A stretch of 46,942 nucleotides of DNA, taken from Terriglobia bacterium (GTDB taxonomy: Bacteria; Acidobacteriota; Terriglobia; Bryobacterales; Bryobacteraceae). Each line of letters starts with the position of its first letter. Position 1 is the stretch's first letter. Made by a program: the position numbers and the translations under genes. Positions 1-46,942 of the stretch are shown here, one piece after another. The stretch covers positions 1-46,942 of the forward strand of contig JAJPJN010000083.1 of NCBI GenBank assembly GCA_021324185.1, given 5' to 3'. The notes under the pieces are model-generated. The model was not told the origin of the DNA, did no database searches, and worked only from the letters and a program-made list of their open reading frames with translations.

Positions 1-188
1 TTTCGCAAAAGCACAAGGAAGCCGCTGAGCGCCGCCGCCAGGAAACGCACGCAGCGCGTCAGGCACTCCAAAACGTAAAGCAGGAAACGCAGCAAATTCG
101 CAATCGCTTCGCCGCCGCCAAAGCCGAAGCACTTGAACTCAGGAATTTGTCTAAAAAACCACAGCCTGCGTTGGCCGCGGCAGCCTAG
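1..188 (+). CDS. C-terminal fragment of an unknown Ala/Gln/Arg-rich protein
   Basis: Only the frame beginning at base 3 is open through the left edge; the other two forward frames hit stops within 80 bases. It gives 61 residues ending at a TAG at 186-188. The peptide is very rich in Ala, Gln, Lys, Arg and Glu, with stretches such as AERRRQETHAARQALQ that would form a charged helix or coiled coil, and it ends in an Ala-rich tail (KKPQPALAAAA). No catalytic motif is visible, so no function is assigned. The start lies outside the window. Coding status is inferred from the open frame and the helical composition, and could be wrong given the short length. Confidence 0.5.
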   Translation, partial: SQKHKEAAERRRQETHAARQALQNVKQETQQIRNRFAAAKAEALELRNLSKKPQPALAAAA

Positions 189-221
189 ATACCGCCGCGA
201 CCCACAACTCTAGAAATTCTA

Positions 222-249
222 TTGACATCCGTCACGGCAGTGCTACATT
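222..249 (+). promoter_or_regulatory. Sigma70-type promoter of the TonB receptor gene
   Basis: A perfect -35 hexamer TTGACA lies at 222-227. Sixteen bases later an extended -10 element, TGC followed by TACATT (4 of 6 matches), occupies 241-249. Transcription would start near 256, about 57 bases ahead of the GTG start at 313. The call rests on the consensus match and position only. Confidence 0.6.
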
Positions 250-250
250 T

Positions 251-290
251 GCAACAAGTAGTGTTGCGCGCGCAACAGGCCATGTTGCGC
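251..290 (+). promoter_or_regulatory. Operator-like array of alternating GCAACA/TGTTGC half-sites
   Basis: Four half-sites follow the -10 element: GCAACA (251-256), TGTTGC (262-267), GCAACA (272-277) and TGTTGC (283-288). Read one way they form two GCAACA-N5-TGTTGC inverted repeats exactly 21 bp apart, two helical turns. Read the other way the centre is a perfect 16-bp palindrome TGTTGCGCGCGCAACA (262-277). The array covers the expected transcription start and early leader, the usual place for a repressor. The binding protein is unknown; a LacI- or GntR-like dimer would fit the CG-centred palindrome. Confidence 0.55.
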
Positions 291-312
291 TAGAAAATTC
301 AAGGGGTGTCAC

Positions 313-3300
313 GTGAAAATGACGCAAAGGCACAAACTCGTGCCGTTTTCGCTTTTCATTCTGCTGGCTGCTATAGCTCTCCCGATCTATCCGCAGACCG
401 CCACAACCGGCTCCGTCGTCGGCACCGTAACCGACCCAAGCGGCGCCGCTGTTCCGAACGCCAACGTCCAACTGCTCAACATCGGAACGAATGCCACCGC
501 TACGGCCGCCACCAACAGCACCGGTGAATTCACGTTTACCAACGTGACGCCGGGCGATTACAAGGTAACCGTTTCGGCACCCGGTTTTCGCACCAGCACA
601 GTCCAAAAACTGACCGTCGAGGTCAACAAGAGCGCTACCATCCCGGTCCGTCTCGAGGTCGGCGAGCAGAGTCAGGTGGTTGAAGTAACCGCCGCTGCTA
701 CCGCCCAATTGCAGACGCAGGATGCGCAAATCGGCAACGTCATGTCCACCGAAAACATTCTGCGGCTCCCCACTCTCCAGCGCAACGCAACAGAGCTCAT
801 GAACCTGCAGCCGGCGGTAGTGGCTGGCGGAAACAACCTGAACATGCGCGTGAGCGGCGCCGTTGACGACCAGAACACGGTCACGCTGGACGGTATCGAC
901 ATCACACAAAACCTCATCGCCACCAACACATCCATTCCCACGCCCGCCGATAGCGTGGAAGAGTTCCGTGAAGACGTCGCTAATCCCAACGCCAGTTTCA
1001 CGCGCGCATCCGGCGGCCAGGTCGCCCTCATCGGCCGCCACGGTACCAACCAGTTCACCGGCGCGCTCTACGAATATCTGCAGAATAGCGACCTCAACGC
1101 CAATACCTGGGACAACAACCGCACCGGCCAGAAGAAAGCCTCCATTCACGACAATCGCTTCGGCGGCCGCCTCGGCGGTCCCATTCAGAAAAACAAGACC
1201 TTCTTCTTTGCCAACTATGAAGGCCGTCGCTTTGCCAGCGTTTTCCAGACCACCCGTACCGTCCCAACCGCAAGCCTCCGCCAAGGCATTGTGCAATTTA
1301 ACGGTCCAGGCGGGCTCGAACAATTTAATTTGAAAAGCGCTGCGGTCTGCGGATCCGGCGGCAATTTGCTCTGCGATCCGCGCGGCTTAGGCCTCAATCC
1401 CTCCGTGGCCGCTCAGTTCGCTGACATGCCGCTGCCCAACACGCCCGGCGGCGACGGCCTGAACACCGGCGCTTACTTCGTGAACTTCCCGACGCCCATC
1501 AAGACCGATTACGGCGTCATCCGCCTCGATCATAATTTCTCCGAAAAGCTGACCTTAAACACCAGCTTCACCTACTACCGCATCGATCAGCTCTCCACCG
1601 GCCAGGTCTCCATCCTGAACGGCGTCGCGAAATCGGCTCAAACCTCGCCGGAACGTGCCATGGTCCCCAGCGCACAACTCACCTGGCAGATCAGCCCCAC
1701 ATTGCTCAACGTCACCCGCATCGGCTGGGTTCGGGACACCATGCAGGCCAATGCCACCACCCCCACCCAGGCCGCCGGGATTTTGAACATCCCCGGCTCG
1801 CAAACCTCCGCTGGTCCCATCGCTTTGCTAATCGGTAGCGGCGTCAGTAGCTTCATCGATTCGCCCATTGATATGGACACCCAGCGCGCCCGCTTCCAGG
1901 CTTCCTGGCTCCAGGACCGCCAACTGTACGATGACGTCACGAAGGTGACCGGCAGTCACCAGCTCCAGTTCGGCTTCCAATTGACCGAACTCCCCTTTAC
2001 ACACGCGCGCGCCGACAAGGTTCTCGGCTCAATTACCTCACTAGTTGCGCAGGTCGATGGAGATCAAACCTATTTGACCTCCTTTACGCAAGCCAATCGT
2101 CCGCTCACTTGTAGTTCGACTGTCACGGCGAATTGCCTGCCCACCAGTCAACTTACAAACTGGGACCGCTACTATGCGTCGCTCCTGGGCCTCGTAGATA
2201 ACGTCAGCGTCCTTGCCGTTCGCAATTCCAACTTGCAGCCGCAGCCATTCGGCACCTTGCTGCGCGACGTCACCAATCAGTGGGCGCCGTATTTTTACAT
2301 TCAGGATTCCTGGCGCGCGCGCCCGAACCTGACCTTCACCTTCGGCCTCTCCTATGGATGGCAAACCTCCCCGACCGAGCAGAACAACCTGCAAACCGTC
2401 ATGATCGACGCCGCCACCGGCGCTGAGATCACCGGCTCTTACTTGCAGCAGAAGCTGATCTACGCGATGCAGGGCAAGATCTATAACCCCACGTTCGGCT
2501 TCGCCACCGTTGGCGCTTCCCATCTCCCGGTTTACAACGTCGATTACGGCGCCATTGCTCCCCGCTTCGCAGTCGCCTGGCAGCCTTCCGTCACCAGCGG
2601 CTTCTTCAAATTCCTCGGAGACAAGAAATCGGTCTTCCGTGGTGGCTGGGGCCTCGTCTATGACCGCGGCAATCAGGTGCAGAGCGTTGAAATTCCCATG
2701 CTCGGCATCGGCTTTGATCAGAATGCCATCGTAGCCGCTCCGCTCTGCAACGCAACGGGTGCCGGAGGTCCTGGCTGTAACCCGGCCGCTGGCGCCTCCA
2801 ACTACGGTCTTTCCAGCTTTCGAGTCGGAATAGATGGTACGCTGCCGCTCCCCGTTGCCACCGGAGCAACTTCGCCCATCGTCCCTGCGCCCGGTGCCGA
2901 AACGCTTTCCTTCCAGGTCGACCCCAACTTCAGAACCGGCCGCAGCTATAACATCGATTTCAGCTACCAGCGCGAACTTCCCGGCGGGCTGTTGATGGAG
3001 ATGGCTTACATCGGCCGTTTGTCACGTCACCTGCCCCAGTCTGTCAATGTAAACTCCGCGCCCTATATGTTCCTGGATACCGCTTCCGGCCAAACCTTTG
3101 CCCAAGCCTACGATGCCGTAGCCAACGCTCTGCGCAGCGGACAGGCCGCTCCGGTTCAGCCCTGGTTCGAAAATCAGTTTCCCGGATTGGCGGCTGCGAA
3201 TAAAGCTAGCAGCGCTACCTCTTACATCGTCTCGAAGAATACGTCCCTCTTCGTGAACGGTGCCGTCGGCAACCTCTTCCTGAACCTTGATGCCTATCGC

Positions 3301-4212
3301 CGCTCCCTCGGACTCCAGGCCTACGATAGCGATCAGGCGCAAGTCGAAGTCCTTCGTACCTATGTCGGCTATGCAAACTACAATGCCGCCGCGCTCATAC
3401 TTCAAAAACGCCTGTCTCGTGGTTTCATGGTTCAGGGTAACTACACTTACTCCAAAGCACTCGATTTCGGTATCTCAAACCAGAACAACGCCGGAGTCTT
3501 CTCCAATAGCTTCAACCCGAGCGTTCAGTACGGTCCCTCAGCTTACGACCGGCGGCATGTCGTCAACATCATCATGCAATACGATCTGCCGGCCGGGCGC
3601 GGCCATTGGTTGCACGGCAATTCTGTAGTCAACCAGATCATCGGCGGCTGGTACACCTCTGGTATCTTCACCGCCTGGAGCGGGCTTCCTCTCCATGTTC
3701 TCGAAGGCAATAACGTTTGGGGCGGTGGCACTTCCATCATCGGCGCCAGTGATTATATGGTCCCGACGGGTCCCACTCCCTCCGCGAACTTTAATAGCGG
3801 CGTATCGCCGGGCACCTGCAGTAATGGCATTGCCAACACCACCGTCGCCGCTTCAGTCGGCGGCGCAACCGGTACCGGTCTCGACATATTCTCCAACCCG
3901 GCCGCTGTTTACTGCCAGTTCCGCTATATACAGCTTTCTACCGATGGCCGTACCGGAAGCGCCAATCCCATCTATGGCCTGCCGTTCTGGAATCTCGATC
4001 TCCGGGCCGGCAAAACGTTTAGTATTACGGAGCGTGCGAAGCTCAGCTACTCAGCCGACTTCTTCAACATCTTCAACCATGAAAACTTCGCCAATCCATC
4101 GCTCACATTCACCAGCCCGGCCACCTTTGGCGTCATTACGTCTACTTATGTTCCACCCAACCGTACTAACTCCGCCCGCTGGATTGAGATGGGGCTCAGG
4201 TTGGACTTTTAG
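313..4212 (+). CDS. TonB-dependent outer-membrane receptor with carboxypeptidase-regulatory-like N-terminal domain
   Basis: This 1299-residue protein begins with a signal peptide (basic start, hydrophobic run to about residue 28). A carboxypeptidase-regulatory-like beta-sandwich follows at roughly residues 33-115 (GTVTDPSGAAVPNANV, then GEFTFTNVTPGDYKVTV). Next come a plug domain with the VTLDGIDIT signature and a long beta-barrel ending in an aromatic residue (GLRLDF), the usual barrel-insertion signal. The architecture is that of the large Oar-like TonB receptors abundant in Acidobacteria, which import oligomeric substrates across the outer membrane; the ligand cannot be read from the sequence. 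The GTG at 313 is chosen because AAGGGG (301-306) sits six bases upstream; an ATG at 319 is the alternative. The gene stands behind its own promoter and an operator-like array, and a secreted endopeptidase follows 89 bp downstream, suggesting peptide uptake (inference). Confidence 0.93.
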   Translation: MKMTQRHKLVPFSLFILLAAIALPIYPQTATTGSVVGTVTDPSGAAVPNANVQLLNIGTNATATAATNSTGEFTFTNVTPGDYKVTVSAPGFRTSTVQKLTVEVNKSATIPVRLEVGEQSQVVEVTAAATAQLQTQDAQIGNVMSTENILRLPTLQRNATELMNLQPAVVAGGNNLNMRVSGAVDDQNTVTLDGIDITQNLIATNTSIPTPADSVEEFREDVANPNASFTRASGGQVALIGRHGTNQFTGALYEYLQNSDLNANTWDNNRTGQKKASIHDNRFGGRLGGPIQKNKTFFFANYEGRRFASVFQTTRTVPTASLRQGIVQFNGPGGLEQFNLKSAAVCGSGGNLLCDPRGLGLNPSVAAQFADMPLPNTPGGDGLNTGAYFVNFPTPIKTDYGVIRLDHNFSEKLTLNTSFTYYRIDQLSTGQVSILNGVAKSAQTSPERAMVPSAQLTWQISPTLLNVTRIGWVRDTMQANATTPTQAAGILNIPGSQTSAGPIALLIGSGVSSFIDSPIDMDTQRARFQASWLQDRQLYDDVTKVTGSHQLQFGFQLTELPFTHARADKVLGSITSLVAQVDGDQTYLTSFTQANRPLTCSSTVTANCLPTSQLTNWDRYYASLLGLVDNVSVLAVRNSNLQPQPFGTLLRDVTNQWAPYFYIQDSWRARPNLTFTFGLSYGWQTSPTEQNNLQTVMIDAATGAEITGSYLQQKLIYAMQGKIYNPTFGFATVGASHLPVYNVDYGAIAPRFAVAWQPSVTSGFFKFLGDKKSVFRGGWGLVYDRGNQVQSVEIPMLGIGFDQNAIVAAPLCNATGAGGPGCNPAAGASNYGLSSFRVGIDGTLPLPVATGATSPIVPAPGAETLSFQVDPNFRTGRSYNIDFSYQRELPGGLLMEMAYIGRLSRHLPQSVNVNSAPYMFLDTASGQTFAQAYDAVANALRSGQAAPVQPWFENQFPGLAAANKASSATSYIVSKNTSLFVNGAVGNLFLNLDAYRRSLGLQAYDSDQAQVEVLRTYVGYANYNAAALILQKRLSRGFMVQGNYTYSKALDFGISNQNNAGVFSNSFNPSVQYGPSAYDRRHVVNIIMQYDLPAGRGHWLHGNSVVNQIIGGWYTSGIFTAWSGLPLHVLEGNNVWGGGTSIIGASDYMVPTGPTPSANFNSGVSPGTCSNGIANTTVAASVGGATGTGLDIFSNPAAVYCQFRYIQLSTDGRTGSANPIYGLPFWNLDLRAGKTFSITERAKLSYSADFFNIFNHENFANPSLTFTSPATFGVITSTYVPPNRTNSARWIEMGLRLDF

Positions 4213-4255
4213 CCGGTAAACATCATCAATAAACAACAGCCTTCCGTCGAGAAGG

Positions 4256-4264
4256 TGATATACT
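4256..4264 (+). promoter_or_regulatory. Possible extended -10 promoter ahead of the sedolisin gene
   Basis: TGA-TATACT at 4256-4264 is a TGn extended -10 with a 5/6 hexamer match, about 38 bases before the ATG at 4302. No convincing -35 hexamer is placed correctly. It would allow the protease to be transcribed separately from the TonB receptor gene. Confidence 0.35.
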
Positions 4265-4301
4265 TCATGGCCTGTAAGGCACTGAGGGTTAGGAGGGCTG
4301 T

Positions 4302-6530
4302 ATGTCTTTTTCAGGTCGCAGAAGCTGTTCTTATTTGGGTAGCATCGCTGCCGCTGTTATTGCGGCAAGCGCAATGCAGGCCCAAATCAATCCCACAGCC
4401 GCTATGCAGGTCACGCGGCCAGTGAATGAATCACAGTTAGTGACCAGGTTGGGCAATGTTCATCCGGCCGTCTATGCGCCCAATACGGTCGATCGCGGCC
4501 GGGTCGACGACAGCCTGCAATTCGATCATCTCCTGCTTCAATTACAGCGGGCTCCGGCGCAAGAGCAGGCGATGCAGTCCTATATTCATAGTCTGGGCGT
4601 TCCGAACTCTCCCAATTACCATCACTTCCTGATGCCCGCACAGTTTTCGCAAATGTTCGGTCTGGCGCCGTCCGACATTACCGCCGTCACCGATTGGCTG
4701 GCTTCGCATGGATTCATCGTGAATGGCGTCTATCCCAACCTGGTAGTGGATTTTTCCGGAACAGCCAGGCAGGTTCGCGAAGCCTTCCACACCGAAATTC
4801 ATAACCTCGCAATGGATGGTGAAGCGCACATCGCCAATGTAAGTGATCCCCAAATACCGGCAGCTTTGGCTGGAGTAGTGAAGGGCCCGGTAGCTCTCCA
4901 CGATTTCAAGCCGCATCCCTTGACCCACATGGGAATCAAGCCGAGCGTGACCAACCCTAATTCGAATTACACCACAAGTGCGGGCTACCAGTTACTCGTT
5001 CCCGGTGATCTTCAAACTATTTACAACTACAACCCGCTTTACGCAGCAGGCTATTCCGGAACGGGTCAAACCATCATCCTCCTGGAAAGAACCGATCTCT
5101 ATTCCACAGGCGACTGGAACACCTTCCGAAAAGTGTTTGGCCTGACCAGAGCCTTCCCGCATGGCAGCCTCACCACGGTGCATCCGGGCGGAAAAGCTCT
5201 TGACTGCGCAGATCCAGGAGTTCTGGTCGGCGACGACGGCGAAGCCGCCGTTGATGTCGAATGGGCAAGCGCCAGCGCGCCCAACGCAACCATAGAAATA
5301 GCTTCTTGCAAAGATACTTCCACCAACTTCGGTGCATTCACCGCCTTGCAGAACATACTTCTGGCGGGTTTAGCGCCTCCTTCTGCCAGCGTGATGAGCC
5401 TCAGTTACGGCAGCCCCGAATCCGAAAACGGGAGTGATGGCAATGCATACATCAATGACCTATATGCGCTCGCTGCCGCCGAAGGCTATTCGCTTTTCGT
5501 AGCCACAGGTGATGCCGATGCCGATGTAACTGACCAGAACCGCATGTTTGCCAGGCACGGCATCAACGTGAATGCCCTCGCATCTACCACTTACAATGTG
5601 GCAGTTGGCGGCACCGATTACGCGGACTCGTTTTTCGGAATTAACAGCTCATACTGGTCCGCAACCAATACTTTGAACTTTGAATCGGCGCTTTCTTACA
5701 TTCCCGAAATTCCTTGGAACGATTCCTGCGCCAGTCAACTGATTTCTTTGGTCTTTACCGGAAACCCCAACCCGACAGGTCCTAAGGGCAACTGCAATAC
5801 TTCGCCGGGAAACCAGTTTTTGAACACAGCAGGTGGAAGCGGCGGCCCGAGCGCATGCGCCTTCGGCGACGCCACCATCCCCGGCGTAGTCAGCGGTACC
5901 TGTAGCGGCTACCCCAAGCCGTTTTGGCAAGCCGGATTTCCTGGTAATCCAAGTGACGGGGTCCGTGACCTGCCGGATGTCTCCATGTTCGCGGCCAATG
6001 GTGTCTGGGGACACTACTTCGTAATTTGCTACACCGATTCTGCCGGCGGCGGAACGCCCTGCCCCAGCACCAATCCAAGTGTTTGGGCGGGTGCGGGCGG
6101 AACATCCTTTGGAGCACCCATCTGGGCCGGAATACAAGCCTTGATTAACCAGGCCACCGTAGGCGCGCAAGGAAATCCCAGCCCTGTCTACTACGCCCTC
6201 GCGAACGCCGAATACAGCACGCCTGTGGGTCTCGCCGCCTGCAATTCCGACCAGTTATCTCCCTCGCCGGCATGCGTCTTCTATGATGTGACGTTGGGCG
6301 ATAACGATTCCGTCTGCCGCGCCGATAACGACAAGAACAGTCCGGGTAACGGTCTGCTGTTCAATTGCTATCTGGGAGGTGGCACAAACGGCGCCCTTTC
6401 CACGTCGAATTCTGTCTATCATCCTGCTTACTTAACAAACAGTGGTTACGACTTCCCCACTGGCATCGGTACCCCGAACGTGTTCAATCTGGTAAAGGCT
6501 TTTCCGGGAAGCAAGCTAAAACTACCGTAG
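4302..6530 (+). CDS. Secreted S53 (sedolisin/kumamolisin) serine-carboxyl endopeptidase with pro-domain
   Basis: The 742-residue precursor starts behind a strong GGAGGG site. A signal peptide spans roughly residues 1-27. A pro-kumamolisin activation domain follows at about residues 40-205 (PNSPNYHHFLMPAQFSQMFG). The S53 catalytic domain then carries the family residues: Glu314 and Asp318 in GEAAVDVEW, oxyanion Asp404 in ATGDAD, and nucleophile Ser602 in GGTSFGAP. Near the C-terminus, VFYDVTLGDN and YDFPTGIGTP match the calcium-site region. Such enzymes self-activate at low pH and digest proteins outside the cell. It follows a TonB receptor and precedes a PEP-CTERM protein on the same strand, so extracellular protein breakdown coupled to uptake is likely. 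All key residues are present; the exact specificity is unknown. Confidence 0.94.
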   Translation: MSFSGRRSCSYLGSIAAAVIAASAMQAQINPTAAMQVTRPVNESQLVTRLGNVHPAVYAPNTVDRGRVDDSLQFDHLLLQLQRAPAQEQAMQSYIHSLGVPNSPNYHHFLMPAQFSQMFGLAPSDITAVTDWLASHGFIVNGVYPNLVVDFSGTARQVREAFHTEIHNLAMDGEAHIANVSDPQIPAALAGVVKGPVALHDFKPHPLTHMGIKPSVTNPNSNYTTSAGYQLLVPGDLQTIYNYNPLYAAGYSGTGQTIILLERTDLYSTGDWNTFRKVFGLTRAFPHGSLTTVHPGGKALDCADPGVLVGDDGEAAVDVEWASASAPNATIEIASCKDTSTNFGAFTALQNILLAGLAPPSASVMSLSYGSPESENGSDGNAYINDLYALAAAEGYSLFVATGDADADVTDQNRMFARHGINVNALASTTYNVAVGGTDYADSFFGINSSYWSATNTLNFESALSYIPEIPWNDSCASQLISLVFTGNPNPTGPKGNCNTSPGNQFLNTAGGSGGPSACAFGDATIPGVVSGTCSGYPKPFWQAGFPGNPSDGVRDLPDVSMFAANGVWGHYFVICYTDSAGGGTPCPSTNPSVWAGAGGTSFGAPIWAGIQALINQATVGAQGNPSPVYYALANAEYSTPVGLAACNSDQLSPSPACVFYDVTLGDNDSVCRADNDKNSPGNGLLFNCYLGGGTNGALSTSNSVYHPAYLTNSGYDFPTGIGTPNVFNLVKAFPGSKLKLP

Positions 6531-6600
6531 CTAGTAACCTTTTTGCTCCCGATCGCCTCCTACCGGGTAACTGGACTAATTCAGCCTCGGAGGGATTTCT

Positions 6601-7311
6601 ATGCGTCAAGTGTTCGTTTACGGGCTGGCGGCCGTCGCGGCCCTTTATTGCGCGGGCACGGCTGAAGCTTCTACTTCGGCCTGTGATTCCGTCCTGAAAA
6701 ACATTGTCGTTAACTGCGGTTTCGAGTCCCCGGCCGGAACCAATGGAAGCTTTAACGGCTGGACAATAACCGGAAATCTGGAAGGCGGCGTGCCCAACGC
6801 GCCGACGAACAACTATATTTACATCGACAACGCAAATCCGCACACCGGCAATGCTGACGGCTACTTCGGTGCGCAGACCACTTACGGGCAAACCCGCACA
6901 GACAATACGACCGGGCCGCTCACCACGCTGTCCCAAACGCTCCCGTTGCTCAATAATGAGTACTACAGCGTCTCGTTTTACATCTACAACAGCGGCTGCG
7001 CCAATACCTGCACGGCGCCTTATTACGAATATTTTGACGCATATTTTGACGGCATCTTCCTGACAGCCCAAGTCAATCAGTCGACCGGCAGCGGGTACAA
7101 GCTGTTCACGTTCTTGCCGGGCACTGGACTTCCTTCACAGAACAACGGCATTCTGAAATTCGACTTCGTCAACGACGATGCGGCCTTCCAGTTGGATGAT
7201 GTCGTCGTCACTGCCGTAGGCCCCACTCCCGAGCCTGCCACCCTTCTGCTGGCGCTGCCGGTACTGGCCCTCCTCTATTGGGTGAGGCGAAAGAAAATCC
7301 CGGTTGCCTGA
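6601..7311 (+). CDS. PEP-CTERM sorted exported protein
   Basis: This 236-residue protein follows an excellent ribosome site (CGGAGGGATTTCT then ATG). It has an N-terminal signal peptide (to about residue 24), then a jelly-roll-like region opening with VVNCGFESPAG and FNGWTITGN, a pattern seen in DUF642-like carbohydrate-binding exported proteins. The C-terminus is a textbook PEP-CTERM signal: TPEPATL, a hydrophobic helix (LLLALPVLALLYW) and a basic tail (VRRKKIPVA). PEP-CTERM proteins are processed by an exosortase and usually end up in extracellular polymer or surface material. No exosortase is seen in the window. The gene is 70 bp after the sedolisin gene on the same strand. Its ligand is unknown. 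Confidence 0.9.
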   Translation: MRQVFVYGLAAVAALYCAGTAEASTSACDSVLKNIVVNCGFESPAGTNGSFNGWTITGNLEGGVPNAPTNNYIYIDNANPHTGNADGYFGAQTTYGQTRTDNTTGPLTTLSQTLPLLNNEYYSVSFYIYNSGCANTCTAPYYEYFDAYFDGIFLTAQVNQSTGSGYKLFTFLPGTGLPSQNNGILKFDFVNDDAAFQLDDVVVTAVGPTPEPATLLLALPVLALLYWVRRKKIPVA

Positions 7312-7321
7312 CTCCGACGTT

Positions 7322-9499
7322 TTATTTGCCGGGGTTCTCAGCTAAATTCTCTTCAAAGAAACGCGTCGTTTCTTCGAGTAACTGGCGGCGCACCGGCCCG
7401 CCGACGCCGTGCGATTTTTGCGGGAACACCAGCATATAGAATTGCTTGTTCGCTTTTTCCAGCGCATCCGCCATTTGTATCGAATTTTGAAAGTGCACGT
7501 TGTCGTCTTCGACATTGTGCACGATCAACAGCTTGGAAGCGAGATTCGCCGCCGTCGAGACCGGTGAGCTGCTCTTATAGCCTCGTTCGTTCTGATCCGG
7601 CAAACCCATGTAGCGCTCGGTGTAAATGCTGTCATAGAGCTGCCAGTTTGTCACCGGCGCACCGGCAATCCCTGCCTTAATCAAGCCGGGCGCGTTCGTC
7701 AGCGTGTATAAAGTCATGTAACCACCGTAACTCCAGCCATACATGCCTAGCCGTGCGGGATCAACAAAACCCATGTTGATCAGGTGCTGAATGCCCGTCT
7801 TCTGATCTGCCAGCTCCGTCCGGCCGAGATCGTGATAAATGACCGATTCGAACTTGTGGCCGCGGCCGCTGGACCCGCGGTTATCGAGTTGCCAGATGAC
7901 GAAGCCTTTGTGCGCCAGCACCTGGTCCCAGGAAAGTCCCTGCCAGCTGTCGTGAATCGATTGAATACCCGGGCCGCCGTAGATCATGATGATCGCCGGA
8001 TACTTTTTGCCGGGCTCGAAACCGGCAGGCTTGATAAGCCGTGCGTAGAGAATTGTGCCGTCGGATGCCTTCACCTGCTCGATCTCGGTGGGCAGAATAT
8101 CGTACTCATCGGCATCGGCTGTATCAGGCTTGCGATAAACACGTACCTCTGCGCCATCGCCCTTGTAAATCGTCGCGCGCGGCGCAGCGGTGAGGCCGCT
8201 GTAATTGTCCATGTAATAGGCGCTCGTCGGCGAAATACTGACCGTGTGCGTACCATCGCCTTGGCTTAGCTTGCGCTTTCCTGTGCCGTCCAGCGATATG
8301 ACATACAACTGGCGTTGCAGCGGGCTTTCTTCCGATGACACGTAAAACAAGCGGTTGTTCGCCTCGTCGATCTGCGCGATGCTCTCTACATCCCAATCGC
8401 CGTTCGTGATCTGTTTCTGCAGCGTGCCGTCCACTCCGTACAGATAGATCTGTTCGAAGCCGCTGCGCTGGCTCATCCATAGAAAGCGCTTCCCGTCACT
8501 CAGGAATTGCGGGTCGTTCTCCGGATAAATCCACGTCGGGTCTTCTTCGTGAATGATAGTGCGCGCGGTTCCGGTTTCACAGTCGGCGATGAGCAGATCG
8601 AGCTTGTTTTGAACTCGCGGAAGCTTTTCGACCGCGATTTCACGGCTGTTCGGCAGCCAGTCCACACGCGCGAATAGATAACCGCGCGGATCGCCCAGGT
8701 TCATCCAGCGCGTATCGCCGCCGCTCGCGGCCACGATGCCGAGATGAACATCGGCATTGGGATCTCCCGGTTGGGGAAAACGTTCCGGCTCCAGCACGCC
8801 ATGCGTGCCGAGCAGCGAGACCTGCGGATAAACCGGCTCATGGCTGATATCGAATTGCAGATAGGCGATGGAGCGCGAATCGGGTGACCACCAGTAGGCG
8901 GTATCCAGATCGAGCTCTTCCGGGTAGACCCAGTCCAACTCGCCATTCAGAAGCGTGTCCGAGCCGTTCTTTGTCAGGCGCGTCGTCTTCTTGCTCGCGA
9001 TATCGAGAACATACAAATCCGAACGCAGACGAAAGGCAACTGACTTGTTATCGGGCGATAGCTTGGGGTCGCGCTCCACGTCGGGAGTTTTGGTCAGTTG
9101 CTCGAACGAGCCATCGGCGACGTTCACAATAAACAGGTCGCCACTCGTCGAAACCAGCAGGCGCTTGCTATCGGAGAACCACTGGATATCACTCTCGCCG
9201 ACGCGGCGGTTTGTCCAATCGAAAACCGGGGAAGGCTCGGTCCGTTCAGCGGCTTTGTCGAGCTGGTCCAGCGAGATGATGTCGCGCTGTTTGCCGCTGG
9301 GCACATCGTAAAGGGAAAGCGTTCCGCGGCTGTTTACCAGGAACTGGCTGCCGTTGGGCGCCCAAGTGATTGGGCCGCTGCCTGCACGCCGCCCTGCACC
9401 GGGGCGCAATAGGGCATCAATCGTGACGGGCTTCTTGGCGGCCCAACTACTGATCGAAAAAAGAAAGAACAGCGGCAGTAGTGAGATGATTCGTCGCAT
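7322..9499 (-). CDS. Exported S9B dipeptidyl peptidase IV-type serine peptidase
   Basis: The 725-residue form from the ATG at 9499 begins with a signal peptide (RRIISLLPLFFLFSISSWAA); an in-frame TTG at 9511 would add four residues. An N-terminal beta-propeller includes DWVYPEELD, where the paired Glu matches the dipeptide-binding Glu-Glu motif of DPP IV. The C-terminal alpha/beta hydrolase has the triad Ser590 (GWSYGGY), Asp665 (VEDDNVHF) and His697 (KSHGVGG). The family removes X-Pro or X-Ala dipeptides from peptide N-termini, here probably in the periplasm. It ends only 10 bp from the PEP-CTERM gene (convergent). The M28 peptidase gene lies just upstream on the same strand (28-bp gap), so the two are likely co-transcribed and act successively on peptides. 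Confidence 0.94.
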   Translation of the reverse strand: MRRIISLLPLFFLFSISSWAAKKPVTIDALLRPGAGRRAGSGPITWAPNGSQFLVNSRGTLSLYDVPSGKQRDIISLDQLDKAAERTEPSPVFDWTNRRVGESDIQWFSDSKRLLVSTSGDLFIVNVADGSFEQLTKTPDVERDPKLSPDNKSVAFRLRSDLYVLDIASKKTTRLTKNGSDTLLNGELDWVYPEELDLDTAYWWSPDSRSIAYLQFDISHEPVYPQVSLLGTHGVLEPERFPQPGDPNADVHLGIVAASGGDTRWMNLGDPRGYLFARVDWLPNSREIAVEKLPRVQNKLDLLIADCETGTARTIIHEEDPTWIYPENDPQFLSDGKRFLWMSQRSGFEQIYLYGVDGTLQKQITNGDWDVESIAQIDEANNRLFYVSSEESPLQRQLYVISLDGTGKRKLSQGDGTHTVSISPTSAYYMDNYSGLTAAPRATIYKGDGAEVRVYRKPDTADADEYDILPTEIEQVKASDGTILYARLIKPAGFEPGKKYPAIIMIYGGPGIQSIHDSWQGLSWDQVLAHKGFVIWQLDNRGSSGRGHKFESVIYHDLGRTELADQKTGIQHLINMGFVDPARLGMYGWSYGGYMTLYTLTNAPGLIKAGIAGAPVTNWQLYDSIYTERYMGLPDQNERGYKSSSPVSTAANLASKLLIVHNVEDDNVHFQNSIQMADALEKANKQFYMLVFPQKSHGVGGPVRRQLLEETTRFFEENLAENPGK

Positions 9500-9527
9500 T
9501 ACTACAGCCAAGTTTAGCCGCTGCTTG

Positions 9528-11198
9528 TTAGTGCGCAGTAGCCGGCGGCGGCGTGGCGTTGCCCGGCCGGGGCTGATCGTGTGGCTGAGCTGTTTGCATG
9601 CCCTGCGAGTTGCGGCGCGCGGGCTGCGGCTTCGGCAGCGGCTTCCGTGGCAGCATCTCCGGGCGGTTCGCCGTGTCGTAAACCAAGGACGCGATCACAG
9701 CAGAAGACTGCATCATGTCACCCGGCTGGATGCGATCATACACATCCATGTTGGAATGATGCGTGCGCGTCTCATAATCCATCGGGTCCTGAATGAACTG
9801 GAAGCCGGGGATACCGACCGCATCGAATGACAGATGATCGGTGCCGCCCGTATTGCGAATGGTGATGGTGGTAACTCCGAGATCTTTGAACGGCGCGAGC
9901 CAGGCTTCGAAAACGGGCCGCATCATGTCATTGCCCTGCAGATAGACGCCGCGAATCTTTCCGGTACCGTTATCCAGGTTGAAATAGCCGGAAATCTTCG
10001 AATGCTCCGTCGTCAGCTTCATGGTTTCCGGGTCGCCGAAATGCTCTTTGACGTAAGCGCGTGAACCGAGCAGTCCCTCTTCTTCCCCTCCCCAGAGAGC
10101 GATTCGAACCGTGCGGTCCATGGGCAGATTGACCGCTTTCAGGATGCGGGCAACTTCGATCATGACTGCGCTGCCGGCGCCGTTATCCGTCGCGCCCGTG
10201 CCGCCGTGCCAGGAATCGAAATGGCCGCCAAACATGACGAGTTGATCCTTATGCGGCCCGGTGCCGGGGATTTCGCCCGTGATGTTGAACGAGTTCGGAT
10301 CGTCGTTGAAGAACTCGTTTTGCACGTTGAATTCAAGTTTCACCGGGATGTTGTGCTCTACCAGGCGCGCGATGCGGTTGTACTGTTCCGGCATCATGGC
10401 CACACCGGCGATAGAGGTGGGTTGCTGCGGATCATATGAGCCGCCGGATTGCGCCCAGATGATGCCGCCGTTGCCGTTGGGGCTTTCTGATAGCGTCAGC
10501 AGCACACCCTCATCCTTATAGAACTGGGTGAGTTTGGCCTGGAAGCGAAGGCGCTCTTCGCGTGACATCGGTTGCGGGCGCTGCTGTCCGGGAAGACGCG
10601 GGCCGTTGGCGCCGAAAAAGCCGTTGCGGCCGGGCTCGGGTGCTTCGGCAATATTCGCCAGTTCGGCATCCGTAAGCCGGTGTCCTTCTGCTTCGGTTGG
10701 GAACGGAAGCTCGCGCGGTTCGACAGTCATGACGATCTTGCCGCGCAGCTTGCCCTTATATTTCTCCAGGTCGGCATCGGTGCGAATCGGGGCGATCACC
10801 GGCTCGCCGCTCACGGAACCGTTGGTACCTTCGGTCCAGGCCAGCGGAATACCCACCAGCGCCGAAAATTGCGGCTCAACCATGTGCGCTTCAAAGTACT
10901 TGCACTGCCAGCCGCGGCCGAACGGGCCCCACTTTTCTTCCTTCACGTTCACAAGTCCGTATTCCTGCAGGCGCTTCACGGCCCAATCGCCGGCCGCCTT
11001 GTAGTTCGGCGACCCGGTGAGGCGCGGACCGTAGACATCGGTCAGGTAAAACATTGTGTCCATGACCTTCGAGTCATTGAAGGCTTCGGACTTGATCTTG
11101 TTAATAGCTGCGAGATCGACTTTTTCTTCCGCCAGCAGCAGCAGCGGAACGGCAGCGAAAACGGCTATACAAATGGTGCGGGTTTTTGGAGACAACAT
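9528..11198 (-). CDS. Exported M28 zinc peptidase, carboxypeptidase Q-like
   Basis: From the ATG at 11198 the protein has 556 residues and opens with a signal peptide (MLSPKTRTICIAVFAAVPLLLLAEE). An in-frame TTG at 11336 gives a longer but signal-less N-terminus and is less likely. The di-zinc ligands of family M28 are all visible: His326 (GHFDSWHGG), Asp338 (ATDNGAG), Glu373 next to catalytic Glu372 (GGEEEG), Asp409 (FNLDNG) and His455 (GTDHLSFD). A PA-like insert precedes the catalytic core. The HFDSW and DNGAG spacing resembles carboxypeptidase Q/PGCP. A Pro-rich tail ends the protein. Family members are exopeptidases; the exact end they attack is not predictable here. It is transcribed ahead of the S9B peptidase gene and divergently from lpxC. 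Confidence 0.9.
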   Translation of the reverse strand: MLSPKTRTICIAVFAAVPLLLLAEEKVDLAAINKIKSEAFNDSKVMDTMFYLTDVYGPRLTGSPNYKAAGDWAVKRLQEYGLVNVKEEKWGPFGRGWQCKYFEAHMVEPQFSALVGIPLAWTEGTNGSVSGEPVIAPIRTDADLEKYKGKLRGKIVMTVEPRELPFPTEAEGHRLTDAELANIAEAPEPGRNGFFGANGPRLPGQQRPQPMSREERLRFQAKLTQFYKDEGVLLTLSESPNGNGGIIWAQSGGSYDPQQPTSIAGVAMMPEQYNRIARLVEHNIPVKLEFNVQNEFFNDDPNSFNITGEIPGTGPHKDQLVMFGGHFDSWHGGTGATDNGAGSAVMIEVARILKAVNLPMDRTVRIALWGGEEEGLLGSRAYVKEHFGDPETMKLTTEHSKISGYFNLDNGTGKIRGVYLQGNDMMRPVFEAWLAPFKDLGVTTITIRNTGGTDHLSFDAVGIPGFQFIQDPMDYETRTHHSNMDVYDRIQPGDMMQSSAVIASLVYDTANRPEMLPRKPLPKPQPARRNSQGMQTAQPHDQPRPGNATPPPATAH

Positions 11199-11361
11199 AC
11201 GCTGGTTCAATAACGAGTAAACCGTTCTGAAAGTTACCACCTTGCGGCTAAAACACCACAATCCCTTAGGCCAGCGTGGGACTATGTTGCAAAAATGATA
11301 CAGCACTGCAGATGTATCCTCAAGAAAATGAAGCAATTAGCTAGTCAAAGCCGACATGCTT

Positions 11362-11370
11362 TGCTATGCT
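11362..11370 (+). promoter_or_regulatory. Possible extended -10 promoter very close to the lpxC start
   Basis: TGC-TATGCT at 11362-11370 is an extended -10 element; no good -35 is seen. A start near 11377 would leave a leader of only about five bases before the lpxC ATG at 11382, which also lacks a Shine-Dalgarno sequence. This suggests a nearly leaderless message but is not proven. The rest of the 183-bp divergent gap (11199-11381) shows no other strong signal. Confidence 0.3.
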
Positions 11371-11381
11371 GATCGCTTCAC

Positions 11382-12251
11382 ATGCTACATGAGACGACGA
11401 TCCGGCATCCGGTCCAGATAGCCGGAGTGGGATTGCATCATGGCGCACCGGTTCATATGCGCATCCGGCCGGCGCCTCCGGCCACCGGAATCGTTTTTAT
11501 TCGGACCGACCTCGACAACACTGAGATCCCGGCAAGCTGGGAATACGTGGAGCGCGTCAGCTACGCCACCAGTCTGATGCACCCCAAGGGCATCTTCATT
11601 TCGACCACCGAGCACCTGCTGAGCGTGTTTTTCAGCATGGGGCTGGATAACGCCTACGTGGAACTGGACAACCTGGAGCTGCCCATTTTGGATGGGAGCG
11701 GTTTGCCGTTCGTCCAATTGCTGCAACAAGCGGGAATTCAGCACTCCAGGCGCCTGCGCCGCTACATGCGCATCGTGAAGCCGGTGACCGTGGAGGCGAA
11801 TGGGAAGCGGGTGTCGATCCTGCCCTCGGACCGCTTTCAGCTTCGTTGCCACAATTTCTACAACCACCCGCTGGTGGGCGAGCAGAAGCTGGAAATTGAC
11901 GTGACGCCGGAGGTCTACGCCCGCGAGATCGCGCCCGCCCGTACGTTCGGATTCGAATATGAGCTCGACCAGATGCGCGATATGGGGTTAATTCGGGGAG
12001 CGACGCTCGACAACGCGATCTGTTTTACGCGCGACGGCGTTGCCAATCCCGGCGGTTTGCGTTTTCCCGACGAATGCTGCCGCCACAAGGCCTTGGATCT
12101 GATTGGCGATCTGGCGCTGATCGGACGGCCTCTGCTGGGGCTGGTGATCGCCGAAAAAGCCGGGCATGCGATGCATGTGGCTCTGGTCAATCAGATTATG
12201 TCGGACTCATCGCTCTATGAGATCGTCACCTTAGATCGCGCGGCTGCGTAG
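11382..12251 (+). CDS. lpxC: UDP-3-O-acyl-N-acetylglucosamine deacetylase (lipid A biosynthesis)
   Basis: At 289 residues this is close to the usual LpxC length. The zinc ligands His78 (STTEHLLS), His235 and Asp239 (RHKALDLIGDL) are present, as is the catalytic His262 (AGHAMHVAL). The fold-typical ELPILDGSGLPFV and TFGFEYELD segments also match. The enzyme performs the committed step of lipid A synthesis, removing the acetyl group from UDP-3-O-acyl-GlcNAc in the cytoplasm; its presence shows that the host makes lipopolysaccharide. No Shine-Dalgarno precedes the ATG. The pgsA-like gene starts eight bases after the stop, implying co-transcription. The other lpx genes are not in the window. Confidence 0.96.
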   Translation: MLHETTIRHPVQIAGVGLHHGAPVHMRIRPAPPATGIVFIRTDLDNTEIPASWEYVERVSYATSLMHPKGIFISTTEHLLSVFFSMGLDNAYVELDNLELPILDGSGLPFVQLLQQAGIQHSRRLRRYMRIVKPVTVEANGKRVSILPSDRFQLRCHNFYNHPLVGEQKLEIDVTPEVYAREIAPARTFGFEYELDQMRDMGLIRGATLDNAICFTRDGVANPGGLRFPDECCRHKALDLIGDLALIGRPLLGLVIAEKAGHAMHVALVNQIMSDSSLYEIVTLDRAAA

Positions 12252-12259
12252 AATCTGTA

Positions 12260-12811
12260 TTGCGGCATCTCCCCAACATCGTTACTTGCATCCGTCTTGC
12301 CGCTGCGCCTTTCGTTGCCTGGCTGGTGGCGGATGGTCTTTATAGACAAGCTCTGATTGTGGTAGTGGTAGCGGGATTGAGCGATTGGCTCGACGGCTTC
12401 AGCGCCAGGAAACTGAACGCCAGCGGCAAGACCGGCGTGATTCTGGACCCGATGGCGGACAAGATTCTGCTAGTGGTGTTATTCGTTCAACTGGCGTTGA
12501 GCAACTTGATTCCGGTCTGGATGTTGGCGCTGGCAGTGACTCGCGATGTGGTAATTGTTCTGGGAGCGTTGCTGATCCGCATGGTCCGCAATGTCCGCCG
12601 ATTTTTCCCGTCGATCTGGGGCAAAGTAAGCACGTTCTTCCAGATCGTGCTGATCCTGATGGTGCTGCTCGAAGCGGCGTTCCCGCGCGAGATTTTATAT
12701 GCATTGCAGCAGACGGCGCTCTTTTTAAGCGCTTTCTTTACGGCACTCAGCGGAGTGGATTACGTGCGGCGCGGGATCGAAATGCTCAGCCGGCCTGCGG
12801 CTGCGGACTGA
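12260..12811 (+). CDS. pgsA: CDP-alcohol phosphatidyltransferase, PgsA-like
   Basis: A 183-residue multi-pass membrane protein with the full CDP-alcohol phosphotransferase motif: Asp42 and Asp45-Gly46 (SDWLDG), Ala49-Arg50, Gly59, Asp63 and Asp67 (GVILDPMADK). About four to five hydrophobic helices follow. The family joins CDP-diacylglycerol to a small alcohol; sequence type and length favour glycerol-3-phosphate (phosphatidylglycerophosphate synthase), but cardiolipin- or inositol-type enzymes share the motif. Translation probably starts at the TTG at 12260, eight bases after lpxC stops, with only a weak ribosome site, so coupling to lpxC is likely. Confidence 0.85.
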   Translation: MRHLPNIVTCIRLAAAPFVAWLVADGLYRQALIVVVVAGLSDWLDGFSARKLNASGKTGVILDPMADKILLVVLFVQLALSNLIPVWMLALAVTRDVVIVLGALLIRMVRNVRRFFPSIWGKVSTFFQIVLILMVLLEAAFPREILYALQQTALFLSAFFTALSGVDYVRRGIEMLSRPAAAD

Positions 12812-12875
12812 TCGCCGCTGCGAATTGCGTAGCCAGCCGTTGAAATGCTTTAATAGAAGTGTAGCGTCGAGCACG

Positions 12876-12901
12876 AAAGTGGGCGAAAAGCCCACTTTTT
12901 T
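12876..12901 (+). terminator. rimP-leader-type hairpin with U-tract (attenuator-like)
   Basis: AAAGTGGGC (12876-12884) pairs perfectly with GCCCACTTT (12890-12898) around a GAAAA loop and runs into further T residues to 12901. The GUGGGC/GCCCAC hairpin plus U-tract immediately upstream of rimP matches the conserved rimP-leader structure described in other phyla. It may terminate pgsA transcription, attenuate the rimP-nusA-infB operon, or both. Confidence 0.75.
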
Positions 12902-12937
12902 ATTGCCCGGTTTGACGCGACTCCTGGGTTTTTGGGA

Positions 12938-13414
12938 ATGCCGGCGGCGGAGACGACAGAAATCGTGAACAGAATCACCGAGTTGGGTGAGAAGTCCGCT
13001 CTTGGCACGCCCATTGAAATCGTCGAAGTGGAGCTGCGGGGCGCCGGGAAGGCTCGTTTGCTACGGGTGTACATCGATAAGCCAGGCGGGGTCACCCACG
13101 GCGATTGCGAATTGATTTCGGAACGCCTGGGCAGATTGCTGGATGAAGAAGACGCCGTACCGAGCGACAGCTACACCTTGGAGGTAAGCTCGCCGGGACT
13201 GGAGCGCAGACTCACACGCCCCCGTGATTTCGAACGCGTTGTCGGGCAGAGGATCCGGCTAACGGTTCGCAATCCCATCGAAGGGCAGACCCGCTTCGAA
13301 GGCAAGCTTACGGGATTCGCCGGGGGAACTCTCGAGATGGAGACGGCCCCGCAGCATCTGGTGCGAGTGCCTCTCGATCAGGTTCACAAAGCGAATCTGA
13401 AGTTCGAGTGGTAA
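12938..13414 (+). CDS. rimP: Ribosome maturation factor RimP
   Basis: About 158 residues, the usual RimP length. It has the conserved N-terminal domain segment (VEVELRGAGKARLLRVYIDKPGG), the GDCELISERLGRLLDEED helix, the hallmark YTLEVSSPGLERRL and a C-terminal SH3-like barrel. RimP assists assembly of the 30S ribosomal subunit. Either the ATG at 12938 or a TTG at 12932 could start it; neither has a strong ribosome site and ATG is preferred. It opens the rimP-nusA-infB-ylxP run and sits behind the leader hairpin, so its expression is probably set by attenuation. Confidence 0.93.
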   Translation: MPAAETTEIVNRITELGEKSALGTPIEIVEVELRGAGKARLLRVYIDKPGGVTHGDCELISERLGRLLDEEDAVPSDSYTLEVSSPGLERRLTRPRDFERVVGQRIRLTVRNPIEGQTRFEGKLTGFAGGTLEMETAPQHLVRVPLDQVHKANLKFEW

Positions 13415-13461
13415 TCCGCTAATTCAGACGACAATTTTTTGGAAGAATTTGAGGTTTTTAC

Positions 13462-15066
13462 GTGCCGTCCATTTATCAATCCATCGAAATGCTGAGCAAG
13501 GAAAAAGGTATCGATCCGCAGATCGTGCTGGACGCGGTCAAGGACGCGATGCTGGCTGCTGCGCGCAAGCATTTCCGGTCGCAGGAAGATCTGGTCGCGG
13601 ATTTAGACGAAGGTTCAGGGAATATACAGATCTACACGGTCCGCAAGGTGGTCGAGGTTGTGGAAGATCCTTATAAGGAGATCAGTCTTTCTCAGGCACG
13701 CCGGATTGACCCGAATGCAACTATCGGCATGGAAATCCGCGAGGCGAAGCCGACGGAAGCTCTGGGCCGCATCTCCGCGCAGACAGCAAAGCAGGTGATT
13801 CTGCAGAAGGTCCGTGAAGCCGAGCGCGATAGTGTTTTTGTCGAGTTTCAGGGCCGCCAGGGCGAACTGGTGAACTGCACCATCAAGCGCATGGAAGGCC
13901 AGGATTACATCGTTGATATGGGGAAGACGGAAGCACGCCTTCCTAAGAAAGAGCAGTCGCGGGTGGAAACGTTCAGCCTCGGCGATCGCGTGCGCTGTGT
14001 AATTAAGGGCGTCGAAAAGGGCGGCAAGCTGTCCGGGGTGGTTGTTTCACGCGCGGCGCCGGAGCTGGTGATGCGCCTCTTTGAACAGGAGGTGCCGGAG
14101 ATTTATGACGGCACGGTGGTGATCAAAGCCTGCGCGCGCGAAGCCAGCGAACGCACCAAGATCGCGGTGGCAAGCCGCGACCGGGATGTCGACAGCGTAG
14201 GCGCCTGCGTGGGCATGAAGGGCATGCGCGTGCAATCGATCATTCGCGAGCTGCGCGGGGAGAAGATCGACATTATCGAATACTCGGACGATCCGGTTCT
14301 GTACGTGACCAAGGCCCTGAGCCCGGCGAAGATCTCGCGCGTCACCATCATCGATTCCGCTGAGAAGCATATGGAAGTCGTGGTTGACGACCTGCAGCTA
14401 TCGCTTGCGATAGGCAAGCGCGGCCAGAACGTGCGGCTTGCGGCTAAGCTGATGGGCTGGAAGATCGATATCAAGAGCGAAGAGGAAAAACGCCGGGAAT
14501 TAGAGGCGCGCATGGCAGACATGGTGATGACCGGCGCGCCGGTTTCGGTGTTGATTGAGCATGGTCTGGAGGAGAACGTCGTCGAGCAGCTAGTCGGGGC
14601 GGGAATTGGAACCGTCGAGAAGCTGGGCAGCATGACTCCGGAGGATTTGGAGGCGATTCCAGGTATCGACGAAGGAATTGTGAGTCAAATTCAGGGCTCA
14701 GTCGTGTCTTTTTATGAGTACGACACTGCGCAAGAGGCAGCTCCGAGCCAGGCAGAGGAGATAGAGACCGTGATCGACGAAACAACTGAGAATCCTGAAG
14801 GCGGCGAAGCGCAGCAGAGCCGCGTGGTAAAGGCGGCGGACGAAGCTCCGGGCGACCGCCTCTTTGAAAACATTCAAACCGGAGTTCTGGAGCGCGATCT
14901 GGCCACACATGAAGCCGCGCTGCTGGAAGAAAGCGATGAGGGCGAGGTCCTGGACCTGGGAAAGGTGGAGGGATTATCGGCGGCCCCGTCGGTTTTGCGC
15001 AACATGGTTTTATCGGAAGAAAGCCCCGAACCGGCTGAATCTGATACCATGAAGAAACCCGAGTAA
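13462..15066 (+). CDS. nusA: Transcription termination/antitermination factor NusA
   Basis: A 534-residue protein starting at GTG 13462 with GAGG seven bases upstream. Domains in order: an N-terminal RNA polymerase-binding domain (to about residue 125), an S1 RNA-binding domain (about 130-200), KH1 with its GxxG loop at 251-254 (GMKG) and KH2 with GKRG at 318-321. A helix-hairpin-helix-like region follows at about residues 360-415 (TPEDLEAIPGIDEG). The final 110 or so residues are acidic and poorly conserved. NusA binds RNA polymerase and nascent RNA to govern pausing, termination and rRNA antitermination. It follows rimP by 47 bp and precedes infB, the classic order. Confidence 0.97.
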   Translation: MPSIYQSIEMLSKEKGIDPQIVLDAVKDAMLAAARKHFRSQEDLVADLDEGSGNIQIYTVRKVVEVVEDPYKEISLSQARRIDPNATIGMEIREAKPTEALGRISAQTAKQVILQKVREAERDSVFVEFQGRQGELVNCTIKRMEGQDYIVDMGKTEARLPKKEQSRVETFSLGDRVRCVIKGVEKGGKLSGVVVSRAAPELVMRLFEQEVPEIYDGTVVIKACAREASERTKIAVASRDRDVDSVGACVGMKGMRVQSIIRELRGEKIDIIEYSDDPVLYVTKALSPAKISRVTIIDSAEKHMEVVVDDLQLSLAIGKRGQNVRLAAKLMGWKIDIKSEEEKRRELEARMADMVMTGAPVSVLIEHGLEENVVEQLVGAGIGTVEKLGSMTPEDLEAIPGIDEGIVSQIQGSVVSFYEYDTAQEAAPSQAEEIETVIDETTENPEGGEAQQSRVVKAADEAPGDRLFENIQTGVLERDLATHEAALLEESDEGEVLDLGKVEGLSAAPSVLRNMVLSEESPEPAESDTMKKPE

Positions 15067-15114
15067 AACGCTACAAGTGGCGGTAGTGTAAGGAGTTATC
15101 AAGCAGTTTCTTCT

Positions 15115-18100
15115 ATGAAGAAAATCCGAATTAACGAGCTGGCGCGGGAGCTCGAAGTCAAGCCCGGCGTCATTCTCGAGATGCTGCCCGAATTGGGTGT
15201 GCACGAGAAGAAGACGCATTCCAGCTCGATCGACGAAGACGTCGCGCTTGTAGTGAGAGAGCGTCTGACGGGCTCAAGCACACCGCCCCCGGTGAGTTCC
15301 AACGGCCATGCGGCCGAGCACACGCAGGAGGTGGCGACGCCCACTGCGGCTCAGCCGCTAGAAGCGAAGGCGGCTGCGAGCGCGCCACCGCCTGAGCCGC
15401 TACAGGTGTCTGCCGTCGCCGAGTCTCCGGTTCAGCGTCCGGCTGCGCAGCCACCGCTGCGCGCGCCCGTTCGCCGGGCCGAAACACAGGAAGCGCCGGC
15501 CCACACACCCGCACCGGCTGAGGCGCCCGCCGCGCAGGAAGTAAAGCCGGCTACAGTGCCAGAGGTGAAAGTTGCCGAGCAGGCAGCCAGCTCCGGGGCA
15601 GAGGCTCAAGCCACGCCCGCTGAAGGCGATCGCCCGATACCGGCTTTCAAGCCATTGCGGCCGCCACTCGGCGGAGGCGGTCCATTGCACCCGCCCGTTG
15701 GACCGACAGGCTCCGGGCTCAGCAGAAGCGTTGGAATTCCGGCGCGCCCATTGCCACAAGCGCCTGCCGCGAGAACGGCTCCCGCAACGCCGCTGCCGAG
15801 CGGGCCCAAACAGCCACTACCTTCCGAGGCGCCGCGTCCAGCGGCTGCCAGTCCGGGCATGCCGGCAGTACGGCCAGCGCGTCCCTCTGCGCCACCATTT
15901 CAAACGCTAGAAGGCGCGGTAGCGCCGCCGGCCGGGAAGCCCGAAACTCCAGCGGCTCGCGTGCAGCCTCCGACCCATGTCATTGCTCCGGGGCCGGCTG
16001 CCGGGACAATTCCGGGAGCACCGATTCCGGCGCCACGTCCTGCCGCTCCACGGCCCGGGTTAACGCCCGGCGCGCCCATTGCGCCGCGGCCGGCGAACCG
16101 GCCTGCATTAGCCGGACAGCCAAGCGCGCGTCCGGTGGTCCCGCCGCGGCCCGACATGGTGCAGCGGCTGAAACAGCAACAGACACAAACGCGTCCTGGG
16201 CCTGGCGCACCTGCGATGCCGAGACCTGCCACTCCAGGCAGGCCGGCGCCGGCGCCGGGGCAACCGCTGTATCGCGGACCCGTTCGTCCGGGACAACCGC
16301 TGATGCGCGGGCCTGGAGGGCCAGGCAGCCCGGCTCAACCCGCTGGTCTGCGCCGCCCCGGCGTGCGTCCCATGCACCCGACGGCACTTCGTCCCGAGCC
16401 AGCCACGCTGCCTCCTGGCGATACCGGCCGCCGCCATCAGGTCAAGCCCACGGGCCGGCAGGGCGCGCGCAAGCGCGAGGATCTCGAAGAAGGAATTCTA
16501 CGCGAACGGGTCTCTCGCCGCGCTGCTATAGCCGAGCCGCCGCCGATTGACCGCGAAATCACGGTCTCCGAAGGCATTACGGTGAAAGAGCTTTCCGAGA
16601 AGCTGGGCGTGAAGGCCAATCTGGTGATCAAGAAGCTGGTGGACACCAAGAAAATTTTCGCCACCATCAACCAGACGCTCGATGTGAAGCTGGCCGAAGA
16701 GCTGGCGCGCGAATTCGGCGCCTCCACGAATCAGGTCAGCTACGAAGAGGAAAGCACGCAGGATATCGAGCTCGCCGAAGAATCGCGCGATCTGGTGCGG
16801 CGTGCTCCGGTTGTGACGGTCATGGGGCATGTCGATCACGGCAAAACGTCGCTGCTCGATGCCATCCGGCAAACCAATGTTGCCGGCCGCGAAGCGGGAG
16901 GCATCACGCAGCATATCGGCGCCTACTACATCGAGAAAAATAACCGCAAGATCGTGTTCATCGATACGCCCGGCCACCAGGCGTTTACTCGCATGCGCGC
17001 GCGAGGCGCAAAGGTAACCGATATTGTCGTGCTGGTTGTTTCAGCCGATGACGGCGTGATGCCGCAGACGCTGGAAGCGATTGATCACGCACGCGCGGCG
17101 GGCGTGCCGATCATTGTCGCGATCAATAAGATCGACAAACCGGATGCACAGCCCGAGCGAGTCAAGCAGCAGCTTGCCGACCGAGGATTGCTGGCAGAAG
17201 ATTGGGGCGGCGATGTAGTAATGGTTCCGGTGTCGGCGAAGACCGGACAGAATCTCGATCTGCTGCTCGAGATGATTCTGCTGGTTGCCGATTTGCAAGA
17301 CCTTAAGGCGAACCCGAATCGTCCGGCGCTGGGCACTGTGCTCGAAGCCAAGCTGGACAAAGGCCGCGGTCCGGTCGCGACCATGCTGGTTCGCAACGGA
17401 ACACTGCACGCCGGTGATTTCTTCATCTGCGGGCAGCTTTTCAGCAAAGTTCGCGCGATGTTTGACGATCGCGGCAACCCGGTTAAAGAAGCCGAGCCGT
17501 CAATGCCGGTAGAAGTAATCGGTCTTGAAAGCTTGCCCGAGGTTGGCGATTCCTTCCAGGTGGTTTCCGACACCTCGAAGGCGAAGCAGATTGTGCTCTA
17601 TCGCGAGTCGAAAGCGCGCGATCTGGCGATGGCGAAGGGCGCGCGTGTTGCGACGCTCGATTCGCTCAGCAAACAGTTCGCAGAAGGCGATCTCAAGGAT
17701 CTGAACCTGATCATCAAGGCCGATGTGGGCGGAACTGCCGAGGTGCTTTCCGATACACTACAGCAGCTCTCGAATGAGAAGATTCGCGTGCGCGTGCTGC
17801 ATACGGGCGTGGGCGCGATTACCGAAAGCGATGTGCTGCTGGCTTCGGCCTCTGACGCCATTATTATTGGCTTCAATGTCCGGCCCGAGCGTAATGCACA
17901 GGCAGTGGCCGAGCAGCAGAAGGTCGATATCCGGCTTCACAGCATCATCTACGAGTTGATCGATGAGGTGAAGATGGCGATGACCGGCCTGCTGGAGCCG
18001 GTTTTCAAGGAGACCGTCCAAGGCCATGCCGAAGTGCGGGAGACGTTCCGCATCAGCAAGGTAGGTACGGTTGCCGGCTGCTTCGTCACAGACGGCGCCA

Positions 18101-18324
18101 TCCGGCGCGACAGCCAGATTCGGGTGCTGCGGAATGGCGATATCGTCCACACCGGCCGCATCGAAGCGCTAAAGCGATTCAAAAACGACGCGAGCGAAGT
18201 GAAAAACGGTTTGGAGTGCGGTATCTCGATTGCTAACTTCAACGGCGTGCAGGTGGGCGACATCATTGAAGCATTCACGATGGAGCGCCTCGCGCCGCAG
18301 ATGCCAGAGGCCGCAACGGTATAA
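15115..18324 (+). CDS. infB: Translation initiation factor IF-2
   Basis: At 1069 residues this is a long IF-2. A first IF2_N module ([17 protein letters not shown]) covers about residues 1-52. An extremely Pro/Ala/Gly-rich low-complexity linker of some 420 residues follows. A second IF2_N module ([19 protein letters not shown]) comes at about 480-535. The GTPase core begins with the P-loop GHVDHGKT at 571-578, then [25 protein letters not shown] and SAKTG. C-terminal domains II-IV follow. The protein delivers initiator tRNA to the ribosome. It starts 48 bp after nusA and is followed by a DUF503 gene after 10 bp. Confidence 0.98.
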
Positions 18325-18334
18325 ATCGGCCTGA

Positions 18335-18619
18335 ATGGCGGTAATCGGCGTGTTGACTCTCGACATTCACGTCGAGAGTTCGCACTCCCTCAAAGAGAAG
18401 CGCCACGTAGTCAAAAGCCTGAAGGACCGGCTGCGCGAGCGCTTCAATGTTTCCGTTGCAGAGATTGACTTTCTCGATTCCTGGCAGAACTCGGTGATTG
18501 CGGCGGTGACGGTTTCAAACGACCGCGTGCATGCCGAACAGCTTTTACAAGCAGTAGAAGCACATGCGGCCAGCGTGCTGGGTGGCGCGCTGGCCGCGAG
18601 TAGCGTGGAATGGATCTAA
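18335..18619 (+). CDS. DUF503 family protein, YlxP-like
   Basis: A 94-residue protein matching DUF503: a first strand VIGVLTLDIHVESSHSLKEKRHVVKSLKDRL followed by the conserved NVSVAEIDFLDSWQNSVIAAVTVSND. This small family commonly lies between infB and rbfA, and its biochemical role is unclear. Here it starts 10 bp after infB, but rbfA is displaced 3.5 kb downstream. It is separated by only 6 bp from a convergent cysteine protease gene. Confidence 0.88.
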   Translation: MAVIGVLTLDIHVESSHSLKEKRHVVKSLKDRLRERFNVSVAEIDFLDSWQNSVIAAVTVSNDRVHAEQLLQAVEAHAASVLGGALAASSVEWI

Positions 18620-18625
18620 CGGCGT

Positions 18626-19573
18626 TCAGAAGCGATGGCCTCCTCCGCCGCTCGTGACAGCAGCTTTCCCGAGACCACTCGACGTCTTCGGAGCCGAGTA
18701 ATCGGTCACGTTCTTCGGCAGCACGATAACCAACTGGTTTTTCAAATCTAATTCGTGGGAGATCTGGAACGCCGCCACCGCGTTCGCCGGCTTCGGAACA
18801 TTTTGCGGCAGAACTGATGGTTTGGAAGTTGGAGTCTTCGGCACGCCGGGCCCTTCCCAGCCTACTTTGCCCTTTTTGTCATCGGTGCGATACCACGTCC
18901 CCCACTTGCCGAAGTTGTCCAGTTGCGCATTCGAACGTTCCAATACATCAAACGTCCACAGATAGAAATGACCCCACCCATGAGCCGTAATCACACGCGA
19001 AGTGCCGCCCACGGCATATCCAATGATGACGGCCCAATGCGCGCGCGCTCCATAAGTAACCGCGCCAGGGTCTCCGGTGTCCGAGTTGTCGTAGCCAATG
19101 ATCGGCGGCACGTTCTGGTCGACATAGAATTTCACGAGGTCCAGAAAATCCGACGGGCTCCTCCACTTCGCCACCAGACTGTCGAAGCCGCTTTGCCTGG
19201 CGATCATCGCTAGCGTTTCTGCGTCGAACACTTCGCCTATCCGCGACCCCAGCGATTGAGCAATCTCCAGCAGATTGCCGGAAGGCGCGGCTTGGACTGT
19301 AACCTTCACTGGGGAGCCAGCCGTTTTGCCAGCCCTAGCGATAATCTCTTCGTTTAACTGTTCTTTGAGCGACTTGGCTCCTGACGCACCCACTTCCGGC
19401 TTCGGCGGCGAAAGGGGCGGCGTCCCTTTCCTGGTTAATAGGTCGTACCAGAAATGCGCGACCATGCTAAGCGCATACAGCCCGCACGTAGGACCAACCT
19501 GCTGTCGAAGCGCCGGGATGGGCGATACCAATTTCGCGCCTTTCACGGCAGTAGGATCGTCTATTTGTGGCAC
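18626..19573 (-). CDS. Papain-fold cysteine protease, C39-like, without signal peptide
   Basis: The GTG at 19573 follows a near-perfect AGGAGG site. In the 315-residue product Cys30 lies in QQVGPTCGLYALSMV, a typical papain/C39-like nucleophile motif, and His179 in ARAHWAVIIGY is the expected general base about 150 residues later. A GYDNSDTGDPG loop precedes the His strand, and TAHGWGHFYLW follows it and may hold the third active-site residue. There is no signal peptide and no ABC transporter domain, unlike bacteriocin-processing C39 enzymes, so a cytoplasmic maturation or degradation role is possible. A Lys/Pro-rich linker leads to a C-terminal segment ending GGGGHRF. It sits alone between ylxP (convergent, 6 bp) and a Gfo/Idh gene. 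Its substrate is unknown. Confidence 0.7.
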   Translation of the reverse strand: MPQIDDPTAVKGAKLVSPIPALRQQVGPTCGLYALSMVAHFWYDLLTRKGTPPLSPPKPEVGASGAKSLKEQLNEEIIARAGKTAGSPVKVTVQAAPSGNLLEIAQSLGSRIGEVFDAETLAMIARQSGFDSLVAKWRSPSDFLDLVKFYVDQNVPPIIGYDNSDTGDPGAVTYGARAHWAVIIGYAVGGTSRVITAHGWGHFYLWTFDVLERSNAQLDNFGKWGTWYRTDDKKGKVGWEGPGVPKTPTSKPSVLPQNVPKPANAVAAFQISHELDLKNQLVIVLPKNVTDYSAPKTSSGLGKAAVTSGGGGHRF

Positions 19574-19702
19574 AAAGCCACCTCCTGTTGAAAGTTTTCA
19601 GGCCGGGCTTTAAGGAGCTTTAATGATATACCCGTTTAGACAGGTGGAGCAGTGTGCCTCGTTCACCTGGCTGCCGCCCTTTAAAGGCGTTAAACAGAAC
19701 GA

Positions 19703-21112
19703 TCAAACCTTTATTTCGGGCACAACGTACGGCGCACGGTACGTGCCGTGTAGCAGTTCGTTGGCTTCTTTATCGCCGATCACCATCTCTTTTTCGGGAT
19801 CGAAATTGAGCGTCCGGCCAAGCCGGTAAGAGGCGTTGCCCAAATGTACCAGCGCGGCGGAAAGATGTCCTTCGAGAATTGGCGCGTTTACGCCGTCCAC
19901 GTTCCGGCTACGCATGCAATCGATGAAGTTCACGAAATTTTCGTTGGTGAGTTTCTGGTGCTTCTCAGGGCCGGGCTCATTGTGGTCGCCAAGGAATGAT
20001 TTGTAGGAATCGTAATCGGCGATGGCCAGGTATCCCTTAGAGCCGTAGTACAGATTTCCAATCGTTCCGGGTTTGCCGCTGGCCGGACCGGTGGGCCGCT
20101 TCGGCTGAGCTTCCTGCATAAACACCGCCGGCTTCATGCCAGCCGCAGGCACGCCGCCGCCGCTGAAGGACCTGGTGCCGATCTCCGCTTCATGATTGGT
20201 GATCCAGCCGCGGACTTCAAAGGTCATCATTTTCTTTTTCTGGTTCGGGCCGTCGAACTCATAGGCGACGGAAATCATATTGGGCGTCTGTTGATCATCG
20301 TCGAACAGGAAATGGCCGCCGATGGCGGTTACCTTGGTCGGAAGTGTAACGCCCAAGCCCCAGCGCGACAGATCCACTTCATGGATGCCCTGATTCCCCA
20401 GGTCGCCATTACCTGTGTCCCAGATCCAATGCCAGTTGTAGTGGAAGCGATTCTGCGTGAACGGGCGCATGGGAGCGGGTCCGGTCCAGAGATCGTAATG
20501 AACACCGGGCGGGACCGGTTCGGGCTTGGCGTGCCCGATCGTGTCGCGCCATTTGAAGCACAGGCCGCGCGTCATGTAGACATCGCCGATAAGGCCGTTC
20601 TTCATGTTCGACATGGCTTCGAGAATGGCGGGACTCGAGCGGCTCTGGCTGCCGTGCTGGCAAACGACTTTGTATTTTTTCACGGCATTCACCAGTTGAC
20701 GGCCTTCCCAAAGATTGTGCGAGCACGGCTTTTCGATATAGAAATCTTTGCCGGCCTGGGCGGCCCAAATGCCCATGAGCGAGTGCCAGTGATTGGGCGT
20801 CGCGATCGAGACGGCGTCCACGTCTTTGCGTTCCAGCAGCTTGCGAATGTCGACTTCCGTTTCCGGTTTAAGGCCCCAAGTTTTGTCGGCCTGCGCCACT
20901 CTTCTGCGGAGCACATTTTCATCGCAATCGCAGAAAAAGGCGATCTCTACGCCAGGGATGGTTCGGTAGCCCTCGACGTGATTCCAGCCGCGGCCGTTCA
21001 ACCCGACTACCGCGACTCGAATACGGTCATTCGCGCCTAATACTTTGTTGGCCGAGGCTGCAGTCGCCAGACCAGCCGCCACGCCCGCCTTCAAAAATTC
21101 TCGCCGCTCCAT
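19703..21112 (-). CDS. Tat-exported Gfo/Idh/MocA family oxidoreductase
   Basis: The 469-residue protein starts with a Tat-like signal (MERREFLKAGVAAGLA) behind AAGGAGAT. The N-terminal Rossmann domain (IRVAVVGLNGRGWNH) binds NAD(P), and YIEKPCSHN contains the family's conserved Glu-Lys-Pro loop. A C-terminal alpha/beta domain follows (NQGIHEVDLSRWGLG, with the conserved His). Members oxidise sugars, cyclitols or their derivatives; exported versions are numerous in Acidobacteria and Planctomycetes and may carry their cofactor out with them. It lies 20 bp downstream of an exported sugar epimerase-like gene, so the pair probably acts on one periplasmic sugar. The substrate cannot be deduced. Confidence 0.9.
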   Translation of the reverse strand: MERREFLKAGVAAGLATAASANKVLGANDRIRVAVVGLNGRGWNHVEGYRTIPGVEIAFFCDCDENVLRRRVAQADKTWGLKPETEVDIRKLLERKDVDAVSIATPNHWHSLMGIWAAQAGKDFYIEKPCSHNLWEGRQLVNAVKKYKVVCQHGSQSRSSPAILEAMSNMKNGLIGDVYMTRGLCFKWRDTIGHAKPEPVPPGVHYDLWTGPAPMRPFTQNRFHYNWHWIWDTGNGDLGNQGIHEVDLSRWGLGVTLPTKVTAIGGHFLFDDDQQTPNMISVAYEFDGPNQKKKMMTFEVRGWITNHEAEIGTRSFSGGGVPAAGMKPAVFMQEAQPKRPTGPASGKPGTIGNLYYGSKGYLAIADYDSYKSFLGDHNEPGPEKHQKLTNENFVNFIDCMRSRNVDGVNAPILEGHLSAALVHLGNASYRLGRTLNFDPEKEMVIGDKEANELLHGTYRAPYVVPEIKV

Positions 21113-21132
21113 GTCAGATCTCCTTTTCCTTA

Positions 21133-22077
21133 TTAAACCTCTTTCAGCACCTTAAATAGTCCGTCCATTGATTCGACGCTGGACGCAAAAGCATTCCGTT
21201 CAGCATTTCGATAATGCGTTTCGAGCGACAGCGTATTGGAGTACTTCATGTCCTTGAGGGCCTTGAACTGCCCCACGAAATCAATATCGCCGGCGCCGAC
21301 GGGCTGCCACTTCTTGCCCTTAGCATCCTTTAAATGGATGTGGCCGATGCGGCTGTGATCGAACTGATCCCAGGCTTTGGGATACGGCTGCTCTCCGGCC
21401 ATGTAGCAGTTGCCGGGGTCCCAATTCAGCATGAGGCGCCGGTCGGGAACGGCGCGCAACATTCGCGCGCTTTCGGCGCCGGTGGCAACATTGCAACTGT
21501 GCTCATTTTCGACGACGAGAATTATGCCGTTTTCTTTGGCGACCGGCAGAGCTTTTTGTAGCTGATCGATGATGCGGTCGAAGATGGCATTGGGATCGCT
21601 CACGCGCGAGAAGGTGAAGATCCGGACCTTTTCGGTGCCGAGCGTATGGGCCGCTTCGGCCGCGCGCTTCAGATCGTCCATCTGTTTCTGAAATTCGCCT
21701 TCTGCGGGATTCAACTCGCCAGCGCCTTCGGCCAGCGGCCTGGTGCCGGGCAGCGGGACTTTGTAGACAGCCGTATCGAGTACGGAAAGCTGAACGCCGG
21801 CATCGTCGAGTTGCTTGCGAATTTCCTTGAGTTGCTCTGGCGTAGCGGTTTTGTAGACGTAGCGGCTTTTGCCGTCCAGTTTCAGATTGCGGATCTCGGC
21901 CCATTTCAGGCCGTATTTGGGATAGAACTTCTCGAGAACGACGGTTAAATCGGGGTCCACCTCATCGGTGATGATGCCCAGCTTCCAGGGGTAGTCGAAT
22001 GTTTCCGCCCAGCCGGTGCGTGTTGCCAGACCCAGGGCACTTACAGCGGCTGCCCGGTTGAACTCTCTTCGATTCAT
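21133..22077 (-). CDS. Tat-exported sugar phosphate isomerase/epimerase-like TIM-barrel protein
   Basis: The ATG at 22077 is chosen because it gives a Tat-like signal (MNRREFNRAAAVSALGLA) behind GGGAG; the frame extends further upstream to 22149 but without sense. The 314-residue product is a xylose isomerase-like TIM barrel (AP endonuclease 2 superfamily). Metal-binding strands include VVENEHS, LNWDPGN, GHIHLKD and the terminal LSLETHY with its metal Glu. Such proteins isomerise or epimerise sugars, often beside Gfo/Idh enzymes as here. The gene is first in a two-gene unit and is divergent from rbfA, with 86 bp between the starts. Confidence 0.87.
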   Translation of the reverse strand: MNRREFNRAAAVSALGLATRTGWAETFDYPWKLGIITDEVDPDLTVVLEKFYPKYGLKWAEIRNLKLDGKSRYVYKTATPEQLKEIRKQLDDAGVQLSVLDTAVYKVPLPGTRPLAEGAGELNPAEGEFQKQMDDLKRAAEAAHTLGTEKVRIFTFSRVSDPNAIFDRIIDQLQKALPVAKENGIILVVENEHSCNVATGAESARMLRAVPDRRLMLNWDPGNCYMAGEQPYPKAWDQFDHSRIGHIHLKDAKGKKWQPVGAGDIDFVGQFKALKDMKYSNTLSLETHYRNAERNAFASSVESMDGLFKVLKEV

Positions 22078-22163
22078 GCCAGAATCTCCCGAACAACAGG
22101 ATATATTGTTTCGCCGCGCGGGGGCCACGCGCGAGCGCTTTAAACTCAAGGAGGAGGGCGAAA

Positions 22164-22538
22164 ATGGACAGTCACCGCGCTGAGCGTATCTCGGAGGCTC
22201 TGCGTGAAGAATTGGGCGAGCTGATTGCCTATGAATTGTCTGACCCGCGCATTCATGATGCCGCCGTTACCGAGGTGCTTGTTTCCCCCGACAAGCGTCA
22301 TGCGCAAGTGCGGCTGCACTTTCACGGCACGGGTAAGCAAGAGCAGGAGGAAACGATCCAGGCTCTGGACCGCGCGCGGCATTTTCTGCGCCGGCAATTA
22401 GCCGGGCGCCTCAACCTTTTTCGCGTCCCTGAACTGCATTTCGAGCCCGACCTGAGTTCGGCTGATTCGGCAAGAATGGAGCGTCTGCTCAAGCGTATCC
22501 GGCGCGGGCGTCCGCGGGATGCCAGCGAAACAGCCTAG
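22164..22538 (+). CDS. rbfA: Ribosome-binding factor A
   Basis: A 124-residue KH-fold protein with the RbfA pattern: RAERISEALREELGELIAYELSDPRI, VTEVLVSPDKRHAQVRLHF, ALDRARHFLRRQLAGRLNL and VPELHFEPD. It helps mature the 16S rRNA 5' end in 30S subunits. A perfect AAGGAGG lies 11 bases ahead of the ATG. It is usually found right after infB/ylxP; here a minus-strand three-gene block separates them, so rbfA must use its own promoter. Its TAG overlaps the GTG of apbE by one base. Confidence 0.94.
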   Translation: MDSHRAERISEALREELGELIAYELSDPRIHDAAVTEVLVSPDKRHAQVRLHFHGTGKQEQEETIQALDRARHFLRRQLAGRLNLFRVPELHFEPDLSSADSARMERLLKRIRRGRPRDASETA

Positions 22539-23536
22539 TGTTCGCGCGGATTTTTCTATTCGGCTTTATCGCGTTCGCGACCGTCGCGGCTGAAAATGTT
22601 GTCCGCCTGGAGCATTCCAGGAACGCCATGGGGACGACGTTCACAATCGACCTATACGGCTCGAACGAAGACTCCTTAAACCAGGGCGCGTTAAACCAGG
22701 GCGCCTTAGAAGCAGCGGCGGAATCGGCATTCGAGGAGGTGCAGCGGCTTGACCGCATGCTCTCTAATTACATTCCCGAGAGCGAATTGAGCCGCGTGAA
22801 TGCCGAAGCAGCCGACCATCCGGTCCACGTTTCGCGCGAGTTTTTCGACCTGCTCAAAGACTGTATCGACTATAGCCGCCAGAGCGAGGGGAGCTTTGAT
22901 ATCACGGTGGGCTCGCTGATGAAGGTTTGGGGATTTTACAAGGGCACAGGACATCTACCGCACCGGGCGGAGGTCCGGACGGCGCTCGATCACATCGGAT
23001 ATCAAAACATCGAACTCAATGCCAACGATCTGACGGTGCGGTTTCGCAAGCGCATTGAGCTCGATCCGGGCGGGGTGGGAAAAGGCTACGCGGTCGACAG
23101 GATGGTGGAGGTTCTCAGGCAGGCAGGGGTTCGATGTGGTCTGGTATCAGGCGGAGGCAGCAGCATTTACGGTATCGGCGCGCCTCCGAACGATGCACGT
23201 GGCTGGTACGTGCGGATTCGCGATCCACGGGATGGGAAAAAGACCGCCGCCGAAGTATATTTGAAGAACAATTCTGTCTCCACATCGGGCAATTACGAGA
23301 AATTCTTCTGGGCGGAAGGGAAACTTTATAGTCACATCATGGACCCGCGTACCGGCTACCCTGCAGAAGGCATGCTGTCTGTGTCCGTTGTAGCTCCAAG
23401 AACCCTGGACAGCGAAGTATGGGCGAAACCGTACTACATACTCGGACGTGCTTGGGCCGAGGCTCACAAGCCTCGCTATTTTCGCGTATTGCTGTGTGAA
23501 GACAAGCCGGGGGCAGCATGCGCGTGGCTGCCGTAA
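22538..23536 (+). CDS. apbE: ApbE-type FAD:protein FMN transferase
   Basis: The 332-residue protein begins at a GTG sharing one base with the rbfA stop. A hydrophobic leader (ARIFLFGFIAFATVAAEN) suggests export. Family features are RNAMGTTF, the FAD-binding ELDPGGVGKGYAVDRMV (about 175-190), GLVSGGGSSIYGIG and HIMDPRTGYP near the metal site. ApbE attaches FMN to Thr residues of exported or membrane flavoproteins such as Nqr/Rnf subunits; no such partner is in the window. A 15-bp tandem duplication (22676-22705) encodes NQGALNQGAL in a helix near residues 48-57. Its end overlaps hemE by 19 bases. Confidence 0.93.
   Translation: MFARIFLFGFIAFATVAAENVVRLEHSRNAMGTTFTIDLYGSNEDSLNQGALNQGALEAAAESAFEEVQRLDRMLSNYIPESELSRVNAEAADHPVHVSREFFDLLKDCIDYSRQSEGSFDITVGSLMKVWGFYKGTGHLPHRAEVRTALDHIGYQNIELNANDLTVRFRKRIELDPGGVGKGYAVDRMVEVLRQAGVRCGLVSGGGSSIYGIGAPPNDARGWYVRIRDPRDGKKTAAEVYLKNNSVSTSGNYEKFFWAEGKLYSHIMDPRTGYPAEGMLSVSVVAPRTLDSEVWAKPYYILGRAWAEAHKPRYFRVLLCEDKPGAACAWLP
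22676..22705 (+). repeat. 15-bp tandem repeat inside apbE
   Basis: TTAAACCAGGGCGCG at 22676-22690 is repeated at 22691-22705 with one change in the last base. It preserves the frame and adds LNQGA twice. It looks like a recent slippage duplication in a surface helix. Confidence 0.8.
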
Positions 23537-24558
23537 GTGCGGGACGCTTTCTAGATGCGTGCCGGCGCCGCGCGACCGATGTTCGCCCGGTATGGTTCAT
23601 GCGGCAAGCCGGACGGTATTTGAAGCCGTATCGCGAAATCCGGGCCAAGCATACGATTCTCGAAATCTGCAAGAATGCGGAACTGGCGGCGACCGTGACC
23701 ATGCAGCCGGTAGAGATTCTGGATGTCGATGCGGCCATCATCTTTGCCGATCTGTTGCTCCCCGTGGAACCGATGGGATTGAAACTGGAATTCGTCAGCG
23801 GCGAAGGGCCTTACATCGAAAATGCCATCACCGAACCGGAGGACATAGACGATATCTCGACGACGCGGACTGATGATCTGGGGTACGTCGGCGAAGCCAT
23901 TCAGATGGTGAATCGAATGCTGGCAGGAAGGGTGCCGGTGATCGGTTTTGTCGGCGCGCCGTTTACTCTGGCGAGCTACATGATCGAAGGGAGCCCGTCG
24001 AAGACGTTTCTTAAGACCAAGCGCCTGATGTACTCGGCCGAGACGATGTGGCGGCGGTTGATGGGCAAGCTGGTTGACGTTTTGGGTGACTTTGCGCGGA
24101 TTCAGATAGGCGCGGGGGCGCGCGCGATGCAGGTGTTCGATAGCTGGGTTGGCGCGCTGAGCCCGGAGGATTATGTCCGGTACGTTCAGCCGTATTCACG
24201 AGCGCTTATCGAACGGATCCGCAGTGCCGGTGCTCCGGTGATTCACTTCGGAACCGGCACGGGCGGATTTTTTCGTGAGCTACATGCGGCGGGCGGCGAT
24301 GTGCTCGGCATCGATTGGCGCATCAATATCGATCAGGCATGGATGGACATCGGTTACCGGTCGGCGATTCAAGGGAATCTGGATCCGGCTGCGCTCTTTG
24401 CGCCTCTGAGCGAACTGCGAACCAAGGTAGCAGATCTGCTCAGCCGGACGGGCACGCGTCCGGGCCATATCGTCAATCTGGGTCACGGCATTCTACCTGA
24501 AACGCCGGTTGAAAACGTGAAAGCGGTGGTGCAGATGGTGCGGGAGTTTCATCGCTGA
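23518..24558 (+). CDS. hemE: Uroporphyrinogen III decarboxylase
   Basis: At 346 residues this matches HemE. PVWFMRQAGRYLKPYR (residues 24-39) is the signature, with the conserved Arg29 and Arg33, and IIFADLLLP places the catalytic Asp78. GFVGAPFTLASYMIEG, VLGIDWRIN, IQGNLDPA and NLGHGILP also match. The cytosolic enzyme converts uroporphyrinogen III to coproporphyrinogen III. It overlaps apbE by 19 bases and precedes the porphyrinogen oxidase gene by two bases, so all are translated from one message. Confidence 0.97.
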   Translation: MRVAAVSAGRFLDACRRRATDVRPVWFMRQAGRYLKPYREIRAKHTILEICKNAELAATVTMQPVEILDVDAAIIFADLLLPVEPMGLKLEFVSGEGPYIENAITEPEDIDDISTTRTDDLGYVGEAIQMVNRMLAGRVPVIGFVGAPFTLASYMIEGSPSKTFLKTKRLMYSAETMWRRLMGKLVDVLGDFARIQIGAGARAMQVFDSWVGALSPEDYVRYVQPYSRALIERIRSAGAPVIHFGTGTGGFFRELHAAGGDVLGIDWRINIDQAWMDIGYRSAIQGNLDPAALFAPLSELRTKVADLLSRTGTRPGHIVNLGHGILPETPVENVKAVVQMVREFHR

Positions 24559-24560
24559 CC

Positions 24561-25967
24561 GTGTCTGGAGATTGTCAGGCCGCAATTATCGGCGGTGGTA
24601 TCTCGGGGCTGGCGACAGCGTTCTTTCTGAAGCAGAGCGGCGTTCGCTGCACGTTATTTGAAAAATCGGCGCGCCTGGGCGGGCTGATCCGAACGGATAC
24701 GATACAGGGTTGTCAACTCGAAGCGGGTCCGGATAGCTATCTGGCAGCGAAACCCGCGGTGACGGAACTGGCTGCTCAAATCGGCGGGTTAAAGGATGAG
24801 ATTATCGCGTCGAACGATGAGCGTCGGCGGGTCTATATCGTTCGCGATAGCCGGCTGATTGAAATGCCTGCCGGGATGTCGATGATGGTTCCCGGCGATT
24901 TGAATGCGGTGCTGCGCTCGCCGCTATTCAGCCCGGGCGCCAGATTCCGTTTATTTAGTGAAATTTTTTATCCGCAGCATTGCCGGGCGGGCGATATCTC
25001 GGTGCGGGAATTGGTTGTTTCGCATTTCGGCGAGGAGATGCTGGAGTATGTGGCCGAGCCGTTACTTTCGGGAGTGTACGGCGGCGATGCGGCGCGGCTT
25101 AGCGCAAACAGCGTTTTCCCGCGCTTTGTCGAATACGAGCGCGAATACGGCAGCTTGATTCGCGGCGTGCGGCGCGAGCGCAGAAAAGCCACGGCGCCGG
25201 GGGCGGGCAGCCTGTTTTTGTCGTTCCGGCGCGGGATGCAATCGCTCACCGAGGCACTTTCCGCCGCAATCGAGGGCGCGGTAGACGTGGTGTACGGGGA
25301 GGTTTCGAAGCTGGAGCGAACCGCCGGAGGGTGGCGGCTCGGGTTTGGCGACCAGACGTTCGAAGCCAGGCAGGTGGTGCTCGCGATTCCGGCGCATTCG
25401 GCCGCCCGGCTGCTACTAGACTGCGCTCGGGAACTGGCAGCGGAGCTGTCGCAGATTCCGTATTCTTCGGCGATCCTGGTGACGCTGGTCTATGACAAAA
25501 AGGATCTGCAGTTACCGGAAGGCTTTGGATTTCTTGTGCCGCGCCGCGAGCGGGAAACGATTGCGGCGGTAACTTTTATCGCACAGAAATGGCCGCTGCG
25601 GATAGCGCCGGAGATGGCGGCGCTGCGCGCCTTTATCGTCGATCCGCAGGCGCCGGAACTGCTTGGAAAAACGGATGAAGAACTGGTTGAATTCGTGCAG
25701 GGCGATTTCGCGCGCATCCTTCACGTTCACGCTTCTCCGCTGTTTTCAGCAGTTCAGCGATGGCCGGACTCGATGCCTCAATATGTGATCGGGCATGCAG
25801 AGCGGCGAACGCGTATCCGCTCTTTACTGTCCGGATTTGAGGGTTTGCATTTAACCGGCAACGCGTATGAAGGTGTTGGCATTCCGGATTGCGTCCGCTT
25901 AGCCAAACAAACGGCAAACCTGATTATTCAAGAGGCCGGCAGAGGCGCAGCGGGGGCGGCCTCGTGA
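24561..25967 (+). CDS. hemG: HemY-type FAD-dependent protoporphyrinogen/coproporphyrinogen oxidase
   Basis: The 468-residue flavoprotein starts at GTG two bases after hemE. The N-terminal GGGISGLATAFFLKQSG and GGLIRTD form the FAD-binding site, AGPDSYLAAKP is family-typical, and the C-terminal LTGNAYEGVGIPDCV closes the FAD domain. It oxidises a porphyrinogen with oxygen or another acceptor. This family includes both protoporphyrinogen IX oxidase (HemY) and coproporphyrinogen oxidase of the coproporphyrin-dependent route (CgoX); the neighbourhood, with hemE but no hemH, hemF or hemQ, does not settle which. The symbol follows common usage for the oxidase step, and hemY would be equally apt. 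Confidence 0.9.
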   Translation: MSGDCQAAIIGGGISGLATAFFLKQSGVRCTLFEKSARLGGLIRTDTIQGCQLEAGPDSYLAAKPAVTELAAQIGGLKDEIIASNDERRRVYIVRDSRLIEMPAGMSMMVPGDLNAVLRSPLFSPGARFRLFSEIFYPQHCRAGDISVRELVVSHFGEEMLEYVAEPLLSGVYGGDAARLSANSVFPRFVEYEREYGSLIRGVRRERRKATAPGAGSLFLSFRRGMQSLTEALSAAIEGAVDVVYGEVSKLERTAGGWRLGFGDQTFEARQVVLAIPAHSAARLLLDCARELAAELSQIPYSSAILVTLVYDKKDLQLPEGFGFLVPRRERETIAAVTFIAQKWPLRIAPEMAALRAFIVDPQAPELLGKTDEELVEFVQGDFARILHVHASPLFSAVQRWPDSMPQYVIGHAERRTRIRSLLSGFEGLHLTGNAYEGVGIPDCVRLAKQTANLIIQEAGRGAAGAAS

Positions 25968-25983
25968 ACAGAATTTCACGTAT

Positions 25984-26004
25984 TTTCCCGTGCGCACCGG
26001 GAAA
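25984..26004. promoter_or_regulatory. Inverted repeat after hemG
   Basis: TTTCCCG (25984-25990) pairs with CGGGAAA (25998-26004) around a seven-base spacer whose centre, TGCGCA, is itself palindromic. It lies 17 bp after the hemG stop and 85 bp before the SYLF-domain gene. It could be a weak terminator without a U-tract, or an operator for the next gene. Confidence 0.35.
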
Positions 26005-26088
26005 TCCACCTGTTTAATCTTCGGTCGTAGTTACGTCTCACAGTTGCGATTGGAAATTCAGGCGCCACAGAGATTGAGAGGAGCAGCT

Positions 26089-26772
26089 ATGAAATTTATA
26101 AGTGGGGTGATGTTCGCGGCATTGCTTGCGGCCCCCCTATTCGCCGAGAACGAATCAAAGGAGTTAACGCAGCGGCTGGCGAATGCAACAGAAGACTTGC
26201 AGGCCATGATGAATGCCTCCGACAAGAGCATACCGCAGGATTTGCTGAATAAGGCATCCTGTATCGTGGTCATCCCGAACTTGAAGAAGGGCGGATTTAT
26301 TGTCGGAGGTGAATATGGAGCGGGTTTCTTTACCTGCCGCAAGCCGAACGGCGTGGGCTGGAGCGCTCCAGGGAACATCAAGATGACCGGCGGAAAATTC
26401 GGATTACTAATCGGCGGCGCTGAAACCGATGTGGTGATGCTGGTGATGAACAAAACAGGTATGGAGCACCTGTTGAGCGACAAGTTCACACTGGGCGGCG
26501 AAGCGTCCGCCGCGGCGGGTCCGGTGGGGCGCAACGCATCGGCCATGACGGATGCGGAAATGCACGCCGAAATTCTGACTTACTCACGGCAGCGGGGGCT
26601 TTTTGGCGGACTCGACCTGGCCGGAGCAGCGGTAACACAGGATACCGACGCGAACAAGCAGATGTACGGCCGCGACATCTCAAACAAAGAGATTGTTACG
26701 GGCAACGTTCGCACGCCTGCGATCGCTCGCGACTTTGTGCACACGCTAGACCGGCTCTCATCACGCAAGTAG
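26089..26772 (+). CDS. Exported SYLF-domain (YSC84-like) lipid-binding protein
   Basis: The ATG at 26089 is preceded by AGAGGAGCAGCT; the frame is open further upstream but without a good start. The 227-residue product has a signal peptide (KFISGVMFAALLAAPLFAEN), then a complete SYLF domain: LLNKASCIVVIPNLKKGGFIVGG, GVGWSAPGNIKMTGGKFGLLIGG, TDVVMLVMN, LGGEASAAAGPVGR and ILTYSRQRGLFGGLDLAGA. SYLF domains bind phosphoinositides in eukaryotes; bacterial exported forms are probably membrane- or lipid-associated, with unknown function. It is a separate unit between hemG and a good terminator. Confidence 0.9.
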   Translation: MKFISGVMFAALLAAPLFAENESKELTQRLANATEDLQAMMNASDKSIPQDLLNKASCIVVIPNLKKGGFIVGGEYGAGFFTCRKPNGVGWSAPGNIKMTGGKFGLLIGGAETDVVMLVMNKTGMEHLLSDKFTLGGEASAAAGPVGRNASAMTDAEMHAEILTYSRQRGLFGGLDLAGAAVTQDTDANKQMYGRDISNKEIVTGNVRTPAIARDFVHTLDRLSSRK

Positions 26773-26796
26773 AGCATCCATTGTTCGTTTGTTTAT

Positions 26797-26832
26797 AAGC
26801 CACTCCGGCGCTGCAACGCTGGAGTGGCTTTT
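26797..26832 (+). terminator. Rho-independent terminator after the SYLF gene
   Basis: AAGCCACTCC (26797-26806) pairs with GGAGTGGCTT (26821-26830), extended inward by GCG/CGC pairs around a CTGCAA loop, and ends in TTTT. The flanking A/T runs mean it could also serve the minus-strand phosphoesterase gene arriving from the other side. Confidence 0.85.
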
Positions 26833-26868
26833 GCGTTTGGAGTGCGCGGGCTGAGCCAGATGCGCAAT

Positions 26869-29373
26869 TCACTTTGAAAAAGCGCTACGGGTGGGGGGCG
26901 GTGGATCGGTGTGCTTGATCGCGTGCCAGAGGACTGCGTTCAACTCGTCGTCATCGACGCGATCTGCATCAGCGAAATCCATGCGGCCGGATTGCTGGGA
27001 GCCGGGGGCGGTCTGGTCATTGCGTTCCGTCAACGACGTTTTTGGCGGAATTGCGGTGAAGGGCCGCGTGTCGGGCTGCCTGCTGAAGGTGGCAAACATC
27101 GGCGGCGCCGCAGCGTCGAAATGCGTCATGGGCCGCAACCCCAGGATTAATTCCATGGTCCGCAGAACGCTCGTCTGGTTGTACATGTTGGAATCGACTA
27201 TGCCGCGATGCGTGAACGGTGAAACCACGTATGCCGGCGCGCGATGCGAATCGACGTGATCGGGCCCGTTCTGTGCGTCATCTTCAATGATGAAAATGGC
27301 CGTCGTGGCCCAGAGCTTGCTGTGGGAGACTGCGTCCACCAACATGCCCACGCCTTGATCGTTCTGCGCAGCGTAGGCGAAGGGCGTTAAGGCGCCTACT
27401 TTCGTGCCCTGCGTATGATCGTTCCCCATGCGGACAATCATGAACTGCGGCGCATCGCCCTTGGCGTCGAATTCGCTCCACTCGCGAGCGAACTCTTTTG
27501 CGCGGTCCACGTCGGAGTATTCCAGATCCCAGCCGCGATAATTCATGTCGATGTGATTTTGCAGAACGGGGTCATTTACCTTATCTACCTGCCGCAACCC
27601 GGTCACCAGTTTGAGAGGAATGTTCGAGCACCAATAACCGTAGTCGCGAATCGTAAGCCCTTTTTGCAAGGCGTTGTCCCAGATGTAGCCGGCGGGAGCG
27701 CTGTTGGCCGGTTCGGTGCCTTCGAAATCGTATTTGGGCTTGCGATGGCCGTATTCGCTTGGCCACATCTTGACTGTGTAATCCGGCGCAATGGCAGCGG
27801 AGGCCCAATTGTGCCCGTCGGCGCTTACGTCCGCGTTTTCATAAAAGTTGTCGTAGAGAATGAACTCGCGCGCGATCTGATGCAGATTGGGCGTGATTCG
27901 CTCGCCGAATAAGACAAGCGACTTGTCGCCATTGCCTTTGTCGATGTCGCCGAGCACCTGGTCGTAGGTGCGGTTCTCTTTAATGATGTAGATGACGTGC
28001 TTTATGGGCGAGGCGTGATCCTCAGTGGTCGAAAACCAGGCGTCCTGATCACTTGCGGGCGGTCCATAAATTTTGTCGTCGGTGTACGGCGAATTCTGCA
28101 TCACTGTGGACGTAAAAGCGCTGAGTTGCTCGTCATCGGGCGCGGGCAAAAATGCCGCGGTGCCGGTCTGAATATGCGCGACGAATTGAATCGCAGGCGG
28201 AGCGTTCGGGCCTTCATGCACCGGCGCTGCGCGAACGGAGGGATTCGGGCCTCGCGGATTCGGATAGCTGCCTAGACCTTTGCCGTTCAGGATGACGATC
28301 TGGCCATCATCGAGCGCTCGCACAGCGGTTGGATACCAGCCGGTTGGAATGAATCCCAGCACGCGGCTGTGATCGCCGGAAAGATCGACTACGGCCACGG
28401 CGTTGGCATCCGAGCACGCCACATAGAGTTTGCTGCCGTCTTTGTTCACGCCTAAGGCCGAGGGAGTCATGCCCAGCGGATGCATGGGCGTGAGGGACAC
28501 GTTGATGGATTCGATCGGGTTCAACTGGCCGTCCTGCGCGACGCCCAGGACGTAAACGCTATTAGTATTCGCGGCGGCGACGAAGATGCGTGACCGGTAA
28601 TTGCTTTCGCCCTGTTCGGAGGGAGCGGGCTGATTCAACCACAGCATGTCTGTCGGGTGCGGTCCAACGCGGGTTTTGGCGATAAAGGTTCCGCTGTTGG
28701 CGTCGTGCTGGTAGACGGCGGCATCGGCCCAGCTTGAAACAACTAACTGCCTTCCGCCGGGTGAAACCAGGATGCGATACGGCCTGCGGCCCGTCTTCCA
28801 GTGGCCGATCATCTGGCCGGATTGCAGGTTGACGACAGACAGGCTGTCGTTATAAATATCTGCTGCATACAGCAGATGCGCATCGGGCGATAGCGCGACG
28901 TCTCCAATGAATGTGTCGGCCGCAGTCTTGCCTTCGGCGATGGCGCGAAATTCTCGCGAACGGCTTAGCGCTCCCGTTGCTGGATCGAGAGCCAGTTCGT
29001 AGACGGCGCCCCGGCTGCCACCTCCCACGTAGACTTTGTCGCTCTGCGGAGACATGGTTAAACCAAGCCAGCAATCGGGCATCGGCGTACGGCTCAGTTC
29101 CTTTTTGCTTTTGGTATCGATGACGCTGATGGACGGAGGGTTATAACCGCCATTCAACACAAGCAAGTAGCGGCCGTTATGCGATACTGCTGTGCTCATG
29201 GGCAGCGTGTCGAGGTGCACCTGCTCGCCTGCGGGCCGGATGATCCAGCCGTTGTTCAATAGAAAGCCGCCGTCCGGCAACTTCCCCACGTGCCTGGGTG
29301 TGGTCTGCGTCTGCGGCGCTTGAAAGACGAGCAGCCCGCCCGTGGTGAGCAATAAGAACAGAAAAGTTTTCAT
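26869..29373 (-). CDS. Exported YncE-like beta-propeller fused to a phosphoesterase (acid phosphatase/phospholipase C type)
   Basis: An 834-residue protein with a signal peptide (KTFLFLLLTTGGLLVFQAP). Residues of about 30-410 are YVTN/YncE-like repeats (GRYLLVLNGGYNPPSISVIDTK, HLLYAADIYNDSLSVVNLQ, KLYVACSDANAVAVVDLSG) forming a beta-propeller. The C-terminal half is an alkaline-phosphatase-superfamily phosphoesterase: HVIYIIKENRTYDQVLGD carries the first metal and nucleophile region, SADGHNWASAAI follows, and IIEDDAQNGPDHVDSHRAP provides later metal ligands. It probably hydrolyses phosphate esters in the periplasm; the substrate is unknown. Its ATG overlaps the nadE stop by four bases (ATGA), so the two are translationally coupled despite different compartments. 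Confidence 0.9.
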   Translation of the reverse strand: MKTFLFLLLTTGGLLVFQAPQTQTTPRHVGKLPDGGFLLNNGWIIRPAGEQVHLDTLPMSTAVSHNGRYLLVLNGGYNPPSISVIDTKSKKELSRTPMPDCWLGLTMSPQSDKVYVGGGSRGAVYELALDPATGALSRSREFRAIAEGKTAADTFIGDVALSPDAHLLYAADIYNDSLSVVNLQSGQMIGHWKTGRRPYRILVSPGGRQLVVSSWADAAVYQHDANSGTFIAKTRVGPHPTDMLWLNQPAPSEQGESNYRSRIFVAAANTNSVYVLGVAQDGQLNPIESINVSLTPMHPLGMTPSALGVNKDGSKLYVACSDANAVAVVDLSGDHSRVLGFIPTGWYPTAVRALDDGQIVILNGKGLGSYPNPRGPNPSVRAAPVHEGPNAPPAIQFVAHIQTGTAAFLPAPDDEQLSAFTSTVMQNSPYTDDKIYGPPASDQDAWFSTTEDHASPIKHVIYIIKENRTYDQVLGDIDKGNGDKSLVLFGERITPNLHQIAREFILYDNFYENADVSADGHNWASAAIAPDYTVKMWPSEYGHRKPKYDFEGTEPANSAPAGYIWDNALQKGLTIRDYGYWCSNIPLKLVTGLRQVDKVNDPVLQNHIDMNYRGWDLEYSDVDRAKEFAREWSEFDAKGDAPQFMIVRMGNDHTQGTKVGALTPFAYAAQNDQGVGMLVDAVSHSKLWATTAIFIIEDDAQNGPDHVDSHRAPAYVVSPFTHRGIVDSNMYNQTSVLRTMELILGLRPMTHFDAAAPPMFATFSRQPDTRPFTAIPPKTSLTERNDQTAPGSQQSGRMDFADADRVDDDELNAVLWHAIKHTDPPPPTRSAFSK

Positions 29374-31034
29374 TCGGTGAACCTATGTGCAATGGGGAAG
29401 CGGCGGCCGACCCCAAAGGCCTTGCGGGTGATGCGCAGCCCCGGGGCAGCCTGCTGGCGCTTGTATTCATTCCGGTCGACTTTTCGGACAATATCGCGAA
29501 CCAGCGTTTCGGGAATGCCTTTTTCGGCCGCGATCTCCGGGACAGACTGATAGCGTTCGATATAACCTTCGAGAATCGCGTCCAGCACATCGTATTCCGG
29601 AAGGCTGTCGGTATCCTTCTGGCCGGGACGCAATTCGGCCGATGGCGGTTTCGTCAAGGTACTTTCCGGGATGGGAGCGGCCAGCCCGCGCCGTTCATAG
29701 CGCGAATTGGCGATACGGGCTAACCGGTAAACCATCGTTTTGGGGACGTCGCTGATGACAGACAATCCGCCGCACATATCGCCATACAAAGTGCAGTAGC
29801 CGACCGCGATTTCGCTCTTGTTTCCAGTCGTTAGGACAAGTGAACCAAACTTGTTTGAAAGCGCCATTAAAACCATCCCGCGCAGGCGCGATTGCAGATT
29901 TTCTTCGGTCGTGTCCGGATTATATCCGGTAAAGAGCGGGTCGAGCGTTGCGAGCATGGCTTCGTAGCCGGCTTTGATGGGCACGATTTCAAAACGAATT
30001 CCGAGCCGGCGGGCGAGATCGCGGGCATCGGTGATGCTGTGCCCGGACGAGTACGGTCCGGGCATTCCCACGCCGGTGACGTTCTCTTTGCCGACGGCGT
30101 CGACCGCAATGGTCGCCACCAGCGCTGAATCGATGCCGCCGCTCAGCCCCACCAGCACACTGCGGAAGCCGCATTTTCGTATGTAATCGCGCGTGCCCAA
30201 AACCAAGGCCTCGTAAGCGGCTTCTTCGGGGCGTAGGTCGTAAGAATGGTTGTCGCCTTTACCCGTCGAGGTATCGAACAGAATCAGATCTTCTTCGAAT
30301 GCCCTGGCTTCGGCGGCCACAACGCCGGCCGAAGTCATGGCGAAACTGGAGCCGTCGAAGACGAGCTGGTCATTTCCGCCCACCATTTGCACATAGACAA
30401 CAGGCAGGCCGAACCGCTGTGTCACGGCTTGGAAGATATCTTTGCGCTGCTGCCGCTTGCCGATATTCCAGGGAGACGCATTGATGCTGATAATCAGCTC
30501 AGCGCCCTGATTGACCTGCTCTTCGATGGGGTCGCGAGAATAGCGAAGCCGCTCCCAATATTGTTTGTCGTTCCAGGCGTCTTCGCAGATGACCAGCGCC
30601 ACGCGCGTTCCGCGAATGATGGAAATGCTCTGGGAAGCAGCAGCTTGAAAATAGCGCGCCTCGTCGAAGACGTCGTAATTCGGCAGCAGCATCTTGCACT
30701 GCCGGAAGACAATCTTGCCGTTTTCAATCACGGCGGCAGCGTTTTGCGAGCGAATGGCGGAGTTTTCCGGCGCGCGCCCTACATACCCGACGATGAGGGT
30801 TGCGTCAATGCCCGCCGATTCCGCGGCGATGTTGTTCAGAGCTTCTTCGGTGCGGTCGAGGAACGAATGCTTTTCCACCAGATCGCGGGGGGGATAACCG
30901 GTGAGCGCGAGTTCCGGGAAGGCGACGACTTGCGCTCCGCGGCTGGCGCCCTGGCGCGCATAGTCGAGGATTTTTGCGGCATTCGCGCTCAGATCTCCCA
31001 CCGTGTTGTTGATCTGCGCTAAGGCAATACGCAT
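29370..31034 (-). CDS. nadE: Glutamine-dependent NAD+ synthetase
   Basis: The 554-residue protein fuses an N-terminal nitrilase-type glutaminase to a C-terminal NAD synthase. The glutaminase triad is Glu41 (FPELALTG), Lys114 (CKMLLPNYDVF) and Cys150 (LVICEDAW). The synthase P-loop is SGGIDS at 298-303, followed by GVGMPGPYSSGHSITDA, TGNKSEIAVGYCTLYGDMCGG and DVPKT. It makes NAD+ from deamido-NAD+, ATP and glutamine in the cytosol. Length and order match the long glutamine-using class, and no separate glutaminase is needed. It is the first gene of a two-gene unit with the propeller/phosphoesterase. Confidence 0.97.
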   Translation of the reverse strand: MRIALAQINNTVGDLSANAAKILDYARQGASRGAQVVAFPELALTGYPPRDLVEKHSFLDRTEEALNNIAAESAGIDATLIVGYVGRAPENSAIRSQNAAAVIENGKIVFRQCKMLLPNYDVFDEARYFQAAASQSISIIRGTRVALVICEDAWNDKQYWERLRYSRDPIEEQVNQGAELIISINASPWNIGKRQQRKDIFQAVTQRFGLPVVYVQMVGGNDQLVFDGSSFAMTSAGVVAAEARAFEEDLILFDTSTGKGDNHSYDLRPEEAAYEALVLGTRDYIRKCGFRSVLVGLSGGIDSALVATIAVDAVGKENVTGVGMPGPYSSGHSITDARDLARRLGIRFEIVPIKAGYEAMLATLDPLFTGYNPDTTEENLQSRLRGMVLMALSNKFGSLVLTTGNKSEIAVGYCTLYGDMCGGLSVISDVPKTMVYRLARIANSRYERRGLAAPIPESTLTKPPSAELRPGQKDTDSLPEYDVLDAILEGYIERYQSVPEIAAEKGIPETLVRDIVRKVDRNEYKRQQAAPGLRITRKAFGVGRRFPIAHRFTE

Positions 31035-31082
31035 GCAAGTCCTTCATTGTACCGGCGCGGAGGATTAAATCGCCCCGTGCGG

Positions 31083-31958
31083 CTAAAGGGCTTCGTTCAG
31101 CATCCTGGCGAGGCGCAGGCCGCCTTTGATGAGCTGCTCGCGCACGACCGGCTTCATGGTGTCGACGTATAGAGCATCGATTTGGGGTTTGAAGCTGGTG
31201 ATTGCCAGAGGAGCTTCGCCGCAGTTGGCGGGAAAGATGGGCGGCTCAACGGGAACATGTAGCTTGTCGTACACATCGTGCAAGGCGAGTTCATGCGATT
31301 CCCAGGTCCAATCGTCTGCGTCTCCTTGGGTCAGGCCGGCCTGCCGGGCTGAATCGAAGGTTTCGACCTGCTGCTCCAGGCTGGCGGCTAGCCCTTTGTC
31401 GTCCACATCCATGGCCACGATAATGCCGCCGTCCCAGAGGGCATGCAGGTTTTTGGCGGTATCTACGGGCGGATCGAGGCGCTCGCAATTGCCGCCTAAA
31501 TCGGCGTCTGATATGGCGTGCATGGGCTGGTGAATGTCGCCCACAAAGTGGACCAGAAAACGGAGCGCGTCGAGCTGGCTCCATTTGGCGTCATCGGGCC
31601 GGTTTTTGAGTTGCGCGGCAAACAGGCGAATGCGGGCCGGGGCGCAATTGTCGTCTTTGCAACGGGCCGGAATGTCGGACTTATGATCCTGGAGGGTCAG
31701 GTCAATGTAGTGCCATTCGCCCGTTTTGGTCTCGTTTTTGGTTTCGTCGGCCCAGGTTGAGGCTTTGGCGAGGGCGTCGGAGACGGCTTCCGGGGTGTCG
31801 GGCACGTCAAGAATACGTGCCACCCGAGTGCGTGCGGCGGGCGTCAAATGGGCGGCGGCAATACGGGCGACGGTCTGGTGGCCGGTTTCCCACCAGCCGT
31901 AGGCACAGAAAGGGCTCGCGATCCAACAGGTTAGGAGGAGGGAAAGGCAGCGGCGCAT
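31083..31958 (-). CDS. Exported S1/P1-type zinc nuclease
   Basis: A 291-residue protein with a signal peptide ending just before Trp22, so the mature N-terminus would itself be a zinc ligand, as in P1 nuclease. All nine expected tri-zinc ligands can be placed: Trp22, His27 (WWETGH), Asp71 (STWADE), His83 (WHYIDL), His137, Asp141 and His147 (HFVGDIHQPMH), His172 and Asp176 (NLHALWD). These enzymes cut single-stranded DNA or RNA and remove 3'-phosphates outside the cytoplasm, probably to recover phosphate and nucleosides. The gene is divergent from clpB. No nucleoside transporter is seen nearby. Confidence 0.93.
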   Translation of the reverse strand: MRRCLSLLLTCWIASPFCAYGWWETGHQTVARIAAAHLTPAARTRVARILDVPDTPEAVSDALAKASTWADETKNETKTGEWHYIDLTLQDHKSDIPARCKDDNCAPARIRLFAAQLKNRPDDAKWSQLDALRFLVHFVGDIHQPMHAISDADLGGNCERLDPPVDTAKNLHALWDGGIIVAMDVDDKGLAASLEQQVETFDSARQAGLTQGDADDWTWESHELALHDVYDKLHVPVEPPIFPANCGEAPLAITSFKPQIDALYVDTMKPVVREQLIKGGLRLARMLNEAL

Positions 31959-32017
31959 TGCTAGTAGGGCGCTCGGGGAGGGTCTGGGGTTTCCGGCAAA
32001 ACTTTAGTACTTTACGC

Positions 32018-32056
32018 TAAGATTATTGCAGCTTTACCTGCTAAGATGTTATCTTA
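32018..32056 (+). promoter_or_regulatory. TAAGAT inverted repeat upstream of clpB
   Basis: TAAGAT-GTT-ATCTTA (32042-32056) is a perfect 15-bp inverted repeat, and another TAAGAT half-site lies 24 bp upstream at 32018-32023. The repeat ends 23 bases before the clpB ATG, in the 121-bp gap shared with the divergent nuclease gene. It does not match the HspR/HAIR, CIRCE or classical heat-shock promoter sequences. An operator role is inference. Confidence 0.4.
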
Positions 32057-32079
32057 TGAATTGAGGGTTTAGTTTAGAT

Positions 32080-34722
32080 ATGGATTTTAATCGTCTGACG
32101 GAGAAATCGCAGGAAGCCATCCGGCAGGCGCAAACCACGGCTATTAACTACGGCAACCAGCAGGTAGACGTAGAGCATCTGATGCTGGCCATGCTGGAAC
32201 AGGAAGGCGGGCTTGCGCCTTCGATTCTGCTGCGCGCCGGTGTGGCGCTGGAGCCGCTGCATCAACGGCTGGTGCAGGAGATCGAGGAACTGCCAAAGGT
32301 GAGCAGCAGCGGGACGCGGCCGGATCAGGTGTATGTAACGCCGCGCCTCTCCCAGCTTTTGAGCCGGGCCGAAGAGCAGGCCAAGCGGCTGAAGGACGAT
32401 TACGTCTCGATTGAGCACCTGCTGCTGGCGGCGGCTGACGATTCCGGGCCGACGGGAAAGATTTTAAAGGAATTCGGGGTCACGAGAGACCGGCTGATGA
32501 AGGCTTTGGTCGAGGTGCGCGGCAACCAGCGCGTGACGACGCAGAATCCGGAAGCGACATACGAAGCGCTGCAAAAATACGGGCGCGACCTGACGGAGCT
32601 TGCCGCCAAGGGCAAAGTGGACCCGGTGATTGGCCGGGACGAAGAGATTCGCCGGGTGATTCAGGTGCTTTCCCGGCGCACGAAGAACAATCCGGTGCTG
32701 ATTGGCGAGCCGGGAGTTGGAAAAACCGCCATTGTGGAAGGCCTGGCGCAGCGGATTGTGCGCGGCGACGTTCCCGAAGGGCTGAAAGACAAGAAAGTGG
32801 TTGCGCTCGATATGGGCGCGCTGATTGCGGGGGCAAAGTTCCGCGGGGAATTTGAAGAGCGGCTGAAAGCGGTGCTGAAGGAGGTGCAGTCCTCCGAGGG
32901 CCGGATCATCCTTTTTATTGACGAGCTGCATACGGTGGTGGGGGCCGGTAAAGCAGAAGGCGCAATGGATGCCGGCAATCTGCTGAAACCGATGCTGGCG
33001 CGCGGGGAACTGCATTGCATCGGGGCGACGACGCTCGATGAATACCGCAAGTACATTGAAAAAGACGCGGCTCTGGAGCGCCGTTTCCAGACGGTATTCG
33101 TAGATCAGCCGAGCGTCGAAGACACGATCTCGATCCTGCGCGGGCTGCGCGAGCGCTATGAGCTGCACCACGGCATCCGCATCAAGGACACGGCGCTGGT
33201 GGCGGCGGCGGTGCTTTCGAATCGCTATATTACGGACCGGTTTCTGCCGGATAAGGCGATCGACCTGGTGGACGAAGCGGCGGCGAAGCTGCGCACCGAA
33301 ATCGATTCGATGCCGGGCGAGCTGGACGAACTGTTGCGGCGCACGATGCAACTCGAGATCGAGCGCGAGGCGCTAAAGAAAGAAAACGATGCGGTTTCAA
33401 AAGAGCGGCTGGGCCGTATTGAGAAGGAACTCGCGGAGCTGAAAACGTCGGCGACGGCATTGCAGGCGCAATGGCAGAGCGAAAAAGAAAATGTCCAGCG
33501 CGTGCGTACCTTGCGCGAGCAGATCGATCAGGTAAAGATCGAGATTGCGCAGGCCGAGCGCGCGTATGACCTGAACAAAGCTGCGGAACTGAAATACGGC
33601 CGGCTGACCGAGCTGCAGCGGCAGTTGCAGGCGGTCGAGGATAGCGTGGCCGGCAAGCAGGGCGGTACGCGTCTGCTCAAAGAAGAAGTGGACGAGGAAG
33701 ATATCGCCGAAGTGGTGAGCCGCTGGACCGGCATTCCGGTTTCGAAACTCCTCGAAGGCGAGATGAAGAAACTGCTGGCGCTCGAGGACGAACTGCACAA
33801 GCGCGTCATCGGGCAGGACGAAGCGGTGCTGGCGGTGGCGGAGGCGGTTATCCGTGCGCGTTCCGGGTTAAAGGATCCGCGGCGGCCGATCGGCAGTTTT
33901 CTGTTCTTAGGGCCGACTGGAGTGGGGAAAACCGAGCTGGCGCGGGCGCTGGCGGAGTTTCTGTTCGATGATGAGCGGGCGATGATCCGCATCGATATGT
34001 CCGAGTACCAGGAGAAGCACACGGTATCGCGGCTGGTCGGCGCGCCTCCGGGATACGTGGGCTACGACGAAGGCGGGCAGTTGACCGAGGCGGTACGGCG
34101 CAGGCCGTATTCCGTGGTGCTGTTTGATGAGATCGAGAAAGCGCATCACGACGTGTTCAACGCGCTGTTGCAGGTGCTGGACGACGGGCGGTTGACGGAC
34201 GGGCAGGGCCGGACGGTCGATTTCAAGAACGTGATCGTCATCATGACGTCCAATATCGGCAGCCATCGCATTCTGGAATACCGCGGTGCGTTCGAGGGCG
34301 AGGAATACCGGCGAATGAAAGATGCCGTACTTTCGGAGCTTCGGGCCGCGTTCCGGCCGGAGTTTCTGAACCGGCTGGATGAGATTATCGTCTTCCATGC
34401 TTTAAGCGAAGAGCATTTGAAGCAGATTGTAGAGATTCAACTGTCCGGCTTGCGGGCGCGTCTGGAGGAGCGGCACATCCAGCTTGTTTTAACGGAAGCG
34501 GCCCGGACGCGGCTGGTGCGGACGGGGTACGACCCACATTATGGGGCGCGTCCGTTAAAACGCGCGATTCAGAAAGAGATTGAGAACCCCTTAGCGAAAC
34601 GTATTGTAAGTGGGGAGGTTCGGGACGGGCAGACGGTGCGGATCGATGCCGATGCGAAAGGATCCGGCTTTGTCTGGGAAGTGGAGAGCGGGGTAAAGGA
34701 GCCGGCGGGTGTGAGGGGATAA
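32080..34722 (+). CDS. clpB: ClpB protein disaggregase
   Basis: An 880-residue Hsp100 ATPase. The N-terminal double Clp repeat ([35 protein letters not shown]) is followed by the first AAA+ module with Walker A GEPGVGKT at 209-216 and [15 protein letters not shown] long coiled-coil middle domain spans about 410-530 (dense Glu/Lys/Arg). The second AAA+ module has GPTGVGKT at 611-618 and [16 protein letters not shown], with [11 protein letters not shown] carrying the arginine finger. The middle domain and the absence of a ClpP-binding IGL/IGF loop identify ClpB rather than ClpA/ClpC. With DnaK it rescues aggregated protein. htrA and lon follow on the same strand. Confidence 0.97.
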
Positions 34723-34862
34723 AACTCCCCTCCAGGCGCCCCGGTCCGGGTCCTGAATCGGCAAAATCAGTAGGTAAATCGAATTCTGATTTGGAACGTC
34801 AAACGAAAGGAAGCGGACGGGGTACTCCTTCGAGCCGCATAAGGAAAGGATTTTAAGAGGAC

Positions 34863-36419
34863 ATGGCAAACGTGGTCCAATTTCGCCGCTCAACAGCAAT
34901 ACTCACGCTGATAGCGGCCTCGGTTGGCGGCGGCCTTATCGCCGCGATTGCGGTGGCAAGCCGTACGAATACACCAGTTTCGGTGGTGGCGCGAGCGGAT
35001 ACCAATACACAGCGGGCGGCGCAACTGTCGACTGAGCTGTCGAACTCATTCGCCGACATTATCGAGAAGGCCTCGCCCGCAGTGGTCCGGATCAACATGA
35101 CACGGATTATCAAGCCGGCGAATCAGCAAAACAATCCGTTCATGACGGATCCCTTCTTCCGGCAGTTTTTCGGGGGCGGGAATGTGCCGATGAGGCCGCA
35201 GCGCGAGGAAGGCTTAGGCTCGGGCATCATTGTCAGTCCATCGGGCTATATCCTGACGAACAACCATGTCGTTGAACACGCCAACAAGGTGGAAGTGACT
35301 TTGTCGGACGGCCGCGATTTTACCGGCAAGGTGGTGGGGACCGACCCGCAGACTGACGTCGCGGTGGTGAAGATTAACGCCGATAATTTGCCGGTGATGC
35401 CGTTTGCGAATTCCGATTCGGTGCGGGTTGGCGATCTTTGCTTTGCGATCGGTAACCCGTTCGGGCAGGACCATACGGTAACGATGGGTATCGTCAGCGC
35501 CAAGAACCGGACATTGCCGATGGGTACCACGCGTATCCAGGACTTCATCCAGACCGACGCTGCCATCAACCCCGGCAACTCGGGCGGCGCCTTGATTGAC
35601 GCCCGGGGCAATCTCATCGGGATGAATACGATGATTCTCACCGGTGGTGGCGGCAACATGTTCAGCAGCGAAGAAGGCGGGAACGTCGGCATTGGCTTCG
35701 CTGTCCCTTCGAATCTGGCCAAGCAAGTGATGGATCAGATTGAAAAGAACGGTAAAGTGTCGCGCGGCTACCTGGGCGCGCTGTTGCAAAACATGAATCA
35801 GGAACTGGGGCAGCATTTTGGTGTTCCGAGTGGCAAGGGCGCTATTGTGTCGAGCGTCACACCGGGCGGACCAGGAGCGAAGGCTGGCCTGAAGGCTGAT
35901 GACGTCATTGTGGGCGTGAACGGCAAACCGGTGAACAGCTCGGACGAACTCACGATGGAGATCACTTCGCACACTCCCGGCAGCCAAGTCACGTTGGACG
36001 TGGTTCGAAACAACCAGCCGATGAAGATTACGGTCACTCTGGGAACCCGGCCTACGGGACTCGAGTGGGGTGAAAACAACCAGAACGGCAACAACAATAA
36101 CGAGAACGGCAACAACGAGCCGGACAACGGACAGGGCGTTACCGCACGCGGTATCACCGTCCAGACACTTACTCCCGATCTGGCACAGCAGGCGAATGTT
36201 GAGCCGAGCACCAAGGGGGTGGTTGTGACCTCGGTCGATCCGAGCAGCCCGGCGGCCGATCAGTTAGCTCCGGGTACGGTGATCATCGCGGTGGATCGCA
36301 AGCCGGTAGCGAACGCGAGTGAATTCAAGCGCTTGATGTCGGACGCTAACGGCAAATCCGTTATGCTGACGATTCGTCAGAATGGTGGAAACTTCTTCGT
36401 AGTCGTTCAGCCGCAGTAA
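34863..36419 (+). CDS. degP: Periplasmic HtrA/Do-type serine protease
   Basis: A 518-residue protein with an N-terminal hydrophobic segment (about residues 10-33) that acts as signal or membrane anchor. The trypsin-like domain holds His135 (TNNHVVEHA), Asp165 (TDVAVVKI) and Ser240 (INPGNSGGAL). PDZ1 begins near residue 275 (GYLGALLQNM; VTPGGPGAKAGLKADDVIVGVNG). An Asn-rich linker of about 25 residues (about 400-425) leads to PDZ2 (VTSVDPSSPAADQLAPGTVIIAVD). It refolds or degrades damaged envelope proteins. It starts 140 bp after clpB and ends before a strong terminator. I use degP loosely for the Do family; an exact DegP/DegQ call is not possible. Confidence 0.95.
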   Translation: MANVVQFRRSTAILTLIAASVGGGLIAAIAVASRTNTPVSVVARADTNTQRAAQLSTELSNSFADIIEKASPAVVRINMTRIIKPANQQNNPFMTDPFFRQFFGGGNVPMRPQREEGLGSGIIVSPSGYILTNNHVVEHANKVEVTLSDGRDFTGKVVGTDPQTDVAVVKINADNLPVMPFANSDSVRVGDLCFAIGNPFGQDHTVTMGIVSAKNRTLPMGTTRIQDFIQTDAAINPGNSGGALIDARGNLIGMNTMILTGGGGNMFSSEEGGNVGIGFAVPSNLAKQVMDQIEKNGKVSRGYLGALLQNMNQELGQHFGVPSGKGAIVSSVTPGGPGAKAGLKADDVIVGVNGKPVNSSDELTMEITSHTPGSQVTLDVVRNNQPMKITVTLGTRPTGLEWGENNQNGNNNNENGNNEPDNGQGVTARGITVQTLTPDLAQQANVEPSTKGVVVTSVDPSSPAADQLAPGTVIIAVDRKPVANASEFKRLMSDANGKSVMLTIRQNGGNFFVVVQPQ

Positions 36420-36435
36420 AGTACGCCGGCTGAGA

Positions 36436-36454
36436 GCCCGCCTAAGCGGCGGGC
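36436..36454 (+). other. GC hairpin just after htrA
   Basis: GCCCGCC (36436-36442) pairs with GGCGGGC (36448-36454) over a five-base loop, with no T-tract. It sits 17 bp after the stop and may protect the 3' end or assist the terminator that follows. Confidence 0.5.
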
Positions 36455-36470
36455 CAGGCGAAAGAGATGA

Positions 36471-36503
36471 GCCCGAGGCTGGATGATAGCCTCGGGCTTT
36501 TTT
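36471..36503 (+). terminator. Strong rho-independent terminator between htrA and lon
   Basis: GCCCGAGGCT (36471-36480) pairs perfectly with AGCCTCGGGC (36488-36497) around a seven-base loop, followed by six T residues. It should end the clpB-htrA transcript and make lon independently transcribed from the remaining ~95-bp gap. Confidence 0.93.
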
Positions 36504-36597
36504 GTCAGCACGGAAAGTTGAGTGTATTAGACGCAGCAAATCGCAGCTTTTGGCTGTTTGATTGCATCGAAACGATTAGGAAAGAAAAGGCCCAAAA

Positions 36598-38949
36598 ATG
36601 GCAACAAATGAATATCAGGTTCTTCCCGCAGTCCCGCTGAAGAATACGATTTTGTTTCCGGGATTACTTTTGCCGCTCTCGGTAGGGCGCGAATCCTCGC
36701 TGCGAGCTGTGGAAGCGGCTCTGAAGACGGAGGAGAAAGAGATCGTCCTGGTGGCGCAGCGTGATCCCCAGGTGGATGCGCCGCAGCAGGACGACCTGTA
36801 CACGATTGGCGCCAAAGCGGTTATTCGCAAATCCTCGCGGCCGAGCGATGGCACGATGGAAATTCTGGTTCTGGGCGTCGAGCGGGTGGTGATCTCGAAA
36901 ATCGAGACAACGGAGCCGTATCTGGCGGCCAAATTCCGTGTGCTCCCGTTACCGGTAGACGGCGGCTCCGAAGTGGAGGCGCTTGCGGGCGCACTGCTGG
37001 AACTGGCGGGGAAGGCGATTGCCCTGGCGCAGCCTCAATCGGCGGCCGAATTAACGCGCATGCTGGCGGGCAGCGACGATCCTCTGAGGCTGGCATTTCT
37101 ATTGGCGAGTGTGTTCAGCCTGGACGTGGCGCGCGAACAGCAACTGCTCGAAGCCGAGACGCGCGTAGACGCGCTGCGGCTGATGCACTCATTTCTAGCG
37201 CACGAACTGCAGGTCTTGGAACTGCGGCAGAAGATTGCTTCGAATGCGCGCGATGAAATGACTAAGGAACAGCGGGAATACCTGCTGCGGCAGCAGTTGC
37301 GCGCGATCCAGCAGGAGCTCGGCGAAAAGGACGCAGACAAGGCGGAAGTCGAGATGCTACGCGAGCGTTTCGAGAAAGCGAAGCTGCCGGAAGAAGCGAA
37401 GAAAGAAGTCGAGCGCGAACTGGCGCGTTTGGAGCGTTTGCCTGCCGGCGCGCCGGATTATCATGTCACGCGGACGTATCTCGAGTTTGTTCTCGATCTG
37501 CCGTGGAACCAAGTGACGGAAGACAACCTGGACATTGCGCATGCGCGGCAGGTGCTGGATGAAGATCACTTCGGATTGAAGGAAATCAAAGAACGCATTT
37601 TGGAACATTTGAGTGTTCTGAAACGCAACCCGGATGCGAAAGCTCCCATTCTGTGCCTGGTGGGCGCGCCCGGCGTTGGCAAGACGTCTTTAGGTCAATC
37701 GATCGCGCGGGCGCTGGGACGGAAGTTCGAGCGCTTCAGCCTGGGCGGGATGCATGACGAAGCAGAGTTGCGCGGGCACAGGCGGACGTATATCGGCGCC
37801 ATGGCGGGGCGGCTGCTGCAGGCGATGCGGCGGGCCGGTGCTTTAAATCCCGTTCTGTTGCTCGATGAAGTGGACAAACTGGGACGCGACTTCCGGGGCG
37901 ATCCGGCGGCGGCCTTGCTCGAAGTGCTTGATCCGGAGCAGAACAAGACTTTCCGCGACAACTACCTGGATATCGCTTTCGATCTTTCGAAAGTTCTGTT
38001 CATCACGACGGCGAATACGCTGGACACGATTCCGCAGCCGCTGCTTGACCGCATGGAGATCTTGCGGCTGTCGGGATACAGCGAGGAAGAGAAACAGCAG
38101 ATTGCGCGGCGCTACCTGATTCCGAAGCAACTGAAGGCGGCCGGCCTGACGGAAGCCGAGGTCGAGTTCAGCGATGAGGGGTTGCGGGCCATCATTAGCG
38201 GATACACGCGAGAGGCGGGTTTGCGGCGTCTGGAGCGCGCGATTGCGCGTGTCACGCGAAAAGTAACATTGCGTTTTGCCGAAGGCCAGAGTGAAAAAGT
38301 GGTGGTAACGCCCGAGATTCTCGGCGACCTGCTGGGGCCGGAGATCTTTCTGCCGGAGACGGCGCGCAAGAGCGTGCCGCCGGGTGTGGCGACCGGGTTG
38401 GCCTGGACCGAAACGGGTGGTGATGTTCTCTATATCGAGAGCGCGCTGCTGCCGGAAGGCAAAGGGCTGACCATGACGGGGCAACTCGGAGAAGTGATGC
38501 AGGAATCGGCGAAGATCGCGCAGAGCTACATCTGGGCGCATGCGGCCGAACTGGGGATCGACCCTGAAAAGATCAAGAACAACGGCGTGCACGTGCACGT
38601 GCCGGCTGGAGCGATTCCGAAAGACGGGCCGTCGGCCGGCGTGACGATGACCACCGCGATGGCTTCGATCTACACCGGGCTTCCCGCGCGGAACGACATT
38701 GCCATGACCGGCGAAGTGACGTTAGCGGGCCTGGTGCTGCCGATCGGCGGGGTGAAAGAGAAGGTGCTGGCGGCGCGGCGCGCCGGAATCCATCGCGTGA
38801 TCCTGCCGCAAGGCAACAAGAAGGACCTGCGCGATCTGCCGGACCATGTCCGTCAGGAGATGCAGTTCCACTTTGTGGATCGTGTGGAGCAGGTGCTCTC
38901 GATTGTGATTCCGAATTTGCAGGTGATGCCGCTGGCGCTGGCAAGCTAA
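36598..38949 (+). CDS. lon: ATP-dependent Lon protease
   Basis: A 783-residue LonA. The N-terminal substrate-binding domain (YQVLPAVPLKNTILFPGLLLPL) runs to about residue 300 with a coiled-coil part. The AAA+ domain has Walker A GAPGVGKT at 356-363 and LLLDEVDKLG, with RGHRRTYIGAMAGR between. The protease domain has the catalytic dyad Ser679 (KDGPSAG) and Lys722 (GGVKEKVL). Lon degrades misfolded and regulatory proteins in the cytosol. It lies behind its own terminator-bounded region. No classical heat-shock element was recognised upstream. Confidence 0.98.
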   Translation: MATNEYQVLPAVPLKNTILFPGLLLPLSVGRESSLRAVEAALKTEEKEIVLVAQRDPQVDAPQQDDLYTIGAKAVIRKSSRPSDGTMEILVLGVERVVISKIETTEPYLAAKFRVLPLPVDGGSEVEALAGALLELAGKAIALAQPQSAAELTRMLAGSDDPLRLAFLLASVFSLDVAREQQLLEAETRVDALRLMHSFLAHELQVLELRQKIASNARDEMTKEQREYLLRQQLRAIQQELGEKDADKAEVEMLRERFEKAKLPEEAKKEVERELARLERLPAGAPDYHVTRTYLEFVLDLPWNQVTEDNLDIAHARQVLDEDHFGLKEIKERILEHLSVLKRNPDAKAPILCLVGAPGVGKTSLGQSIARALGRKFERFSLGGMHDEAELRGHRRTYIGAMAGRLLQAMRRAGALNPVLLLDEVDKLGRDFRGDPAAALLEVLDPEQNKTFRDNYLDIAFDLSKVLFITTANTLDTIPQPLLDRMEILRLSGYSEEEKQQIARRYLIPKQLKAAGLTEAEVEFSDEGLRAIISGYTREAGLRRLERAIARVTRKVTLRFAEGQSEKVVVTPEILGDLLGPEIFLPETARKSVPPGVATGLAWTETGGDVLYIESALLPEGKGLTMTGQLGEVMQESAKIAQSYIWAHAAELGIDPEKIKNNGVHVHVPAGAIPKDGPSAGVTMTTAMASIYTGLPARNDIAMTGEVTLAGLVLPIGGVKEKVLAARRAGIHRVILPQGNKKDLRDLPDHVRQEMQFHFVDRVEQVLSIVIPNLQVMPLALAS

Positions 38950-38985
38950 GGAGCTGGGGGTTTGGACAGAGAAAAGCGACGAAAC

Positions 38986-39507
38986 TCAGTCTTTTATCTC
39001 GTCAAAACCCCTTGGCAGCTCGAACGTCGCCGGATCGGGCTCACGGAATTCAATGCTGGTGATTTCCCATTTCCAACCCTCGGAGGGATTTTCATCTTTC
39101 ATCACAATGCCCAGCGGCTTGGAAATCCAGGCTTCGCCCAAATCACCGGCTGATTTGCGTGGGGGCGTGAACCGGATGCGTACACAGTCGATCCCATGTA
39201 TCTGGCTGTGCTCCTCTGTATAAATCGGCGTCACATTGGCGAACATCCATCCCAAGTTAGCGGGCGTATATTTGTTCTTTTCATAGGAGCTGCTGCCCAC
39301 GTCCATTACAAAAAGTGTGTTCGTCGCGACGTCGTCAATAAATCGAACTTCCTGCCCGTTTACGAGATAGTAATCGACGCGCTTTCGACCTTGTGAGTCG
39401 CGGCACAAACGGCCGCCAGTTACTGCGGATGGTGTCGGGCTCTCTACACGAAAAAAAGCGACAAACGGATGTGCCATTACCACTGGTGGTTGCGGCCGCG
39501 GCTCCAT
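38986..39507 (-). CDS. Hypothetical protein of 173 residues
   Basis: I do not recognise a named family. The start is fixed by an in-frame TAA nine bases upstream and by TAAGGA five bases ahead of the ATG. There is no signal peptide and no transmembrane helix. The body is beta-rich (RKRVDYYLVNGQEVRFIDDVAT, DCVRIRFTPP, GEAWISKPLGIVMKDEN, GWKWEITSIEFREPDPATFELPRGF), which resembles the curved-sheet LolA/LppX-like or DUF4412-type proteins that usually are exported. If related, this copy lost its leader. It is the last gene after thpR-plsY-gpsA on the minus strand, and ends 36 bp from the convergent lon. Confidence 0.65.
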   Translation of the reverse strand: MEPRPQPPVVMAHPFVAFFRVESPTPSAVTGGRLCRDSQGRKRVDYYLVNGQEVRFIDDVATNTLFVMDVGSSSYEKNKYTPANLGWMFANVTPIYTEEHSQIHGIDCVRIRFTPPRKSAGDLGEAWISKPLGIVMKDENPSEGWKWEITSIEFREPDPATFELPRGFDEIKD

Positions 39508-39551
39508 CGATCCTTATGGCTCTGCTGGCATTTTAGATCCACGCAAACTCA

Positions 39552-40541
39552 TCACTCGGTGGTGAGCGGGCGCTCCATTAACTCGCCGATCGCCTGGCGC
39601 GGGTCTTTTTCCTCGTACAGGATTTCGTACATTTTGCGAATGATGGGCAGATCGACGTGCAGGCGTTGGCCTAAAGTATAAGCGGCGCGGCAGGTGCCGA
39701 CTCCTTCGGCGATCATGGTCATGCCTGCGAGAATTTCGGGAAGCGGATGGCCGCGGCCAAGCTGGAGGCCGACGAAGCGGTTGCGCGAGAGATCGCCGGT
39801 GGCGGTCAAGACCAGGTCGCCGAGGCCGGCTAGGCCGCTCAATGTGCGCGCGCTGCCGCCCATGGCTACTGCCAGGCGGGTGATTTCCGCTAATCCGCGC
39901 GTGATGAGAGCGGCTACGCTGTTGCTCCCGAGGCCGAGGCCGCGGCAGATGCCGGCGGCAATTGCGATGACGTTCTTGAGCGCCGCCCCCAGCTCCACGC
40001 CCACCACGTCCTGGCTGGCGTAGAAGCGCAGCGCGAGAGTGGCAAGGCGGCGCTGGAGGCCTGCGGCGAGATCCAGATCCTCGCAGGCAATCACGACGGC
40101 GGCGGGTTCGCCGGCGGCAATCTCTTTGGCGAATGTCGGTCCTGAGAGGACAGCCAGCGGATGATGGGGCAGAATTTCTGCGATGACCTGCGACATGCGC
40201 TCGAGACGGGTCTCTTCAATGCCTTTGACGGCAGTGATTAATTTTGCGGCGGGCGGGCAGCAGCGGGCAAAGCTCGCCATCACAGGCCGGAGATGCTGGG
40301 AGGGGATGACGATCAGCACGATTTCGGCCGCTTCGGCCACGCGGGCCAGTTCGGCCGAGACCTGGACATGATCGGGCAAACGAAATCCGGGCAGATAGCG
40401 CTCATTCTGGCGCGAAGTCTGGACGATTCCGGCGCGGCGTGCATCCCGTGCCCAAAGAGTGACGGATTCAAAACGCGGCGCGAGCGCGATGGCGAGCGCG
40501 GTACCCCAACTGCCGGCGCCCAGGATGCACAACCGGCTCAA
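39552..40541 (-). CDS. gpsA: Glycerol-3-phosphate dehydrogenase (NAD(P)+)
   Basis: The likely start is the TTG at 40541, giving 329 residues beginning SRLCILGAGSWGTALAIAL; the frame is open far upstream but that part overlaps plsY. The dinucleotide loop GAGSWG is at residues 8-13. KGIE (106-109), SGPTFAKEIAAGEPAA and GAALKNVIAIAAGICRGLGLG with the conserved Lys189 mark the family. It supplies sn-glycerol-3-phosphate for phospholipids. The TTG overlaps the plsY stop as TTGA, a 4-nt coupling that supports this start and links the enzyme to the acyltransferase that uses its product. Confidence 0.93.
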   Translation of the reverse strand: MSRLCILGAGSWGTALAIALAPRFESVTLWARDARRAGIVQTSRQNERYLPGFRLPDHVQVSAELARVAEAAEIVLIVIPSQHLRPVMASFARCCPPAAKLITAVKGIEETRLERMSQVIAEILPHHPLAVLSGPTFAKEIAAGEPAAVVIACEDLDLAAGLQRRLATLALRFYASQDVVGVELGAALKNVIAIAAGICRGLGLGSNSVAALITRGLAEITRLAVAMGGSARTLSGLAGLGDLVLTATGDLSRNRFVGLQLGRGHPLPEILAGMTMIAEGVGTCRAAYTLGQRLHVDLPIIRKMYEILYEEKDPRQAIGELMERPLTTE

Positions 40542-41140
40542 GCTCTTCTGCCCCGCAACGAGAAAACATTTTCGGTGCCGCTCCAGAGGCGCTCGATGTT
40601 TCCCTTGTGCCGGTAAATGATGAGCAGCGCGCAGAAAATAGAGGCGGTAAAGAGAGCGGCCGGCGGGCGATAAATGATCCAGAAGAAGAGCGGGAAAAGG
40701 GCCGCTCCTACGATGGAGCCGAGGGAAATGTATTTGGAGAGAGCGACAACCGCGATAAATAGAAACAGCACAACGGCCAAGGCTAACGGCGCGATATAGA
40801 GAAATGCGCCGATAAAGCAGGCCACGGCTTTTCCGCCTTTGAAACGAAGAAAGACCGGATAGCAATGGCCGATCATCACAAACACGGCTGCCAGCGCGAG
40901 CGCGCGCGCATCTGACCGCGTGAGCCAGGCTGCAATCAGAACGGCAGCAAAGCCTTTGAAGATATCTAAAAGCAGAACGATTGCGCCGGCCTTACCTCCC
41001 TGAGTGCGATGAACATTCGTCGCCCCGATGTTGCCGCTGCCCAGCGTGCGAATGTCCTTGCCGGAAGTGAGCCGCACGAACCAATATCCAAAAGGAAGGC
41101 CGCCGATCAAATAGGCCAGAACCGTGGAAAGCGCAATCAC
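40538..41140 (-). CDS. plsY: Glycerol-3-phosphate acyltransferase PlsY
   Basis: A 200-residue integral membrane protein with about five helices. The PlsY motifs are GSGNIGATN (34-42), KGGKAVA (101-107) and a late GN-containing loop (YRHKGNIERL). It transfers an acyl group from acyl-phosphate to glycerol-3-phosphate. Translation starts at GTG 41140, whose GTGA overlaps the stop of thpR, and its own stop overlaps the TTG of gpsA. Three genes are thus joined by four-base overlaps. The acyl-phosphate-forming partner PlsX is not in the window. Confidence 0.95.
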   Translation of the reverse strand: MIALSTVLAYLIGGLPFGYWFVRLTSGKDIRTLGSGNIGATNVHRTQGGKAGAIVLLLDIFKGFAAVLIAAWLTRSDARALALAAVFVMIGHCYPVFLRFKGGKAVACFIGAFLYIAPLALAVVLFLFIAVVALSKYISLGSIVGAALFPLFFWIIYRPPAALFTASIFCALLIIYRHKGNIERLWSGTENVFSLRGRRA

Positions 41141-41703
41141 GAGGCGGCCATGGCGGATTGAAATTCGTAATCCATCAGTTTTTCGTAGATGCTCGCGTTT
41201 GTTCCCGGACGGCTGCGAAACAGCGAAAAATGGGAGACCGTGAACTTGCCAACGGCGGCGGGCTGCATTTCGTGTACCTTTTTGCGCAAATTCGAGAGAG
41301 GTACGGGATGTTTGATCCGGGCCAGCGTCAGGTGGGGCGAGAACTCGCGCTCTTCCGGAGGGATTCCTAAGGAGGCGAGCGGCTGCTCAATATCCTTCGC
41401 GAGTTTGGCGAGCGGCTGGCCGCCTTCTACGCCGAGCCACAGAACGCGGGGCGAACGTTCATTCGGAAACCATCCGAGGCCCTTCAACTCGACTTCGAAC
41501 GGCTGGCGGCGGGTGATCTTTTGTAGCGCCTCGTGCAATTCCGGCACGCGCTGCTCGGGCCATTCCCCGATAAATTTCGTAGTGACGTGGAGGTTGTCGA
41601 GGGGGCTCCATTTAACAAGAGCTTCAGGGCGTAGAGCACTTAACAGGCGATCTAAGCGGAGCAGAATTTCAGGGGGCAAATCAATAGCAGTGAACAGTCG
41701 CAT
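41137..41703 (-). CDS. thpR: RNA 2',3'-cyclic phosphodiesterase (2H family)
   Basis: A 188-residue protein with both 2H-phosphoesterase motifs, His39-Val-Thr-Thr (LHVTTKFIGE) and His124-Leu-Thr-Leu (SPHLTLARI), and the family opening RLFTAIDLPPEI. Members open 2',3'-cyclic phosphate ends of RNA and can act as 2'-5' RNA ligases in vitro; the physiological role is uncertain. It is the first gene of the thpR-plsY-gpsA unit and is divergent from the DNA glycosylase gene with only 26 bp between starts, so their promoters must overlap each other or the coding ends. Confidence 0.92.
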   Translation of the reverse strand: MRLFTAIDLPPEILLRLDRLLSALRPEALVKWSPLDNLHVTTKFIGEWPEQRVPELHEALQKITRRQPFEVELKGLGWFPNERSPRVLWLGVEGGQPLAKLAKDIEQPLASLGIPPEEREFSPHLTLARIKHPVPLSNLRKKVHEMQPAAVGKFTVSHFSLFRSRPGTNASIYEKLMDYEFQSAMAAS

Positions 41704-41729
41704 GTGCCCGTGCTAATGTTCTACCGTAC

Positions 41730-42338
41730 TTGCGGGCCGAATACAAATTGGGAAAGCTGCTGCGCGCTACCGAGCGGCTGAGCCTGAAGTTTTTCGAACG
41801 GCCCGCGAGTGAGCTTGCACCCGCGTTGCTGGGATGCGTTTTGCTGCACGGTAGAACCGGGGGGATGATTGTCGAGACGGAAGCTTACCTGGGCTTGGAC
41901 GATTTGGCCGCGCATGCCTCGCGCGGGCTCACGGAACGCACGAAAGTTCTGTTTGGCCCTCCGGGCCGGGCATACGTTTACTTTATTTACGGCATGCACG
42001 AATGCCTGAACGTGGTGGCGGACCGCGAGGGCAGTCCGGGATGCGTTCTGATCCGGGCGCTCGAACCGCTGTGCGGGCTGGAAGAGATGCAGGCGCGGCG
42101 CAATTGGACTGGCGGCGAGTGCGGGCTAACGAATGGCCCCGGCAAGCTGACGCAGGCCTTGGGCATCACGCGCGCGCAGTATGGGGCCCGGCTGGATCGC
42201 GGGCCGCTGACAATCCGGCGCTGGCGGGAGAAGCCGGAATTTCGCGTGGCGGTGACCCCGCGGATCGGGATTCGTGCGTGTGCAGACTGGCCGCTGCGCT
42301 TTGTTTGGGCGGGGCATCCCTGTTTGAGCAAGCGATGA
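41730..42338 (+). CDS. mpg: 3-methyladenine DNA glycosylase, AAG/MPG type
   Basis: About 202 residues of the AAG family. VETEAYLGLDDLAAHAS contains the catalytic Glu51 and the intercalating-type Tyr53, and GPPGRAYVYFIYGMHECLNVV is the second signature; NGPGKLTQALGI follows. The enzyme removes alkylated and deaminated purines such as 3-methyladenine and hypoxanthine. The start is uncertain: TTG at 41730 or TTG at 41748, neither with a ribosome site, and no ATG fits. The beta-lactamase-like gene begins one base after its stop. Confidence 0.92.
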   Translation: MRAEYKLGKLLRATERLSLKFFERPASELAPALLGCVLLHGRTGGMIVETEAYLGLDDLAAHASRGLTERTKVLFGPPGRAYVYFIYGMHECLNVVADREGSPGCVLIRALEPLCGLEEMQARRNWTGGECGLTNGPGKLTQALGITRAQYGARLDRGPLTIRRWREKPEFRVAVTPRIGIRACADWPLRFVWAGHPCLSKR

Positions 42339-42339
42339 G

Positions 42340-43281
42340 ATGATAAGCGGGATGGATACCAAGATTTGCGGCAGATGTTTAAAGGCGCTAGCGGTTGCAG
42401 TTCTGCTGCCGGCTTTATTTGCACAGACAAAGCCGGGTAATGATTTGGATGCCGCGGTGAAGGCGCGCACCGGCAGCTTTCCGGGGGTAGTTTCGATTGC
42501 GGCCAAGAATCTGGCGACCGGCGCGACGTACAATCTCTCGGCCAGGCAACCGGTCCGGACGGCCAGCACGATCAAGCTTCCGATCATGATCGAGTGTTTC
42601 TATGAAGCCTCTGAGGGCAAGCTGAAATGGACCGAGCCGCTCAAGCTGACGGAAGACGAGAAGGTATCGGGCAGCGGAATCCTGCAGGATCTTTCGGCCG
42701 GCGACGAATTGCCGGTGCGGGACATGGTGGACTTGATGATTGTGCTCAGCGACAACACGGCGACCAATTTGATTTTGAATCGAATCACGGGAAATGCGGT
42801 GAACGCTCGGATGGCGCAGCTTGGATTACACGAGACGCGGGTGATGCGCAAAATTCTCGGGGATGGGAAGAACCTGAAATCCACTCCCAGCGGGATCACG
42901 GAGGAAGGCGCGAAGCCGGAGAACAAGAAGTGGGGGTTGGGGCGCAGCAGCCCGCAGGAGATGCTGATGCTGCTTGAAAAGCTTTATCGCGGGGAACTGG
43001 TCAATCCACAGGCGTCCCAGGAGATGATCGCGATCCTGAAGCGCCAGCGGGACCACAACTGCATCGGGCGCGATATGAAAGACGTTCCGATTGCGAACAA
43101 GTCGGGGGCGCTTGATCATCTGCGCAGCGATGTCGGGATTGTGTATTCGAAGCGCGGGCCGATCGCGATGGCGATTACGGTGGAAGATATTCCGGAGGTC
43201 GATTATGGGCCGGACAATCCGGGAGATCTTCTAATTTCGGCTTTATCCGAAATTTTGGTCAATGGTCTAGGCGCACCTTAG
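42340..43281 (+). CDS. Exported class A-like serine beta-lactamase family protein
   Basis: The 313-residue precursor has a signal peptide (CLKALAVAVLLPALFAQT). The penicillin-binding fold motifs are intact: Ser76-Thr-Ile-Lys79, Ser137-Asp-Asn139 and Lys254-Ser-Gly256. However, the omega-loop region (about 170-200) shows no recognisable Glu-x-x-Leu-Asn; it instead reads LKSTPSGITEEGAKPENKKWG. In class A enzymes that Glu activates the deacylating water. The protein may therefore use another Glu, or be a penicillin-interacting enzyme with weak lactamase action. It overlaps no promoter of its own and follows the DNA glycosylase by one base. An ATG at 42352 is an alternative start. Confidence 0.85.
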   Translation: MISGMDTKICGRCLKALAVAVLLPALFAQTKPGNDLDAAVKARTGSFPGVVSIAAKNLATGATYNLSARQPVRTASTIKLPIMIECFYEASEGKLKWTEPLKLTEDEKVSGSGILQDLSAGDELPVRDMVDLMIVLSDNTATNLILNRITGNAVNARMAQLGLHETRVMRKILGDGKNLKSTPSGITEEGAKPENKKWGLGRSSPQEMLMLLEKLYRGELVNPQASQEMIAILKRQRDHNCIGRDMKDVPIANKSGALDHLRSDVGIVYSKRGPIAMAITVEDIPEVDYGPDNPGDLLISALSEILVNGLGAP

Positions 43282-43323
43282 CCCGTTCCGCCTTCGCCCT
43301 TCGCCAGGCTTGCGGGCTGTAAG

Positions 43324-43449
43324 TCAGGTGTGCTTGACGGCTTTGTGCTTTTTGACTTTGTGCTGCTTTGGGTGGGCCGGTCCGGCGGATACCGGAACGG
43401 CGCTCCCAACAACAGCAAGCATCAGGGCTATTACAAGCAAAATTCTCAT
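43324..43449 (-). CDS. Small exported Lys/His-rich peptide (41 residues)
   Basis: This short frame, ATG at 43449 and TGA at 43324-43326, encodes a clear signal peptide (MRILLVIALMLAVVGSAVPVSA) followed by a mature tail of about 19 residues made largely of Lys, His, Gln and Val (HPKQHKVKKHKAVKHT). Such mini-proteins resemble the basic acid-shock-like peptides found in soil Acidobacteria, a comparison from composition only. It starts 21 bp after the AAA+ ATPase stop on the same strand. The ribosome site is weak, so translation may be coupled. It is easily missed because of size. Confidence 0.55.
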   Translation of the reverse strand: MRILLVIALMLAVVGSAVPVSAGPAHPKQHKVKKHKAVKHT

Positions 43450-43470
43450 ATGCTGTGGGCTGCCGGTTCT

Positions 43471-44640
43471 TTACTTTTTCGATTTCCCCACACTGACGGT
43501 TTTGACCATATCGGGCGGTTGCGAGGCCGCGCTGGCTACCTTGGTGAGCGGCATTTCCTCACCGAGGATGCGCGCCATGGCATGGACTTCGAGCCCTTCG
43601 GCTTCTTTGGTGAATAAGAGGCGCTTGTGCTCGACGTCGTAATCGGCCTGAATCCAGTCGCCGGTCAGGACCTGATTCGTCGCGAGTAAATTCGATAACG
43701 GGTGAACCAGGTGTTGCTGTATGGCCCGTTTCAGATGCCTCGCGCCATACTTCACGTCCGTACCTTCGGCAAGTAGAAAGTCCTTGCCGGTATTGGAAAC
43801 GGTAAATACAAAAGCTTTTTCCGTGGGCGACTGCAGCACGCGCTGCTGTACCTGCCCGAGTTCCAGATCGAGAATGCGCCGCAACTCGGGTTCTCCGAGT
43901 GGCTTAAAGACGACCACTTTGTCAATTCGATTCATGAATTCCGGAGTGAACTTGCGGCGCGCCGCCTCAATTCCACTTCGGGACATCCGCTTGTTGAGAA
44001 CCTCGGAGGCGTCATTGGAGGAATTGACGCAATTCTTAGCGAAGCCGAGCTTGGGGGAAACCAGAGCGCTCATCTCGCTCGCGCCCAGGTTGCTGGTCAT
44101 GAAAATCATGCAGCGAGAAAAGTCGACCTTGCGGTTATCTCCGAGGGTTAGGGTCGCCTTGTCGAGAATGCCTAAAAGAAGGTTCCAGAGCGCATCACTC
44201 GCCTTTTCGATCTCATCGAACAGGATGAAGCTGAGTTTCACAGTTTCGGTGTGATGGCGGTCAATCACCTCCTGGCTGAGCAGCGGATGCGTCTCACGAT
44301 GGCCCAAATAGCCGGGAGGGGAACCGATCAACTTAGCGATTTCATGGCTGTGCTGAAATTCGGCGCAATCGATCTTGATGACCGCGCGCGGATCGTGCAC
44401 CAGGGCTTCGGCCGTAGCTTCGACGGTGCGGGTCTTGCCCGAGCCGGTGGGTCCGAGGAAAAGAAAATTTCCCACCGGGCGGTTGGGCGCGGAAAGCCCC
44501 GTTAAGTGCATCTGATAGATGTTGACAATTTGTTCGACGGCTTCGTCCTGACCCACTATCAACTTAAGTAGGGTTCGTTCCAGCGACTCCGCGTCTTTGC
44601 CCGTCCGGGTTGGGTCTAGAACCTTTCGCAACCGGCTCAT
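43471..44640 (-). CDS. Stand-alone AAA+ ATPase resembling the second ATPase module of ClpB/ClpA
   Basis: The ATG at 44640 follows AAGGAAGGA at a good distance and gives 389 residues; an earlier in-frame start is at 44682. The protein is one Clp-type AAA+ module: Walker A GPTGSGKT (63-70), pore loop GYLG (109-112), Walker B FILFDEIEK (Asp141-Glu142), sensor SNLGASEM, arginine finger FTPEFMNRID and the C-terminal sensor-2 YGARHLKRAIQQHL. It lacks the Clp N-domain, the first ATPase module and the ClpB middle domain. A further C-terminal tail of about 60 residues ends in basic KSKK. No zinc finger as in ClpX and no ClpP gene is nearby. It probably remodels an unknown protein as a hexamer. Confidence 0.85.
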   Translation of the reverse strand: MSRLRKVLDPTRTGKDAESLERTLLKLIVGQDEAVEQIVNIYQMHLTGLSAPNRPVGNFLFLGPTGSGKTRTVEATAEALVHDPRAVIKIDCAEFQHSHEIAKLIGSPPGYLGHRETHPLLSQEVIDRHHTETVKLSFILFDEIEKASDALWNLLLGILDKATLTLGDNRKVDFSRCMIFMTSNLGASEMSALVSPKLGFAKNCVNSSNDASEVLNKRMSRSGIEAARRKFTPEFMNRIDKVVVFKPLGEPELRRILDLELGQVQQRVLQSPTEKAFVFTVSNTGKDFLLAEGTDVKYGARHLKRAIQQHLVHPLSNLLATNQVLTGDWIQADYDVEHKRLLFTKEAEGLEVHAMARILGEEMPLTKVASAASQPPDMVKTVSVGKSKK

Positions 44641-44836
44641 ATATACAGATCCTTCCTTCTGTCGTCTGGGATAGACCGGCACCGTGCGGTCCGATTCCAG
44701 CTTCCTTTTTTCTGCTTCACTAATCTGGAAGCAAGCGCCATACCAAAATTGGAACGTCGCTTCTTACTGCCTTCATCGTCAGAGGCGCGGGTTTTCTGAA
44801 GATATGTTTGAATTTCTATTCCTCGGTCTTTTCTGA

Positions 44837-45565
44837 TTAGTTCTTCTGAGGACGGGAAGGTCTCACCTCAACTCGACTAATCATGGTTCTTTCCGGCATG
44901 CGGAGAATGGAAAGGACGATTTGGGCGATGTCCTCGGGAGCGATCTTCCAACTCGAGCGGTTTGGGCGCGGCTCTCCGGCGAAACCGGTATCCACGCTGC
45001 CGGGCAGGATGTAGCTGACGCGGACGTTATCGTAGCGGTGATCGAGCATGGTGGCTTCGCTTAACGCGTTGAGGCCGAACTTGGCGGCGTTGTAGGCGGC
45101 TCCGCCCGCGAAGGGATTCTTGCCTGCCAAGCTACTGATATTAATGATGGAACCGCCACGCGAGCGGGCAAACCGCGGGATCGCTTCGCGAGTGCAATAG
45201 AAGGCGCCGGAGAGATTGGTGCCGATGACCCGATCCCACTCTTCGACGCTGAGCTCGCCGGCGGCGCGGAAGATGCCGAAGCCGGCGTTGTTGACCAGGA
45301 TGTCGAGACCGCCCAGTTCCTTGTCGGCAAACTCGAAGAGCCGGGCGACGTCCTGCCTGCGGGAGACGTCCGCGGTTTCAGCCGAAACGCGCCCCGCGGG
45401 CGCAATCTGGCGCAAGCGTTCGAAAGACTCTTGCAGATGCTGCTGGTTGCGGCCGCAAATTACGACGCTTGCCTCCTCCCCCAAAAGCGCCTGGGCAATG
45501 GCGAAGCCAATGCCTTTCGATGCGCCCGTCACAATGGCTCTTTTGCCTTGCAGGAAACCTGTCAT
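44837..45565 (-). CDS. Short-chain dehydrogenase/reductase
   Basis: A 242-residue classical SDR. TGASKGIG (13-20) binds the cofactor, NNAG is at 92-95, and the catalytic residues are Ser145 (INISSLAG), Tyr158 and Lys162 (AAYNAAKFG). Arg39 after the second strand (ICGRN) suggests NADP(H) preference. Substrate is unknown. GGAG lies somewhat far ahead of the ATG. The 154-bp gap between it and the AAA+ gene shows no clear hairpin, so whether the two are co-transcribed is open. Confidence 0.93.
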   Translation of the reverse strand: MTGFLQGKRAIVTGASKGIGFAIAQALLGEEASVVICGRNQQHLQESFERLRQIAPAGRVSAETADVSRRQDVARLFEFADKELGGLDILVNNAGFGIFRAAGELSVEEWDRVIGTNLSGAFYCTREAIPRFARSRGGSIINISSLAGKNPFAGGAAYNAAKFGLNALSEATMLDHRYDNVRVSYILPGSVDTGFAGEPRPNRSSWKIAPEDIAQIVLSILRMPERTMISRVEVRPSRPQKN

Positions 45566-45925
45566 GAAAACCCGTTTAACTCCTCTCCCGGTAACTCATA
45601 TTGCGCTGGTTGCCTAGCACCACCACCGAAATCATCGGCAAGCTTTTTCCAGCACTCACGCCGGAGCCGTGACAGGCTCTGGCAAAAACCCATTTTCAAA
45701 CAAGGCGTTGGAGGACAGCACCCTGTTGTTGGCTTGGAAGGAACCCGGGGACGATCTGTATACTGCTGTTTGCCGCCGCTGAGGAGAAAATGCTCACAAA
45801 AGAACAATTGCCTCAGGTAATGCGCCCTCTAAACCGCTCGATCCCCAAAAAACCCTCACCCAATACGCCGGCCTGATTGCATCTGTTTCAGAGCCTGAAT
45901 CTGCATCAGTGCGACCGCCCTTTCA
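45566..45925. other. Gene-poor stretch with possible gene remnants
   Basis: No convincing intact gene is seen in these 360 bases. One 28-codon frame at 45790-45876 (+) has a good GAGGAG ribosome site and starts LTKEQLPQVMRPLNRSIP, but is too short to judge. In another forward frame, bases 45828-45872 read SKPLDPQKTLTQYAG, which resembles the N-terminal start of acidobacterial propeller-type sensor kinases and then loses the resemblance. The stretch is best described as decayed or recombined DNA. Confidence 0.4.
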
Positions 45926-46284
45926 TCACCCTTCACGAGTATGAACGTTTTGCTGATCGGGCGACGGATCTCGGTGGAGTCCTAATCCGTAAACCGGTAC
46001 AGAGTGGCGAGCCTCTACAGGAGGAGAAACTATCACCGGCGCTAAGCGTACGAGCAAAAATAGGATTGCGCCAGCCACTGGAAACCCTAAAGCCAACAGA
46101 GCCAAGAACGCCAGACAGGACCGTAGGAAAACGCCGCCGTGGCCTCCAACGACGGGTAGCCAAACGAGTCCGAAACCGGCGAGCAGGCTGATCAAATCTC
46201 CGAGCCGCACTGATGGCATGTGAAGCCTTTTCGGAGAGCTCGGCGATCCCACGTTATGTGTGAGTTGCAAATGGGACACGTCAT
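45926..46284 (-). pseudogene. Zinc-ribbon plus two-TM membrane protein, split by a frameshift
   Basis: The ATG at 46284 has an excellent AAGGGAG site and begins a zinc ribbon, MTCPIC then FTCHQCGSEI, with four Cys in two CxxC pairs. It hits TGA at 46192-46194 after 30 residues. From the neighbouring frame the reading continues at once as a membrane protein: ISLLAGFGLVWLPVVGG, then CLAFLALLALGFPVAGAILFLLVRLAPVIV, ending at TGA 45926. Adding one T to the TTT run at 46194-46196 (AAA on the plus strand) joins them seamlessly as GSEILISLLAG. Zinc ribbon followed by two helices is a common small bacterial membrane protein design of unknown role. A true deletion or a homopolymer assembly error are both possible. 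Confidence 0.7.
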
Positions 46285-46294
46285 GGTTACTCCC

Positions 46295-46942
46295 TTAGAA
46301 GCCGTCGTACGCTTTAACCACTGCTCCGGCGATAACAGGCGCAGTCAGGGTAGCCGCCTTCATTGCACCGCTGGGCGGTCGCCCTGTGAAGTTGAACCAC
46401 CAGGTTAAAGCCTTATGGATCAGTGTTGCCGAGTTATCCGATATCGCGGCGACAATCTCGCCACCATGGGCGACAAGAACACCCCCTGCACCGGCGGTCG
46501 CCGCCGCTCCAGTCCATGCAGCCTAGGTGCATGGGTTCGTGATAACCCGAGATGTTCTCTGCAAGGTGATATGAGTGAGGACCGCCTGTGCGTAGTCGCT
46601 CAGCGGGACGTCCTTCTGCTGGCTCGTTCCCCAGGTGCCGAGGATGCTCAGATACACTTCATAACTTGGCGGTCCGGGGTCACCCGCTAAAGCGGACGAC
46701 ACCTCTGAAATTTGGACCTGATATCCAAGCAGATTCGCAAGCTGCGCTGCGCTAGCTTTATCACCTGATACGAGATATTTCTGGATGGCGCTTGCGGCAA
46801 AATTGCTGTCGACATTCTGAACGTATTGGCTGTAGCCATTTAGGTCATCGCCAACGATCGATGAGAACGGACTCGATAAGCCCCAGGAAGATACCGCTCC
46901 GCTGTAGCTGCCGCCTCCACCTCCGCCAATACTAAAACCAAA
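46295..46942 (-). pseudogene. Partial reading frame interrupted by one in-frame amber codon
   Basis: The minus-strand frame entering from the right edge runs 139 codons, beginning FGFSIGGGGGGSYSGAV, to a TAG at 46523-46525. The same frame then stays open for another 75 codons to a TAA at 46295, whose bases form part of the ribosome site of the next gene. The second part (AAWTGAAATAGAGGVLV, ALTWWFNF) has no plausible start with a ribosome site, so one interrupted gene fits better than two. The family is not recognised; the Gly-rich start could be the variable end of a large surface protein. Nonsense mutation, read-through or sequence error cannot be told apart here. Confidence 0.55.

Follow-up and report, generated by a model that had tools for sequence, protein, structure and literature searches.

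A broken zinc-ribbon membrane protein gene behind a broken Rhs gene end in a Terriglobia bacterium: the probable remains of a two-gene Rhs competition system

Near one end of a contig from a Terriglobia bacterium (Acidobacteriota), a minus-strand reading frame that encodes a zinc ribbon runs into a stop codon, and two putative membrane helices follow in another frame. The contig (C78, 46942 bases, from an assembly of 4.70 Mb in 184 contigs) was analysed as a whole and is referred to here as the window. This arrangement raises the question of whether the two parts represent one gene or two, what kind of event separated their frames, and to what larger unit they belonged. The zinc-ribbon part (46195 to 46284, minus strand) comprises 30 codons with the pattern CPIC...CHQC, starts at an ATG at 46284 behind a ribosome-binding site, AAGGGAG, at 46296-46290, and ends at a TGA at 46194-46192. 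The membrane part (45926 to 46198, minus strand, in the other frame) contains two hydrophobic segments, carries a GLGL motif in its C-terminal tail, and ends at a TGA at 45928-45926; its 19-residue Kyte-Doolittle maxima are 1.72 for the first segment (about 46195-46139) and 2.63 for the second (46105-46049). An ATG in the membrane-part frame, at 46217 to 46219 on the minus strand, represents a possible separate start. A previous sequence-only reading had described the same coordinates, the ribosome-binding site, the two CxxC pairs, the two hydrophobic segments and the TGA at the join, all of which our analysis reproduced. The stop-free run is weak evidence by itself, as 23% of 90-codon stretches drawn at random from the window also lack stops, and codon scores are weak for both pieces. 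A tail that carries on in the zinc-ribbon frame after 45984, which had the better codon score, was considered and rejected; the tail in the membrane frame aligns with relatives up to GLGL.

In order to find relatives, the genomes of the class were searched with the two window pieces joined by an X and then with one relative, L013, for single ORFs holding both parts, a filter that retained 24 of 57 loci. A family profile was built from 21 of these 24 relatives, with the window left out. When this profile was run against all stop-free window stretches of 20 aa or more, the two adjacent frames ranked first and second (E 2.8e-6 and 0.01, respectively), followed by a match with an E-value of 1.8, which makes the adjacent pair more than a chance association. 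Across the 42 places in other genomes that comprise all matches of the L013 search outside the genome of origin, 38 have a profile match that starts in the ribbon and reaches the membrane region without leaving the ORF, and none showed the two parts split. The four places without a family-profile match include the three rows with stops among the 42 (L066, L127, and L129) as well as L133, which matched the profile only at an E-value of about 1 and lacks a ribbon; among other places, L132 has a poor first cysteine pair, and L030, L060, and L063 are portions of longer ORFs. Homologues that end after the zinc ribbon, with the membrane part as a separate gene, were specifically looked for, and none were found in these 42 places. 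The earlier claim of a single broken protein-coding gene is therefore upheld, as relatives carry ribbon and membrane part in a single ORF and the profile picks out both window frames. Three sets of data do not inform this count: the 27 relatives used for alignment (the 24 filtered loci less L054, L060, and L070, plus L071-L074, L118, and L119) were pre-selected for having both parts in one ORF and thus are unable to show the absence of split genes; the alignment behind the family search, a search whose listed matches include L071, L072, L073, and L074, contained the window, and matches to the genome of origin therefore carry no weight; and the stop-bearing rows of the X-joined search and, among the matches listed, of the family search were all weak.

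The window gene shares with these Acidobacteriota zinc-ribbon and two-TM proteins the CxxC...CxxC pattern, present at its N-terminus, the two hydrophobic segments behind the ribbon, present in the other frame, and a short C-terminal tail; it differs from them in its missing linker and in the change of frame. No family name was found for these proteins, and the displayed matches of the window ribbon to Pfam and NCBIfam zinc-ribbon families were all below curated cut-off. Among the 60 nearest relatives, the membrane part gave one weak match (E 0.0096) besides the genome of origin, so that few members of the genus share the small gene; a further relative from this genus, L072, is more distant. 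No match was obtained in a first scan of genome contigs with the membrane part or in a plasmid search with the small protein of L118. An AlphaFold model of that protein (mean pLDDT 58) places helices at residues 33-54, 57-64, and 66-91, and found no match in the PDB at E <= 0.001. Separately, the tree contains a clear zinc-ribbon/two-TM subfamily with histidine-rich C-termini (L044, L048, L050, L051, and L056), of which L044 and L048 come after a gene whose product, as judged by eye, ends S1-like. Another recurrent product in genomes of the same family is a short zinc-ribbon protein whose tail is very acidic (e.g., L015, L025, L076, L078, and L084).

The spacing between the two parts reveals the nature of the break. 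In tblastn comparisons with the intact relative L101, the zinc-ribbon part matches residues 8-36, down to 46195, and the membrane part, from 46195, matches residues 48-107; residues 37-47 are absent from the window where it matches this gene in two frames. The membrane part also aligns to residues 41-118 of L118. From the codon of the last zinc cysteine to that of the serine in the first membrane segment, the window has 17 nt (46190 to 46206, minus strand), whereas L013, L043, and L118, which are among the nearest relatives, have 17 residues, or 51 nt. This spacing is at least 17 residues in all 27 aligned relatives and exactly 17 in 22 of them, with values of 18, 18, 19, 20, and 25 residues in the remaining five. 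The alignment behind these numbers spans divergent proteins, and its register is less sure for the most distant of them. The window gene has neither one unbroken ORF nor a spacing of 17 residues or more, and is thus a broken copy. Judged against the ancestral spacing, as reconstructed from four Rhs-linked relatives that are 23-35% identical and from more distant others, no close relative having been found, approximately 34 nt coding for the linker between the zinc ribbon and the first helix is missing from the window gene, and this accounts for the change of frame, since 34 leaves a remainder of 1 on division by three. The sequence-only reading had attributed the break to the loss of one base in a T run; the run in question (46196-46194) is only three bases long, and the deficit of about 34 nt (17 versus 51 nt) does not agree with such a loss. 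Homopolymer sequencing error, which had been offered together with decay as likelier than programmed shifting, is likewise rejected on the spacing in relatives; decay remains favoured from that earlier statement, as does its dismissal of a programmed shift. This case illustrates that the spacing found in relatives can distinguish a deletion from a homopolymer error.

A feature that the sequence-only reading had missed lies directly upstream. By homology, the neighbour is the broken end of an Rhs gene and part of the same two-gene module as the small gene. This C-terminal end (46298 to 46942, minus strand) is cut off by the contig end, keeps a single frame across an internal stop, and terminates at a TAA at 46297-46295; the Rhs gene and the small gene are 10 nt apart and run in the same direction. 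The internal stop is an in-frame TAG at 46525-46523 on the minus strand, located directly behind the NPCT motif of the Rhs C-terminus. With intact relatives as queries, and the window not included, the Rhs C-terminus of L102 gives a single-frame match in the window that spans the TAG (E 4.4e-9, 41% identity), as do the Rhs C-terminus of L119 (E 1.9e-7) and a profile of three relatives (E 1.1e-11). The piece before the TAG had no match beyond its own genome in 60 genomes; the upstream piece gave a best E-value of 0.28 against solved structures, and found no relative in one scan of viral contigs. An Rhs core for the window copy would lie beyond the contig end at 46942.

Intact versions of this gene order were found elsewhere. 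This Rhs C-terminus led to four intact loci (L101 in G164; L102/L117 in G141; L107/L119 in G147; and L118), and a zinc-ribbon/two-TM gene comes next in each of them; the small gene of L101 is the same gene as L013. The Rhs core TIGR03696 is present in L101 and L102, with an RHS repeat also in L102, and these two proteins matched only Rhs/YD models and no toxin model in Pfam and NCBIfam at E <= 0.1. L118, from an Acidobacteriaceae MAG, has an Rhs ORF that is 1085 residues long or longer and was the only new one of three loci that came from a contig scan; AlphaFold modelled its Rhs C-terminus with a mean pLDDT of 33.5, too low to be of use. Four further candidates stand outside the 4/4 count, namely L110 (transporter-like) and L111 (an 876-aa receptor-like ORF), both set aside after their ORFs were read, L108, which has stops and no zinc-ribbon/TM neighbour, and L116 (G091:C150:2779-2877), a fragment with stops and no such neighbour seen in the stretch examined. 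L116 derives from the same Rhs C-terminus, but its genome belongs to a different family of the class.

Approached from the small gene, 2 of 20 inspected zinc-ribbon/two-TM genes (L013 and L043) sit behind genes whose C-termini resemble the upstream piece of the window and which bear the Rhs core, and the other 18 loci have no recognised Rhs gene directly upstream. As most inspected family members lack a recognised Rhs neighbour, the Rhs-linked branch was probably recruited from a wider zinc-ribbon/two-TM family. In the tree, the window gene falls together with L013, L043, and L118, all of which adjoin Rhs genes (support 0.947); L119, the fourth Rhs-linked gene, falls elsewhere in the tree with low support. 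Scored separately, the membrane piece is closest to L118 and the ribbon to L013. The Rhs C-terminus is sparsely distributed; among 237 genomes of the family, that of L119 matched one, the window's genome of origin (E <= 0.001), and the Rhs C-terminus profile matched 5 of 399 genomes of the class, including the genome of origin and a fragment with stops. This patchy distribution fits an accessory module. The GC content of 45566-46942 is 0.552 compared to 0.582 for the rest, a weak indication given that 7% of sliding windows are as low.

Elsewhere in the genome, the only Rhs core matches (E <= 0.001) are two pieces of contig C30, each below curated cut-off and each covering one part of the domain. 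Near that contig's end, a second region (L122; G000:C30:63000-69692) carries colinear Rhs matches in three frames. A small ORF with hydrophobic segments, as judged by eye (C30 65933-66274, minus strand), is also located in this region, with a further Rhs-like fragment behind it. Behind the broken small gene of the window, 44 bp (45825-45868) are 98% identical to part of what appears by eye to be a propeller-sensor-like gene on contig C46 of the same genome, and this stretch is probably a gene fragment. A DNA search of 60 genomes returned the contig itself, this 44-bp match in its own genome, and four short, weak matches, and the window contains no tRNAs and no RNA families at gathering score.

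Homology of both window genes to intact neighbours, the conserved gene order, the missing linker and the stop codon are all directly shown. Together they suggest, with a probability that we put at roughly three in four, that the window holds the relic of an Acidobacteriota two-gene Rhs competition module that lost the linker in its second gene and carries a TAG in its first. In such a module, the first gene would encode an Rhs-repeat protein whose C-terminal domain is hydrophobic and variable. Shortly downstream, the second would encode a small protein that begins with a zinc ribbon and continues into two membrane helices. From their position and by analogy with Rhs loci, the C-terminal domain presumably acts as the toxin and the membrane protein as the matching immunity factor, which would presumably block the toxin at the inner membrane. 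In the window copy, loss of about 34 nt of linker coding has shifted the frame of the second gene, and the first gene carries an in-frame TAG. Because of these lesions, both genes are most likely non-functional. Somewhat against this reading, the zinc-ribbon/two-TM family extends far beyond the Rhs pairs, L119 stands apart from the window gene in the tree, and all four zinc cysteines and the C-terminal motif are retained, so that decay is recent or incomplete.

We infer true decay rather than assembly damage at the contig end, an alternative under which both genes would be intact in the organism and a repeated Rhs region would have been collapsed or misjoined. Such damage is unlikely overall, even though both lesions fall in the last 800 bp of the 46942-bp contig, where assembly errors are likelier, and the contigs bearing L101 and L119 also end inside an Rhs gene, as would be expected if repeats break assemblies. 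An error of this kind would have to explain two unlike lesions in two neighbouring genes, one of them a gap of some 34 nt rather than a single base in a run of three, within a window whose long ORFs are otherwise intact; the multi-frame state of the second Rhs region also argues for decay, although an assembly error could be the cause there too. A second alternative, two overlapping working genes, one for a zinc-ribbon peptide and the other for a membrane protein, draws on the ATG at 46219, which is in the right frame, has a purine-rich stretch upstream, and opens a frame that continues to a family-like C-terminus; it is nevertheless very improbable given a zinc-ribbon product of only 30 residues, the absence of split genes in other genomes (0/42), and the breakage of the adjoining Rhs gene as well. 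Programmed ribosomal frameshifting is scarcely credible, since, although the frames overlap and both match one family, the join has no slippery heptamer, as the sequence-only reading had correctly observed, the parts share one frame wherever both were recognised among the 42 places, and about 11 linker residues would still be absent after a shift.

Decay of a two-gene module thus remains the preferred reading. The broken window gene itself is ordinary; its relatives point to a small gene pair adjoining Rhs proteins in Acidobacteriota, and the four intact loci offer places to try the toxin and immunity roles. We tentatively propose, at somewhat below even odds, that the intact relatives may form an undescribed class of Acidobacteriota Rhs toxin-immunity pairs, in which a hydrophobic C-terminal domain with a conserved (N/S)PC motif would be neutralised by a zinc-ribbon/two-helix membrane protein, with a patchy distribution across families of the class, and that the window pair may be dying as a unit.

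According to Zhang et al. 2012 (PMC3482391), Rhs and CDI polymorphic toxin loci encode a C-terminal toxin followed by a downstream immunity gene. The loci described here resemble this arrangement in having an Rhs core (in L101 and L102), a variable C-terminus, and a small gene that follows immediately on the same strand; they differ in that the small gene encodes a zinc-ribbon/two-TM protein, that L101 and L102 match no toxin model, that the activities are putative, and that both window genes are broken. To our knowledge, an immunity protein of the zinc-ribbon/two-TM type has not been described. In those parts of the literature on Acidobacteriota Rhs and polymorphic toxins and on zinc-ribbon TM immunity proteins that were accessible (including PMC12419801), no description of such an Rhs and zinc-ribbon/TM pair was met. 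A Salmonella orphan rhs-CT/rhsI pair was shown by Koskiniemi et al. 2014 (PMC3967940) to encode a working toxin and immunity protein. Unlike that pair, both window frames are interrupted and the contig ends before any Rhs core is reached; like it, the window combines a C-terminal piece of an Rhs protein gene with a small gene linked to it.
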